A DNA stretch of 64,000 nt from Halocafeteria seosinensis. Lineage: Eukaryota > Sar > Bigyra > Bicosoecida. Location: positions 1-64,000 of the forward strand of contig LVLI01000006.1 of assembly GCA_001687465.1 (NCBI GenBank), written 5' to 3'. The translations under genes and the position numbers were made by a program. The number at the start of each line of letters is the position of its first letter. Position 1 is the stretch's first letter. This document shows positions 1 through 64,000 of this stretch, piece by piece. The notes beneath the pieces were generated by a model that was given only the letters and a program-made list of their open reading frames with translations, searched no databases and was not told where the DNA came from.

Positions 1-225
1 TTTCTTTCTCAGCTTAAACATAGGCCTGCTTCTCTTTATGTATTTCACCCTAAAGAATATGTGGAATGTCTTCGAGAAGGGTTGTCTTGTCGACTTATGA
101 AGTCCAATGTCAACCTACTTTCTAGGTGGTTGCAGTTAGTTCTACCGAAGAAGAGTGGAGGTGTAGCTGTTTATGTTCCTACTTCGGTAACAGGCGCTGC
201 TTACAATTCCAACTCATCTTTGTAA
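1..225 (+). CDS. 3' end of an unidentified reading frame (partial)
   Basis: An open frame runs from the first base of the window to a TAA at 223-225, 74 codons with no start inside. The peptide is mixed polar and hydrophobic and holds a basic stretch (LPKKSGGVAVYVP) near its end. I recognise no domain. It could be the last exon of a plus-strand gene lying left of the window, or chance. The only support is the open frame itself. Confidence 0.3.
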   Translation, partial: FLSQLKHRPASLYVFHPKEYVECLREGLSCRLMKSNVNLLSRWLQLVLPKKSGGVAVYVPTSVTGAAYNSNSSL

Positions 226-640
226 TACTCCAAGACCATCAACATAATATACATACTATCCTATTTCTTGCTTAGCTCCTTGCAGCCAGGGGGGTGGTGA
301 TCGGGCGTAGTTCGCCAATGGTGCCGCATGAGCGCCCGCGAGTTGTTCAATAGTATCGTTCTATCGCCTTGCGAACAAGTCTAGGCGTCAAACTCTGGAG
401 GCGAGTCCGCGTCCGCGTCAATCGGGGTGGCAGCATCCGGCTGCTGGTGCGCGCGGCGATGACTTGGGAACCCTGGTTGAGAGGTTCTGTGTGGGCCGCC
501 ACACCCCATGCCGAAAAGGCCTGCGCTAGCCTGTCCCGGACGAAGTCATGCCTGCGGTTATGAGAATTTCAGAGGAAATTGTGGCCACAACGCATTTTTT
601 TTTTAACGCAGGGCATGACGACCAGTAGCATCTACCGGGT
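226..640. other. Noncoding stretch left of the hAT remnant
   Basis: No frame here resembles a known protein, and I see no RNA gene. A run of T lies near 596-604. The segment may hold degraded 5' sequence of the hAT element that follows, but I could not find a copy of its terminal inverted repeat. Confidence 0.3.
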
Positions 641-689
641 GTCCAGAGGAGCATGCTGTGCATGGACCGGCAAGAGAAGCTGGGGTGTC

Positions 690-2167
690 GAGACTGCATG
701 TCACGAGGCTGGCGTGTGTAGGTGAACGGAAGAACTTTCGGAAATTGGTGACTGCCAAGATTTCGGTTTGTCTGATGCGCGAGAATGTGCACATGATAGA
801 TCATTTCTTGGGGAATTTTGGTTCACTTGTAGAGCAATGTTAGGTTTTCTTTCATTTTTTCCTCAATCTTGGTTAGAAAGACATGCCGTCCAGACGCACA
901 ATCTCCCGCAAAGTTGCCGAGAGGGCGTCGAATGTAATGGAGAGAACAGGTGATATATTACGTTCTCTTGCCCGCTGGTATTAAGCGGTGATATTTGTCC
1001 CAGTAGTGATGGTCGCTCATTCTTTGCCGTTCTCTCTCACTATGTGGACGAGTCTTGGACCTTGCGAAGGCTTTTCATTGGGTTCCAAACACAGGAAATG
1101 AGATCGCCGATGCTTTACGTAATATCAGTGTTAAGAGAGGACTTAATCTTTCTACACAAATTCCTGCAGTAGTCACAGCCAGCGCCTCCAATATGAAAAA
1201 GGGAGTACGACTATGGGGTGCGATGGAGAATTCTCAGGGTCCCATATCATTGGATGATGACCACGATTACCTAGCGGATGGTGACATATTGCAAGGAGAA
1301 TCAGTTACGTGGCTTCCAAGCGTAGTTCATATTGTACAAAATGCTCTTAAAGATGGCATGCATGAGGAAGGCGTGTCCTCGTTAATGAACAAGGTTCAGT
1401 CAGTTTGCGAAAGTTTTCGACAGCAAAAATTGTCTCGATTGCTCAACAAAGAAAGGGATGAAGAAGATTTGAAACAACTGAGGCCTCGTTTAAGTAATGA
1501 TACGCGCTGGCATAGTGTCTACTGCGCTCAGCAGATTCCGGTTAAAAACAGCGCATACATTGTTCCCAACAGAACTCTACTCGTTTAGAGCCCTTTATCA
1601 CCAAGGAGTTTGAAACGCTTGAGGATCGAGCTACTGAGGCCTCCGATGAGGAAGCCCCTCCACTATGTCTCATCCACGCAACACTGAAGAACCATTAGAA
1701 CAACAGAGTGGGTTCTCTTTGCTGGAATTTTGGAAGAAGCACGGCTGTATGGTAGTTTTCCAGTCCTAAGCCCTGTGGTGAGTGTTTGCTGGCTATACCA
1801 GCGTCTACAGCCACTGCCGAAAGCTCCTTCAGTATTGCTGGCATTAATCATGGGAAGCGAAGGACTCGTCTGAGAAGTGAACGGCTTGAAAGTATAATGA
1901 TCGTCAGATATAACCGCATTGGCACGTTGCTGGACGGAATAGAAGAAGAGCAGTACATCACTCCTGCAAATCTGCAAGGCTTGTCAGGGGCCTTTTCCCC
2001 AATTGAAATATACTTAGGCATTTGTATGCGCCCACCACTATACACAAGTCCTCACAGGAGAATTTGAATTGTTAACCCGATGACCGACCCGTGACCGAGG
2101 TTTCAGAGGAATCCCAAAAACCGGACACCGAAACATTCGGTCCCGGTCGGGTTTTTGCCCACGTCTG
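690..2167 (+). mobile_element. Degenerate hAT-family DNA transposon, 3' end preserved
   Basis: Pieces of one hAT transposase appear in order but in different frames. At 790-860 there is an SLVE-like motif followed by a RAMLGFL motif. At 893-955 comes PSRRTISRKVAE. At 1040-1100 comes HYVDESWTL. At 1090-1588 is a core carrying ASNMKKGVR and NDTRWHSVY. At 1786-1930 is the C-terminal dimerisation region (IPASTATAESSFSIAG, then KRRTRL). Frameshifts and stops between blocks make it a dead copy. The 3' end is probably at 2167: the subterminal sequence 2080-2167 is rich in CCGACC-type repeats and ends GGGTTTTTGCCCACGTCTG, matching the CAG...GTGGGCAAA style of hAT terminal repeats read in reverse. No matching 5' terminal repeat or 8-bp target duplication was found, so the copy is probably 5' truncated. 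Confidence 0.82.
1055..2067 (+). pseudogene. hAT transposase pseudogene, core and hATC dimerisation region
   Basis: The frame open through 1588 encodes the central RNase-H-like region of a hAT transposase, and the frame 1786-2067 encodes the C-terminal hATC region. The family signature SIPATSAxSERxFS is recognisable as AIPASTATAESSFS. Between them the frame closes (1589-1785) and about 65 codons of expected sequence are degraded. The upstream block HYVDESWTLRRLF at about 1040-1080 lies in a third frame, so at least one further frameshift sits near 1085-1095. No functional transposase can be read. A domesticated gene is unlikely because neither half has a plausible start. Confidence 0.75.
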
Positions 2168-2363
2168 GATACATCCTCTGCTTTCGCAAAGCGACAGACG
2201 AGACGCTGTCTTAATTACACGTTGTACGAGAGGATTTCTCGTAATTTGGGAACAAACGTCGTCGTCGGCCTTCCCAGAGAATAGAATACATACAAACTAA
2301 ATCCAATATATTTTTCGTATGCATGATTTGGAAAAGATCTGGAGGAAAGCACAAATCCTGGCA

Positions 2364-4043
2364 TTATTTAGTATCCAAGTTCAACACGTGGCTCAGAAGG
2401 GGAAATTGTAACTGCCGTTCTTGTTCATCTAGATGAGTAGACACAGCTGGACGGGAAGTGTACTGCATGATATTCCAAGTTGATTCTGTTCCCCTTCCCT
2501 TGCGAGCCAGAGACCTCAGTTTCTTGTACACTTCTCTCATCCGTATTTGCACGTCAGGAAACTTATACGCATTTCGTCCCACGTTTGTTTTTCCAGAAGG
2601 GTCGTAGGGGTCCAAGACCCAAATAGGGTCGACCAAAGAGTAAGCGGGTATATCCTCATGCTTTAATGCCACATCAATTAGAGTTCCATGTCTGATACTC
2701 AAACCTGATTTTTTGGGATGAAACAGGAAACCATAAAAATGAAGGAGTCTCAGGAGTAATACCCCCTGAACGTTCAGAGGGACCGTCTGCGTGGCTTTAT
2801 TCGCCCTGATGGGTACAAACTTCCTGTAAGAGGAAATATTGACCTCCGCGTCATCCACTGCAGCCGTTCGATGGCGGGAAATAGGGATAAAACTGGGTGC
2901 ATGCTTTCTATGAGCAAGCTTAAGTCCCTTTGACTCTTTCGTTTGTTTATCATGGAAGACTGCATTAGTTGATTCTGCTGCGATTAAAATTCGAGGTGCT
3001 GGTATGCTTACCCTGGGATAATTTGCTTTTTGAGGCTTTGCTTGTGCGACAGAGTGATCCATAGAATTCTGTTTGAGTAAGCCGCAAGCTACCTCTTTTG
3101 TCGATCGGCAGAGTCCTGGAGGTACCCCCTGCTGCCATAGCCCTGCGACATCATTCCCTGCAATTACGGGAACAGTATAGCCGGACAAACAGTCCGAGTA
3201 TTCGTTATCCGCATACAAAGAATGTGCAGGGTTGTCGATTGCATATAGGGACACTTCCGGGATTTCCAAGTGCACTGATCCGCACTCCGACCAGCTATCC
3301 TTCGAAAATGCGCTTAACGGCTTGTCGAGCAGCGAAAGAGCAGTTTTGAGCTGTATTTTAGCGTCCGAGTCGGGCATTATCCAGGATAAGGGCTGGATCT
3401 GCAGAAAGGCTACAGACATTAGCGTAATACAGTATGAAGTTAATCCTCCCTGAAATCCATCATTCAAACACGCCTCAGCGAGAACCTGCTTGATAAAAAG
3501 TACAAGAGGTGCAAGCATCGGATAGGTCGTACACAGTTGGATGGTCAGAGCTGTCGTTTCTCCACCTCTGTGAGCAGCGTTCGAGAATGTCAAATCGATC
3601 AAGGTCGGAGGAATCTCAACATCCGAACCCTTCCATCTTGCTTGTATTTTCATTACTGGGACTTGTGCCTGTGGAACAAGCTGGATGGTCTGGACGCAGG
3701 GAAGCGACTGCAGGGCGTCTGCTAGTTCGTGAAATTGTCTGCTATCTTTCTCGGATCTTGCTGGTTCCACGTAGCCCTTCGTACGACTGACAACAAGGTC
3801 AATGTCCGAGCTTGGGATGGCTAAACCAGACACAAATGAGCCGAATGCCTTTACCTCCGTGTTAGGCATTAAACGCTTGATAGTTTGAGTAATCAGCGAT
3901 ATTATCTTAATCTCCCACGGCCGGCGTTGAGCCGAGTGGCGTACGCACCACGCATGGAACAACCGAAGTTCTTCCCCAAGACATCTCTCCATCTCCACGG
4001 GGAATCCAGTTAACGACGACAATTGTTGTGACTCATCCGCCAT
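2364..4043 (-). CDS. TRF4: TRF4/PAPD5-type noncanonical poly(A) RNA polymerase
   Basis: Single-exon gene, 559 residues. Residues about 40-155 form a nucleotidyltransferase fold: the G-S pair at 68-69, catalytic Asp80 and Asp82 in SSDIDLVV, and a third acidic residue at Asp149 (LIDLTF). A central domain follows (PLVLFIKQVL, GGLTSYCITLM, 165-215). After a long poorly conserved insert (about 270-420) comes the PAP-associated motif LLLRLLHFYGFLF (about 435-450). TRF4 enzymes in TRAMP-like complexes add short 3' A tails that mark nuclear RNAs for exosome decay; that role is known for the family and not shown here. The ATG at 4043 lies in a frame open further upstream to a stop near 4160, but no earlier ATG exists. 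The next gene upstream on the same strand stops at 4161. Confidence 0.9.
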   Translation of the reverse strand: MADESQQLSSLTGFPVEMERCLGEELRLFHAWCVRHSAQRRPWEIKIISLITQTIKRLMPNTEVKAFGSFVSGLAIPSSDIDLVVSRTKGYVEPARSEKDSRQFHELADALQSLPCVQTIQLVPQAQVPVMKIQARWKGSDVEIPPTLIDLTFSNAAHRGGETTALTIQLCTTYPMLAPLVLFIKQVLAEACLNDGFQGGLTSYCITLMSVAFLQIQPLSWIMPDSDAKIQLKTALSLLDKPLSAFSKDSWSECGSVHLEIPEVSLYAIDNPAHSLYADNEYSDCLSGYTVPVIAGNDVAGLWQQGVPPGLCRSTKEVACGLLKQNSMDHSVAQAKPQKANYPRVSIPAPRILIAAESTNAVFHDKQTKESKGLKLAHRKHAPSFIPISRHRTAAVDDAEVNISSYRKFVPIRANKATQTVPLNVQGVLLLRLLHFYGFLFHPKKSGLSIRHGTLIDVALKHEDIPAYSLVDPIWVLDPYDPSGKTNVGRNAYKFPDVQIRMREVYKKLRSLARKGRGTESTWNIMQYTSRPAVSTHLDEQERQLQFPLLSHVLNLDTK

Positions 4044-4160
4044 AATACTTTCTGTTTGCGTGGAAGCATCTGCTTTCTTTACCGTTGTTTGCGAGTTTCG
4101 TGTGTTGGTGTTGTCTGCAGCTTGTGAATCCTCTTGCTTCTGAGGCTCAACTCTGGATGG

Positions 4161-5500
4161 TCACATTCGTTTATCACACATACCTGTCCTAACAACCCCG
4201 CAAATTCCTGGAACGGAGCGCCTTCGGGTCACACAAACATGTTTTCTCCATGGCCGGACATCTGAGGGTGGCAACATCAACTCAGCTCTCCGGAAGCTCA
4301 TAGCAGCAAATCTGTTGAGTGTTCGGCGTATACAGAACATCCAAGAATGTGCCACCCACAATGAGGAGCGTTTAAGAGGCAAACAGCAAAGGACGTAGCA
4401 GAGAGCAGAACCATCTAGAAGGTACAGACTGTCGATTGAACATGACATGGAGTGGGGACCTTCGTATCCGACGGACACAAGCATTTGCCGAATTAGAAGT
4501 AATAGTTCCCCTTCAGCTGCCATTGGCGTTCTCCTAAGACATTGTCGCAAGAGCGTCCGTCTGTACAGATGATCCATTATATCCCACGCCCCGCTAATAG
4601 TTGAACACATTGCCAACTTTGTGTAAGTATCGAGCACGGTCTCATGGCTGAATTGTTTGTACCTCCCACGTAGTGTCGCAGCGGAGATCATTAACTCAAC
4701 CAGTACTGTCGCTACCCAGGCTCCTATGGTCGGGACTTCTTTGCCTTGAGAGTGACCACTGGGCGTGATGTAAGCCATTGGTCTTTGCTCCATTAGGCGG
4801 AACAAGTGTTGCGGGTTTCCCGCTGTTTCTGGAGTAATGGACGTTATGATGTCATCGCGATTCCCCACCTTGATTAGTTCAAGTGCCCCAAGAATGGAAT
4901 CTTCTAGACTGTTGATTCAAAGCGGGGCAACAAATCAGTTAGCAGGAAACAAGAAGCACAGTTTGAGATAAACGGACCTCGAGTAACTAAACTCGCATTC
5001 TCCATTCAAATGCTTTATACGATTGCTGCAGCGTCAGCGCGTGAACAGATTTCTCCTAATCGAGTGAGGACGTATACTTACATGAGATCTCTTTCGTTAC
5101 CAACTTCCGCATTCACTATCATTACTTCCGGAGGTATCAGAAGCTTATGGACGGATTGATTAACCTTGGGAGCTGCACAACACGGATTTTCGTCTGATGT
5201 ACACCATTGCTATGTGGACGGGGAACTTACAGGTACATTGATTGGCTTCAACGAACCTCGAGATGGCCTTCAAAGTGCGCGCGAAGCCTACATTGCGTAC
5301 GGTACATACCTGCTACAAGGATACTTTAACTGATGCTCACCAGTTTTGTATGGGGAAGAACATTGGCGTCAGCTACTCACTCGGATCCGTTCTGATGCTG
5401 TAAGTGTCGTACAAAACCAGTTGGCTAGAGATAGCTCTGTTCCCTCCCAGCTAACATTTTGGTTCAACACCCCCTCACAGGCCCTCATCTCGCAATACAT
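4161..5500 (-). CDS. Unidentified four-exon gene
   Basis: I reconstruct exons 5500-5381, 5309-5231, 5172-5082 and 4908-4161. They sum to 346 codons (345 residues), and introns of 71, 58 and 173 nt begin GTGAGT, GTAAGT and GTAAGT. All phases agree, which supports the model. The product looks helical and repeat-like (FARTLKAISRFVEA, ILGALELIKVG, AWVATVLVELMIS). The last about 60 residues are rich in Arg and Cys and may include retained intron: a GTATGT donor lies 20 nt before the stop. I do not recognise the family; an armadillo or HEAT-like protein is possible but unproven. The ATG at 5500 is the first in frame after a stop, and an earlier exon cannot be excluded. It lies 117 bp upstream of TRF4 on the same strand. 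Confidence 0.5.
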
Positions 5501-5961
5501 GCGGTAGGGTTGAGATGAAGGAGTATTTTAGGGGCTTTTTCTTCTTAATAAGCCAAGAAAAGGGCTACAATTGTGGTTCGTCGGCTCCCTACTTCAATTA
5601 ACCTGCGTTAGCGCTTCACTGTATAAATACAGCATATCAAACGAAAATAAGTTGCTCTGCATATTATGCCAATGATAGGCAAAACGATCGATTTGTACTT
5701 GTATGGCATTACAACTTGTACCAGGGCTTTGTTGAAGTTTAGAGGAGCGAGCGCACTGATACCACTGTACAACAACTGTACCCACGTCGATGATCACGAC
5801 CTCACAAACTGAGCAGTGCGCACGATCCTCATTGGAATTTCCAAGCTTAAGCCTTCAGGATTGTTTGTGCTGAGCATAAGTGGATATAGGTAGGTATATT
5901 CGTGTGTATCGCACGTTTGTTTGCGTTGATTGGTATGCTACACTAAGCTCGACGCCAAGCT
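5501..5961. promoter_or_regulatory. Intergenic region between two divergent unknown genes
   Basis: No coding exon or RNA gene is recognisable. The segment separates the minus-strand gene starting at 5500 from the plus-strand gene starting at 5962, so it presumably holds both promoters. No TATA box or repeated operator-like motif stands out. Confidence 0.3.
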
Positions 5962-6710
5962 ATGGAGGCTGGTGTCCAAAATCCTCGCACTCTGCACGCA
6001 AATTCTACAGGTAATATGGCACGCAAACTGTATGCAACGCTAATGGTTTACGTGTGTACCCTTGACTGACGTCCATGCAGATCGCGGTGACAATGTGGAA
6101 TCGCTGTTTGCCGGGATAGAGCAGCAGCGCCTGGAACAGGAGGGAACGTCAGAAAGATGTACGGGAAGCTCAGAAGCTACTTCTCAGGATGCTGATGATA
6201 CTCATTCGGAGACTTCCCCAGTTCCGCAAAATGAAAGCGCTCTAGGAGGCTTTACATTTTCTAGCGCCCTGAAGCTGCAGAATGACCAGATCGAGGAGAA
6301 GCTAAAAAAGCTAGAATGGCAATTGGCCCACCCTGATTCAGCATCTTCTCCCCTGTAGGTACATCGGCTTTTCGAAGAAGATATCGTTTGTGACATGCCG
6401 TGTTTCACGTTTCAGGTTCGAGGCTTCTGCGTTGGATAAGCGTCACAACTTCGGGACGCACAACCGGCCTCAAGCACTGTCTCTTACTATTCATCCGGAA
6501 GAGTGGAGTCAAAATTTTGTGTATTTACAGTAAGATGACCAAGTCTCCTGGATATAGTAGCAACGACAATGAAAATCAGCATTCATGTCGTACGTTTCCT
6601 AATGCAGAGTCACGGGACAGCACATAGACGCGTTCCAGCTTGAGAAATTAATGAGCGAAGTGGGAACGGAGGCTGAGGACATTGTCTTTGAACAACATGG
6701 GAGCATTTGA
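5962..6710 (+). CDS. Small unidentified acidic protein, four exons
   Basis: Exons 5962-6010, 6081-6354, 6416-6529 and 6608-6710 give 179 residues with consistent phases. Introns are 70, 61 and 78 nt, with GTAATA, GTAGGT and GTAAGA donors. The N-terminal half is Ser/Glu/Asp-rich and probably disordered. Residues about 80-105 (ALKLQNDQIEEKLKKLEWQL) could form a short coiled coil. The C-terminal part (LSLTIHPEEWSQNFVYLQ, then an acidic helix) looks folded. I do not recognise the family. The start is the only ATG giving the spliced frame. It converges on the lysine-pathway fusion gene: the two stop codons are five bases apart. Confidence 0.6.
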
Positions 6711-6715
6711 ATAAC

Positions 6716-9700
6716 TTATTCAAACAAGTGCACTCTGATAGCAGGATTACGCATGTTGTAGAAACTACGCATTTCATATCCATATGCGCCACCGTTCGTG
6801 AGCATGATCGTGTCTCCTCTTGAAGTGTTGGGCAATCGTCGATCAATCCCGAGAACATCTCCACTTTCGCATATAGGACCCACAACAGTTGCAGTTTGTG
6901 CAGGACCCTCGTGAGGCTTAGATAAGTTTACGATGGAATGATAAGCCCCATATAGTGAGGGACTGCAGGGTGTCGCAAGCATGTGCACATGTTCATATGC
7001 AAAACCGGAACAAATGCGGTACTCACCGAATAAGGGTGTTCATACCAGCTGTCACACCAATGAACAGCCTGTTTCCTTTCATTCGACACTGAGTGGCTCT
7101 ACACAGCAACACGCCAGCATTGGCTACAAAGAATCTTCCTGGTTCCATCCACAGCTGTGGTAGAAAGACGAAGGCGGAACTGCTACGGGCTTTTACAAGT
7201 ACATAGTCAACTAATCATACCTCAATTCCCAGTTCCGCGGCGCGATTGGAGCAAGGTTGTAGCTCTCTTTGTAAGCTGGACAAATCTAGGCTCTCAGACT
7301 TTATGCGCACTTCCGCATTGCTAGTCTTGCTACTCAGGCAGTCCACCAGTTCCTCGTGATTAAGATCGTCAGGGATTCCGATCCCACCACCCAGGTCCAA
7401 CCAGGCCAGAGAAGCCAAGTATCCCTTAGTCTTCAGCGACTTAATCAATTCCATCACCCTCCAGAAGACACGACTCCAAATACATGCGTCGGTTATTCCG
7501 CTACCAGAATGGGAATGGATGCCTGTGTTTCATCGTCAAAGGTACATCCCGGGCTCTGGGTCTGAAACTGATTTGTCTTACCTGTAATTTTAGCTCCCAT
7601 GCCATGTGCAATCTTACAAAATTTTTCGACATCTTCGAACTCGCATCCGAATTTTTGACCGGGACCTGCCGTGACGACTTTGGCATGGTGTCCGGCCCCT
7701 ACCTGCGAGTCAACTCGGAGAGCGATCTCAGCGCCTTCGACCGCACTCTTTTCAATTTGCGCTAATACATCCGGACTATCCAAGACTATCACCAGATTCG
7801 GTGCCCCGTATCTCCACAACTCCTTCTGCAACCTCAACATCTCCTCTAACTCTTCTATTCTACAAAAGTTAGGAACATATAAGATATTTATGGATTTGGA
7901 CACGCTCCTTCGTTCTAGCTCCTCAAACTGTTGCAAGCACAAGTACACCTCAGAGGCAGAAACACATTCCAGATTAATTCCTGACATCATTAAATAGCGT
8001 ATCACAACAGGGCTTGAATTAGCTTTTATGGCATAAAACCATTTGGAAACAGCTTTAACTGAGGAAGTAAGAGTTTCAGCCCTTTCCACCACTGTAGGTA
8101 TATGAAGCGCATAGACAGGGTGCTCGGAATCGTCTGCTAGCTGTGTTAGTTGGTGTATCTTGTCCATCGTGCACCACCAGCTCAAGGAAGAAGGCCGGGA
8201 ATCCCTAGTTGGGGAAGGAGTGAGATATGAATAATGTCGACCAGACGACACCAACTGTGCTCCAGCTTGCCATCCTGACGAAACAATTGCGGAAACTTGT
8301 TTTTCGATTTGCACTCGAGGCAAAGCGGTCTCAAGCCACATATGCAAGACTTGCGAACCGCATCCAAGCTCCCGAGAGGAGGTTCTGGAGCTCTTTCCTG
8401 TATCTTTGATATACGATTCTACCGCATTCTTAGCGTCGCCTAAACTGGAACAGACTATTTCAACTTCGTAGAAATGGTTAGAACTGCAGGTGCATCCTGT
8501 GAAGGCGCTGGCTTCTTTCATTATCTGTCTCCCGACAGCGAAGTCCTCAAACCAAAGAAGGAGCTCGCCGCCACTTACAAATTCCATTCCTCCTTTTATG
8601 GACTTTTCTGATGTTTCTTTAAATGCGTTACAGCAGATGCTCACTACATGCTGCCATGTGTTGGAATCTAAAGGGAGAGTGAGACGAACTCCTAACAGTT
8701 CGCAGGATACCCAACCAGCAAGTATCTCCCCGGTCTTGGGATTGCGTTGGGACCGAAGGGAAGTAACCGTTGTGCCATAGACATTCCCCATGTCGTAGAT
8801 ATTGCGAAATTCCACAACGGAACCAATTCTACCTAATCCCAGCCATTCTGTTTGCTGCAAGACAACCTCCTGAAACGTTGAGAGCTCCGCTGCCTCCTCA
8901 TGGCTTATTCTTGTAAGCAGTGAGGCGTCCGAATTTATTGCGCGATTTAAGGAGTAAAATCTGTACTCTCTCAAAGCGCATGTGGTACCGTTTACATGCC
9001 ATAGGCACTTGTCAATACACCAGCAGCTTACCCTGAAGTGGAGGACCACAGTTCCAGCGTCCGTTCCCGATGCTTGCACAAGGCATACGCCGACTGTCTA
9101 GCGTGCCGAGGCACACCAACGATGAGCAATTTGCCATGTTCCTTTTCGTCTACGCATTTGTCAATCTCTGTGGCGTCATCGAGGAGCACCATGTCGCACC
9201 GGTTCGCACCGTGTCTTTTGTGAACCAAGGAAGCGAGCTCCTCCAGTTGACCTCTCGACGGAAGCGTTCCCGAGGACGAGTTGGCAAGTTCCGAACCTTC
9301 TTGCAGATGGTTGTACTCACACACAACAAGAAGTTCTCTTCTTGTTTCTTCCTCGATCCGTTTAAGCAGACCATCCTTGATTTTTTCAAATGCCGACGGC
9401 CAATCCACGGCTTTACTGTCGATATAAATGACAATTTCGGTGCTTTCACGAGGTTGTTCCATATCTCTCGTTTCAAAATTTGATCGTGCACGTAAGCGTA
9501 GTACTTTGCCGTTGAAAACTAAACAAGAGACGTCGCTGCATTCAAACAACACTGCGTCGACACATTCGGGAAGTCGACTTTGTGAAGTCACGATGTACTC
9601 CTCCCGAGTCTCCCGGCCAAACGTCCGGAACCGGATCCTACCGTTAATTCATCCCCGTCCCATGTTGGACTAGGGTAATATATTCATACATTAAACGATT

Positions 9701-9883
9701 GATGTAGGTGCTGAATGCTTCATTGTTTGACAGAAAACGAAGAGAAGCTGGGCCACTGGTCAAAGTTTGTTGATGTAGTTTTGTGGCCGTTTTTGTTGTG
9801 CAGCAAACCAAAGTACTGAGGCATGTCTCTAATGCTATGTAGAAGGATTTACTTCGGGTATTAACTCCGTCTTCAACAGTCAT
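6716..9883 (-). CDS. lysA: Fused aspartokinase-like/diaminopimelate decarboxylase
   Basis: Six exons (9883-9690, 9637-9032, 8960-7582, 7522-7221, 7154-7027, 6962-6716) give 951 residues. The C-terminal half, from about residue 520, is a DAP decarboxylase (fold III PLP enzyme, last step of lysine synthesis): FYAIKANS with the PLP lysine, HSHSGSG, DLGGGIGIP, MEPGRF, CESGD and GAYGYEM are all present. The N-terminal half follows an aspartokinase from the middle of the catalytic domain through ELWSSTSG and LLTRISHEEAAEL to a regulatory-like region. It lacks the N-terminal KFGGTS motif, and the position of GRGGSDTSA reads GVPRHARQSA, so kinase activity looks lost. The same domain order occurs in the single-chain enzymes of Xanthomonas and Xylella. 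The start ATG at 9883 lies five bases from the divergent ATG at 9889. Confidence 0.85.
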
Positions 9884-9888
9884 AGAGA

Positions 9889-10707
9889 ATGGAACGGAGG
9901 CTACCACCACTTGAGAAGTCGAAGGAAGAGGAAGCTTTCGATCAGCAAGGCAATGGCGGTGGGCAGTCAGAGAACGTGGAACATCCAGGTGGAAATAAGA
10001 CAATGTACTCGGCAGAGGAGAGATATAACCAAGCCAAAAACAGGCTTCTAAAACTGCTCAGCACTCAGACTGAAGACGATGCCGAGGTAGATACCAAAGA
10101 ACATGCCATGCCTCTTGAGGAAACCAATGTAAAACTAACGTCAGAAGATAGAACCGTCAGTTCGTCGTCTTCGCTTCTGCAAAAGAATCCCTCTGCGTTG
10201 CACCGACCATTAAGTGAAGACAATCGGTCTCGCAAGCTGCCTCCAATACACGAAGCGGAATCTACCGCTAATTCAAGGGGCAGCAGAAATCACCGTCAAG
10301 ATCGTGCCAAGAGTACTGGGTTCTCCGAACGAGAGTTTTGCATCCAGGCTTTCGATGGATTATCCTTTGGAATAAGCCGCAGAGATAAGAAAAGTGTAAA
10401 AAGTAAACGAATATCATCTAAGTCCTCGAAGATATGTGGAGAGAAAAAACCAGATTTCGACTTGCGCCTCGGCCCAGCGTGGAACAGCGAACTCAGGGAT
10501 ATTAAGGAGCAAGCACAACGGAAAGGTGACATGCTGAGGCGAAGCACTCAACATCCGCGTAAAAAAAGTACGAAGCAAGCAACGAATGTGATATTGCACC
10601 CACTTGTGGCATCTGGTGCCCACGGCAACTCCAAGCGGATGAGCACGAAGGCAAGTCAATCACTGAGGAAGAAAGGAACTAACGTGCTACGGGCAAGTGT
10701 AGATTGA
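9889..10707 (+). CDS. Unidentified basic, low-complexity protein
   Basis: A single 272-codon frame. The protein is very polar, with Lys/Arg/Ser-rich stretches (RRDKKSVKSKRISSKSSK at about 165-182) and an acidic N-terminal third; residues about 39-60 (MYSAEERYNQAKNRLLKLL) may be helical. No domain is recognised; a nuclear or cytoskeleton-associated disordered protein would fit, without direct evidence. The ATG at 9889 is used here, but the in-frame ATG at 10003 is a good alternative and would leave 119 bp between the two divergent genes instead of five. The TGA ends three bases before the stop of the convergent methyltransferase-TPR gene. Confidence 0.55.
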   Translation: MERRLPPLEKSKEEEAFDQQGNGGGQSENVEHPGGNKTMYSAEERYNQAKNRLLKLLSTQTEDDAEVDTKEHAMPLEETNVKLTSEDRTVSSSSSLLQKNPSALHRPLSEDNRSRKLPPIHEAESTANSRGSRNHRQDRAKSTGFSEREFCIQAFDGLSFGISRRDKKSVKSKRISSKSSKICGEKKPDFDLRLGPAWNSELRDIKEQAQRKGDMLRRSTQHPRKKSTKQATNVILHPLVASGAHGNSKRMSTKASQSLRKKGTNVLRASVD

Positions 10708-10710
10708 ACC

Positions 10711-12626
10711 CTACTTGTTTTGAGCAGAAGCTTGCTTTGCCTTTTCGGAGGCTACGCGCTTGCGCCAGGACTCTGCATCTGTGTACTCTGGCTGTAGCTT
10801 CAGCGTCGTACTAAAGCACTCCTCCGAATTTGTCAAGTCCGCCAGGTAGTAGTAGCAAATGCCGAGGTTGTACCAGGTGACGTGGTGCTCACTGAAGTAT
10901 TTGATACTGTCTCGGAACATCGCCACTGCTTCGTTATAGCGCTTGAGCCCCATGAAAATGCGCCCAATTTCGAAAGGGATGTCTTTCTCTCGTTGCAGGG
11001 GATAAAAGTTATCATAAACGGCGAGCATATCTGCATAAATATCTGCTTTCTGCTTTTCGCTTGAATAAGGGGCTTTATCGAGCAGCACCTGCTTAAATTT
11101 GTAAAATACTTCACATTCCCACTGGGAAAGGCGGATCGTCGAGACGGCTAGCTTCACGGAGCAGCCGGGCGGAACAGGAGTTTCGTCTTTGATGCAACGC
11201 TGCAGATTGGAGAAATTCTCGGGGCCAAAGACTTCAAACACATCGGCCCATGTGAACCTTGTCTCCGGAAGATTTTCTTTTGGAATGCCATATACAAAAC
11301 TACCACACTTAAATCCTTCAGTGTATGGGGTCAATAGCGCCCATCCTCCATTATTCACCGTAAACGTCTTCACGGCGTGAAGGTTGACCATGCACGAGAA
11401 GGAGCCATGCATGGCAATGTGTGGGTTTCGTTCACCCCATAAATCTTCTTCCTTTGACATTGCTTTGTCTCCACACAGCACTACTGTTTTACCGTTACTA
11501 ATTTTGCAAAGTTTCGTGACCATTTCTAGCCCACCTATAGGGATAAGGAACGAGCAATCTTGCTTGGTCTCCACGTAGCGTTCTAGCAAGCTGAAGAAAC
11601 AAACGACGCCTTGGCATTCAAGTATAGCGAACAACATTTTCAAGTGCATTCGAACAAACCTTCTGATTATGTCGTTATCAATATCCTTCGGAGAGCAATC
11701 TTCGTAATGCCACTCGTACCTGCAATAACAGAGATGTGAGGAGTGCACCGACAAACCGGTAACTGTATTTGAATCCTTACCCCATTCTCTGAAGAATACT
11801 TGGGTCGTTGAGATTAGTTTCCTCTTGACTACTCTTTAACGTAATAAGTGCACGTTGCAATTGTAAGTTCTTTATCCGGAATGCATCTTGCCTTAGCGTA
11901 TCAAAAATGTAATTTGCCACCACTACCATCGGGGACTTCATTGTATTTTGATTTATTGTCTTCTTAGAATGAATCAAATACAGGGATTCCGTTTTCTCCA
12001 CATCTGCGCAAGATCGAGTAATATGAACCGTACAACTGATGTTTGTCAAGTTGCATACCAAAAACAGCGAAGTCCAAGACGCCAAGGTCAACAAGGGGTT
12101 TCAAGAGGTCCTGTTCCGACCAAACTTTAATGTTTTGATCAGAGATATCAGTAATGATGTATTTGAATGCCTGTAGGATACAAGTATGTAGGGATAGTTC
12201 TGAATTAACCGATATAACCTCAGGGCTACGTACCGGCTTGCTAACGCCAGAAGGAAAGAATTCAGCCATCGACAAAAGCTGCTTCACGATCAAATATGCC
12301 AACTTGGCGTGTCCTGCTCCAATCTCTACAATATGAATCGGTCTTTTGGAATCGGCCGAAGGAGAACTGCGGTGAAACGTGGAAGTATAAAATCAGAGTC
12401 AATCGTCCACGTGACAATTTACTACTTACTTAAGGAACCAGTCGCGCAAGAAACTCAAAATCAACTTGGCATAGCACTTTGCGATGAAACTATTGGAGGT
12501 AACGAAATGTGGTACAATCCCTCGGGTCCAAGCCTCCACTCCATGTTGCTCGTAAAACGCCCTTTGGAGGTCCCAAAGCATGCTATCTTTGAACGGTTTT
12601 CTTGATTCGAGCGTAAATGAAGCCAT
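10711..12626 (-). CDS. SAM-dependent methyltransferase-like protein with C-terminal TPR repeats
   Basis: Exons 12626-12430, 12342-12059, 12003-11781 and 11719-10711 give 570 residues. The N-terminus (LWDLQRAFYEQHG, TRGIVPHFVTSN) and the SAM-binding motif I VEIGAGHAKLAYLI (about residues 70-83) are followed by YIITDISDQNIKVW, GVLDFAVFD and SPMVVVANYIFDTLRQDAF. This layout matches a little-studied methyltransferase-like family found in bacteria and some eukaryotes. The last about 110 residues hold TPR-like helices (FEIGRIFMGLKRYNEAVAMF, WYNLGICYYYLADLTNSEEC). Substrate unknown. Introns are 56-87 nt. The strong phase agreement supports the model. The gene converges on the 9889 gene with three bases between the stops. 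Confidence 0.75.
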
Positions 12627-13254
12627 TTTGAAAAGTAACTAGTGCACTTATCCCAGTATCCTAGACCAATGCCGTGGCGTTTGAGACCCAAGAGGCTATA
12701 ATAAGAAGCCACGACGTACTATGGCAAGGCAGAAAGGAGTCTGTATCGCAGTTGTCTGGTTTCTCTCCCAGACGCCCTCTTCTCCTCACTGTGGTAAGCC
12801 AGCACTCGGTTCACTGCCAGTTCTACACAACTGACATGGATAAGTACCTCCTATAGTGTATCCTCTCAATCGGAACGGAAAAACGCACACTGCATAGGGA
12901 AGGGACTCGCGATATCTTCGAGGAGTGCGGAAAGCATCGTATGGGACAAGCTAAGTTGGTCTTGTGAAGTGCGGTGAGCTGTTTACCAAGCTGCCCAAAC
13001 CAACACGTGTTGGCTGCTAAGTGGATGTATTGAGAGGAATACTGAAGAGTGTGGAACGAGACGGTGTTGCTCTTCAAGTCAGAACTGGGAAAATCTGAGT
13101 ATAGCTTCGCCTACTGGGCGGTTTCCACCAGTTCTTCCGCGGAAAGGAATCTGAGAAGCACATCTTAGGGCATTATTGACTTTGCCGTTTCCGAATAGGA
13201 TAGACCTAACTCCCTGTTTATTCCTTGGCATTTACTGCCTATCACACTGCAAAT
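12627..13254. promoter_or_regulatory. Divergent intergenic region upstream of GDP-mannose pyrophosphorylase
   Basis: About 630 bp between two divergent starts. No frame longer than about 85 codons and no RNA gene is recognisable. It presumably carries both promoters and leaders. A TTCCGCGGAA palindrome at 13134-13143 is the only small symmetric element I noticed. Confidence 0.3.
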
Positions 13255-14524
13255 ATGAAAGCTCTAATTCTCGTGGGAGGATTCGGCACTCGTTTGCGTC
13301 CATTGACGCTGACGAAGCCCAAACCGCTGGTAGAATTCTGTAACAAGCCCATGGTCATGCACCAATTGGAAGCGTTAGCGAAGGTATGTGTGCTTGCAAC
13401 TCTTCCGAAATAATTGTCCCATAACCTAATGGCTTTGATTAGCTCAGGTAGGAGTAACAGAAGTGATACTTGCAGTAAACTATCAACCGCATGTCATGAA
13501 GGAAGGGCTGTCAGAAATTGAAGAGAAGGTAAGGAACATTGCTGGTATATGTAATTGCTTTTCCAACATAAATTGTCTTACTCTATGTGCAGTTAGGTAT
13601 TAAGATAACGTGCTCTCAAGAGGATGAACCTCTAGGAACAGGTAAGGGAATGGGGGACTCAACTGCCTCACCGTGAACGATGTCTCTTAAATTCTTTATG
13701 CAGCTGGACCGCTGAAATTGGCTGAGCATCACATTAACGATGGCGAACCATTCTTTGTTTTCAACAGTGACATCACCTGCGAGTATCCGCTTCAGAGATT
13801 CCTGGAATTCCACCGAAGCCATGGTCAGGAAGGTACTATAATGGTCACAAAGGTAGAAGAACCCTCAAAGTATGGTGTTGTTGTGCATGATGCACAAGGT
13901 AAAATTCAACATTTTGTGGAAAAGCCACAAACATGGGTGGGTAACCACGTCAATGCGGGGCTGTATATATTCAACCCCAGCATACTGAAGAGAATACCAA
14001 TGGAGCCGACGTCGATAGAAAAAGATATCTTCCCTACCATGGCCGACGAAGAGCAGCTCTTCGCAATGGAGCTTAAGGGGTACTGGATGGATATTGGTCA
14101 ACCAAAGGATTATGTAACGGGGATGTGCTACCATCTCAAGAGCTTGAGAACGGTTTCGCCTGAGTCGCTGAGCTCGAAGCCTTATGTGAAAGGGAATTGT
14201 ATCATTGATGACTCAGCTACGATTGGTAAGGATTGCATTATCGGTCCTGACGTCGTAATTGGCCCCAACGCGAAAATTGGCGACGGTGTTCGGATACAGC
14301 GCTCCACGCTACTAGCCAATGTACGTGTCGGGAGCCATACTTGGATCCAAGATTCTATTGTGGGATGGGACTCGGCTGTAGGAAACTGGTGTAGAGTAGA
14401 GGGTTCTGCAGTGTTAGGTGAGGATGTGTCCACTAAAGACGGCGTTGCCATCAATGGGGGTATCATTCTTCCTCACAAAGCAATCAAGGACTCCATTTAT
14501 GAGAGGGGGACCATTGTCATGTAG
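13255..14524 (+). CDS. GMPPB: Mannose-1-phosphate guanylyltransferase (GDP-mannose pyrophosphorylase, beta type)
   Basis: Exons 13255-13383, 13448-13528, 13593-13641 and 13704-14524 give 359 residues, the usual length for the catalytic subunit. It makes GDP-mannose from mannose-1-phosphate and GTP for N-glycans, GPI anchors and, in photosynthetic lineages, ascorbate and wall polymers. The N-terminus carries the sugar-nucleotide signature [13 protein letters not shown] and [17 protein letters not shown] and VEKPQ...VNAGLYIF follow in exon 4. The C-terminal third is a left-handed beta-helix made of hexapeptide repeats ([20 protein letters not shown]). The three introns are 62-64 nt. The C-terminus GTIVM is close to that of other eukaryotic enzymes. 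Confidence 0.96.
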
Positions 14525-14700
14525 GCGAGTGTTAAGATAAAAATTTAGACACCAAGGAGAAACTCCGGCTGTGCTATTTTGTTGCTTTTTTCTGCTTATA
14601 TTCTCATTCCCTTTCTAATCCATCATCTTACTCTGCTTGTTGCATAACCGATATGTTAAATAGCTCTTCTGTCTTCGGTAAGAAACGACGAAGTTGTGCC

Positions 14701-15017
14701 CTACTCCTCTTCCTTTACAGCTCCCTGCGTTTCGCTATTGTAGAGCTCTGTCGCACAGACGCAAATAAAAACACAATAAATATAGTGATAAAGTTTTGCG
14801 GCACAATACAATAAACATTTCTCATACCTGGCGCCATTTCTTTTCCATCTTGGTAAACCACTTGCCTAAATGCCCAAGTCGAGCGGCCAAAAGCTTCGCT
14901 CCTCTGCGGCTCCTTAAGAGTATTTCTTAGTGCATGTGTCGCTATGTTCACTTGTTGCAAGTAGTTAAGTCCTGCACGTCTCCATAGAGAGGAGAATCTG
15001 GTTGCTTGAGCTGACAT
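14701..15017 (-). CDS. ATP5F1E: Mitochondrial F1-ATP synthase subunit epsilon
   Basis: Two exons (15017-14828 and 14747-14701) give 78 residues; the eukaryotic epsilon subunit is usually 50-75. The family core is clear: FSSLWRRAGLNYLQQVNIATH with the conserved W-R-x-A-G-L-x-Y pattern, then LRNTLKEP. The protein stabilises the central stalk of F1 on the matrix side. The ATG at 15017 gives MSAQATRFSSLW; a frame open further upstream has no support. The intron is 80 nt (GTATGA donor). The short acidic tail (KEEE) comes from exon 2. It is convergent with the GDP-mannose pyrophosphorylase gene, 176 bp away. Confidence 0.88.
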
Positions 15018-15607
15018 TGCTGCTTGTATGTATATGTATATATCTCTGCGGTTCTTCCGAGAGCGAGCGACTTCTGTTCCTTCCAAGGAAGCTAGTCGGG
15101 ACGGTGACTTCTATTTCTTGTCTATCTATGTTTCTTCTTCTAAGGCAGTTCAATGTTGGTTGTGCTAGTTGATTGAATTCACTTAGATGGCACAATTTGC
15201 TGTACATGGTAGCGTGTTCGTTTGAGTTCACAGGAGCTCTTACCCCCTGGATAAATACAAAAAGAGAAGGGTAAACACCTTCCCTTGTCCTTCCCCTGTT
15301 TTGCAGACCATGGGGGTGGTCCGCGTTTTCCGCACGCTCACAGGAGCCAGGAAAGTTTGTGCGATTTCGTAAAAAGACTTCAACGTCGGACTCGCAGACG
15401 AAATCCAGGGTGGTTATAGTTCCCAACTATGCTGCTACGTATACATACTACAAGGCTAAGAGCACATACCATTCATCTGTTTGACATAAATAGTTTATCA
15501 ATATTGTATGGTGGAAATGAACGCTGAGTAAGACAGAAATGGAGACGGACAGATTGTCCTCAGCTATCTGGTTCGAAGAGAACGAGTAAGATCAGGAAAA
15601 ATTAAAA
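15018..15607. promoter_or_regulatory. Divergent intergenic region, F1 epsilon and AMPK gamma
   Basis: Some 590 bp between divergent starts. Open frames here on the minus strand are continuations of the epsilon exon frame and lack any family resemblance. A short TATG/TATA-rich stretch lies at 15026-15044, in the presumed leader of the epsilon gene. Confidence 0.3.
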
Positions 15608-16940
15608 ATGGCAAACGACGAAGACCTACCGCAACAGGCCGACGATGGATCAAAGAGGGGCAGTGCCATTCAACGGTTTCTTTCTGATTGGCAGTGTCAC
15701 GATCTGATACCGGAAAGTACCAAAGTGCTGGTATTCGACGTTGATATTCCAATGCAGTTAGCTTTCTACGCCTTCGTGGAGCACGGTAAGTGGTAAAGAA
15801 GAATATGTGCTACGAATTACTATGCTTATCGTATCTCTCTTTGATTTGGATCCGTCTACAGGAGTATTTGCGGCCCCATTATGGGATAGCCTGAATGGGA
15901 AGTTCGCAGGAATGCTTACAACCTCTGACTTTATCTGTCTGATATACTTCTTCCGATTGCACGGGAACGCTGTTGAAGCGCTGGCCACACTGTCAATCCG
16001 TACTTGGCATAATACAGTGAATTCGGCGGTTGATAGCGAAAGTAAGAGCAACTTATCAGAGGCAGATCAAGCGATTGTCAGGAGTTTTCGAGACAGAGCA
16101 GGTTCGTTTTGTTTTTTTGATGCTCATTGCACGTCTACTCATGTCTTAACTTGCATTTGTGGTTGCCCCAGGTATAAATGTGCCCGTTTCTGTGAGTGGT
16201 GAAGATTCATTGCTGCTTGCTTGTAAACTATTGTCAAAATATCAGTTACATCGACTCCCGGTACTGGATCCCGAAGCAAGCATGGTTATCGGTGTACTTA
16301 CTCACAAAGCGGTGATTCAGCATATTGTCGAGCATTTTGTGGATGATACGGCTTTGTATAAGATGTCTCCCGTCGAGGCTGGAGTTGGAACCTTCTCTTG
16401 CGTTCAAACTATAACATATCAAACTAAATTGGCTGATGTACTTGAGAAACTAGCACGGCAAAACGTATCTGCCGTTCCAATTATCGATAAAGATGGTGTA
16501 GTTGTTGATATATACACTCGGGAGGATGTTATGGTAGGTTTCATGCAATTTTTCTCTTCTGAATCGTACGGAACCGACGATTGGAGTTCATCTCGCAGTT
16601 TCTCGCTACTGATACGGAACTGGAGGGTCTAGAGCAGCAAGTATCCGAGGCAAAGAAAATACAAGGCAACATAACAGATGGGAGAACGGAGCTTGTAACA
16701 TGCTTCAGTGACGAACCGCTTCGAGATATTATAATGTCATTCGGAAGGACGGGGGTAAGTGCGTCGGTGACCACAATATGGAACTAAAACTAAGTGACTG
16801 TTAGCGTATTTGGTACACAGGTGCAACGGATGGTCTGTACTGATGAGAAGGGCAGATGCAACGGTATGATATCCCTCTCTGATATATTCCCGTTCTTTCT
16901 GAAACGAGCATCGGAGGAGGTGGACGTGACGATGTCGTAA
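15608..16940 (+). CDS. SNF4: AMPK/SnRK1 gamma subunit (SNF4-like, CBS-domain protein)
   Basis: Five exons (15608-15785, 15862-16101, 16172-16533, 16599-16754, 16821-16940) encode 351 residues, close to yeast SNF4 and animal gamma. The order is that of a four-CBS protein: KVLVFDVDIPMQLAFYAFVEHGVFAAPLWD, then FAGMLTTSDFICL, SLLLACKLLSKYQLHRLPVLD, VIGVLTHKAVIQHI, ADVLEKLARQNVSAVPIID and GMISLSDIFPFFL. Gamma binds AMP/ATP in these sites and controls the kinase complex that senses energy. There is no N-terminal carbohydrate-binding module, so this is the canonical gamma form and not the plant beta-gamma fusion. All four introns are 65-76 nt. Confidence 0.92.
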
Positions 16941-18781
16941 TGGCTCGATTTTCCCATCGGCCAGTCCTGTCTCCACACTCTTGCAACCCCTCAAGTTCGC
17001 TAGCAGATCTTCACTTTCTCTACTGATATCCTAACAGATGGACAAGCTTGGAGCTTATAATCCTGATCAAGGTAGCCGAGCAGCTCTGCAGGCAAGCATT
17101 GAGATCTCTCATACATGAAGAGATCGGTAGCAGTTACAGAGTGAAATTGTTTTGCCCGGATGGTTGCATGCGCAGAGAACAACAACTCCCAAGGAATGCA
17201 TAGTCCCTTCAAGGACTCCCTTTGGTGTCTCCTTTCCTCCGTTGGGCACATCCGAGGGCAGAGCTGACGACGGGAGTCGGTCACGGGACAGAGGGAGTGA
17301 CCCCTAAACGACTCCCCTGGTTGTTGTTGTCTGTTGCGCCATTTTCGAGTTGATTTGTGTCTACAAAAATTGAATATACCCTATTGCGTACAAAGTATCT
17401 CGTACTTGTGCCCATTGGTAGGATTTGTGATACTACGTAACCGCCCCAAATTGGGCCCCCAATCACCAAATTCGCAAGGACCGCTCTCCGCTTACACAAA
17501 CCATACTACAAAGCCATATGTACGATGGCAAGCGTTTCGTTGCCTCCATAGAGTCGCGTTCATTACGTGCTTCTGTACAATTATTCTTGCCTTGCTGGCG
17601 ATGACCGCCACTTGTGTTGGCACCATGTTCGCGGGAAACGCTCTGAATGTGGGCTAGGACTATTTAATGCCAGGGGATTAAGAGAAATACCGTTGCTCTC
17701 ACTCAATTCGTGTCGTATTGTTTGTTCTATTGTATATTGTTGCTCCTTTCGTGTACCGGATGCTTTGATAGCTTTTACTTGTGTACGGGTATAACCAAGG
17801 AGTAAGACGTTTGCTGACTTTCCGCCAGCTGTTCCCGCGTAGCACATGGGGGTGGTCATGACTACAGTACTGGCCACTGTATTTGCGGTTTAGGGTGCAT
17901 ACCTGGGATTCGGTTTGCTCCGGCTTTGAAGACCGTGATGCTTTTCCTTTGCGTTCGGTTACAAGCTTTGTCCACTACCATATCCTAGTCCAGGTTGTCC
18001 TTGCCTCATCGCCTCATCCAAGTTTTACCACCATCCCACGACCAATGGCTGAGCAACCCTGAACCGGAGTTGGGTATTGTTGTCGGATGTGATCCAGATG
18101 AACCGAACGTGCGCTTTTGGTAGCAAGGCCTCCTGGTCAATGGCTGCATTCTGCGTTTCCTCCTTCGATTCTACATTTCGCACAAATGCAAGGATGGCGA
18201 GGGACCAATACCGTGCGCCAACGAGGCATAAAATGCGCCACCAGCCTGCAAAGATCCGTCAGAATGAAAGTCAATGCAAGTGATGAAGCTCATTGTGTGC
18301 AACCAGTCTCCAAAGATATCGAGAAAAGCCTTCATTAATCCCAGTAGCGCGGATTCAGCAGCAAGATACTAGAGACATCACCCGCCAAATTGCAATGTTC
18401 TGTACTCCCTCCTAATACAGCCACAATAACAGCTTTTTCACGTTTCCTTTTATAGGCGCTAAACGCGAAGAAGTCATTCATGACAGCAACAAACACAATC
18501 ATTACACGCGCGCCATTTAGTTTGCCTTTCTCACTTCCTCTCCGAATTTCTTAAGTACCAGGTAGGTCACTGAGATTCGAGTCTTTGTGAACCTCGGAGT
18601 GGTCGAAGATTCCGCAGTGCCAGTGGATTCCCAAAGTAGTGGCGTCCATACTGCGATTTGTCGTCAGCAGCAGAGCATATTGCGTCAAACCTTGCGAAGC
18701 AGGATATTCAGGCTGATTTTTTTTCTGTAAACTACGTGTTGAGCAGGTGAAAGTGCTTCCCTGAGGGTCTACGGCAGGAAG
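16941..18781. other. Largest noncoding gap of the window
   Basis: About 1.84 kb without a recognisable gene. I checked for tRNA box motifs and spliceosomal snRNA hallmarks and saw none. A minus-strand frame at 17581-17877 matches nothing known. The stretch 17610-17880 has an LTR-like flavour (TATTTAAT followed by T-rich R/U5-like sequence) but no paired copy or primer-binding site, so I do not call it. The last few hundred bases presumably include the promoter of the P-type ATPase. Confidence 0.35.
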
Positions 18782-21700
18782 ATGTCATCACACGCTCCTC
18801 AGGACTCCTTAACGGGAGCAATTGTTAGCGGTGAAATTGCTCGTGTCTGGCGGGATGAACCGGAGGAAGACCCCGAATATGAACGTCAGCGTCATCGTTC
18901 CCGTAACTACTCCAAGGCGGTCTCCACCATTCAGGTAAGTTTGCCGACCGGAAAATCCGGCACTGCTGTCGGCTGGCCGCTCTCTCTTTTGTGCCCCTGG
19001 CTTCCCCCTGTGTCAGGAACGGAGGCTTTTTTGTTGGTGAATGTTACATGCTGCACTCGCACTTCCAACTGCGTTGCATAATTTTTACTGCAGGAACATT
19101 TGGAAGAAGCCATCGAATTGGAAAAGGAGCTGACGTCACGCGACATTCAGAGTTCCGCGAAGCAACTTATGCAAGAATATCCCACTGATCCTCAACAAGG
19201 GCTCACTTCCGGCGAAGCGGCGGAGAGACTGGCGCGTGATGGACCGAACGAATTGGAGAAGGATGAAAATGTTCCCATATGGAAAATTTTCATCATGCAA
19301 TTCATGAATTTCCTAATTCTTCTCCTGCTGGGAGCTTGTATTGCCTCCTTTGCCTTAGAAGAAATCGCGGAAGGTGTCGCTATCATAGTGATCGTTGTGC
19401 TGAACGCGTGTATCGCGACATGGACTGAGAAATCTGCTTCCAACGCATTGGCTGCTTTAGCAAGCCTTTCTCAGCCCTCAGCAGAAGTGATCCGGGACGG
19501 CCAAACAAAGCATATCAGAACTTCGGAAGTTGTTAAAGGGGACATTGTTAACCTTTATACCGGTGATGTCGTTCCTGCGGACTGTTTGCTGCTTTCCAGT
19601 GCAGATCTTAAGGTGAACGAAATGCCCTTGACTGGTGAAGCTGCCGATGTCTCGAAGAATTACCAGCATTCCTCTGGATCTGATACACTGACGCCACCTA
19701 ACCGGGTGTTCTCAAGCACGACGGTTACCGCTGGTAGCGCTAAAGGCTTGGTAATCGCCATCGGCATGGATACGCGTGTAGGAGAAATTGCCAAGCGCTT
19801 AGCTGGTGGAAGCGAGGAGGAAGGTGGCCCGAAAGTGAATTGCCTAGGAGTTAAAGAGCGCAAGCAAACGCCTTTACAAGTCAAGCTACACAAAATGGGT
19901 CTTGTGATTGCCATGCTTGCTGGAATAGCATGCGTCTCAGTATTAGCAATTGGTATCGGGCGAGACTTCCAAGACCCTGAGCATCCCGACCAATCCGTTG
20001 CAGTCGCTATGGTGTTGATAGCGGTAGCATTGGGAGTGTCTGCGATCCCCGAAGGTCTTCCACTGTGTGTTACGATCGCTCTCGCTTGGGGCACGCGGGA
20101 CATGGCTCAGCGATGGAATGCTTTAGTGCGCAATCTACCCGCTGTAGAGACTTTAGGTTCTGCTAATGTTATCTGTTCTGATAAGACAGGTACCCTCACC
20201 CAGGGTAAAATGACTGCGCTCAAAATGTACGCACTAGATGGAGAAGATAACGATTCTGAACGGGAAGTTAGCATTACTACCGGAGGATTGATGCCAGTCG
20301 GAGAGTTCCTTGAGGATGGTAAGAACATTATGGATGGCAAAGGTGATCCACAGTTCAAGGGGATATTGGAGTCGGCAATTCTTAACAGTACTGCTCACGT
20401 GAAACTGCAAGAAGACCCACGCAACTCAGAAAGTACTCGCTCCCTCACGGAAGAAGAAATGTCTATGCCGCGTGAGGACTTCCGCCAATTTGCGATCAAA
20501 TCCTTGTGGACGGGAGAGGGCAACAACTCAGAGATTCCCCTCGTAGTGGCGGCGATGAAGAGTGGGCTATTTAAACCTAAGGAAGATAATCGTTACCCCT
20601 CTGTTGGTTGGAGAGCTTGCCAGAAAGAGGGTCCTGAGATTCCTTTCAGTTCGTCGCGAAAGATGATGGCTAGTGTTGTGCACACCGATGATGAGTTTTT
20701 AGGGAGTATACCTCTACCTGAAGGGACCAAGTATTGTGTACTGGTCAAAGGTGCACCGAATTACGTGGTAAAGAAGTGCACTAATGCTTTGTATCGTGAC
20801 TGCAAATTCGGCAAAATGGATGAGAGTCGGCAGAATCAAGTGGTCGAAGCTGTCGATGAGCTGTCGTCTCAGGCGCTTCGTGTTCTGGCTTTTGCCATTA
20901 AACCGTTGAAAGAACTTCCTTACGACCCTGAAGACTCCAACATTGACGCTGAAGATAAATTTAACATGCTGGTTAAGGATCTCGTATTCACCGGTCTCAT
21001 GGCCTCGATAGACCCTCCTCGCGAGGGTGTTTCGGACTCTATTAACGTCGCCAGACATGCAGGGGTGAGAACAGTTATGATTACTGGTGATTATCTGAAA
21101 ACTGCTGCAGCAATTGGCCGGAACATCGAGCTCATAACGGTCAATGACGATCCGGAACAAGTGGCCGTTGACTGTCAAAGTCTTCGCCCACATGCAGATG
21201 GCTCGTACCTACCAGATAAGGATATTGATGAAATTACTTCTCGGGTGGTAGTCTTTGCGCGTGCTCAGCCAGAAGACAAGTTACAGATAGTAAACTCTTT
21301 GCAGCGTCAAGGCCATGTTGTGGGAATGACAGGCGATGGAGTTAACGATGCCCCTGCTTTAAATGAGGCGGACATTGGAGTTGCCATGGGCATCGCCGGG
21401 ACCGAAGTAGCGAAGGGAGCTAGTGACATGATTCTTTTGGACGACAACTTTAACACTATTGTATCCGCGGTCCGGAAAGGACGTCAAATCTATACAAACA
21501 TTCAGAAGTTTGTGACCTATCTATTAGGTACGAACCTCTCACAAGTCTTCATTATCTTAACTGCTGTGATTGTGGGTACGCCAGTCCCATTGGGTCCTCT
21601 CGGTGTGCTCTTCTTAAACTTGGCAATCGATGGTGTCCCCGCTATGTCTCTATCTGTTCAGCCCGAGGACGAGGGTATCATGGAAATGAAGCCACGGCCG

Positions 21701-22495
21701 AAGACGCAACCGCTTATTTTGAACCGCATGTGGATCAAAGTTCTGGGTCATGCTATTTCGACTGCGCTGTTTACACTTATTTCATACAGTGTCGGAATGG
21801 AATGGTTTATCGGGGAAACCTTTGCAGAAGACATGTTTGTCGACGGTGACACCCCCATTAACCGGTGCGAAGTGCGGCGAGAGGATGGATCTACTGATAT
21901 TGTCATTGGTGATGACTGCGTGGGCAGAGGCCTTTCCTTTGCTCGTACGATGGCGTTTATTACCATTGTGTACGGGGAAGTGCTGCGTGGTCTGACCGTA
22001 CGGACTCACCTTGGCATCTGGCACAAGCCTCTCAGCAATAAAATGTTGCTCTATGCCATCCTCATTAGTGCCGGTTTGTCTACTTGTTTGATTCTAATTC
22101 CTGGTTTCCGGGACCTGTTCGGATTTGAGGGTACTGACTTACCCTGGTGGGCATGGCTTTTCTCTCTGGCTTTGATGTTCATAACTGTCATCAATGACGA
22201 ACTAATTAAATTTTGGCTGCGGTCGAGTGATGAGCGACAAGCCGAGCGGGAAGAAATGCGCGACTTTTTCAATGAGGTTCTCCAAGAAATGAGACAGATG
22301 CGTCATCACATGTATGACATGGAGTCTAAGCTGCAGCTTCGCAACGACAAACCCCATCGACGTGCCGAGATCCAGGAGTCTGTTGAACTAGCATTGCGGA
22401 AGCAAGGGATAACGAAAGAGAATGTGCTTAGAGATGGAAGCAGTGGCGCCGCAGCTGACACTGAAGATGTTAACGTCACTGCCAGCCGCACATAG
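18782..22495 (+). CDS. P-type (P2) cation-transporting ATPase
   Basis: Two exons (18782-18934, 19094-22495) give 1184 residues. The phosphorylation motif SDKTGTLT is near residue 413, the nucleotide-binding KGAPN near 550, and the hinge TGDGVNDAPAL near 798. M4 carries AIPEGLP and M6 carries LAIDGVPA, which places it in the P2 branch (Ca2+ or Na+ pumps) and away from heavy-metal, H+ and lipid-flippase branches. In M5 the position of the SERCA glutamate reads NLSQVF, so one classical Ca2+ ligand is Gln here; Na+ transport or altered Ca2+ stoichiometry is possible. The C-terminus is cytosolic with a coiled-coil-like stretch (EVLQEMRQMRHHMYDMESKLQ). Exon 1 encodes a polar N-terminal tail. Confidence 0.93.
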
Positions 22496-23000
22496 ATGTT
22501 GCTTCCTGAGTGGCTGCACTTGTTACGTGGTTGGCAACAATATACACCACTTTCTGTTTCACGAAACCAATAAACATCCCATTGCACTCATGTTTGTATT
22601 ACTGGATATAGGTTTAAAACTCCGAGGGTAATTTCGCGGGTCAATCGCCAGTCTTTGCTTAGTGTCACCTGAGTGGACTTCTCAGGCATCAATACGACGT
22701 ATGCATCATCCAAATTAACAGTTGCCCTTCTTGGATTGTTAATGACATTTCATAGTATGATAAACAACATTGAAACTTCTTAGGTGCCCGTCTCTTCATG
22801 TATATGGGTGCATGTATAACTACAGCACTTGTGGTACCTTCCTTCTAAACCACTCGCCACCGCAACAGATCCACCCGGTTACTTGTTGACGGTGTGGACA
22901 TTAACCAGTGGGATCGACTGATTGCGTATTTGTGGTTCATTCGTCGTTTAAGAGTATATCCTTTGTATAAATCACATAGAGAGACGCCGGCTAAGCAACC
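22496..23000. other. Intergenic region between ATPase and J-protein
   Basis: Same-direction spacer of about 500 bp: 3' untranslated sequence of the ATPase and leader of the next gene. A possible AATAAA signal lies at 22569-22574. No frame or RNA gene is recognised. Confidence 0.3.
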
Positions 23001-24021
23001 ATGGACCAGGAAACGAGACGTATATTACAGGCCAAGACGCACTATGAGGTCTTGGGTATCGACCAGTCAGCCACTGAGACTACCATTAATAAGGCATACA
23101 AGAAGGTAAGATGATGGCAAGCCTCGTAAATGCAAGCGAAGCAAAGCTGTGGAAGAAGAATCGACGTGGAACCCCTCTTCGAGAATAGAGTACCATTGAT
23201 GCTATTGACGCGATTTTCTATCTATATGTGATGTGCAGCTTGCATTAAAAACTCATCCCGATAGAAATCAGGATCCGAAAGCTAAGGATGCATTTCAAAA
23301 GGTCCAGAAGGCGAGCGAAGTGCTGTCAGATAAGAGAAAGCGGCAAGTATATGACCTCGGTGGCAATGATGAAGGAGAAGAAGCGGTTCCTCAGTACAAT
23401 CACGCCGGCTTTCGAAGAAGGGGAGGAACCACGCGTGTCTATACAGATGGGACGAACGTTTACGAAGAAACGTATATCTCGCCAGAAGAAATCTTCGAGC
23501 AATTTTTCTTCAACCAGGGTCCTAGGAATGGCTTCCGTGCACGTCGAACGCCTCGTCCGCGAAGGGCTGGTCCTAATGAGGACGACTTTTCGAACATGCC
23601 TATTGCGCAGATGCTCTTACAGTTACTCCCTCTTTTGTTAGTTTTGTTTCTTACATTATCGAGTCTCCGAGGTGGAGCTAGTAGCGGACCACCGTATTCC
23701 CTCCACAGAAAACCTGATATGCCTTACATCAGACATACAAAGAGCCCTGGTATAACCCCCGATCTGAAATACTACGTAGGAAAGGATTTTCAAAATATTG
23801 CACGGGACCCTCAATCGTTATATAGGGTGGAAAGTGACATAGAGTTCCAGCTTATGAAGTTTTACAGAAGTCAATGCGAAAGCGAGCGGCGAGTCTTCGA
23901 TAGGATGCATCGGAAGAGCAGTTTAAATTCTCGTCCAAGTGATTCGAGAAAGCAACCTATCTCGTGTACGCATTATAAGAACATCTCTGATAACCGACGG
24001 GGGAGACTCGGCCATGTATAA
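23001..24021 (+). CDS. DNAJB12/B14-type membrane J-protein
   Basis: Exons 23001-23105 and 23239-24021 give 295 residues. The J domain starts at THYEVLGIDQSATE; the HPD motif at residues 41-43 (THPDRN) would stimulate Hsp70 ATPase. A glycine/arginine-rich linker follows, then one hydrophobic helix at about 157-177 (MLLQLLPLLLVLFLTLSSL), and a C-terminal region resembling the DUF1977 domain of DNAJB12/14 (YYVGKDF near 215). Proteins of this class sit in the ER membrane with the J domain in the cytosol and assist membrane-protein quality control. The intron of 133 nt falls just after KAYKK inside the J domain, a position that fixes the frame. Confidence 0.85.
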
Positions 24022-24392
24022 TCAGACAATTTGAGTTCCCTCTAGTCTGGACCCAGATGCTGAAATATACATGTAATGCTGGCTTATTCCGATAACTAGT
24101 TCGTACTCGACGTTCCTTATTTTCTTGAGTCCGATTCGACGTGTCTGACTCGATGTTGTCAAGTCTGCCAATTCTCCGCCGTGAAGTCGAGACTTGTACA
24201 AGTTGTACTAAATTGCCTACTGCGAAAGGCACCGTTTGCATTGTTTCTTCTTACAACACACGTTACACTGTCAATTTGTAGTAGCGCACCAGATACAGCG
24301 TGATATGGGGTGACATTTGACCCAACATAACTCTGACCCTCTAGGTTCATGGGAGTGCAGCTGCTGCTAAGATTGTGATAGGCATTGAGAAT
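24022..24392. other. Spacer between J-protein and racemase
   Basis: About 370 bp in same-direction spacing. No recognisable exon. The frame of the racemase is open upstream of its ATG to a TAG near 24342 but contains no earlier ATG. Confidence 0.3.
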
Positions 24393-25121
24393 ATGCGTAT
24401 CCTTGGACTGTTGGGAGGTATGAGCTGGGAGAGCACCAGCCATTATTACCGACGGATCAACCAGCTTGTTCGGGAGCGCATGGGAGGGCTCCACTCAGCG
24501 GAACTGATACTGTGGTCTGTGGACTTCGCCGAAATCGAAAGGCTTCAAGGCTCTGGCCAGTGGACGGCCGCCGGAGAACGCCTTGCCGAATGTGGCAAGA
24601 GACTTGCTTCTTCCGGGGCCGAAGCCCTGATCCTTTGTACGAATACTATGCACATTGTAGCAGACGCGTTGGAGTCTGCGGCGAGGATACCACTCATTCA
24701 TATAGCTGACCCTACTGGCGAAGCTGTGAACGCAGCTGGCTGTAGTCGGCCTTTACTATTAGCCACTCGATACACAATGGAGGGACAGTTTTATACTAGT
24801 CGTCTGCGAGAACGCTTTGGATTAACTATTCATGTTCCACAAGCTGAAGACTGTAAGGAAATCCACCGTGTCATCTTTGAAGAATTGTGCCTAGGAATTG
24901 TGAGAGCTGACTCGAGGACCACATTTCTGAGGATTGTTGCCCGTGCTCACGAAGAGTTTAGCGTGGATGCAGTAATACTGGGTTGCACAGAAGTGAGCAT
25001 GCTGCTGAATGAGAATAATATAAGCTTGCCTCTGTTTGACACAACTGAGCTCCATGCCAAAGCGGCGATAGATTTTGCATTGTCGGGGTCCGGGAGTCAC
25101 GCACTAAAATCTGATGCATGA
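24393..25121 (+). CDS. Aspartate/glutamate (hydantoin) racemase family protein, bacterial type
   Basis: Intronless frame of 242 residues from the first ATG (MRILGLLGGMSWEST). The fold is a duplicated half-barrel with two catalytic cysteines: the first in LILCTNTMH (about residue 80), the second in VILGCTEVSML (about 195). Both are present, so the enzyme should racemise an acidic or other amino acid without PLP, like bacterial YgeA. The sequence looks complete and prokaryote-like over its whole length. Lack of introns among intron-bearing neighbours fits, but does not prove, acquisition from bacteria. No transit peptide is evident, so it would act in the cytosol. Substrate is not predictable from sequence. 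Confidence 0.87.
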   Translation: MRILGLLGGMSWESTSHYYRRINQLVRERMGGLHSAELILWSVDFAEIERLQGSGQWTAAGERLAECGKRLASSGAEALILCTNTMHIVADALESAARIPLIHIADPTGEAVNAAGCSRPLLLATRYTMEGQFYTSRLRERFGLTIHVPQAEDCKEIHRVIFEELCLGIVRADSRTTFLRIVARAHEEFSVDAVILGCTEVSMLLNENNISLPLFDTTELHAKAAIDFALSGSGSHALKSDA

Positions 25122-25384
25122 TACGGATTATCGGAGTAGCTTCACTCACGATTCCCTTCAGTTCTGTATCGGCATCTGTAATGTATGATACACCGTCCTA
25201 CTCCTCCACTTTTGCCTTCGTTGAAACGTACGGTACAACTTTGAACAATCTACATTTGAGAGGTACTAGTGCATTGTCGATAGTGCGTCACTTTTCCTTT
25301 CTTCTTTTTCCGACACTCAATTATTTCAAATAAAAAGAATAACCACCGGATATCGTCGAGTATTCAACAGTAAATTTGGGTCCA

Positions 25385-27599
25385 ATGCGCCTAAGCAAGG
25401 TGGTCCAACGGAGGCTGCAACTCGGAGGTCCGACGGAATATTGCTCTCTTGTTTCCTACGCGCCACGAAGCTCTTACTTTGGAAGAATAGCTCGGTCTCC
25501 ATTAGTATGGCATGGTCGTCATTCTGCTAGAAGGTACGTCATCGCATGAAGGGTTGTCATTTTCAGTAGAGGTACCAAGAGTCAGGGGTAGTGGAGTGGA
25601 TACGACCGTCTTATGATGCAGGTTCGCTACGTACAGTACCCAAGATGAAGGCTTTCTATCGCCTATATTCACCAAACGGGATGGAATCGGTGTGGTATGT
25701 GGCGGTGCGTCCGGCAACACGCTGATGTGATGCACTTCGTCCTTGCCACCCAGGTACACGATCCCTTGACGAATAAAGGGACAGGCTTCCCAATGCCGGA
25801 ACGCGATCGACTAGGGATTCGAGGTCTCGTACCACCAAGGACTCTTTCACTTGCTACACAGTGCGAAAAGATTCTTCACACGTTTGATAAGATGGAGGAT
25901 GATATATCCAAGAGTGTGTACTTATCGTCCCTTCAGGATAGGAACGAAACGTTGTTTTATCGCGTTCTTATCGACAATATTGAGAAGCTCGCACCTTATG
26001 TATACACACCAACTGTTGGAAAGGTATGCGAGGTATACGGAAGTACTATCTTTCGAAGACCTCGCGGCATGTATTTCTCGAGCCTGGATAAGAACCAAAT
26101 GGCAGCAATGGTGCACAACTGGCCAAATGATGATGTGCAAGTAGTTGTTATTACTGATGGATCTCGCATCTTGGGACTTGGAGATTTAGGTATGTGAACC
26201 GTACATGGTCGTCGTATACGGTCATTTACTGAGCTATTTTGCTTGCCTTTCCATTCCAGGCGCTAACGGCATGGGAATTCCGATTGGTAAGATCTACACC
26301 AGTCCCTTAGCGTCCCGTACTGGGTGTGTTACAGGGCTTTCCTCTTTTATTTATCACTCCTCATAAACAGGTAAACTGGCGTTGTACGTCGCCACAGGAG
26401 GCATCGATCCAGCCAAAGTGTTACCAGTAATGTTGGATTGTGGAACGAATAACTCTGATCTGCTGGCTGACCCGTATTATCTCGGAGTACAACATCAACG
26501 GCTACGGGGGAAAGCCTACTTTTCGCTTCTTCATGAATGTTTATCGGCAATTCACAGCCGATGGCCGAAAGCTTTGATCCAATTCGAAGATTTTTCTACT
26601 GATACAGCGCAGGCTATATTGGACAAATACCGTCACTCCATGCTGTGTTTCAACGACGACATACAGGGAACCGGTTCAGTTACTTCAGCGGGGATTCTAA
26701 CAGCTCTCCGTATCCAAGCGCGGAAGCAGTTTGGCGACGAAAACCGAGCAAGACTGTCTGAACAGCGAATCGTCGTCGCAGGAGCCGGAAGCGCAGGACT
26801 TGGGGTTAGCCAAGCACTGGTACGGATGATGGAAGAAGAAGGCACTTCAGAATTAGAGGCGAGCAACAGCTTCTGGGTCGTGGATGCGGATGGAGTTCTA
26901 GGTAGTTCCCGTTTGAAGGAAGACACGGAGAGTGGCCAATCTCTCTTGACGAATCAGCAGAGATACTTTTCCAGAACAGACGAAGAGGGAAATGAGAGTC
27001 TGATTGAGGTTGTCCGTAGGGTGAAGCCTACAATACTACTTGGGTTGACAGGGGTTAAAGGGATATTTACCAAAGATGTAGTTACAGAAATGGCCAAGCA
27101 CTGTGACGCGCCTATTATATTCCCCTTGAGTAACCCTACTTCCAAGGCTGAGTGTACGGCTTCACAAGCGTATGAGTGGACGAGCGGCCGTGCCGTTTTT
27201 GCCTCAGGCTCCCCTTTTGCGCCTGTACAAATTGGTGACCAAACATACCACCCCAGTCAATGTAATAATATGTTTATTTTTCCGGGAATTGGATTGGGCG
27301 CGAACGTGGTCCACGCGACTCAGGTTACAAACGATATGTTCAATGCCGCATCTTTAGCGTTGTCAAACGCAGTAACTCAAGAGGAAATAGACTGCGGTAT
27401 GGTGTTTCCCTCAATTGCTAGAATTCGAGATGTCACTCAAACGGTGGCTACCGCGGTAGCAGAAGCTGCGTTAACCGAAGGTGTCGCCGACTACTGTCCT
27501 CGGGGAGGAGCAGATCAAAGTACATTCGCTGATTTGAGAAAGTGGGTGGGAGATCAAATGTTCGACCCAGTTTACAGGCCACTGATTTCCTCAAAATAA
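25385..27599 (+). CDS. ME: Malic enzyme, probably mitochondrial
   Basis: Exons 25385-25504, 25754-26189, 26260-26286 and 26371-27599 give 603 residues. It oxidatively decarboxylates malate to pyruvate with NAD+ or NADP+. Seen: YTPTVGKVCEVYG, RILGLGDLGANGMGIPIGK, QFEDFS, CFNDDIQGTGSVTSAG (metal and substrate site), VVAGAGSAGLGV (nucleotide-binding) and IFPLSNPTSKAECT. Exon 1, if correct, supplies a Ser/Arg/Leu-rich leader without acidic residues beyond one Glu (MRLSKVVQRRLQLGG), typical of mitochondrial import; it joins by a GTATGG donor in phase 0. Exon 3 is only 27 nt and encodes part of the conserved glycine-rich loop, so it must be included. The TAA directly abuts the stop of CAP-D3 on the other strand. 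Confidence 0.92.
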
Positions 27600-30500
27600 T
27601 CACAGACCCAAGCTCATGAGACTGCATGGTCTTGCTGAAGTTTTTGTATTCACTTGTTTCTTCTTTGGTTCTGTGTCGTACGCGTCGTTTTCATTACTTC
27701 CTTTGGTCTCTACGGTCTGACTTCGAGCCCGAGGGTGGCGCATTTCATTCTTCCACTGTTTCACGTCATATTCGAGTTCTGCAGCAAGACGTCTATCGCT
27801 AGCCACTGCATCACTGAAGCTTTCCTTGTATGTCATCCACAGAGTTCTCAAATATTCCATCAAACTCTTTAGTATGGGGCTCTGTATTGAAGCTAGAAGC
27901 GACTTCAGTTTCATCAAAACTGGTACAGTCCGTTCCAGAGTGTGCTTCTGAGCCATTCGATGTAGTACCTTCTGTTTGGCAGCGACCAATCCAGCCTCTA
28001 GAGCTTCAGCATCGTCATCAGGCTGTGCAACATCGTCTTGCTCGCTCGTGTTCCCTGCAGTTACCCGGATGTCTTTCATTTGTAACACTCGGAGTACTTC
28101 GACAATCAAATCGTTAGTTTGAGAGGCAATTGCATCACTCTCCGTGTTAACGGGTACTGTTCCTTCCGCAATGGGCGACAAAATGTCAGTGATCAGTTTG
28201 GCTTGAACAGTTAGTTTCTGCTCGGGTTTCATTGCGCGAAGAAGCGTTCGATAAATTTCCACTCGAAGCTCCTGAGCGTCAGCTCCTTGAATAGCGAGAG
28301 GTGGAAGATTCGCTTGGATGTCATTCTGACTTTCTTGAGGATTGTTGCGAGAGAATATTGCTTGGAAAGAAGGGTGTTGCTCAGCTCCAGAAAGAACGAA
28401 CACTGCTTCTACAAAATGCGCCGATAGGAGATTCGGATGTTTAACAAGCATACGGCCTGTGATGGCCTGATGGGCGGCGCGGCGTACTAATTCATCTTCG
28501 TCTATCAAACAGGCAAAAAACCGATGCAAGCAACGTGCTCTCCATTTCAAGAAATCCTGTTGTAGCAAAGTACTTAGCATGGCGACGGCCTGACGTCTTA
28601 TCAAGGGATGAGGATCACGAAGGCTCGCCGCCAGTTGCTCACTGTAGTTTTCGACGAGTCCCGGGTATCTCATGCATAAATCCCCTAGTGTCAACAACAA
28701 ATTGTTTCTGATTTCCACCCCTGCCTCGGTATCGTCACCGTTGTGCTGGTTTCTCCACGGTGACATCAATTCCGTTATGAAGACTTTAACGTATCTTCTG
28801 GCAAGTTCAGTATTGGTCAGGCAAAGCTTACCTAGACATAGAAAGGCATGTGCCCTCAATTCACTACTCAGCTGCTTGCTTTCGAATTGGGCGGTTGGCA
28901 TTGTCAAGGCCTCAATGAGAGTGAGTAGCTTGGAGCGGAAAAAAGGAGACTCTTCATTTCTCTCGGAATTTTCGTTGGATACAGCTTTAACTAGCGCCAA
29001 TTCACCAAGTATATATAACTGTGGAACCGAAAGCTTGCGAGTAGTAGCGTTTTCGCCTTCCAATGTAACACGTTCTAGATACTTTTCAGCATTTGTGACG
29101 ACTTGCATCGCGTTTGAAACTGCATCATTACACACCAATTCGTCGCTGATCAAGGCTTCCACTCCCTGGCGGATGAACTCTGCAGAAGCAGTATTAAGCG
29201 CTGTCATCGAGTCCAATGAATGGATTACATCTTCCTGGAGGGGAAATTCGACATTCAGCTTCTTGCAACAAGTCTTTAGGGTCTTCACCATACTTCCGAG
29301 TATAAGCCAAATGGTACTGTTCTCCGCATTGTTGTGAGAATCTCCGGAAAGACTGAGATAATACTGAGACCACTGCTCTTGAATGAGCTCAAAGACTGAC
29401 TGTAGTTTACGGCTGATTTCATTCTTGGAGGAAGCGGCATCCACTGTCAAAGATATGAGAATCCAAGCTCCGGCCCTCTTTTCGGTAGTAAGAGTCCTCG
29501 AGTCTGATGGAGGGTTCACTATACGGAGAGTTATATCAAGAATTTTGCCAATCGATGCATTCTTGGCCTGTGTGTCTTGCTGCCATAACAGTTCGAGAGC
29601 ATAACTCAGAGCGTTCCTCAACGGCTGACTCTCGTACACATGCCGGAATACATTCCAGAACTTGGACTCAGTTCCATCCACCGACTCAGCGTAGATGGGT
29701 TCAAGAAGTATGGACGATACGAACTGTAGCGCCTTATCTTGGACCCCTTTCTCGGGGTCACACACTAGAGGTAGAACTCCCGCGAGCCATGCTTCACGAA
29801 TAGCCTCCGAGTTCTCGCGTATCATCAGGTTAGATAGGGCACTAATGGAGGCTTTTCGAACAATTGTAGAATCGTCAGAGCTCTTCGCCGCGAGCATCTG
29901 AATCGTATATTCTCCAGCAAGATCCTGGATACTGTAACGCCAATCAAATTGACAGACCTGGGTAATGCATAACGTTTCCAGGGCCTCTACTGAAGCCTTC
30001 CGGACATGAGCGTTTTCATCATCTGAACGGCGAAGGAGCAAGGCCAGCAAGGGCATATTTGAGTCATTCCTACTGTAGCTTGTGCAATTCATAGAGATCT
30101 CCCCAGAACGTTGCACAGTTCCTCTCTCGCAACCCTCATTGAGTACCTCAAAAACCTTTGTGACCATGTGCTTGGAGTCAGAATCCATTGCCTGTTGTAG
30201 TAGGGTATGTGCAGCATTAATGGCCGCTCCTCGCACTGGCGGTGAACGGTCCACACAGCGATGCATTAACGTGCGCACAAATTTTGACACCACATCCTTA
30301 TCCGAACCGTTTTCTCCAGCCGAATTTCCTTGCTCAGCCGGCTGGTGCTGGCCTCGAGGACTACTAACGTCCTCTTTGTCCACAACCTTCCCTGACTCCT
30401 CAGTCAGGAGCTCCCACATCCAATTCTCCAGCATAAACTGGCCACCAAGTTGGACTGCAAAATGTCGTTGTTTACTTCTTGAACTCCTGAGTAACTTAGA

Positions 30501-31637
30501 GAGAAGTGATAGGAAATTCAATCGCATGTCGACGGAGAGGAGGGGAAGAATATTCTGAATCGTTTGTATGGCGGTCCATCGCTCATTGGCTTTCTTTTGG
30601 TCATCGACAGCGAGGTGATGACATAACGCAAGTGCTGCCTGACTACCGTGTTGTGCGTTCTCCTCGCCTTTTCCATTGATAAGTTGAGATAGCATATCAA
30701 CAGTAAGAGAGTTCGCTGCTTCGCTCACAGGGTGCTTCGGATTAGCGTTCCACTGCAGATAGTACTTAAATTGTTTACAGCATTGTTTGGAAATTTCTCC
30801 TTCGTATTTGGCATCATTTGCTAGAAGTGTCGAGAACGTGCCTTCGAGGGACGCGAAGACTTCAGACGAAACCTCGCAATGGGGTATCGCGGATGCTATG
30901 GTTTCGATGAATTCGTTCAATGATTCATAAGGAATACCGCATCCCGACAGAGAGAAACTGTGGGCTACGAGCCTTGCGCTCTTGAGGACGTTGATAGCCT
31001 CCTGTCGGGTAGGTTCATTGGTGAAAGTACTTTTAAACAACGACTTTAGCCGAATAAGTACGACCCGTGCCGTGTAGTTGCTGCATATTCTATACACAGA
31101 CGATCCGGGAATTGATATTAATGCAAAAAAGGCCTGAGTACTCCGTAAAGCTTCCAGAATTTGGTGCGATTCTTCTGAGACCGTAGTCGAATCTGGAGCA
31201 GCGGCAGCAATGAGACAGTGAAGTAAAGTTTTCAGCTGTAGTATCGCTTTTGGTTTAGCTTTCATAATTTCCTTCCAGAAAGTTGTGGCATAGTTGCCAC
31301 TTCTTTCTGATTCATTGGTAGCCTCAGTCTGAGAAGACAGGTCGTGTTGACAACGCTCTTGGGAGTCACGAGCTTGCTCGAGGAGCAGGGAAGTTAAGCG
31401 CACTAGGGGTGACTTTTGCTCTCCAGCGTCTTCTTCACCTTCTATGTTGTTATCCAGAGCCTCCCGAACAGCATCAGGTAAAGTCAAATCCGTCTCACCG
31501 AGTTCAATATTCTCCACGTCCAAGGGTTCGATTTGGTCAATGTTGAGTGCAACAAGAAGATCCAAGGCTTCAGTAGCGAAATCCCTCCTTTGTGCTGAGC
31601 TCTGAGAGTTCGCTGAAGCGTACTCTAGCCCTTCCAT
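27600..31637 (-). CDS. NCAPD3: Condensin II subunit CAP-D3 (HEAT-repeat protein)
   Basis: A single exon of 1345 residues. HEAT-like repeats recur throughout: VDRSPPVRGAAINAAHTLL near 470, DDENAHVRKASVEALETL near 535, and DPHPLIRRQAVAMLSTLLQQDFLKW near 1015. The last pattern, followed by FFACLIDEDELVRRAAHQA and then a helical region ERTVPVLMKLKSLL...SPILKSLMEYLRTL (about 1250-1290), matches CAP-D3 better than CAP-D2. CAP-D3 is the HEAT subunit that loads condensin II on mitotic chromosomes. The C-terminus is basic, as expected for a chromatin-bound subunit. It is unusual here in having no intron in 4 kb. The gene ends one base after the malic enzyme stop. Confidence 0.85.
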   Translation of the reverse strand: MEGLEYASANSQSSAQRRDFATEALDLLVALNIDQIEPLDVENIELGETDLTLPDAVREALDNNIEGEEDAGEQKSPLVRLTSLLLEQARDSQERCQHDLSSQTEATNESERSGNYATTFWKEIMKAKPKAILQLKTLLHCLIAAAAPDSTTVSEESHQILEALRSTQAFFALISIPGSSVYRICSNYTARVVLIRLKSLFKSTFTNEPTRQEAINVLKSARLVAHSFSLSGCGIPYESLNEFIETIASAIPHCEVSSEVFASLEGTFSTLLANDAKYEGEISKQCCKQFKYYLQWNANPKHPVSEAANSLTVDMLSQLINGKGEENAQHGSQAALALCHHLAVDDQKKANERWTAIQTIQNILPLLSVDMRLNFLSLLSKLLRSSRSKQRHFAVQLGGQFMLENWMWELLTEESGKVVDKEDVSSPRGQHQPAEQGNSAGENGSDKDVVSKFVRTLMHRCVDRSPPVRGAAINAAHTLLQQAMDSDSKHMVTKVFEVLNEGCERGTVQRSGEISMNCTSYSRNDSNMPLLALLLRRSDDENAHVRKASVEALETLCITQVCQFDWRYSIQDLAGEYTIQMLAAKSSDDSTIVRKASISALSNLMIRENSEAIREAWLAGVLPLVCDPEKGVQDKALQFVSSILLEPIYAESVDGTESKFWNVFRHVYESQPLRNALSYALELLWQQDTQAKNASIGKILDITLRIVNPPSDSRTLTTEKRAGAWILISLTVDAASSKNEISRKLQSVFELIQEQWSQYYLSLSGDSHNNAENSTIWLILGSMVKTLKTCCKKLNVEFPLQEDVIHSLDSMTALNTASAEFIRQGVEALISDELVCNDAVSNAMQVVTNAEKYLERVTLEGENATTRKLSVPQLYILGELALVKAVSNENSERNEESPFFRSKLLTLIEALTMPTAQFESKQLSSELRAHAFLCLGKLCLTNTELARRYVKVFITELMSPWRNQHNGDDTEAGVEIRNNLLLTLGDLCMRYPGLVENYSEQLAASLRDPHPLIRRQAVAMLSTLLQQDFLKWRARCLHRFFACLIDEDELVRRAAHQAITGRMLVKHPNLLSAHFVEAVFVLSGAEQHPSFQAIFSRNNPQESQNDIQANLPPLAIQGADAQELRVEIYRTLLRAMKPEQKLTVQAKLITDILSPIAEGTVPVNTESDAIASQTNDLIVEVLRVLQMKDIRVTAGNTSEQDDVAQPDDDAEALEAGLVAAKQKVLHRMAQKHTLERTVPVLMKLKSLLASIQSPILKSLMEYLRTLWMTYKESFSDAVASDRRLAAELEYDVKQWKNEMRHPRARSQTVETKGSNENDAYDTEPKKKQVNTKTSARPCSLMSLGL

Positions 31638-32182
31638 CTTGCTCTGATTAGCTAGGTTACCACGACGCTACAGTATGGTGTATCGTGACTTCTTTCTGCG
31701 GCCGTTAAGCACCTGGTTTGAATTCCAAACTTCAGCGAAAACAACAGATGCACTCTAGTCTTCCTGTGTAATCCTGTTTCACAATATAAATAAGAATTTT
31801 TGTATTTCACGCGCTCCTTCTTGTTCTTCCTATCCCTTGAAGGCTTGAAATAATGGACAATAAGTTTTGATGAAAGCCTCTTAACGGTCGCCGAGAGTCG
31901 CCCACTCCAACTTCACAGACGTTGGTACCACCACTGGATGAAGATGGGTAGGAATCCCATGTTACTGCTTGTTAGGGGCCATACGTCATCATGGGGCATG
32001 CTTAGCGCATTGTCAGAAACGGTAGGGATGTCGTAATATTGTGCTTCGGCAGCTGCCGCACGGCGTATAGTACAACCATATATACCACACACCGGTTGTA
32101 CATATATGGTGTGCCATCTACGAGTCTTCGCTACACAGCTAGTAGACAGATTTATCCTTGTACGACAAACGGTCTAAAGTGT
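31638..32182. promoter_or_regulatory. Upstream region of CAP-D3
   Basis: About 545 bp between the CAP-D3 start and the end of the formate-THF ligase gene, both on the minus strand. No exon or RNA gene is recognised. It should contain the CAP-D3 promoter and the 3' end of the ligase transcript. Confidence 0.3.
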
Positions 32183-34699
32183 CTAAAAAAGTCCCTTGAT
32201 TTGTCCAGTTTCGGTGTCGACATCAATGTCATAGTAAGCTGGCCGGGTGGGAAGCCCTGGGATGGTCATTATCTGACCTAGGAGAGGATAGATGAAGCCC
32301 GCACCGACGCTGGCTCGAATGTCGCGTACGTGAATCGAGAAGCCTGTTGGGACACCTTTCAGCTTCGGATCTGCACTGAGAGAACTCTGAGTTTTAGCCA
32401 TACAAACTGGGAGTCTCCCATATCCCAATTTCTCAAACTCATTGATTTTCGTTTCCGCGAGGTCGCTATAGTCTACTCCATCCGCGCCGTAAATCTCTTT
32501 CGCTACCTTCTCAATTTTCTGTTTCAGGGGAAGGCTATCAGGATAGAGAAGCTGTAAGGATCGCTTTTCTTCTCGCGCGGACTTGCAAGCTTTTACGACT
32601 GTTTCAGCTAGCGCCACAGCACCCTTACCTCCATACGTCCAGTGCTCCGAAGAAACAGCGTCAAAGGCACCAGCTTCGCGGGCTTTTCGGCAAACAAGTT
32701 CCACCTCATTATCTGTATCACCCGAAAAGCGGTTTAAGGCAACCACAGGCTTAAATCCAAATTTGTTGGCGTTCTCGATGTGTTTTATTAAATTAGCACA
32801 GCCTGCCTCAACCAATTCCAAGTTTTCTTCCAAGTACTCTTTTTCCAACTGCATACACCTAGTGTACATAACTACTCCGAAAGAAAAAGCTTGCAATCCA
32901 GAAGCTACCTTACCTTCTTGCCAGCAACTACCTGTGGTCCTCCACCATGCAATTTCAACGCTCGTATAGTGGCCACAATGATAACAGCGGTAGGTTGCAA
33001 TCCAGACTGCCGGCACTTGATATTGAAAAACTTTTCCATTCCAATATCGGCACCAAAACCCGCTTCTGTCAACACATAGCCATTTGGCCCTACCAGTTTT
33101 AGCGCCAGCTTATCTGCAATTATACTGCTGTTCCCGTGGGCAATATTGGCGAACGGGCCAGCATGGACGAAAACAGGTGTGCCCTCTACACTTTGCATCA
33201 ACGTTCTGCGAGAGGGAATTCACGGCAACGCTTATGAAAGAGACCTAGCTCGCTAAGACTTCGATAACACCAATGTCACTTACGGCATCATGGCATCCTT
33301 CATAAGAGCAGTAAGCGCTCCTGTGACACCGATATCGTTGGCATCCACAGTGTTACCCTCTTTGTCATAAGCAACCACCATTTTCCCAAGTCGTTCACGC
33401 AAATCGGCCAGGCTTGTAGCCAGCGCGAGAACAGCCATAATCTCGGAGGCGACGGTGATTTCAAATCCAGTTGTCCGAGTCATTCCCTTCTCACTGGGGC
33501 CCTCACCGATAGTGATTTGGCGCAAGAAGCGATCACATGTATCAACAACCTGGATGAGTGAAGAAATTCTAAGTCACACCATATGTCGCGGACCTCGCCA
33601 ATGAGGACGTACACGATTCCACATGATCCTTTCGGGATCAATATCCAATCGCACAAACCGCCGACGTTCCTCCTCTGTGAGGTCATCGGGGCTAGTCTTG
33701 TTGATTCCAAGCTTTTCTAATCTTCCGAGCATAATATCAGCGAACTCTCGGTGACCATCCTTCTTCTGCGGGCACAGCCGGTTGAACAACGCCTCGTCAC
33801 TCTGTGTGCTCTCGTGAAACATGCGCGTGTCTATAGCTGCAGCAAGTAAATTATTTGCAGCAGTGATTCCGTGGATATCTCCAGTCATATGGAGGTTGAA
33901 ATCCTCCATCTGCGGCCCTAACAATTGGGAAGTTGAAATGTGATACTAACCCGTTGCTGGGAAAACACATTCTTACCGGAATGCACTGAGCGTAACCTCC
34001 ACCTGTGTAATTCATATTGCGATACAGGATGAAACACAAGGGCTAATAGAGGAAATTGTCCAACATGCTGGATTTTACCCAGTCACGCACCTGCAGCTCC
34101 TCCTTTAATTCCGAAGGTGGGTCCTTGACTCGGCTGGCGAATGCAGGTAAATACGCTTTCATTTAATTGGGCCCCTAAAGCTTGTGATACACCTAAGACA
34201 GTAGTACTTTTTCCTTCGCCAAGTGGAGTAGGATTCACACCCTGCGCATTCGTTCAGGTTAGAGACATCCTGCGAAGAAGAAACAGGAATACCACCTCAT
34301 ACCGTGACAACAATGTAATTTCCATCGGGGGAATCCTGAAAGCGGTTCAAGACATCCAAATGAACTTTTGCTTTCGTCTTGCCATAATGTTCGATTTCTT
34401 CTTCCTGCAAAAAGACAAGAACGTAAAAGACATGTCATTCATATGGCGTCCTTGTGTGTTGTGTGTGGCGAATCCTCCATACTGACCTTGAGACCACAGG
34501 CAGCAGCAACTTGGCTGATGTTGTAGGGTTCGACGCTCTGAGAGATCTCAATATCAGATGGGACCGGCTGCTGGAACTTGACTCTGGAAGAGGCTTCTTG
34601 AGCAAGGGTGGATGCCATCGTTCTCGCACTGTATCGTAATACTGGGTTGGAAGTGCCAAAGATACCTGTTCTTCGTCCCACAGATAGGGTTTTAAGCAT
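32183..34699 (-). CDS. FTHFS: Formate-tetrahydrofolate ligase (10-formyl-THF synthetase)
   Basis: Eight exons (34699-34487, 34404-34303, 34241-34091, 34002-33977, 33909-33613, 33549-33284, 33205-32914, 32848-32183) give 670 residues. It makes 10-formyl-THF from formate, THF and ATP for purine and one-carbon metabolism. The ATP loop [10 protein letters not shown] (about 110-119), [54 protein letters not shown] and [14 protein letters not shown] are intact. It is monofunctional, like plant and bacterial enzymes, with no dehydrogenase/cyclohydrolase domain. The first ATG gives a basic leader ([15 protein letters not shown]) suited to mitochondrial import; a second ATG at 34618 would give a leaderless form. 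Exon 4 is only 26 nt. Confidence 0.95.
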
Positions 34700-35092
34700 C
34701 GATGACCACAGTCGTTCAAACTCCAAAAGAATGAAGTATACGGTAATTCGCACCGAGAGTTGGTTTCCAACAAACTCCACGTACTCTCAAAACAGTGGTG
34801 CAGATTCACTGTATGTGTATCCATCTTTGCCGAGGTCTCCAACTTCAAGTTGAAGATGAGGCATAGTGACACAAGACTGGTTAGGCAGTGCTAGACACGA
34901 CGTATTTCCGTTTTAGACATCTTAAATTAGTTCATAGAGTTGTTGCTTGGCGTCGCATGGAAGGTATCATACAGAGGGTGGGAACTCTGTGTATGAGCTG
35001 TGGAAAACTGCGTTGCTATCGGAGGCGATTGCTGCTCTTATGCACGCATTTCCATTAACTAGAGGAACTTTGACTAGACTCAATCGACTAAA
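34700..35092. promoter_or_regulatory. Divergent region, FTHFS and NOB1
   Basis: About 390 bp between divergent starts, presumably a shared promoter region. No exon, RNA gene or conserved motif is recognised. Confidence 0.3.
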
Positions 35093-36518
35093 ATGGAAGG
35101 ACCACGGCGAATCGAAACCCTTGTCATTGACTCGGGTGCCTTGATCGCCGGGAATAACCTTGCAAATAAGGCCACCGTAAGAACACCTTTCTCGGCTTAG
35201 CGGATGAGATGCCTCCTTCAATTGGTAAACATGCTGCTGTGCCTTTGTGCAGAGATACGTAACAGTACCCGATGTGCTGTCAGAGATACGAGATAAGAAA
35301 GCGCGAGACTATTTGGAGTCTCTCCCTTTCGAACTTGAAGTACGGGATCCTTCAGAAGAGAGCATGCAGACCATTGGTTGGTGGGTGCACAAAACAGGGG
35401 ACGTAAACTTTCTGTCTATAACGGATATGAAAGTCTTAGCGCTTACGTACATGATTGAGTCGCAAACCCGAGGAAGTGAAAAACTAAAAGACGACGTCAG
35501 AGAAAGACTAAGCTACTTGTTAAAGGATTCAAGTATCAATAGGCCCACAGTCTCTGATGACTCTACGAAACAGAAACAGGGAGCAAACGTCAAGATTCCG
35601 ACAAGCTCTGGTGCTACGCAGAGTGGGTTTTCATATGCTGCTGCTTTGTTCAAGGAGCGTAAGGAAGGCGAAATAGAAGAGTCAGGACAAGGCACGGCGG
35701 TAGCAACAGAGGAGGAACAAGCAGATGAACACGAGGACCCGGATTCTGACGACTCCAGAACTACCGACAAGGGCTCAGACCGGCAGAATGGACAGGAGGG
35801 TCATGAGGAGGAAGACGTACCCCGTGATGGGGATGCTGGTGGTGGCGTAGAACGTGACTCTAGTGTAGCTACTTCTGACATGAATCCAGCAGCAAATAAT
35901 GACGGGTGGATTACTCCTAGCAACGTGTCGAAGGTGTTAGCCACGCCCACAGCTGGGTTTAATCCAAATGATGGCGGTATTCCAGATCGCGCACTTCCTC
36001 ATGTTTGCTGCGTTACGGGTGACTTCACCATGCAGAACGTGCTGTTGGGCATGGGGATTGGCATTGCCTCACCTAATGGGCGTGTGATTCGAAAGGTTAA
36101 ACAATTTGTCCTCAAATGCGACGCTTGTTTTCAAATAACAAGAGACACCTCGAAGAAGTTTTGCCCCTTTTGTGGGAACAACACGTTAGCAAGATTGGGA
36201 GTTACTATTGATAGCAAAGGCAAACATCACTATCACCTCAAGAAGGACAGGAAAGTTAACACACGAGGGACAAAGTATGCTCTTCCTAAGCCAAAAGGTG
36301 GAAGACAAGGTGATTTACTTTTGCGCGAGGACCAACTGCTCCAAGGTGTCTGGAACCAAAAGCTAAGAACAAAGGAAAAGCCAGTAAATATGTTTGGCGA
36401 GGATTTCTATGTGCCAGAGAAGAAGACGAAACAACTTCCGGTGGGCTTTGGGAATAAGAACCCCAATGAGAAAAAAGGCCGAGAACGGCGAGGTCAGAAA
36501 AAAACTAAGAGGCGATAG
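35093..36518 (+). CDS. NOB1: NOB1, endonuclease that matures the 3' end of 18S rRNA
   Basis: Exons 35093-35176 and 35253-36518 give 449 residues. The PIN domain begins in exon 1 (LVIDSGALIAG, catalytic Asp13) and continues through VPDVLSEIRD and LSITDMKVLAL, which supplies further acidic metal ligands. An acidic low-complexity linker spans about 150-230. A zinc ribbon with two CxxC pairs (CDACFQITRDTSKKFCPFCG, about 317-336) follows, then LARLGVTID and a conserved C-terminal tail (KDRKVNTRGTKYALPKPKGG) and a lysine/arginine-rich end. NOB1 cuts 20S pre-rRNA at site D in late 40S particles. The 76-nt intron separates the first PIN aspartate from the rest. Confidence 0.95.
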
Positions 36519-37958
36519 TTCTTCGCGACGTAGCTAATATCTGAGTGTAGACAGTGTGCTTCTTTGAGAAAGTAGTCAATCTTGCCCTGTTTGGGCCAAG
36601 TTCCAGTATTTTGTGTTCAGCATATGACGTCCATATCATGACCCTTAGCAAGCCGAATACAATAGTTTGTGCCGCCTCCAGTCTAACAAATAAGCAGTCG
36701 ATGATGACACACTGTCAGAGACCTGGCTGTGTGGTACTGGTAGGCTAGGAAACAGTTTGACCCACCGGTCTGCACGACACCCTCGTCTAGAGTGCTCTAC
36801 ACGTGCTTTAAGTAGCTCTTCAAAATTGTTTTGCTGTTTCAATAAGCACACAGGTGTGACAAACCACAACCCGGCTGCTTGACCCCTAGTCCGAAAGCGA
36901 ACTTCATGCCATAGCAGAAGCTTTCACATGCATACACTGTACTTCCCTTTACAATAAACATGTGAGGTAAAACAGCAAGCATGCTTACCTCAGTTTTACA
37001 AAGTGATTCTGTCGCCAAAACTGACAAATGCCCTCTCCCTGCTGCTGTAACTTAAGGCAGTGAAGGGGCAGGATCATCCGAACCTTGTACCATGAGTAAG
37101 TTCCAGAGCAAGCTGTTCCTTTAGCTCACCTACGGAATGCCTTCGGGAACACAATCCTCTCACAATTCTGCAAAGATATGCGTTTAAACATGAGTAAACA
37201 GCATAAAGCGAATTGTCGCAACCCCGAGCTTCTTGGGACGGCTGCTGAAGTTGCTTGTTCCATCGTCATAGTCGAGAATTTCCTTTCTTCCATAGACTGA
37301 AGACTCCACTCTCTCTACCTCGATGCTTAAGGGGCTTCCCGCTTCGTGCTACGGGTGTAAATGAGGGAACTATAGCAGCTTGACTCGCTTCTCGGGCGGA
37401 GGAGGAGCTTCTGCTTGCTTCGCCCTCGATGTTCCCCTTGCCGCTGTCCCAAGGGAGGCTTTTTCCGCGGGGAAGCAAGTGCATCCACTTCAGAACTGTA
37501 TTGCCGTGATGTTTGTCGATGCTGGCGATGTATCTTGAGCGGACGAAGTCGGTTTTCAGTTGGTTGAATAAAGGGAATATTGTACCCTTTTTCCTCACTG
37601 GGTTATTATATTGTACAACAGCTTGTTCTTAGTGTTCTTCTCACCTTGTACAATCTTCGTGGTTTCTCGCTCTTCGGTTCAACAGAAGCGTATAGGGATC
37701 TTCAGCGGCTTTGCCCCAATTGGAAGGCTAGAATCCGCAAATAGCTCCATCTTTGGATCCACTGAGTATCGTGTTTCAGTCGCCGCCGAACATTATCCGA
37801 TTATCTTCGTGCGCATTCCTCTCTTCGCTGGTGGCTTGGTCTGACTGGCAGAGGGACCCAAGCTTCGGTCATCAGTCGTCTCTATACACTCCCGGTGCGG
37901 TGAATACACGCTCTTTGGCTCTGACAAGCAGACAGTACACGCTTGGCACTGGGTTGCC
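36519..37958. other. Long spacer upstream of the AP2 gene
   Basis: About 1.44 kb. Small frames on both strands (for example minus strand 37266-37598) have no recognisable domain. The region probably holds the NOB1 3' end and a long promoter and leader for the AP2 regulator. I saw no tRNA or snRNA motif. Confidence 0.3.
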
Positions 37959-39762
37959 ATGTTGGGAGGAAACAGGAAACAGGTCATGCCTCCTGCAAGA
38001 GAACGTGCAAATGAAGCCCAGGAGGCGAAGGAGGATGGTGGAGCGGGCGAAGCGAATGTGCATCAGCACCCTCCGATGGCGGTAGCTCCCATGTCCTCAT
38101 CGACCCTCGATGACGACGTGCAGCCGAATCGACGTTCAAAATCGCTAGGTGCATCAAGTACGCTTCCAGTGACAAGTTCTGTCCCTTCTGTATCTGAGTC
38201 TGCAACTTCTTCCTATGAGAGTTCTATCTCGGCCAACCACAACCCACGCTATTACTCCCACTCCCTTGGCGTCGCAGCTGCAGCACAGTTCAACAACTAC
38301 TACATGTGGGCCTCAACATACGGGGGAAATGGTCAGCAGCCGCCAAACTATGCGTACCCAGTATCATCTCCATATGCGCAAGAAAACATGCAGCGTACTC
38401 AACCGTCTTCGTGGTTCGTTCCTAGTAAGTAACCCCTTCGCCTCTTCGCCCCCTTGCGTTACTCAGCGAAGCAGCAAGTCTTCCCGCTTTTACAACGCAG
38501 CCGTTTACGGTAACACGAATCATACTGCTCTACAACTAGAGAATATGGAACTTCGCCGACAAGTTTACGCTGCTCATGCAGCCCTGGCAAATATGAAGCG
38601 AGGTCGGGAAGCTCCTGAGAAAAGCAAACCAAGTAAGTGTCTGTTGGCTATCGATAGGCAACTCCAAACTCGCAGAATTCTGCTAACTTTTGTAGGAACA
38701 GATAAACAAAGAAAACGGCGCAATGGTAAAGTGGAGCGGGACCATGCCGACGCTAGCTCTGATTCCAGTGGAACGGCATCCAACCAGATAGTGGAGACTG
38801 TACACTATAAACCCTCTCATCATACCCATGGCTATAAACCGCGAGCAAAAGCAGAAGGAAAATGCTCTTTTGGTTATCGGGGTGTGTATTGTAGAAGTGG
38901 ACGATGGAACGCACAAATCCAGTATGCTGGACGGAAAATGTACTTGGGTGTTTTCTCCTCGCAAGTGGAAGCCGCAAAGGCTTACGACGAAGCAGCGATC
39001 CGATACCACGGTCCTGGTGCATTCACTAACTTTGACTACCGCGGAACCGTCTTGAGTAGAGGACATATTCACGAGCCTGAGGAAAGACACGCTCATTCCG
39101 CCAATGGCAATCCGTCTACCCCGTCAAAAGGAGACTCATCAGACAATGACTCAGCGGGTTCTCTAGCCAGGCAAGAGGAAATCAGCGCTGCTCAGATTCT
39201 GTCGAGTGTGATGCACGGCACGGAGGAACCGAATGTGAGGGATGATGCATCGGAGACTATGGGTGGTGAGAATACTCCCGGAAGCAACGGAGTACCCGAG
39301 AAACGCGCCAAAGACTGCTCTGCTCAAAGTCCTTCTCCAAACAAGATTCGAGGGAGACTAGAAGACTGGGAAAAGGAACTCACAACTAATTTCGTCACGG
39401 AGGTAATTGATGGTAGAAGGACTGTTTATAAGGGAGACCTCGCTAGAGCCATGCTCGAATATGTAAATCCCCGGCGAGAGAAAGCATCTTTTGAGAAGCT
39501 CGTATCTCGAAGGCAACTGAATACCCGTTTAGCAGAGTACATGAAAGAACGGTCTGATTCTTCTTTGAGGGTTTCTCTATGTGATTCGACCAATGCTCCA
39601 GCAAACTCTGAGTCCGTTAATAAAGGGGAACATCCGCAAGAACGCGAGCAGGAGCCAAGTTTGGGAAAACCTGGAGAATCAACCAAACCTGGCGAAGAAA
39701 CAGCGGGGCAAATTGGAACTACTGGCGAAACCCAATGTGACGTTTCAGCTACCGCGACATAA
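37959..39762 (+). CDS. AP2/ERF-domain transcription factor
   Basis: Exons 37959-38424, 38501-38632 and 38696-39762 give 554 residues. One AP2 domain lies at about residues 256-313: [17 protein letters not shown], then [34 protein letters not shown], with the YRG and AYDEAA elements that contact DNA. The N-terminal third is Ser/Pro/Tyr-rich; exon 2 encodes a short leucine-patterned helix ([19 protein letters not shown]) that could dimerise. A stretch before the AP2 domain is basic (KQRKRRNGK) and may be the nuclear signal. The C-terminal third is Ser/Glu-rich with one folded-looking segment ([13 protein letters not shown]). AP2 factors are typical of plants, algae and alveolates. Its last 14 bases overlap the end of CWC25. 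Confidence 0.9.
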
Positions 39763-41281
39763 AATTCGAAGCGGATGCATCTCTTTGAATATAATGCCGC
39801 CTACCCTGAACCCTTGAACCAACGTCACCTCGAGATGCCACTTCGTTGTGGAACTCTGATAGGAAATTCTTCGACGCCGGTGCTGCTTGATCGTTTTCTT
39901 CTTCTCGCTCAGCTTTGGCTGCTTTATATTGACGCTCTTGGCTGAGTTGATGAGCAGTGGCGGACATTTCACTAAGCCGCTTCAGCCGCTCTTGCCGAGA
40001 TAAATTGGCCTTGCGTGTCGTACTACTGTCATTCGTATTCGAATCCAAGCGTAGCTGTTTCCGTTGCTCCTGCCTCATGACCTTCATCCGCGATTCTATC
40101 ATATCCGCACTTGGTCCGAGGTTTTTCTTATTTGTTGTTTCACCACTTGTACCATCATGTCTTTCACGCTGCGTTTTGGACTGAATCAATCCATACCTCT
40201 TGTAACCACCTTCCGTATCAAGTTGATTTCCATGTTCAAGCCGCTCTGTAGTATGCTCGCGCGTCGCCCAGCTACCATTTCCTGATTTCCCTTCAGAATT
40301 GCTTGAAGGTTGACCTCCTGATTCTCTGCTCAATGAGCGCTGTCGACGTTGATCATCATGAATCGCATTATCCCGGTCTCTTGAAGAACTCTCCCTAGGA
40401 GAAGCCCTTCGACGGTGCCGTCGCATCCTTGTGCTTCCAGACTCTCTTCCACGATCCTCCGCGAGTTCGCGCGAGCGGGAACGCTTGCTTCTCTTGTATT
40501 GCGAGCATGATCTGTCACGATGATATCGACTACTTTTCCGGCTACGGTCATGACTTTCCGTGGAGCGCGATCTATCTCGCGACTGTTCCTTTTTATGCCC
40601 TTTACGCGAGGATGAACTTCTTCTGGGAGAACGAGACCTCGAATGCCGACCATGGCGCGAATCGCGGGCCTCTTTGTTCTCCTCAGAATCATCACTGCTA
40701 TGTTCTCTTCGATCGCGTCCACCTTCAGAGCGCCCATGACTTCGCGAATCTCTATCCTCAGGGCCTTCTGACGAAGACCGTCTCTTGCTTTTTTTCTTCC
40801 TCTTGTGTTCGTGTTTCGATTTATGATGGCTCTCCTTTTTGTGCTTCGGAGAGCTCGTGGTGCCTTTCATGTCCTTTGCTTTTTCGATGAAAAACTGCTT
40901 CATCCTCTTTATTTTCAAAGGGTTATTTAGAACTTCCCCTCTCGCCTGTTTCTCTTTGTCTCTCATGGAAAATAAAGGGTCTTCGCGTTTGATTGCAATG
41001 GCTTCGTTGCGTACAGCAGCTTCTTCATTTCTCCTCTGATCTCGTAGGAAGGTGCTCCCTGGAAGCTCCCCCCTATTGTTCTCCAGCTCCTTCACCTCGT
41101 CGTTTTTCTCATTATCCTTGTACTTAAGCCCCAATAGGTAATCCTCTGCACTGGGGCCACTTGAACGGGGGTCACGATACATCCATTGCAAGCTCTCAGA
41201 ACCGCCTCCATCTCCTCCACGCTGATCACTGCTTTGATTATTTGCCATCCCAGCGTCCGGCACAACCGATTCACTACGCAT
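39749..41281 (-). CDS. CWC25: Pre-mRNA splicing factor CWC25
   Basis: A single exon, 510 residues from the ATG at 41281 (an in-frame ATG at 41248, MANNQSSD, is equally possible). The conserved N-terminal block is clear: [34 protein letters not shown] and [18 protein letters not shown]25 joins the spliceosome after Prp2 action and is needed for the first transesterification. The middle (about 145-325) is an RS/HK-rich domain, longer than in yeast and like metazoan CWC25. The C-terminal tail has a helical region ([19 protein letters not shown]). The gene is intronless. Its last 14 bases overlap the 3' end of the AP2 gene. Confidence 0.9.
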
Positions 41282-41493
41282 GCACAACACGTCTACTGAC
41301 TATGGCATGACTGAAGACGGAAGCACATGGTTGATGAATGGCGCCTGTGAAGCTGTCGAGCGAGGCTCAAGAACTTGGACTGTACTACAACCTTGTACAA
41401 GTGTCAGCCCCGGTGAGAAACGAGGGAAGTGTGAATTTTGACATTAGGACACAAACCTCTTGTGAGCACTACTTGGAGAGATAGAGCTGTTAT

Positions 41494-42297
41494 TTAGGAG
41501 GTCCAAAATCCAGGAAACACAACGAACTTATTGGATTTGAATTCCGGTTTGTCGAGTCCATAATGACGTTTCAGGAACTGTATCGATGACTCTGTCGGCC
41601 TATCGTAAGCTAAGTCTTCCGGCCTTAAGCTTTCATTCTGCCATGCCAAAAATGTGTATAAGGACGCTCTGCGATACTCTATTTCACCTTCCTGCTTACC
41701 TGTAGCATGGACTCAAAGAGTTGCTTCCCAAACCCTCGTCGTTGGAACTCAGGACACAAGTAGAAATCAAGCAGGCATAATGGGTCACACTCGTGGAAGT
41801 CTGCACGAGACTGCACAACTATGTGCTAACAAACGTTGCACAAGATAGACGCATTGTCACATGCATGGTACTTACTTCCAAAAACAAATGTTTGATACCT
41901 ACTCTGAGGAAGCCGAATGCGTACACGGCTACATCCGAGGTTCCCGAAGTTCCCTGAGCGATGAAGTATAGTCTATCAGATTTTCGGCTTGCATTCTGGA
42001 GGCTTTCGACCGAAGTCATCGGCTGGGTAATGCTTTGTGCCTGCGATTCACCGACAGTAGACAGAGAGTGGTGAGAGCTGCTCTAGCAGTCGACGATTTT
42101 TCAAGTCCTTGTACCTTGGCAGATTCAGCTCCCAGATAGTCAATAGCGGGCTGCAAGGATTGAATTTGTTGTCGTGATAATTTATCGAGTCGAATACACA
42201 ACGTCATGACGTTGCTTTCGCCTCCATATCGTGCATCCAATCCTCCATCATGAGTCTGAACATTATTCAAGAGCCAGGAGGGCAGAGCTATTGCCAT
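41494..42297 (-). CDS. ATAT1: Alpha-tubulin N-acetyltransferase (MEC-17/ATAT1)
   Basis: Exons 42297-42115, 42022-41876, 41810-41700 and 41637-41494 give 194 residues, the size of the catalytic domain alone. It acetylates Lys40 of alpha-tubulin in the microtubule lumen. Diagnostic elements: DYLGAESAK, FGFLRVGIKHLFL, CDPLCLLDFYLC, the acetyl-CoA loop QRRGFGKQLFE, AYDRPT and FLKRHYGL...NKFVVFPGFW. The two residues known to matter in the human enzyme, Cys120 and Asp157, correspond to Cys122 and Asp159. No C-terminal extension is present. The family is mostly limited to organisms with cilia or flagella. The divergent JMJD4-like gene starts 99 bp away. Confidence 0.93.
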
Positions 42298-42396
42298 TGA
42301 CTCAAACTGTCTCAACACACTACTGTATATTCGAGGGGAACATAAATACCGCGTCAATACGGAAGACGATACAGTGACGAACTAGCGTTGTATGGT

Positions 42397-44237
42397 ATGA
42401 CGGCGAGGTGTGGCTCACGTATCCCCGTCATTGAACGCCCGTCGGACAGCGACGAACCCAGATCCAACGAGTCTGCACTTTTCGTCGGCTCACAAGAGGA
42501 ACACACCGGAGAACTGGAACCATGGGAAGAAGAGGTGGAGGATTGTATGGAGAAGAATGTCCCATTCTTGCTTGTAAATGGATGTGAGGGTTGGCCTGTG
42601 CGCCGGCAGTTCCTCAGAGCTCAAGCAACTGATGGAGGTGTAACACCTCAAAAAATCGGAGATATTTTTGACTATTGGATCAAAGATCGCTCACTGCGGA
42701 TCCCAGTAATTCACTGTGAATCCGACGGACTCTATGGAGACCAACGCAGAGATGAAATGAATTTCTTCGATTTCGTCTCCAGACTTCAGGAAGCCGCAAC
42801 CTGCGAAGAGGAAGAGGATGTTCCTCTGTACGGAAAAGACTGGCATATGGTGTACGACCTGTTGCGGCAATATGGTAAATACCGGACGAGTGTGGACTGG
42901 CCGACACTCTACGATATCCCTAATATTTTGAGAGACGATTGGCTGAACTTCTATCTTGACGGGCTGGGTCCGAAGATCTTTTCCTCTATTATTAGAGGCG
43001 AAGAATTCAATATGGAGGAGGTTAAATCTATCCTTCGCTCGCTACCTTGTCTGGAGTCTACCAACAATACGTCTTCCGACTATCGCTTTTGCTATGTGGG
43101 GCCGGAGGGTTCTTGGACGCCGGTAAGCCTGGTAAACATGTTGCTCAGCCTTCATCGTGACTAAATTTTATGCATCAATATTTTTGTAGAGTACAGATCC
43201 ATCATGACGTTTTGTGTAGTTACTCGTGGAGTGCAAATGTTGAAGGGTTTAAGCTATGGCTATTGTTTCCTCCCGAGGAGGTTCCTCGATTGATTGGTCA
43301 AGCAGGGACAGCAGTCGGCAGTTCTTCAAAAAGCCCGGATTGGAACACCCTCGGTGATAGGGAGGGCTATTATGTTAAGACCGCCGACTACCATGCCAAT
43401 ATCCCTACCAGTGCTATACATATCCATGACTTTAGTGGGAAATCCTCCGGTTCGAGCGGGCTGCAAGCTCTTATTGAAAGCTTGTTGCCGGAGAAGAGCT
43501 CTGAACTTGTTGATGCGCAAGAATTGTTCGAAGCTGTAGGGAAACATGCTGATGAGGTGACTTCAGTGAAAGCATTTGCACTATTGCAGTCACCAGGGGA
43601 AGTTGTATTCATTCCCAGTCACTGGTACCATCAAGTTATTAACGTATCTAGCCCACTTCATAACAGAATGGGACCTAATCAAGAAATTGTAGTTTCAGTC
43701 AACCATAATTGGTTCAACGGCCACGCCATCCTGAAAATATGTGGATTTATGGAGAGAGAGTTCGACGAAGTTCAACAGAGTCTTTACGACTGTAGGACCG
43801 ACTCTCGGCCTATACATGAAGACCCAGAGTATCTAACTCTGTGCGAGAAAGTGATGAAGGCAAACTGCGGGTTTCGGATGTCAGAATTCATTTCCTTGAT
43901 TGGAATGAAGGTAATGCATTTATTGACCCAATGGAAATGTCTGCAGCCATCTCTTCAGGATGAATACAACTGGCTGCCAAACGCCAAGGAACTGGTTGAC
44001 ACACTTGTTTCAGCAAACGTCCCACATGTACTTCGATGTCCTCTAGAGCCGATACCAAGAAACCGGTTAAGCATTTCCACGGCTAACATCCTTGAAGTGG
44101 CTCACCGACTTGAACTGCATCCTATCTTCAACGCTTCGGACATTATTACGGACATCGATAAAGTCCAACAACAGAACGATTTGACGGTGTTCTGGCATAA
44201 TAGCTGCACGGAAACACTGCGGAGAATGCATGAATAA
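42397..44237 (+). CDS. JMJD4: JmjC-domain 2-oxoglutarate oxygenase, JMJD4-like
   Basis: Exons 42397-43122 and 43197-44237 give 588 residues. The JmjC core spans the intron: DYRFCYVGPEGSWTP joins IHHDVLCSYSWSANVEG, then KLWLLFPPEE. Iron ligands are His244 and Asp246 (HxD) and a distal His in SVNHNWFNG; VVFIPSHWYHQVINV precedes it. This layout (SWTP, YSWSANV) matches JMJD4, which hydroxylates a lysine of the release factor eRF1 in animals. The protein is longer than human JMJD4 (about 460), with an acidic N-terminus and an inserted Ser/Gly segment near 270-330. The start is the first ATG of the frame. Confidence 0.88.
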
Positions 44238-44246
44238 CACAGTTTG

Positions 44247-47200
44247 CTATCGCTTCCTTGTTCGCGATTGTTTGGGAGGACTCGATTCGAGTTCTGAAAA
44301 GTGTATATCCCTTGATGTAACGCGGGACGCCGTCGTGTCAGCGCTTCCTAGTCGAGATCGCTCATACACAATCGGTTGATGGCGACTATCTTCTGCGTCT
44401 GTATGGTTTCTAGGAGCGGCCCGTATTCCGGTAAGAGGGCTAAGCGGTGCCACGCTTTCCAGTGATTCGCGCATTCGTTTCAACCACTCTCTCCGAGTCT
44501 GCGTTTCATCAATTGTATATCTTCTGCGAAGAGAATTTGGCTCCCTAATGTTACCGCGGGATACCAATCTGTCTCCAGAAAGAAGACCCTGTATTGGTAT
44601 GGTGGCAGTTGAACCGCTTATACTCCTCCTGCGGTTCCATCCGACTTGCCCGACTGTGTGGTCCAAGAAATGGCTTGCATTTTGCACGGTCCTTATCCAG
44701 TGCAGTCTCCACGAGTTGGTTCCTTCCTCAGCGGCAACGTTGAGCTCTTTAGAAGGAGTAGGTTCTGTCCCGGGAGCATGAAGAGGATTCTCGTCTACAC
44801 TGTAGTCGGATACGGACGTTGGAAAACTGAAACGTCGTTTCTGCGTGGCTCGCCTATTTAGGGCATCTCGTTGCTTCCCGGGGCTGCCTTTCGGGTCAAA
44901 GAACGTGCGACTTCGCTTCATCGGTGAGCGTCCTTGTGTCGATCCCGAGCGTTTCTCTCCGGTGTCCTGCTCTGTAGGAACGTTCTGAGTATTGTTATTC
45001 TCCGAGGGTTGATGGAGTTTATACTCCGCAAACGCCATCTCCAGTACGTTATTTTCTGCAACATTGGACAATGCTGTTGAATGTTCATTATGCTCGGTGG
45101 AGACGCCACCCCTTGTTTCGCTTGTTGGGCCCGCGGTCCTTTGTCTGGTTTGTAGGGCCGCTGCATTATGGGGCCCGCTCCGCTTCACAGTACTCGCGTA
45201 TCGAGCACCGAACGTGCTTTCTTCTGGATATCGCTCAAGTGATTCATTTGCCCCGTCGGGCAAGGCGCATGTCGACCATGTGGGCTCATCAGACTCACTT
45301 AAAGATGCACCGTCTGGGCTGCGGTGGGAAGCGCCACTCCGGCTAGCATCTCGTCGTGATGCAGGCAGAGTGGATGTTTGGAGGCACGCAGCACCCTCGG
45401 TTCCCTCCACATCCGATGGATACGAAGGGGCTACATCGAGGCTGCCGCTAGTGGGTGTATCGACCTGCGAGTGCATGCACGAGTCCTCTGTTTCATGGGA
45501 TGCTACAGCTGTACCATGTCGAGCAACCGCTTCCTGTTTCTCCAATTGGTATTCCCGGTGATCCCACTTCGCCCTAACGGTGGATGCGTCATCATTTGTG
45601 ACGCCTCCAACGGTGGAGCACGGTTGCAGAGGTTGGTCTACGCTAGCAGTCGAGCGTTCCGAAGCGTGCGACATTCGTCCCGACGTGATCTTTGTCTCGG
45701 GTGACCTTGCAGTGCAACTGGGCATCGGTATTTGCTCAGGCTTGGGTGGAAGCTCCGATTGGTAATGTGCCCCTCTTTCACTGTCTAGCGAAGGAGCATT
45801 TGTTTCTCGCAGACGCCGTTTGGATTTGGAAACTGCTGTCGATTTCTCCATGTCTGCCTTAGATGGAGTTGTGGACCAATCTTTAGACCTTCCCAGCAGA
45901 TTCTCTTGGGTGTCGTTCGCCACCTGATCTACCTCTGGAGATTCTTGTAGCAAGCCCTCTTTTCTGACATTTAGTGATGGCCGGTACTCTGGCGACATGT
46001 TGTCGCCTGTGTGTGTCTCCCTCACGGGTCCTCTAGCGCCCCGCCCATTTTTCAGGTGGTTTGTAAGCGAACTTCGATTCTTTACGGAACTGCTCGTGGA
46101 ACTTGTACTCTGCGTGGGAACTGCCGTGACAGCAGGTGCTTCATTTCTCCGAGAGCTGTCTCTCGTGGCACCGGCGGGAGTCTTCGTGAAACTTGTACTC
46201 TCCGTGGGAACTGCCGTGGCAGCAAGCACTTCATTTCTCCGAGAGCTATCTTTCGTCACACCGACGGAGCTCCTACTGGGGAAGTCCGATTGAGAAGTAG
46301 AGTAAAACAAGTTTTCCGAAAGTCCGCTTGAAAGTGAGTCGAAGCTTTGCATATGGTGCTTGTCACTCATCTCTTGCATATACTGCGGCGATGTATGAAG
46401 CTGCTGTTCGAGTTCGCGCACTCGCCGCTCGAGCGCCTCAATCTTTGCATCCTTGCCAGAATCATCCGACACGTCGTAATGCGAGTTGTTTGTTGCCTTA
46501 AATAGCTGTTGGTCTGTTCGTGCGGGAGCTAAAATTGAGACGTTGCACGTCGCGGCCTTCTGCAGCTGCTCACTTTTCCTCGTTTTAACCTTTCTTAGTC
46601 GGTGTGGAGAGCGCTTCTTTTGTCGTTCCGGCTGTTGTGCCGGTGTAGATCTCACTTCAGTACTGGATCGAGCGGAGAAGGATTTTGCTTTAGTCCCTAA
46701 AGTCGTCCTCTCTGAAGAAAACTTTACTGGTTCTGGGGACTCCTCAGAGCTTGGCATCTTCCAGGCCTCTGTAGCACCGATTTCCTGAAGGAAAGACTGC
46801 GGCGACCCGTCATCCTCGTCGTACGCGCTTATGCTTCCAATACTGGATAGTTCATGTTGTTCTTCTCCATGTTTCTCTTGTTTGTCTGGTTTTTCAGGAG
46901 ACTCACTATCGGAGTCCCCAAGAGGTGTTGCGGAACCGAACCAATTGCTCGCGCCGCCAGAGCTTTTTGCAGTGTAGCGCCCGGTGGACGGTCGAACGAC
47001 AAGTTTCGAACGAGTAGTATTCTCTTCAGGAACTTGTAACTGTTCAATGGTTGATAATGCTTCAAGTGCCTGCTTGATTCCGCCTTGCTTGCTCCGCGGG
47101 ACTGCATGTAGTGCCGTAGTAGCACACGATGCCAGCAAGGCGCTATCCCGCTGGGCCAGGGTAGCAAGGATACCCATCACAAACTTGTATTTTCCTCTCA

Positions 47201-48386
47201 TTCCAGCACTCAAATTTCTGTGATATTCCTGCAAATTTTTGAATTTGGCGATCTGCGAAAACAACCAGACTAAGCCTATCGAATATAACGCTTATACAAC
47301 AAGCCTTGCAGCTGACTTACGCGTTTAGATGTTGTGCGCTCGACGTCCCTCATCTCTAGGAGCCCTGTGAAACGAAACCATCTGAATATCACTAAATCAT
47401 TTCTATGGAAATTTATCTGAGCTAGGGCAGCCCGAAGTTTTCTTTCTGTTTCCATCGCCTCCAGCCTCGCAGCATCTCTTTCACTGCACCGTTGGCTCAT
47501 GCATATCCGATCCCCAGGAGTACACAATCACATTCACGTACCTAGCGCGCTTATTGACTTCTTCCTCGAGCCTTCGTATTTCCCTAGACATTACAAGTCC
47601 CTTTGCAAAGTTCCGAAGATGCTCAAGGCACTGACGTGACAACGATTGCATGCGATGGGTAGCTCGCAAAGCCTGCGAGGACAGAACCGTCGTCCTCCTC
47701 TGAATGTTGTCAGGGAGTCCCATCAGAACGCTCATCGTGTGCTTCCATTCAACGAGCCTTTCTGTGACAGTGCCAAGTGCCTCCATAGCAGCCTCGGTGT
47801 TGTCGCATAGGCTGAGGTATTCTTCGTTGTCGACCCCTATGTTTGGCATGCTAAACGCACTATCTACGGAGCTTTGTGAGAACTCTGAGCTTTGAGTGCT
47901 AGCATCACTCTGTTCTTCATCTTTTGAAGCAGGGCTTTCCGAAACGTTATACCAATCTTGCTCTGGCAAGTCTTCTCCCGTATCTAAGTTGGTAGAGATA
48001 TCATTGAGTTCCTCCTCCGTCTCTTTGTGCACATGCTCCTCCACATCCTGCTGTGAATCGATTTCAGCATCTGCGCCAACATCCTGGAGACCGTTTTCCT
48101 CGTGTTTTTGTTCCCCACTCGTACCTTTCTCCTCTTTCGCCCCTTCATCTTGAGGCCCCGATAGCTTTGAACGGCTCGTCTTCGGCTTTAAATTCCGCCC
48201 TGAAGCTGAAGCATTCACGGTGCCGTTGGTCCGAGACTTCCTGAAACTACTGGAAGCAGTGAGGTTCTTTTTACTCCGGCGATTTTCGTCCCCTCCTTGA
48301 CTATCTTTCATCGAAGAGGAAGACTGGTTATGCGAGCTGTCATCGGCCTTGATTTCCTTCCGCGACCCTTGTGCACGCTTCATCAT
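44247..48386 (-). CDS. Large unidentified Ser-rich coiled-coil protein
   Basis: Exons 48386-47542, 47483-47321 and 47252-44247 give 1337 residues with agreeing phases. The first about 180 residues are polar and acidic. Residues about 190-400 are helical and probably coiled coil: EYLSLCDNTEAAMEALGTV, LSRQCLEHLRNFAKGLVMS, REIRRLEEEVNKRA, then KFKNLQEYHRNLSAGMRGKYKF, which carries a BAR- or sorting-nexin-like flavour I cannot confirm. The rest is long, Ser/Thr/Arg-rich and mostly disordered, with one coiled-coil heptad run (KIEALERRVRELEQQL) and an imperfect 30-residue tandem duplication. Function unknown. It converges on the JMJD4-like gene, stops nine bases apart. Confidence 0.65.
46090..46270 (-). 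repeat. Two-copy, 90-bp in-frame tandem repeat
   Basis: Inside exon 3 of the large coiled-coil gene, two adjacent 90-bp units are highly similar: ACTTGTACTC recurs at 46101 and 46191, and CATTTCTCCGAGAGCT recurs with the same spacing. Each unit encodes about 30 residues around DSSRRNE...AVPT(E/Q)ST. The period is a multiple of three, so the frame is kept. It lies in a disordered region, where such duplications are usually tolerated. Confidence 0.8.
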
Positions 48387-49091
48387 GATGTCGTTGCGAC
48401 AAAGCCTCTCGACTCTGCGACGTAGCTCTCAGCTGTCTTTGATTAATCAAAAGCCACCATTCCTTTTTACCCAGCGGTTCTTTTGCGCGTATGTAAAAGA
48501 CACACCATGGGGCACATAGAGTCACAAAACTTGCGTTCTAGGGGCGTCAAACGGAGGGTATGCGAGTACTGTGCGAATCAACGTCTTTGCTTCACATGGG
48601 GGTGACCACCCACTAGACCAGTGCAGAGAAACCAGCCTCGTGATATTAGGCAGTGGAAGCGATCCGTTGAAGAGCCCGGTTTTCCGCAGTGGGTTCGAGA
48701 AGGCCGGTTGAAGTTGAAGATGGGGACAGCGTCTTTGCCTCCCCACCTTCGGTCTTTGCTCGTCTTCGCATGAGCCCCAGCGTGGTGCGGAAACACACGG
48801 TGCTTTTGTTTGTCTGAGGCGTCTTGTGCGGGGAAGGAGAGCTGGTTGGCAACTCCCTGTGTAAGGACGAGTCATAACAAAAACAATGGGGGCATTGTTT
48901 TGAGGCAAAACAATTTACAGTGCCTCGCGTTAAAAGCGAGCACTCAAGTTTTTTTTTCCTTGTTCCATCTATTACGCTACCATGTGTGTACATAAATTAG
49001 TGCTCTTCCATGTACCATTATTGAGTTTTCCGAATCCTGTGTGTTTTCCGAATAGTGGCCTGGGGCCAGCAATCATGTATGTATGTAGGCA
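48387..49091. promoter_or_regulatory. Upstream region of the large coiled-coil gene
   Basis: About 700 bp between two minus-strand genes. Small frames exist but none resembles a protein family. It presumably carries the promoter of the coiled-coil gene and the 3' end of the sphingosine kinase transcript. Confidence 0.3.
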
Positions 49092-51624
49092 TCATAGATT
49101 GTAGGTTGGCGGAGGACTATGCTCGTACTGAATCGCCTCACCGTATGCTGTAACGAGGGCTGGTAGAACTTGGATAACAAAAGGACCGGGACCAAACAGC
49201 ACTTCTCCGTCGACGTTGACGGCGTCGCGACGATCTTCGCCGTCTTCAATCCGGTGCTCAGTGCTTGAGGATGCTTCACTGTCATGAATAGGGTCGACAA
49301 GAATAGCAGTTGCTTTCTTATAATCCAACAATGGGGATGTATACTCGTCGCCGCAAATATACCGGGCGCCCAATGCGAGGATGGAACCGATGTTACCTTC
49401 TCTGCGAAACAGTATGCATTTCATAAACCGTACATACCCTCCTTTGCAAAACCCTCATACGTACCTTGCAATTATTAAATCAAGGTAGCCATCTGAAGGG
49501 TGTACGGCAAAACCCTCTTGTGCTGTATTTAGTCCGCCGATTGTCAAATATTTGCTCTGTTCGAATCTCCACTCAGTTGAAACACCACCTATGTTTACAG
49601 TACCCGTTTCACCGTTATCCAAACCGTCATCAACTGCGCAATAGCACAAATAAACAAACATCATCTCGTCAAGTACCCAGCACTTAGCAACCACCCAAAC
49701 CTTACACTCAATGCGAGGAGCACTGGCACCATTATCATCCCCATCTTTGTTTGGCGGCCGACACTGAGCCGATAGTTTGGAGGATACATCCGATACAGAA
49801 GCACCGAATACCGCGCCATGTTGTTCACGACGCTGCAACACTTCCTTCATTTTTTCACCAACATTGTCGTGGTGATGTTCGGCTACGTTGCGTTCGCGAC
49901 CATTCATTAATACGCTGAGCAGTCCACCATCAGTGAAAGTCTGGCCGCGGCTTCGTTTGGTTTCCGTCACTTCAGAAGACTCCCGTATGTCACTACTTAC
50001 AGGTCTCGATTCTAGGACATTACCTGCAGAATAGCCACATCCACTTATGACGGGAGAGAATACGTTGAGAGCCGGTCTTCTCTTACCATTCTTTTGGGAT
50101 TTCTTCTTCTCTCGTCTGCTAAAACAGCCACCCTTTGGCTTAGGCTGGATAGTATCCCATTGGGCATTTCTTGAAAAGTCTAGCTGATAACTTATATATA
50201 ATGAATGGTCACTGCGCAACTGCTTCAAAACGTCTTTTCGGTCACCCGGAGTGCCAAGGACTTCGTCCTGACCTCCAGCCGATAACGACCTCGCGGCCCC
50301 ATTGATAAAATCTGGAAGCGACACGAATCCAGAGTCGCCCTCCTGCCCCACACTAATTACCGAATCGCCAGCAGAAGATCCATCGCGCGTCCGCTGTGGC
50401 GCCTCTGGAACCGACTCAGCTCTTGCTAGCATCGGAGCAATAGGCTGTGTTGTATACATTATCCGAGCATGATGACGCTGGCGGCAACAAAAACCCTTCG
50501 TACACTTCAGCATGCAATATCTTAACGTACCACTGCAATGCAGTGAGCGGAAAAATGATCGATAAGATTCCGATGATGCCGCAATGTCCCCAGGGACTCC
50601 CCATCCCACTCCACAGACGGAAATCATAGTCCTCCCGATAGCGTTCGTGACCACAATCGCGTCGAGGGATCTCAGTCGACACTTCAATATAGCGTGGACG
50701 ACATCTTCTGGCCTGTTAGTTCGTATTCCTACAGACAACGCATTAGCTGTACCAGAACCCAAGGAGGCGATAGGTATTCGACTAATCAGGAACCTCCAAT
50801 CTGGTCGCGACATTATGCCTTGAAGAAACTGCTGGACAGTTCCATCCCCAGAAATGAACAGCACACCTTCAATATCATTCACATCTAGCTGTTTCCCCAT
50901 GTCGGTGGCGTGTCCTGGATATGACGTCTCGGATATGCGAAAGCTTACATCAGCTGCGCTCAACAAAGGGGCAACTCGCTTTGTTAGAATTTCTCTGGCT
51001 CTCCCTGATCCACCGTGAGGGTTTAAAATGATCTTAAACTTTCGTTTCGTCGAGTCAGTAGTACCTAGTGCAATTTTCTTTATTCGTTTGGCTGCATCCT
51101 CAGCAACGTTTGCATCCTCGCAGGGCAGCAAGAACTCCCAGAATTTCCTCTTAGCCATGTCTGCCGGGTGTGGAACATCTGCTACGTCACTTCGAGGCGG
51201 TCCATTCCCCTTTCGATACCTGCCCGATCTCCAGAAAGAGGCAGGTGCCTTAATATCTGCGAGAATGATGCAAAAACGGGGCAATAAATAGGAGTCTCCT
51301 CCACAGTCGGAGGAAGAAACAGTATTTACCTTCACTTTTCACAAGCGCAAATATGACAAGATGATTATCCGGAGCGACGGATGCCCCAATCACGTCCATC
51401 CATGAGAGCACTACTGAATTAGAGGCCTGAGACCATTCCAGCGTCTTATGTTTTAGCCGGAGCACCACATTCTCCGCCGCTCTGGGGCCTTTGAGCCCCA
51501 TACAGGAGAACTCCTGTGGCGTTGGATGATGATGAAGGCTGACAGTATACTCGCCTGGTTCGTTCTCCATGTCTAGGTCTTCTTCAGCGTATGAGGGAAG
51601 CGTTTGTGTGTAGCCAAACTGCAT
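49092..51624 (-). CDS. SPHK: Sphingosine kinase-type lipid kinase
   Basis: Exons 51624-51330, 51256-49465 and 49401-49092 give 798 residues. The diacylglycerol-kinase catalytic fold is present: KIILNPHGGSGRAREI (about 160-175), FISGDGTVQQFL (GDGT nucleotide loop, about 230), IASLGSGTANALSVG, VCGVGWGVPGDIA, TIGGLNTAQEGFAVHPSDGYLDLI, and near the end the NVDGE motif that marks sphingosine kinases. The N-terminal about 100 residues resemble a PH-like leader (EFSCMGLK, VVLSWMDVIGA), as in plant and fungal long-chain-base kinases. A poorly conserved insert of about 280 residues separates the catalytic halves. It would phosphorylate sphingoid bases; ceramide kinase is a less likely alternative. Confidence 0.9.
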
Positions 51625-52033
51625 CCTCTTCCTCCTTCCACAATGAAATGCCTCCTCCTCTTGTTGGAGGGGAGCTTAACGCAAAATCGGACGCTACAAG
51701 TCTAACAAGGCAATGGCTCTTCCTTTCTTTCTCCCTTCCATATACTCTAGACAAGAACTATGGCAAGTGTCGTTGACTTCCATCAACACGGGACTTTCCT
51801 GTGGAACTACCATCACCAAAAAGTTCCGCGGAGAATCTATCGTTACGGCTTGGAAGGCCTCCGAAGGCAGCCTCCCAAAGAAGGAGGACGTCGGAACTAG
51901 GCGCTTTGTGTGCCACAACGTGTGGTAGTCGGTACCGGTACCGTAATAGTATGATACATTCACTTGTACTGAATAGCTCTCGAGTTCTACTTTTATGCAC
52001 TATGGTATGGTAGCTTAACTTCTTGGTACTACA
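51625..52033. promoter_or_regulatory. Upstream region of the sphingosine kinase gene
   Basis: About 400 bp without a recognisable gene. A partly alternating GGTACCGGTACCG stretch lies at 51931-51943. Presumed promoter of the kinase and 3' end of the next gene. Confidence 0.3.
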
Positions 52034-52444
52034 CTATTTCGGATCTTCATACCTCGTGTCTCTCGTGCTGACCGTCGAGCCTGGAGGCCCTGGCCGGGCT
52101 GGCCCATGTACTCCCACAATTACCCGCTCACTAAGTTGTGTGATGGGCTCTCTGGCCAAGTACCCGTTTATGAAATTAACACTAGATTCCATTAGATCCA
52201 GATACATCGAGCCGGTGGGTGCAAGGACATACTCCTCTCCGCTCTTTCCTACAATGGCAAGAAATCCACATTCCAAAAGCAATAACAACAATCCTTCTGG
52301 GTCATCATCCTTGGGAAAAAAAAATTTCAGTGGCATACCCTGCTTCAATCGCTCTTGACCAATGCATCTTCCTAAAAAGGCATCAAGAATGGCGTCACCG
52401 ATGAAACAAGAGACATAAGGAGGCCAACCGTATCTGTTACACAT
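52034..52444 (-). CDS. Hypothetical 136-residue protein
   Basis: A frame on the minus strand, 98 bp downstream of RlmN, with an ATG at 52444. The peptide has a folded look (FIGDAILDAFLGRCIGQERL, GLLLLLLECGFLAIVGKSG, MYLDLMESSVNFINGYLA) with a polar Pro/Arg-rich end. I recognise no family. The frame is open further upstream through the RlmN last exon in another phase, so the start is uncertain. It may be a real small gene or read-through of RlmN 3' sequence. Confidence 0.35.
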   Translation of the reverse strand: MCNRYGWPPYVSCFIGDAILDAFLGRCIGQERLKQGMPLKFFFPKDDDPEGLLLLLLECGFLAIVGKSGEEYVLAPTGSMYLDLMESSVNFINGYLAREPITQLSERVIVGVHGPARPGPPGSTVSTRDTRYEDPK

Positions 52445-52542
52445 GTGACGATAGAATGTCCCCTTGGAGCTCCCCCCCCCACAAGCCTGGCGTGGGTCGC
52501 ACGTCTCGAAGAACTGCGATTTGCGATGTTTCACAGTGTGAA

Positions 52543-54141
52543 TCAAATTGCAACATCGCTTTGGCTTGAATTCAGTTGTCCACAAGCTGCCAGGATATCT
52601 CTTCCACGAGGCCATCGGATTGTCGACATTATATTTGCTTCCTTGAGTTTCCTTTGGAATTCTTCCACTTTGTCATCTGAACTCGGTGTCCACGGAGATC
52701 CTGGCCATTCATTATACGGTCTGCAGTAATGAACCCAAGGGATTCAATATTGTGGTTTGGTAACGAGCTGTTCTTAAGCAAAACCAGGCCACCTACATTA
52801 AATTGACATGAGCGTGTACTCGTCCGAGGGAGTTACACCATTTCTTTAGGGCATCCAGCGAAGTGCGATCATCATTAACCCCATCGAGAAGTGTGTACTC
52901 GAAAGTAATTCTATTATCTCGAGCTCTAGATTTCCCACTCTCCTGCACGGCTTCCAAGTATTCCGTGCAAGTCCTGTGGAGCTCCTTCAATGGGTAGCTA
53001 CGGTTTATTGCCATGATCCTCGACCTTGTCTCGTCAATGGCAGAATGCAGCGACACTGCGAGACCGACACCTGTTTCTGTCCCAACTTCTTTTATCTTCG
53101 GAGCAACTCCAACCGTACTGATGGTTATCCTACTCTGTTAATCAACAACGATTGATAAAAAGAAACCGAATGAGTCTCTCTCTGAAACATCAAATGTTCT
53201 TTTTACTAACCTTGCCATACCCTAAGCCTCGGGGATCACACAGGGTATTTGAGGCCCTAAATGTGTTTCTCCAGTTCAGGAGAGGTTCTCCTTGTCCCAT
53301 GAACACTATCTGCACAAAGCAAGCTTATTTCACACATTTGAAAACTATTCATACGACGTCCGCGTCTCACTTACGTTTGTAATTTTTGAGCGGGAATCAA
53401 GTTCCCGCAATCTATCTCCAGCGAGCAACACTTGTCCGACAATATCCGCATGTTTCAAATTCCGCTGGAATTTTTGAGTCTGCACATCATATGCACGCTT
53501 CCAGATTGACAGTCTATATTCAATGCAGCATTGAAGCAACATACTCCTGTATGGCAGAACGAGCATGCTAGCGCACAACCAACCTGGGAGGAAATGCATA
53601 ATGTTCCTCGTCTCCCTTCGGGGATATACACGGTTTCCTGTGGCAACATAGTCAATCATCGCGCGCGCAGTAAAATGAGCCACTCCACGTATTAAGACGA
53701 TGTCATGTGTTTACATACTACTTTGAGACCGTGGGGAAGTTCCAGCAACCATTTACAAGTGCCGTCCGTACTAATTTGCTCATCATCAATTCGCCCAATG
53801 TTTGTAGTGAACACGCGTTCCAATTGGGACCTCATTCGTTTCGGAAATGCCTGAATATCGTGAAAATTAAAGAGTCGTTCATCATAGAGGGCTCTCCAAA
53901 GCTGCTCAGCTCTGTATCGTGGGTAATTCTGAGACTTCAGCAATTTCTCCATCTGTCCATAGTCCAAGTCAAACACATTATGTTTCTCCTCCTTCCCCGC
54001 GTGATCTGCCATGGTGCATCGGGTTTTGTTAGCCCCTCCATTGTCTGCATCCCTTAAGCTTAAGGACGAGCTAGCAGCTGTGCTGAACGAAGCCTGACGT
54101 CTGTGTAGTTGGAAGCGAGAGAGCAGCACTCTATGCAGCAT
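52543..54141 (-). CDS. rlmN: RlmN-type radical-SAM rRNA/tRNA adenine-C2 methyltransferase, organelle-targeted
   Basis: Exon 1 (54141-53719), exon 2 (53637-53545) and exon 3 (53479-53375) are fixed; three more exons follow to the TGA at 52543. The radical-SAM cysteines CALACSFC (Cys162, 166, 169) sit in [60 protein letters not shown] and the C-terminal ACGQL, with the methyl-carrying Cys, are all present. It methylates A2503 of 23S rRNA and A37 of some tRNAs. The first about 30 residues ([16 protein letters not shown]...STAASSS) are basic and Ser-rich with no acidic residue, a mitochondrial or plastid presequence. An organellar ribosome is the likely target. Confidence 0.93.
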
Positions 54142-54407
54142 CCCCGCTACTTGGTAAGCGTCTGCCTATAGTGTGCGGTATAGAGAATGAATGAAAAGAG
54201 ACACAATGAGGATATAACAAATTACCCACTACCATGTGTGTATATACTATATAGGGGTATGTATGTGTGTCAAGGCTCTTCCCAAGCAAACATATCGTCG
54301 ACTTGCCCGTGGGGAGTACCAAATACTTGCTGCTTCCATCGATTATTGTGAGGAAATCAAACATACATACATTGAATTAGCTCTGCTCAGAGAACACACA
54401 CTAGACA

Positions 54408-55078
54408 ATGTTCAGAACCAAACCAGCATGTGCTGTCTTGGAGGACTTTTGCGGACATGAGATAGCCTCTGCAGTGTATGTATTGCCCTCTACAATCATT
54501 CACCTATGATGATGATGATACAAATGCGCATGAGTAAATCCGGAACGATATTTTCATGATGAGTTTGCAGGGTGGCCAACAGCAGTGGAGGGGTCCTTGC
54601 CTCCTCGGGTACTCATCGCTCGCACCAAGAGGAAGCAAAACATCGGGCATCTGTGGCCGCAAACGCATGGAATGAGTACCAGAACTCGTCCGAGGCTACT
54701 ATGAGTTCATCAACCTTGAATGAACTCATGTTTGATCTGGATGACGGCACAGTGATTGTGCTGCCCATCGTGCTAGACTACTTGTTAATCGTTTCCATTG
54801 GAGAGACAACAAGAATGGGATATATAAGAGCAGAAGTAAGTCGTCTCTCAAGCCCACATATTGTGAACCAGTTCATTATTGAATTATTGATATACTAATA
54901 CTATACGCAGTTACGGCGCATGAAAAAATTCTTCGCCGACCAGCTACAAAACATTGGTTTAGACACGCGACCGAAGGACAAAGAAAGTCAACAACAAGGA
55001 TCCGACCAGGGAGATAGTCAAGGAGGCAATGACACAGAAGATACATCTGATGCCGCTACGCCGCCAGCCTCCTCATGA
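54408..55078 (+). CDS. LAMTOR2: Ragulator subunit LAMTOR2 (roadblock/LC7 domain)
   Basis: Exons 54408-54475, 54571-54835 and 54911-55078 give 166 residues. The first 125 follow human LAMTOR2 closely in order: MFRTKPACAVLE, VANSSGGVLASSG, VAANAWNEYQ, LNELMFDLDDGTVIV, LLIVSIGETTRMGYIRAEL. LAMTOR2 pairs with LAMTOR3 in the Ragulator complex that anchors Rag GTPases and TORC1 on lysosomes. A polar Gln/Asp/Ser tail of about 40 residues is extra. The first exon is found only through its splice site (GTATGTATT donor); without it the roadblock N-terminus is missing. The stop codon is shared as a palindrome with guanylate kinase on the other strand. Confidence 0.85.
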
Positions 55079-55081
55079 GGA
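55070..55081. other. 12-bp palindrome that encodes Ser-Ser-stop on both strands
   Basis: TCCTCATGAGGA is its own reverse complement. Plus strand: TCC TCA TGA ends LAMTOR2. Minus strand: TCC TCA TGA ends guanylate kinase. The two coding sequences overlap by six bases (55073-55078). Confidence 0.85.
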
Positions 55082-56327
55082 CTCGCGCTCATTTTCCTTC
55101 GCGGCTTCTGCTTCTTTCCACTGGCGGCAAACTCGTCTATCTTCCTCAGTGCATTTCCTGTAAAGTAACGTGGAAGTAAACTCAGTCTGGAGCTACAAGA
55201 TACACGCAAGATCACAGCTTCCACCCACTTTAATCTCCGGTAGGCATCGTGGAAATTGTCGTTGACGATCCACATGTCCCAGTTGAGTCTAGTGGCTTCA
55301 TCAATTTCCTGGGCAGCTTCTGTTACCCTGCGCTCGATGACCTCTTCCGAGTCGGCCCCTCGCTTTCGAAGCCGATGGTCTAGCTCCTGTACACCAGGAG
55401 GTGCTACAAAGATATACTTGCTAGCATCAAATACCTCCTTGGGTGCAGCACGGCAAGATTTTACACCCTGCTAGTGACACAAACAGGACTCTTATGGACT
55501 AACTAGCCAATAGAACCGCGATATGAATGTAGCATACCTGTACGTCTATGTCTAAAATGCATATTTGGTTCCTCTCGCAAACCTCGTCTATCGCAGCGAA
55601 CGAGGTGCCATACAAGTTTCCATGGACATGAGCATATTCCAAAAATTTCCCTTCTTTTATCCACTCTTCCATGGTCTTCTTGTCCACGTAGTAGTAGTGA
55701 ACCTGCTTGCACCACCTCGAAAAGTAAACCAGAGGCAGCTCAGGGCCACATATTTGTCTACTCTTTCTTACCCCATGTTTTTCACCCGGACGGGGAGCTC
55801 GGGTTGTATGGCTCACACTAAATCCGATTTCATTGGGGAATTCTTTCTTCAGCATGTTTACGAGAGTGGTTTTGCCGGCTCCGCTAGGTCCACATACTGC
55901 ATTCGTCAGCCAATGAGATACACAGATTTACCAGTAAAGCGTCAGATCCACTGAAACCCCTCAAAACATTTATTTTCCTATGGTATCGGGAATACGTACG
56001 GACAACAGGTTTACAAGCACTTGGACGTTGAATGTGAGAAACTTCACCGCCATGGATCGGCTGTTTTGCTTTGCGTAGTTTATCTAACTCTTTACTCCCA
56101 CTGGTCGTTCCCCGTTTCAGTCGCTCCTCCTCCTCGTCCTCTTCATCTTCGCCAGCTGCCTTTACTACGGCCATGGCACCGGAAACAGTCAGGGTCGTCG
56201 CCAGTACCGAGTACCAGCAATAGCGTTTGAAATGTGGCTGAGCTGTTTGAATGAACTTCCTCGTTGCCGTCAGGTGGGCACACTGCACCACTCTTTGGCT
56301 TAGCAAACTCCTCACTGTAGGCTGCAT
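55073..56327 (-). CDS. GUK1: Guanylate kinase with N-terminal hydrophobic extension
   Basis: Exons 56327-56000, 55896-55772, 55702-55538, 55467-55229 and 55157-55073 give 313 residues. The kinase domain starts near residue 108: P-loop [24 protein letters not shown] (GMP site), [56 protein letters not shown] and IVNDNF. It converts GMP to GDP. The first 105 residues are unusual: a basic Ser-rich leader ([15 protein letters not shown]), a hydrophobic segment ([19 protein letters not shown], about 46-64) and a Glu-rich run. This suggests organelle import, or an outer-membrane anchor; which is not clear. The last codons overlap LAMTOR2 in the opposite direction. Confidence 0.92.
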
Positions 56328-56671
56328 CTCCTCTGAGTAAAGAGATACAGTTTTCTGGGGGAAAACGTATCCATCCGACCCACTGTACCTGATATAGAGA
56401 GGTTGGTCCTTGCAACGTGAAGGAAACTTGAAGTTTGGCTGAAGCAACAAACAAATGTTGCACTTTCCTTATTGATTGATGGCCTCTAATAGCATTTTGC
56501 CGTGGACTATATGTAATGTCATAGAGACACACCGACTGAATCAGCATCGCTGTTTTGAGGAAGCGCTGATTGTTTCAGTCATCAGAGTAAGAGAGAGGAA
56601 TACCGCGCAAACAAAGTTGAGCTGACACCAACGTCGTACTTCAACTACTATAGAGACTTGGGAGAATCAAG
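56328..56671. promoter_or_regulatory. Divergent region, guanylate kinase and TTC27
   Basis: About 340 bp between divergent starts; presumed promoters of both genes. The guanylate kinase frame stays open upstream of its first ATG but holds no other ATG. No RNA gene seen. Confidence 0.3.
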
Positions 56672-59600
56672 ATGGATTTAGATCTATTAGAGGGCTTCAG
56701 TGACGACGACGGTGAGGGAGAAGGTAACCAAAAGAGTGGATCAAAGAAGAATCCTCGACCCTTGTTCTTTGATATCCATACTGTGGAGCGAGCTATCTTA
56801 GAAACAGATGTTGACCGCTTGAACAGAGTCGTTCACTGTGCCGAGGAACTCTGGAAAGTAAGTCAGTGGGCAAGACGCGTTTGATCTTGCTGTAAACTTC
56901 GAAATGTGTGCATGTATCCTTGTGTGTGTCAAACACAGGATGTCGATGACGGTGATAGTTGGAAGGAACTGTCAAGGTCCCTCTTGGACCTGTCACAGTT
57001 GTTTGTGAAGGGTAAGTACAGTGCAATTCTACAGCGGGACCCAGCAAAGCTAATTTTCGCGCCATTCTCCCCTGAGGACATTGTACCGTTGGTTAAAGCT
57101 TCCTTGGAGGACGAACATAAGGAGTCGTTGTCCATGGCAGAGTGTACGCGAATGCTCCTGGAGGACCCCAGGTTGGCGTCTCGCTTACTCCGTGAGAGAA
57201 TCACTCACTATGTGGACAACGGATATTCTAAAGTAGATCCGTATGATAAGAAAGCATCGTCTAATTCGTTCGTCTGCGAGACATCATTGCCGATTCCCAA
57301 CCCTCAGGATTCTCTTACTGACAGAAACACCCCGGAAGCCTACCGTCTCTTCGAAATTGTCATGGCTGCTATTTCCTGTTTGCAGCTTTACATGCAGGAG
57401 AATTGGACCGGCCCTGAATTAACAGAATCTGAAGTAAACAAATTTTATCCATTCGACTTCTGCGTAGATCTTTGGGAATGTACTGCGGAAGAGAAAACAG
57501 ACAATATTAACACTACAAACGGAGATTCTGAAAAAGCCTCGGGAGCTTCTGACGAAGATGATAAAGCAATTGTCAATGCGATCTTACGGAGAAAGACGCT
57601 TGTAGATAAGGCAGCTCTAAAAGGCCTGGAGATAGACGGTTTGGAGATGTATGAACACGTGAGCTACCCTTTGCTTCTCTGGGGCACCAATGTTATATTT
57701 GAGTCTACGTTCCCGTCCAACCTGCTCAATAAGAAAGCTGAGACCAAGGCAAAGCCCTCCTGGTATATTGCAGAAGGTTTAGCGTTCGTTGAAGACGATA
57801 AGAAACAGAGTTCTCACCACCCCACTTCGGTCCATGAGATTGTTGGGGCAGGGTTGTCGCTCCTTTCACCGTTGTGGTGGCGGGGGAGGGTATCGGGAAT
57901 CCATCAAAGGTCACTGGTCGACAAGAAACCCAGTGGTAGTTTATTTATTGCTTCATTGTCGTGTTTCCGATTAACCGGGACACAGATTTGCTCTGAGTAC
58001 GCCAAAGCGTTTTCTAGTGAAGACAGATTCCAGCAGGACTTAGTGATGGATGTACTTGAGCAGTCGCACGATGTGAAGAACACTGACAGTGCATCGGATA
58101 TCTCAGCAGAGTGCCCCATTCCTAGCGTTTCAGAGTACCGGAAGAAACAGCTGCAAGCACGTATGCTTCTGGAATGGGGTATTGTTCAGCAAAGCTTTCG
58201 TCGTCAGTCAGCCGCCAAAACTTCATTTTTCCTCTCTAAGACACTGTCTTCTCTGTATACCCAGCTTGTCGGGGAATTAGGCCGCCGAACAAAGTATCAA
58301 ACGCACGATATATCGCAATTGGTTCTCAAGGCAAGATCCACCGTGCCGGTGGAGAATACTGTATCAAACGAAACGAAGCAAGCTAGCTCGACGACCGCTG
58401 TAAATTGGACTATCAACCCAGACAGCTCGAATCCTCTCGAGAAGAACCCAATCGGAACAAAAAATTCGCTTGGTATGCAAGAACTCAAATTGGATGAGCT
58501 CGACGAAGAGAACATTCTCTATGAGCAAGTGCAGCTGGCAAAAGACAAAGGTGAGGATGCTATCAAGGAAAATTACGACGAACAAGGGAATCGTAAGATG
58601 CCTCCTTGGTATAACAAGGAATGGGGGACAGAGCGCGAATTGCCTTCAACGGGGGAGAGCTCCACCCCTGCCCAGTTGCAACCACTCGCTCTCGATGGTC
58701 CTGTAACTCCCCTAGACCAAGGTATTATTTTGTCTTTGTGCTTGGATATCCAAAACAATAATCCCCGTGATGGACTAGTTCGAGATGAGATGAGGGCGTA
58801 TGTCTCGCGGGCTCTTGAAACTCCGCAGGATTGGATGACGCATTCAATGGGTAAGATTGTGCGCTGAGGTAGCGTTGGATATCGTCCTTTCCACGAATTA
58901 ATGTACGATTGCAGGGCTCTTAATCAAATCTTGGCTCGAGTATGAAAGTCACTGGACGGTGGAAAGAGGCATTCTCCAAATGCAAGCATTAGTGGATCAG
59001 CATACGAACCGTCTGACAATTACTCAGTCTAGTCAAAAGTAAGCACAGCTTTTGTTTGAGGCCTAGGATACTTTCCAATCTTAAGTCCACTTTGTGCATC
59101 TACTGTGCAGATGTATCGATGAATCCGCTCCTGCAAACGAGAGACTTGCATACATCTACAGCATCGCATTTCCCAGCCGGTGGGAATTGAAGCGTGATTT
59201 AGCGGATCGGTACAGAAAAGGCGGTGTCATCCGCTCTGCTTTAGTACTCTATGAAGAACTTGAGTTATGGAATGAGATCATTGAGTGCCATGTCTCTCTT
59301 GAGCGGTTGAATCGAGCAAAGAAATTGTTGAGGTATCGGCTTTCAATCCATCCGACGCCCAGATTATGGTGTCTGTATGGTCACGTTTGCAACGAGGATG
59401 AGTATTATCTGAAAGCCTGGGAGCTTTCCGGAAAACGCTATGCACCTGCAATGCTTGCGCTTGGGAAAAGATATTATAACAGGTTCGTGGAAATCTGCAT
59501 TATTTCTGACGCAATCCAGTGAACCAAGGGTCATGGCTTTTTCGTTGCAGAGATGAGTTTGAGGATGCACGAGATGCACTCCAAAAGGGTCTAGCGATAT

Positions 59601-60680
59601 CAAAGCAAAGCGAAAGCGAATGGTATCTACTCGGAGTCGTATGCATGTGTCTGGAGGATCTTCGTGGGGCAATTGATGCGCTATCTCACTGTGTGCAGCT
59701 TGTACGTATGATCTAAGCCTGTGCAGAATAATTAACCCAACCAACTGCCTCTGCTTATGCAGACACCTGACCACGCTGATGCATGGGCCAATCTTGGTAG
59801 CAACTTTCTGAAGTTAGAAAAATATCCCCAAGGCCTTAATGCCTTATCAGAAGCCGTAAAGCACAATCCTACTAATTGGAAAATGCAGCAGAATTATTTG
59901 AAAGCAGCCATGCTGAACAGGAGATGGAGCTTGGCCATCAATTCGATGCACACGTTATTGGAACTCAGGTGGAAAGATCCACATCCAAAGAATACCGGAA
60001 TAGATATCGATTCCCTAGGTACATTAGTCATGGAAGTTTGCAGCGACCTTGTTTCAAGTGATTCCAGTCAAACTGACTGCGACAGTCTGGACGTCAATGG
60101 TAGGGGGCAACCAGAGTCTACGGTAGTCGATAGATCAAAAGACCCAGGCATCCTACCGGCACCGGAAGAGATCAATTTAGATGATGATGAAGAAGATATA
60201 GATCATGATTTTCACCGTGTAACCAAGCCGGATCATGGAGATGGAAAGCGGCCGAGGGACTATGTGGAATCCGTTGCAAAATTACTAGGTCATATTACCA
60301 GTGCAATATCCAAGGAGCCCATGGTTTGGTCTTTATATTCTCGATTTAACGAAGTAAGAGGAAAACACAAAGAGGCCTTAGAATGCAAGAAAAAGCAGCT
60401 CCGAGCTCTGCAAACAGCAGGCTGGGAACGTGGGTCAAATAACAAAATCCACGAAGTTTGCACAACAGCAAACCAATTGGTGGCAGCTCTGATTTCGGAG
60501 AATACATCAGCAGCCTTAATGAGCGCTCGAATGCTGACAAAAAATATTTTATCTCAAATTGATAAGGCGCAGAATCCTGTCGCTGACAGAACGGAGACTA
60601 GTGAGCCATCGTATATTAAAGAATTGAGACAACATCTTGAGTATTTACAATCGCCAGACCAACCAGCGGAACAATTGTAG
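56672..60680 (+). CDS. TTC27: TTC27/EMW1-like tetratricopeptide-repeat protein
   Basis: Six exons (56672-56857, 56939-58850, 58915-59038, 59111-59482, 59551-59701, 59763-60680) give 1220 residues. The signature region is LAYIYSIAFPSRWELKRDLADRYRKGGV, followed by SALVLYEELELWNEIIECH, RLSIHPTPRLWCLYGHV and YLKAWELSGKRYAPAMLALGKRYY. TPR units continue (WYLLGVVCMCLEDLRGAIDAL, ADAWANLGSNFLKLEKYPQGLNALSEAV). An acidic insert lies near 1040-1090. Human TTC27 and yeast Emw1 are essential; Emw1 is linked to wall integrity and glycosylation, and the exact role is poorly known. The N-terminal about 500 residues are family-specific. It converges on the TKI1-like gene with 29 bp between stops. Confidence 0.9.
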
Positions 60681-60709
60681 AGTGCCCATTTAAAAATGTT
60701 GACATTTGA

Positions 60710-62218
60710 CTAAAAGACTGAAGATTGGTAACTCTCTCCTGTAACAATGTTTCCGTGTTTATCCACCATGAACGACGGGTAATCGTCGAATCCAATGCTG
60801 GTGCTGTGTATCGAGCTATTATTAGACCCACTGCATTCACCCAGAGGTTTCCAATCTTTACTTTGTTCATCGATACCTTCTTGTCTTTCGTAATCCTGGG
60901 ACCAAAGATCGTTGGGCGGCATCGGTACCCTTGTGCTCTCAAGAGGTGGAAAATTATTGGAGTTGCTCAAGGAAGCATCCACAGCATGAGAGAGAGGAGT
61001 TGGAGAAAGGTTTGTTGGGGCTATGCGTTTCCGTTTCGCGTCCAATGTGCGACAACTATCCTGAGAAGTGCAAAACTGGGATGCAAATACGCCATCGTGT
61101 CCACCCAAACCTGAAACCATGCTCAAGGGCTGAACATCGGCTGTCCTAGAAGAAACGCAAGAGTAGTCCCTTCGATACTCTCCGCTAGCAGAATGTGGCC
61201 CTCCCGAGATAGAAGACTGCAGCTCGTGCACTGCTTCTTCGATGCGGTCTATTAACTTCGCCTGTAGAGACGATAGATGCACCGTACCAACTTCTTGCTT
61301 GATTTTCTCCGTTCGCTCTGTAGATGCACAACACAGATCTTGAATTAGTCGCTTTAGCTTCTCGTCAGAACTTCTCGTCCTTGCTGTCCTTTCTGATGAC
61401 TGAGAAGAGCAAGCATGGACTTCGCCAGAATGATACTGTGTCTTGGAATTATTCGGGGAAGCAGAGTCACCACACGTTCCTAGCAAGTTGCGAACCACAC
61501 TTCCTGTTGGGCTGCTCTCCATAGAATCGTCAATATGCGCAGCGACCTTTTCCGACTGCCCGCTAGTAAGTTTCTGGGTGTGCTCATTTAGTCTGGAGAA
61601 CGTGGGCGGATCTTCTGGAGTGAAGAACTTTCCACTCGACGCAGGTCCCGCATCCGTGTGTTCTTGGCGGTTCGGAATTGCATCGGACACCGTAGGGGAC
61701 GAAACTGTTGCCAGGTCTTTTGCTGTACGAACAAGGCGGTACTTAAGTTTCAAAGAGTTCGGATCAGTTTGGGATACCAAGGACCCGAAAGCACGTTCTC
61801 TCGGGATTGTGTTCATGCTAGTATCGTACAATTCGATTTTCCAAGCATTCTCGTCTGGGGCTGAGGACTCTGGATCCTCAACAGGCACTCGGCTTCCCCA
61901 CTTAGTTTTCAAATACCGTACAATTCGGTCGGAACTATGTTTACGTTTGACATCTTGCACCTGTATATGGGTATTTAAGTTCTGAGCCTGAACCACTTGT
62001 TGCGAAGTCTCATCGAATGGGGTCAATTGCAGGCAAATTCTTGACCGTTTTCCGCTACTTTGCTGGGCCCCAGACTGCTCTTTTCCCGTATCTCGTTTGG
62101 TACGCAATACATCCAAATTAGGTTGGCTTGTGGAGCGCGAACTTGAAGCTCTATCGCGTTTTCCTGCTGCGGGTGCCGCTGTATTACTGTTGCTTGAACT
62201 CATTATCGTCACCGCCAT
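60710..62218 (-). CDS. TSL-kinase-interacting/Cramped-like protein lacking a SANT domain
   Basis: A single exon, 502 residues. Residues about 60-105 (RICLQLTPFDETSQQVV, NPH-like NLNTHIQV, DRIVRYLKTKWGS) resemble the region of plant TKI1 and animal Cramped after the SANT domain, where R-L-Q-L-F-P-x-D-E and V...HL..KWG are conserved; WKIELYDT and LKLKYRLV (about 130-165) match its second half. The remaining sequence is Ser/Thr-rich and probably disordered, with one helix (LKRLIQDLCCASTERTEKIKQEV, about 295-317). Cramped-type proteins normally carry a SANT domain at the N-terminus; none is present here. A nuclear role in gene regulation is inferred only from the family. Confidence 0.6.
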   Translation of the reverse strand: MAVTIMSSSNSNTAAPAAGKRDRASSSRSTSQPNLDVLRTKRDTGKEQSGAQQSSGKRSRICLQLTPFDETSQQVVQAQNLNTHIQVQDVKRKHSSDRIVRYLKTKWGSRVPVEDPESSAPDENAWKIELYDTSMNTIPRERAFGSLVSQTDPNSLKLKYRLVRTAKDLATVSSPTVSDAIPNRQEHTDAGPASSGKFFTPEDPPTFSRLNEHTQKLTSGQSEKVAAHIDDSMESSPTGSVVRNLLGTCGDSASPNNSKTQYHSGEVHACSSQSSERTARTRSSDEKLKRLIQDLCCASTERTEKIKQEVGTVHLSSLQAKLIDRIEEAVHELQSSISGGPHSASGEYRRDYSCVSSRTADVQPLSMVSGLGGHDGVFASQFCTSQDSCRTLDAKRKRIAPTNLSPTPLSHAVDASLSNSNNFPPLESTRVPMPPNDLWSQDYERQEGIDEQSKDWKPLGECSGSNNSSIHSTSIGFDDYPSFMVDKHGNIVTGESYQSSVF

Positions 62219-63235
62219 CTCAAAATACACATTCTAATAGAGTATTCCAACGGGTGGATAACCTCAAATGAACTCGGAAAACCTTGTGTATAGCTGGAAA
62301 AGACTTCTCGTTCAAAAAAATCTACAATTCAAATCAGAGCGCCCAAGTATACTTAGTGATTTAACTCTGTACAAGATGCATATTACTATCGCAAGACAGT
62401 TCTACGAACGATAATACAAGACAGAATTAGTAAAGTAGCACAACTAGATCAAAGAAGGCACATATCATGGCTGTAATGCCATCATACGCGCGAAATTTGA
62501 ATTGGAAAGCAAAAGTGGCATAAAAGTTTGTTTGGTGTGCTTCCAAATGATGGACCAAATCGCCGAAGTATCAACATCTAGGGTACAATTGTATCAGATA
62601 CCCGGTATCTCATACTCTTCCTAATATTGCATGGCTCGTTGAATTCTTTGCTTCGGACGACCGAATGTGAGGACCTGCTCCCTGCTCCACGTACTTCATT
62701 CAAGTGCAGTGACTGCAGTGACCGATAGTACGAAGGTGGACTTTGATCCATACTCCAGTAACACAGGTTTTACATGAAGTATTGGCACTGCATAATACAT
62801 CCAGCATCTCTCGGTCTCGACTGCGTTGCTTTGGGATACACTGGTGATGACGATGCGTTGAGCATCCCCATTATACAGTGATGGATTCCGCTCTCACCAT
62901 CCGTGGATCCCGATGAAAGGAGCAACACAGTGGGGGAAATTAATCAGTGCAACTATCTCCATTGTAGCTCAGCTTGAAGTGAACAGTGCCAAGCGGTTTC
63001 GTTCTTTAACTCATTGAGTGACGCAGGCGTTCTAAACGCTGCTGAATCACACAGAGATTCCCGTTACAGTTTGTCACTTAGCACCTCAATATACCTTACT
63101 GTTAAACACTAAATAGACTGTTTTTTGTTGGTTATTGTTGATGTTCTGATCCTGCTCTATTTCATGAATCAAGAGGAAAGCTCAAGTATATTGCTAGTCA
63201 CTTGAGGAAATACGCGTACGCTTGTCACTCCGCAG
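62219..63235. other. Spacer between TKI1-like and SANT genes
   Basis: About 1 kb between divergent starts. No open frame with family resemblance, no tRNA-like boxes, no clear repeat. Presumed promoter region of both genes. Confidence 0.3.
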
Positions 63236-63676
63236 ATGGCAAAACCGTGGTCTCAGGAGGTAAGCAACGCTAGTAGAGGTACTTAATATCGAATAAACTG
63301 CAGTACAAATAATGTATTGATGGTCGTGTGACAGGAGAGCCGAATGCTCGAAGAGCATATCTCTCATGTTTGCGGAGAAGGACCGGATAAAAGCCAAATA
63401 AGATGGGGACTGGTTGCTTCAGCGACACCATTGAATCGGAGCGCAGAACAGATCAAAAACGTAGGTGGCGGCCTGCCATCTAAGCGAATACAAACTGTGC
63501 ATATCATCCCTTGAATGCAGACGTGGGTCAATTATCAGGATTCACAGCTAAACGGACCAAGTATTACCGCAGACGAATCCCAAAACCTCGAAAAACAGCC
63601 TTGCGGGAACCAAAGGACCCGTCTAACACCTCGTAGACCCCGACGATCAGCAGATCGAATCCAACATCGACGGTAA
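63236..63676 (+). CDS. Small Myb/SANT-domain protein
   Basis: Exons 63236-63259, 63335-63460 and 63521-63676 give 101 residues; each exon has a whole number of codons, so both introns (75 and 60 nt) are phase 0. Residues about 3-55 form one SANT/Myb repeat: KPWSQEESRMLEEHI, then IRWGLVASATP and RSAEQIKNTWVNY, with the three spaced Trp of the fold. The tail is basic (RLTPRRPRRSADRIQHRR) and could serve as nuclear signal or bind nucleic acid. The gene is missed by length-based searches because its first coding exon is only 24 nt. The start follows a CAG that could itself be a splice acceptor, so an upstream exon cannot be excluded. Confidence 0.6.
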
Positions 63677-64000
63677 ATGGCGTAGTAAAGTCCACACTTG
63701 CTCTTCGGTATGAGGACAAAGCCCATGTACATGCACCCGTGCAGGCGAAGACGACGAGGGAGAAACAAAAACAGATCCACAGGTATACGCGGTGAACACG
63801 CCACCCTCTTTTTGTCAGGAGTTCAGAGAAGAAAATATCACCCAGATATTTATGTCCCATCTTCGGATCCTCGGAGAACCCAAAGCATATCATTGGATTC
63901 ATCTGAACGGCAAATCGCGCGAGGTGTCACCAACATCGCTCAGTGTGGAAGCATCGCTTCGCACTTATGCATACATTTATCTGATGCAGAATCAATATTG
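63677..64000. other. Window end, no gene recognised
   Basis: About 320 bp. A minus-strand frame at 63564-63902 contains a hydrophobic stretch but overlaps the SANT exon antisense and matches nothing, so it is not called. Confidence 0.3.

Follow-up and report, generated by a model that had tools for sequence, protein, structure and literature searches.

What becomes of a fused enzyme, one combining the kinase of a pathway's first step with the decarboxylase of its last, once the kinase half has seemingly lost its active site? This question is raised by a spliced gene found on the minus strand, at positions 9462 to 6716 and possibly from 9883, of a 64,000-nucleotide stretch of Halocafeteria seosinensis DNA, i.e., the window. 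The product of this gene is an aspartokinase (AK) followed by a diaminopimelate decarboxylase (DapDC), which is the order seen in the bacterial bifunctional enzyme. That the window is ordinary nuclear contig is indicated by Pfam matches of its other open reading frames (ORFs), as 20 of these were scanned (29 long ones being listed) and 12 have a match, e.g., to condensin, NOB1, CWC25, or malic enzyme. An intronless-looking ORF at 24345–25118 on the plus strand encodes an aspartate/glutamate racemase of bacterial type (PF01177, E 6.4e-40; NF007569, E 1.2e-78).

The six-exon model, 9883 to 6716 on the minus strand, is phase-consistent, as had been originally predicted, and encodes 951 residues. 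Its five introns, of 52, 71, 59, 66, and 64 nt, are all GT-AG. What is uncertain is exon 1 itself (9690–9883), which joins in phase, for which no homology was found, and which is dispensable if translation begins instead at the ATG at 9462. That alternative, shorter model consists of 828 residues, and its start is the one preferred here. The ATG at 9462 precedes by 8 residues what is likely to be the first strand of the kinase, EIVIYID. Seven other gene pieces served to train a small codon model, under which the frame used is the best of six for every exon piece; scores nevertheless are near zero for exon 1 (-0.03), for the stretch before 9462 (-0.06), and for the stretch replacing the ACT domains (0.016), versus 0.08 to 0.09 for the remainder. 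The ATG at 9883, in addition, adjoins a divergent plus-strand ORF running from 9886, the first ATG of which is at 9889. With so few bases between them, these starts are unlikely both to be right.

Exon 2 (9032–9637) provides the N-terminal part of the kinase half, including the likely start and, near its 3' end, GVPRHARQSA. It is separated by intron 2 (8961–9031; GTAAGC...TACAG) from exon 3, which is a single open frame of 459 codons that runs from AK-like sequence into the DapDC barrel. The first part of exon 3 (8180–8960) thus contains the end of the AK block (LLTRISHEEAAELSTF) along with the stretch found in place of two ACT domains, while the second part (7582–8179; matching NF006515 and PF02784) is the DapDC N-terminal barrel, with its PLP-lysine motif, YAIKAN. 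The open frame of exon 3, together with the bacterial domain order, bears out the AK-then-DapDC fusion that had been proposed. It is this same continuity and order that make it very improbable that the AK-like piece and the DapDC belong to different proteins, whether as two genes or through a mis-joined model, even given that exon 1 is doubtful and that the joins are predicted from genomic sequence.

Within the DapDC half (exons 3 to 6), PF02784 and PF00278 both are above cut-off. Taken piece by piece, positions 8179–7583 match NF006515, the bifunctional AK/DapDC family, at E 8e-32 versus lysA at 1.4e-19, and PF02784 at E 2e-17. Exon 4 (7221–7522), bearing HSHSGSG and GGG, matches PF02784 (E 2.6e-6). 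Exon 5 (7027–7154), bearing MEPGR, when taken alone matches PF00278 below cut-off (E 0.045), and exon 6 (6716–6962), i.e., the C-terminal sheet domain with CESGD, GAYGYEMRSFYN, and the stop codon, matches PF00278 at E 1.2e-13. As a whole this half is nearer NF006515 than lysA among NCBIfam profiles: E 2e-106 for the former, with 356.9 bits not reaching the curated cut-off of 802 bits, and E 2.1e-77 for the latter, with 260.4 bits not reaching the equivalog cut-off of 297.9 bits, a cut-off that goes unmatched as well in 4 of the 16 bacterial genomes that possess the fusion. Against a profile built here from bacterial fused DapDCs, the score is 375 bits, and solved DapDC structures also are matched, the best being 2p3e (E 1.9e-43).

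The decarboxylase motifs that originally were pointed to, that is, the PLP lysine (YAIKAN), HSGSG (as HSHSGSG), GGG, EPGR, and CESGD, are indeed all present, with roles that presumably are those of fold-III PLP enzymes. Of 79 columns in which at least 98% of the 51 bacterial sequences agree, 72 are retained, and the seven that are altered all fall outside of those motifs. The DapDC half is, from its sequence, genuine and intact-looking, and is predicted to decarboxylate meso-diaminopimelate (meso-DAP).

For the kinase half, the exon-bearing frames yielded no Pfam match to AA_kinase or ACT with E<=1. A bacterial kinase-domain profile, however, yields 22.2 bits, while none of 1000 shuffles exceeds 5.9, and when this half alone is compared with NCBIfam, then the weak matches obtained are, in 7 of 7 cases, to aspartate kinase models (best E 9.4e-4). 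The significant AK signal is confined to about 75 residues (GKLLIVGVPR...VVLQQTE), going from GKLLIVGVPRHARQSA via LELWSSTSGFYSLNR to LLTRISHEEAAELSTF, with a local score of 72.6 versus at most 41.5 in 80 shuffles. This block spans the intron 2 join, where LELWSSTSG/FYSLNR stands against EIWTDVPG/MFTANPR.

The AK catalytic motifs are KFGG, GRGGSD, and TD. As had been noted previously, KFGGTS is absent here, its K being Y or V depending on the register, and the GRGGSDTSA site reads GVPRHARQSA; EIWTDV, in turn, is ELWSST, i.e., SS in place of TD. Only 12 of 59 AK invariants are retained, in an alignment which is weak outside of the approximately 75-residue block; these counts use 51 non-redundant rows from 150, with 11 of 43 loci having been dropped because their longest frame is without a KFGG-type motif. 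Catalysis by this kinase half, going by such replacements, is most unlikely.

Outside of the block, two registers were weighed for the N-lobe, VSCLVFNGKV against VVLKFGGTSV and EIVIYIDSKAV against IVLKFGGTSV, neither of which is significant (z 1.3 versus 120 shuffles, with 29 of 120 segments taken from other proteins of the window scoring as high). The stretch replacing the ACT domains shows a z of 0.6 versus 120 shuffles, with 41 of 120 such segments scoring as high. Profile comparison did not show ACT homology either, as the real half had no reported ACT match while one shuffle reached 8.6 bits. The claim that the kinase half aligns in order with aspartokinase consequently can be retained for about 75 residues but not for the N-lobe or ACT regions, which behave like shuffles. 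What the remainder does display is length. About 400 in-frame residues precede the DapDC, and the distance between the AK block and the DapDC linker is 260 residues, versus 245–255 in 40 bacterial slices. From this order and length I infer aspartokinase descent across the whole of the kinase half. AlphaFold2 models of positions 9636–9034, which are of low confidence (mean pLDDT 56.3), have strands alternating with helices, and those of the first part of exon 3 (mean pLDDT 47.6) contain an ACT-like beta-alpha-beta-beta-alpha-beta order at piece residues 91–168. These models are not independent evidence, however, because bacterial rows are included in their alignment.

Such erosion might suggest that the kinase half is a functionless passenger, one whose frame stays open solely because a stop or frameshift in it would ruin the DapDC found downstream. 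The paucity of AK invariants, the undetectable N-lobe and ACT similarity, and an ACT-stretch codon score lower than that of the DapDC (0.016 versus 0.08–0.09) all are what a passenger would be expected to display. A useless domain of 400 residues nevertheless should be easily shortened, yet length following the AK block has been kept and the frame still is the best of six throughout, and this reading is viewed here as unlikely. No relatives of the exon 3 kinase part were found at E<=1 among 2945 candidates, and selection on the kinase half therefore is not measurable.

Where did the fusion come from? A search that scored 7995 candidates of suitable length yielded 257 fused proteins, with the best 120 carrying kinase and decarboxylase Pfam domains; names among those 120, where telling of the organism, are all bacterial, and the best match (P0001) is 31% identical over 87%. 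As only candidates of suitable length were scored, an exon-split eukaryotic relative could be missed. Phylogeny of the decarboxylase half, an analysis that the original prediction had envisaged, employed 26 of the 51 bacterial rows in each of two trees. The DapDC half is placed, with support of 98/93, inside a group comprising 20 of the 26 bacterial fused DapDCs, and one standalone LysA and a second DapDC of this same genome fall outside of all bacterial fused DapDCs (97/99). Constraining the DapDC half to join those two outsiders is worse by 5.56 log units and is not rejected (AU p 0.066). In the first tree, which included three very divergent decarboxylases, the fork was weaker (90/79); two of those three, which have long branches, fell within the fused group, and all three were left out of the second tree. 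Tree position plus identical domain order favor acquisition of an already fused gene, with kinase decay coming afterwards. That is, the gene probably arrived fused and its kinase probably decayed later.

The rest of the genome was searched in six frames and exon by exon, at a threshold of E<=0.001, in a 30.6 Mb assembly of 605 contigs, which may not be complete. A separate aspartokinase that looks intact, as the original prediction had raised, does turn up: an AK with KFGGSS and GRGGSD on contig C33, one that scores higher with the model for lysine-sensitive aspartokinase 3 (181 bits) than with that for AK-DapDC (74 bits). An AK search gave 1316 matches, and among the 120 matches listed the best is 90% identical and one is named Sexangularia. 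Homoserine dehydrogenase is found on C112 (E 9.6e-48), and the second DapDC is on C252 (L003, C252:69545-72829), with HAMTGSN and CENND motifs, one modelled intron, and one N in the assembly. Two further loci, L005 and L006 (on C93 and C330), resemble ornithine decarboxylases by eye, their C-terminal domain being interrupted by a long insertion. One of the genome's two AA_kinase matches (L001, C150:220867-224397) is an isopentenyl phosphate kinase (NF040647, E 9.9e-37).

A search of the kind that recovers AK, DapDC, and homoserine dehydrogenase in this genome gives no match at E<=0.001 there for dapA (TIGR00674) or for the DHDPS family (PF00701), each of which is positive in 14 of 14 control genomes. 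Nor was there a match at that threshold for DapB_C (PF05173), positive in 11 of 14 controls and without a match in 3, or for DAP epimerase, i.e., DapF (PF01678), positive in 9 and without a match in 5. Models of DAP aminotransferase find only sub-cut-off matches (best E 4.9e-14 and 1.3e-6), typical of general aminotransferases, and as they match all 14 controls they decide nothing. With dapA, the DHDPS family, DapB_C, and DAP epimerase all not found, the genome seemingly has no pathway of de novo DAP synthesis that could be regulated. Alpha-aminoadipate reductase (Lys2; TIGR03443) was without a match in this genome as well, with 12 of 14 controls matching and none doing so over its cut-off; its absence may reflect either gene content or the limits of exon-wise searching.

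These absences bear on the suggestion that what remains of the kinase is a true pseudokinase, one selected to regulate, in that it binds lysine or another metabolite, or pairs with the intact AK, and thereby tunes the DapDC or the AK. The approximately 400 in-frame residues and the near-bacterial spacing of AK block and DapDC linker (260 versus 245–255 residues) would fit with such a role, as might the ACT-like order of elements in the low-confidence model. The N-lobe and ACT stretch are unrecognizable by sequence, however, the DAP-making branch that would be regulated was not found in this genome, and the 2945 candidates included no relative, at E<=1, with which selection might be tested. A selected role of this sort thus seems improbable. 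The more specific original suggestion, of a ligand sensor regulating lysine synthesis, is not supported: the DAP branch was not found and the region in which ACT domains would bind lysine is not recognizable by sequence.

How does this gene compare with what is already known? With the bacterial bifunctional AK/DapDC (NF006515, PRK08961) it shares the AK-then-DapDC order and a WW-containing linker. It differs in possessing introns, in a family score of 357 bits versus a cut-off of 802, in having lost the KFGGTS, GRGGSD, and EIWTDV motifs, and in having no recognizable ACT motifs, all of which the aligned bacterial proteins keep. Among eukaryotes, a gene of the AK-DapDC kind appears to be already known, as the choanoflagellate Salpingoeca rosetta is described, in the available portion of the source, as possessing lysAC, named for diaminopimelate decarboxylase plus aspartate kinase, and asd and dapF are reported beside it (PMC7971027). 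The likeness is one of name and description, with neither a single polypeptide nor a dead kinase stated outright in that portion (PMC7971027). In Phytophthora, an oomycete, the AK and one DapDC candidate are said in the accessible text to cluster with bacterial bifunctional enzymes, though unlike here these have separate gene identifiers, and no counterpart was found here of the dihydrodipicolinate synthase, or of the reductase-aminotransferase fusion, described for that genus (PMC2705460).

Another comparison is with the DAP-pathway genes of Monosiga, which are described as acquired in a further source that cites Sun and Huang (2011) (PMC4046809). Trypanosomatids resemble the present organism in that the host genome encodes the final enzyme of the DAP pathway but not the earlier ones, and differ in that no aspartokinase half is described for that enzyme in the text at hand (PMC3846528). 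As outlined there, symbiont-harboring species carry only the last gene in the host, with the endosymbiont supplying the other steps; in regular species DAP could replace lysine, and one such species has dapF as well (PMC3846528). As far as titles and opening abstracts reveal, the literature searched with the terms used here describes no DapDC to which a dead AK is fused.

Modestly favored here, then, is that the encoded enzyme salvages DAP by turning it into lysine, with bacterial cell walls perhaps supplying the DAP, and that it keeps an AK relic as scaffold or linker. A microbial eukaryote would have acquired a bacterial AK-DapDC bifunctional gene, which then would have gained introns, in a host seemingly without DAP synthesis, as dapA, DapB, and DapF were not found. 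The separate AK could supply threonine and methionine via homoserine dehydrogenase, the genes for both being present, and with AK so supplied in trans the fused AK would be redundant, allowing loss of its active site. The DapDC half would remain under selection by converting ready-made DAP to lysine. As DAP seemingly is not made by the host, a DapDC would make sense only with external DAP, the obvious and most plausible source of which would be meso-DAP from the peptidoglycan of ingested bacteria. Persistence of the AK relic would follow from its position ahead of the DapDC in one polypeptide, where it probably aids decarboxylase folding or assembly, and retention of the kinase half as scaffold is possible. 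A point against salvage is that there are two DapDC genes with no explained division of labor.

A bolder version would make of the dead kinase a domain now dedicated to allostery or assembly, such that a feedback-regulated biosynthetic enzyme has turned into a regulated, DAP-scavenging decarboxylase in a bacteria-eating protist that lost, or never had, DAP synthesis. This is doubtful. Under the favored reading, i.e., of salvage with a scaffolding relic, what is seen is apparent pathway loss that has left a visible trace, with the kinase of the first step decaying inside a fusion whose decarboxylase, that of the last step, survives, apparently by using a cell-wall amino acid which prey alone could supply. 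If true, then this would represent a testable case of eukaryotic lysine salvage and, as well, of the fate of a regulatory domain once its pathway is gone.
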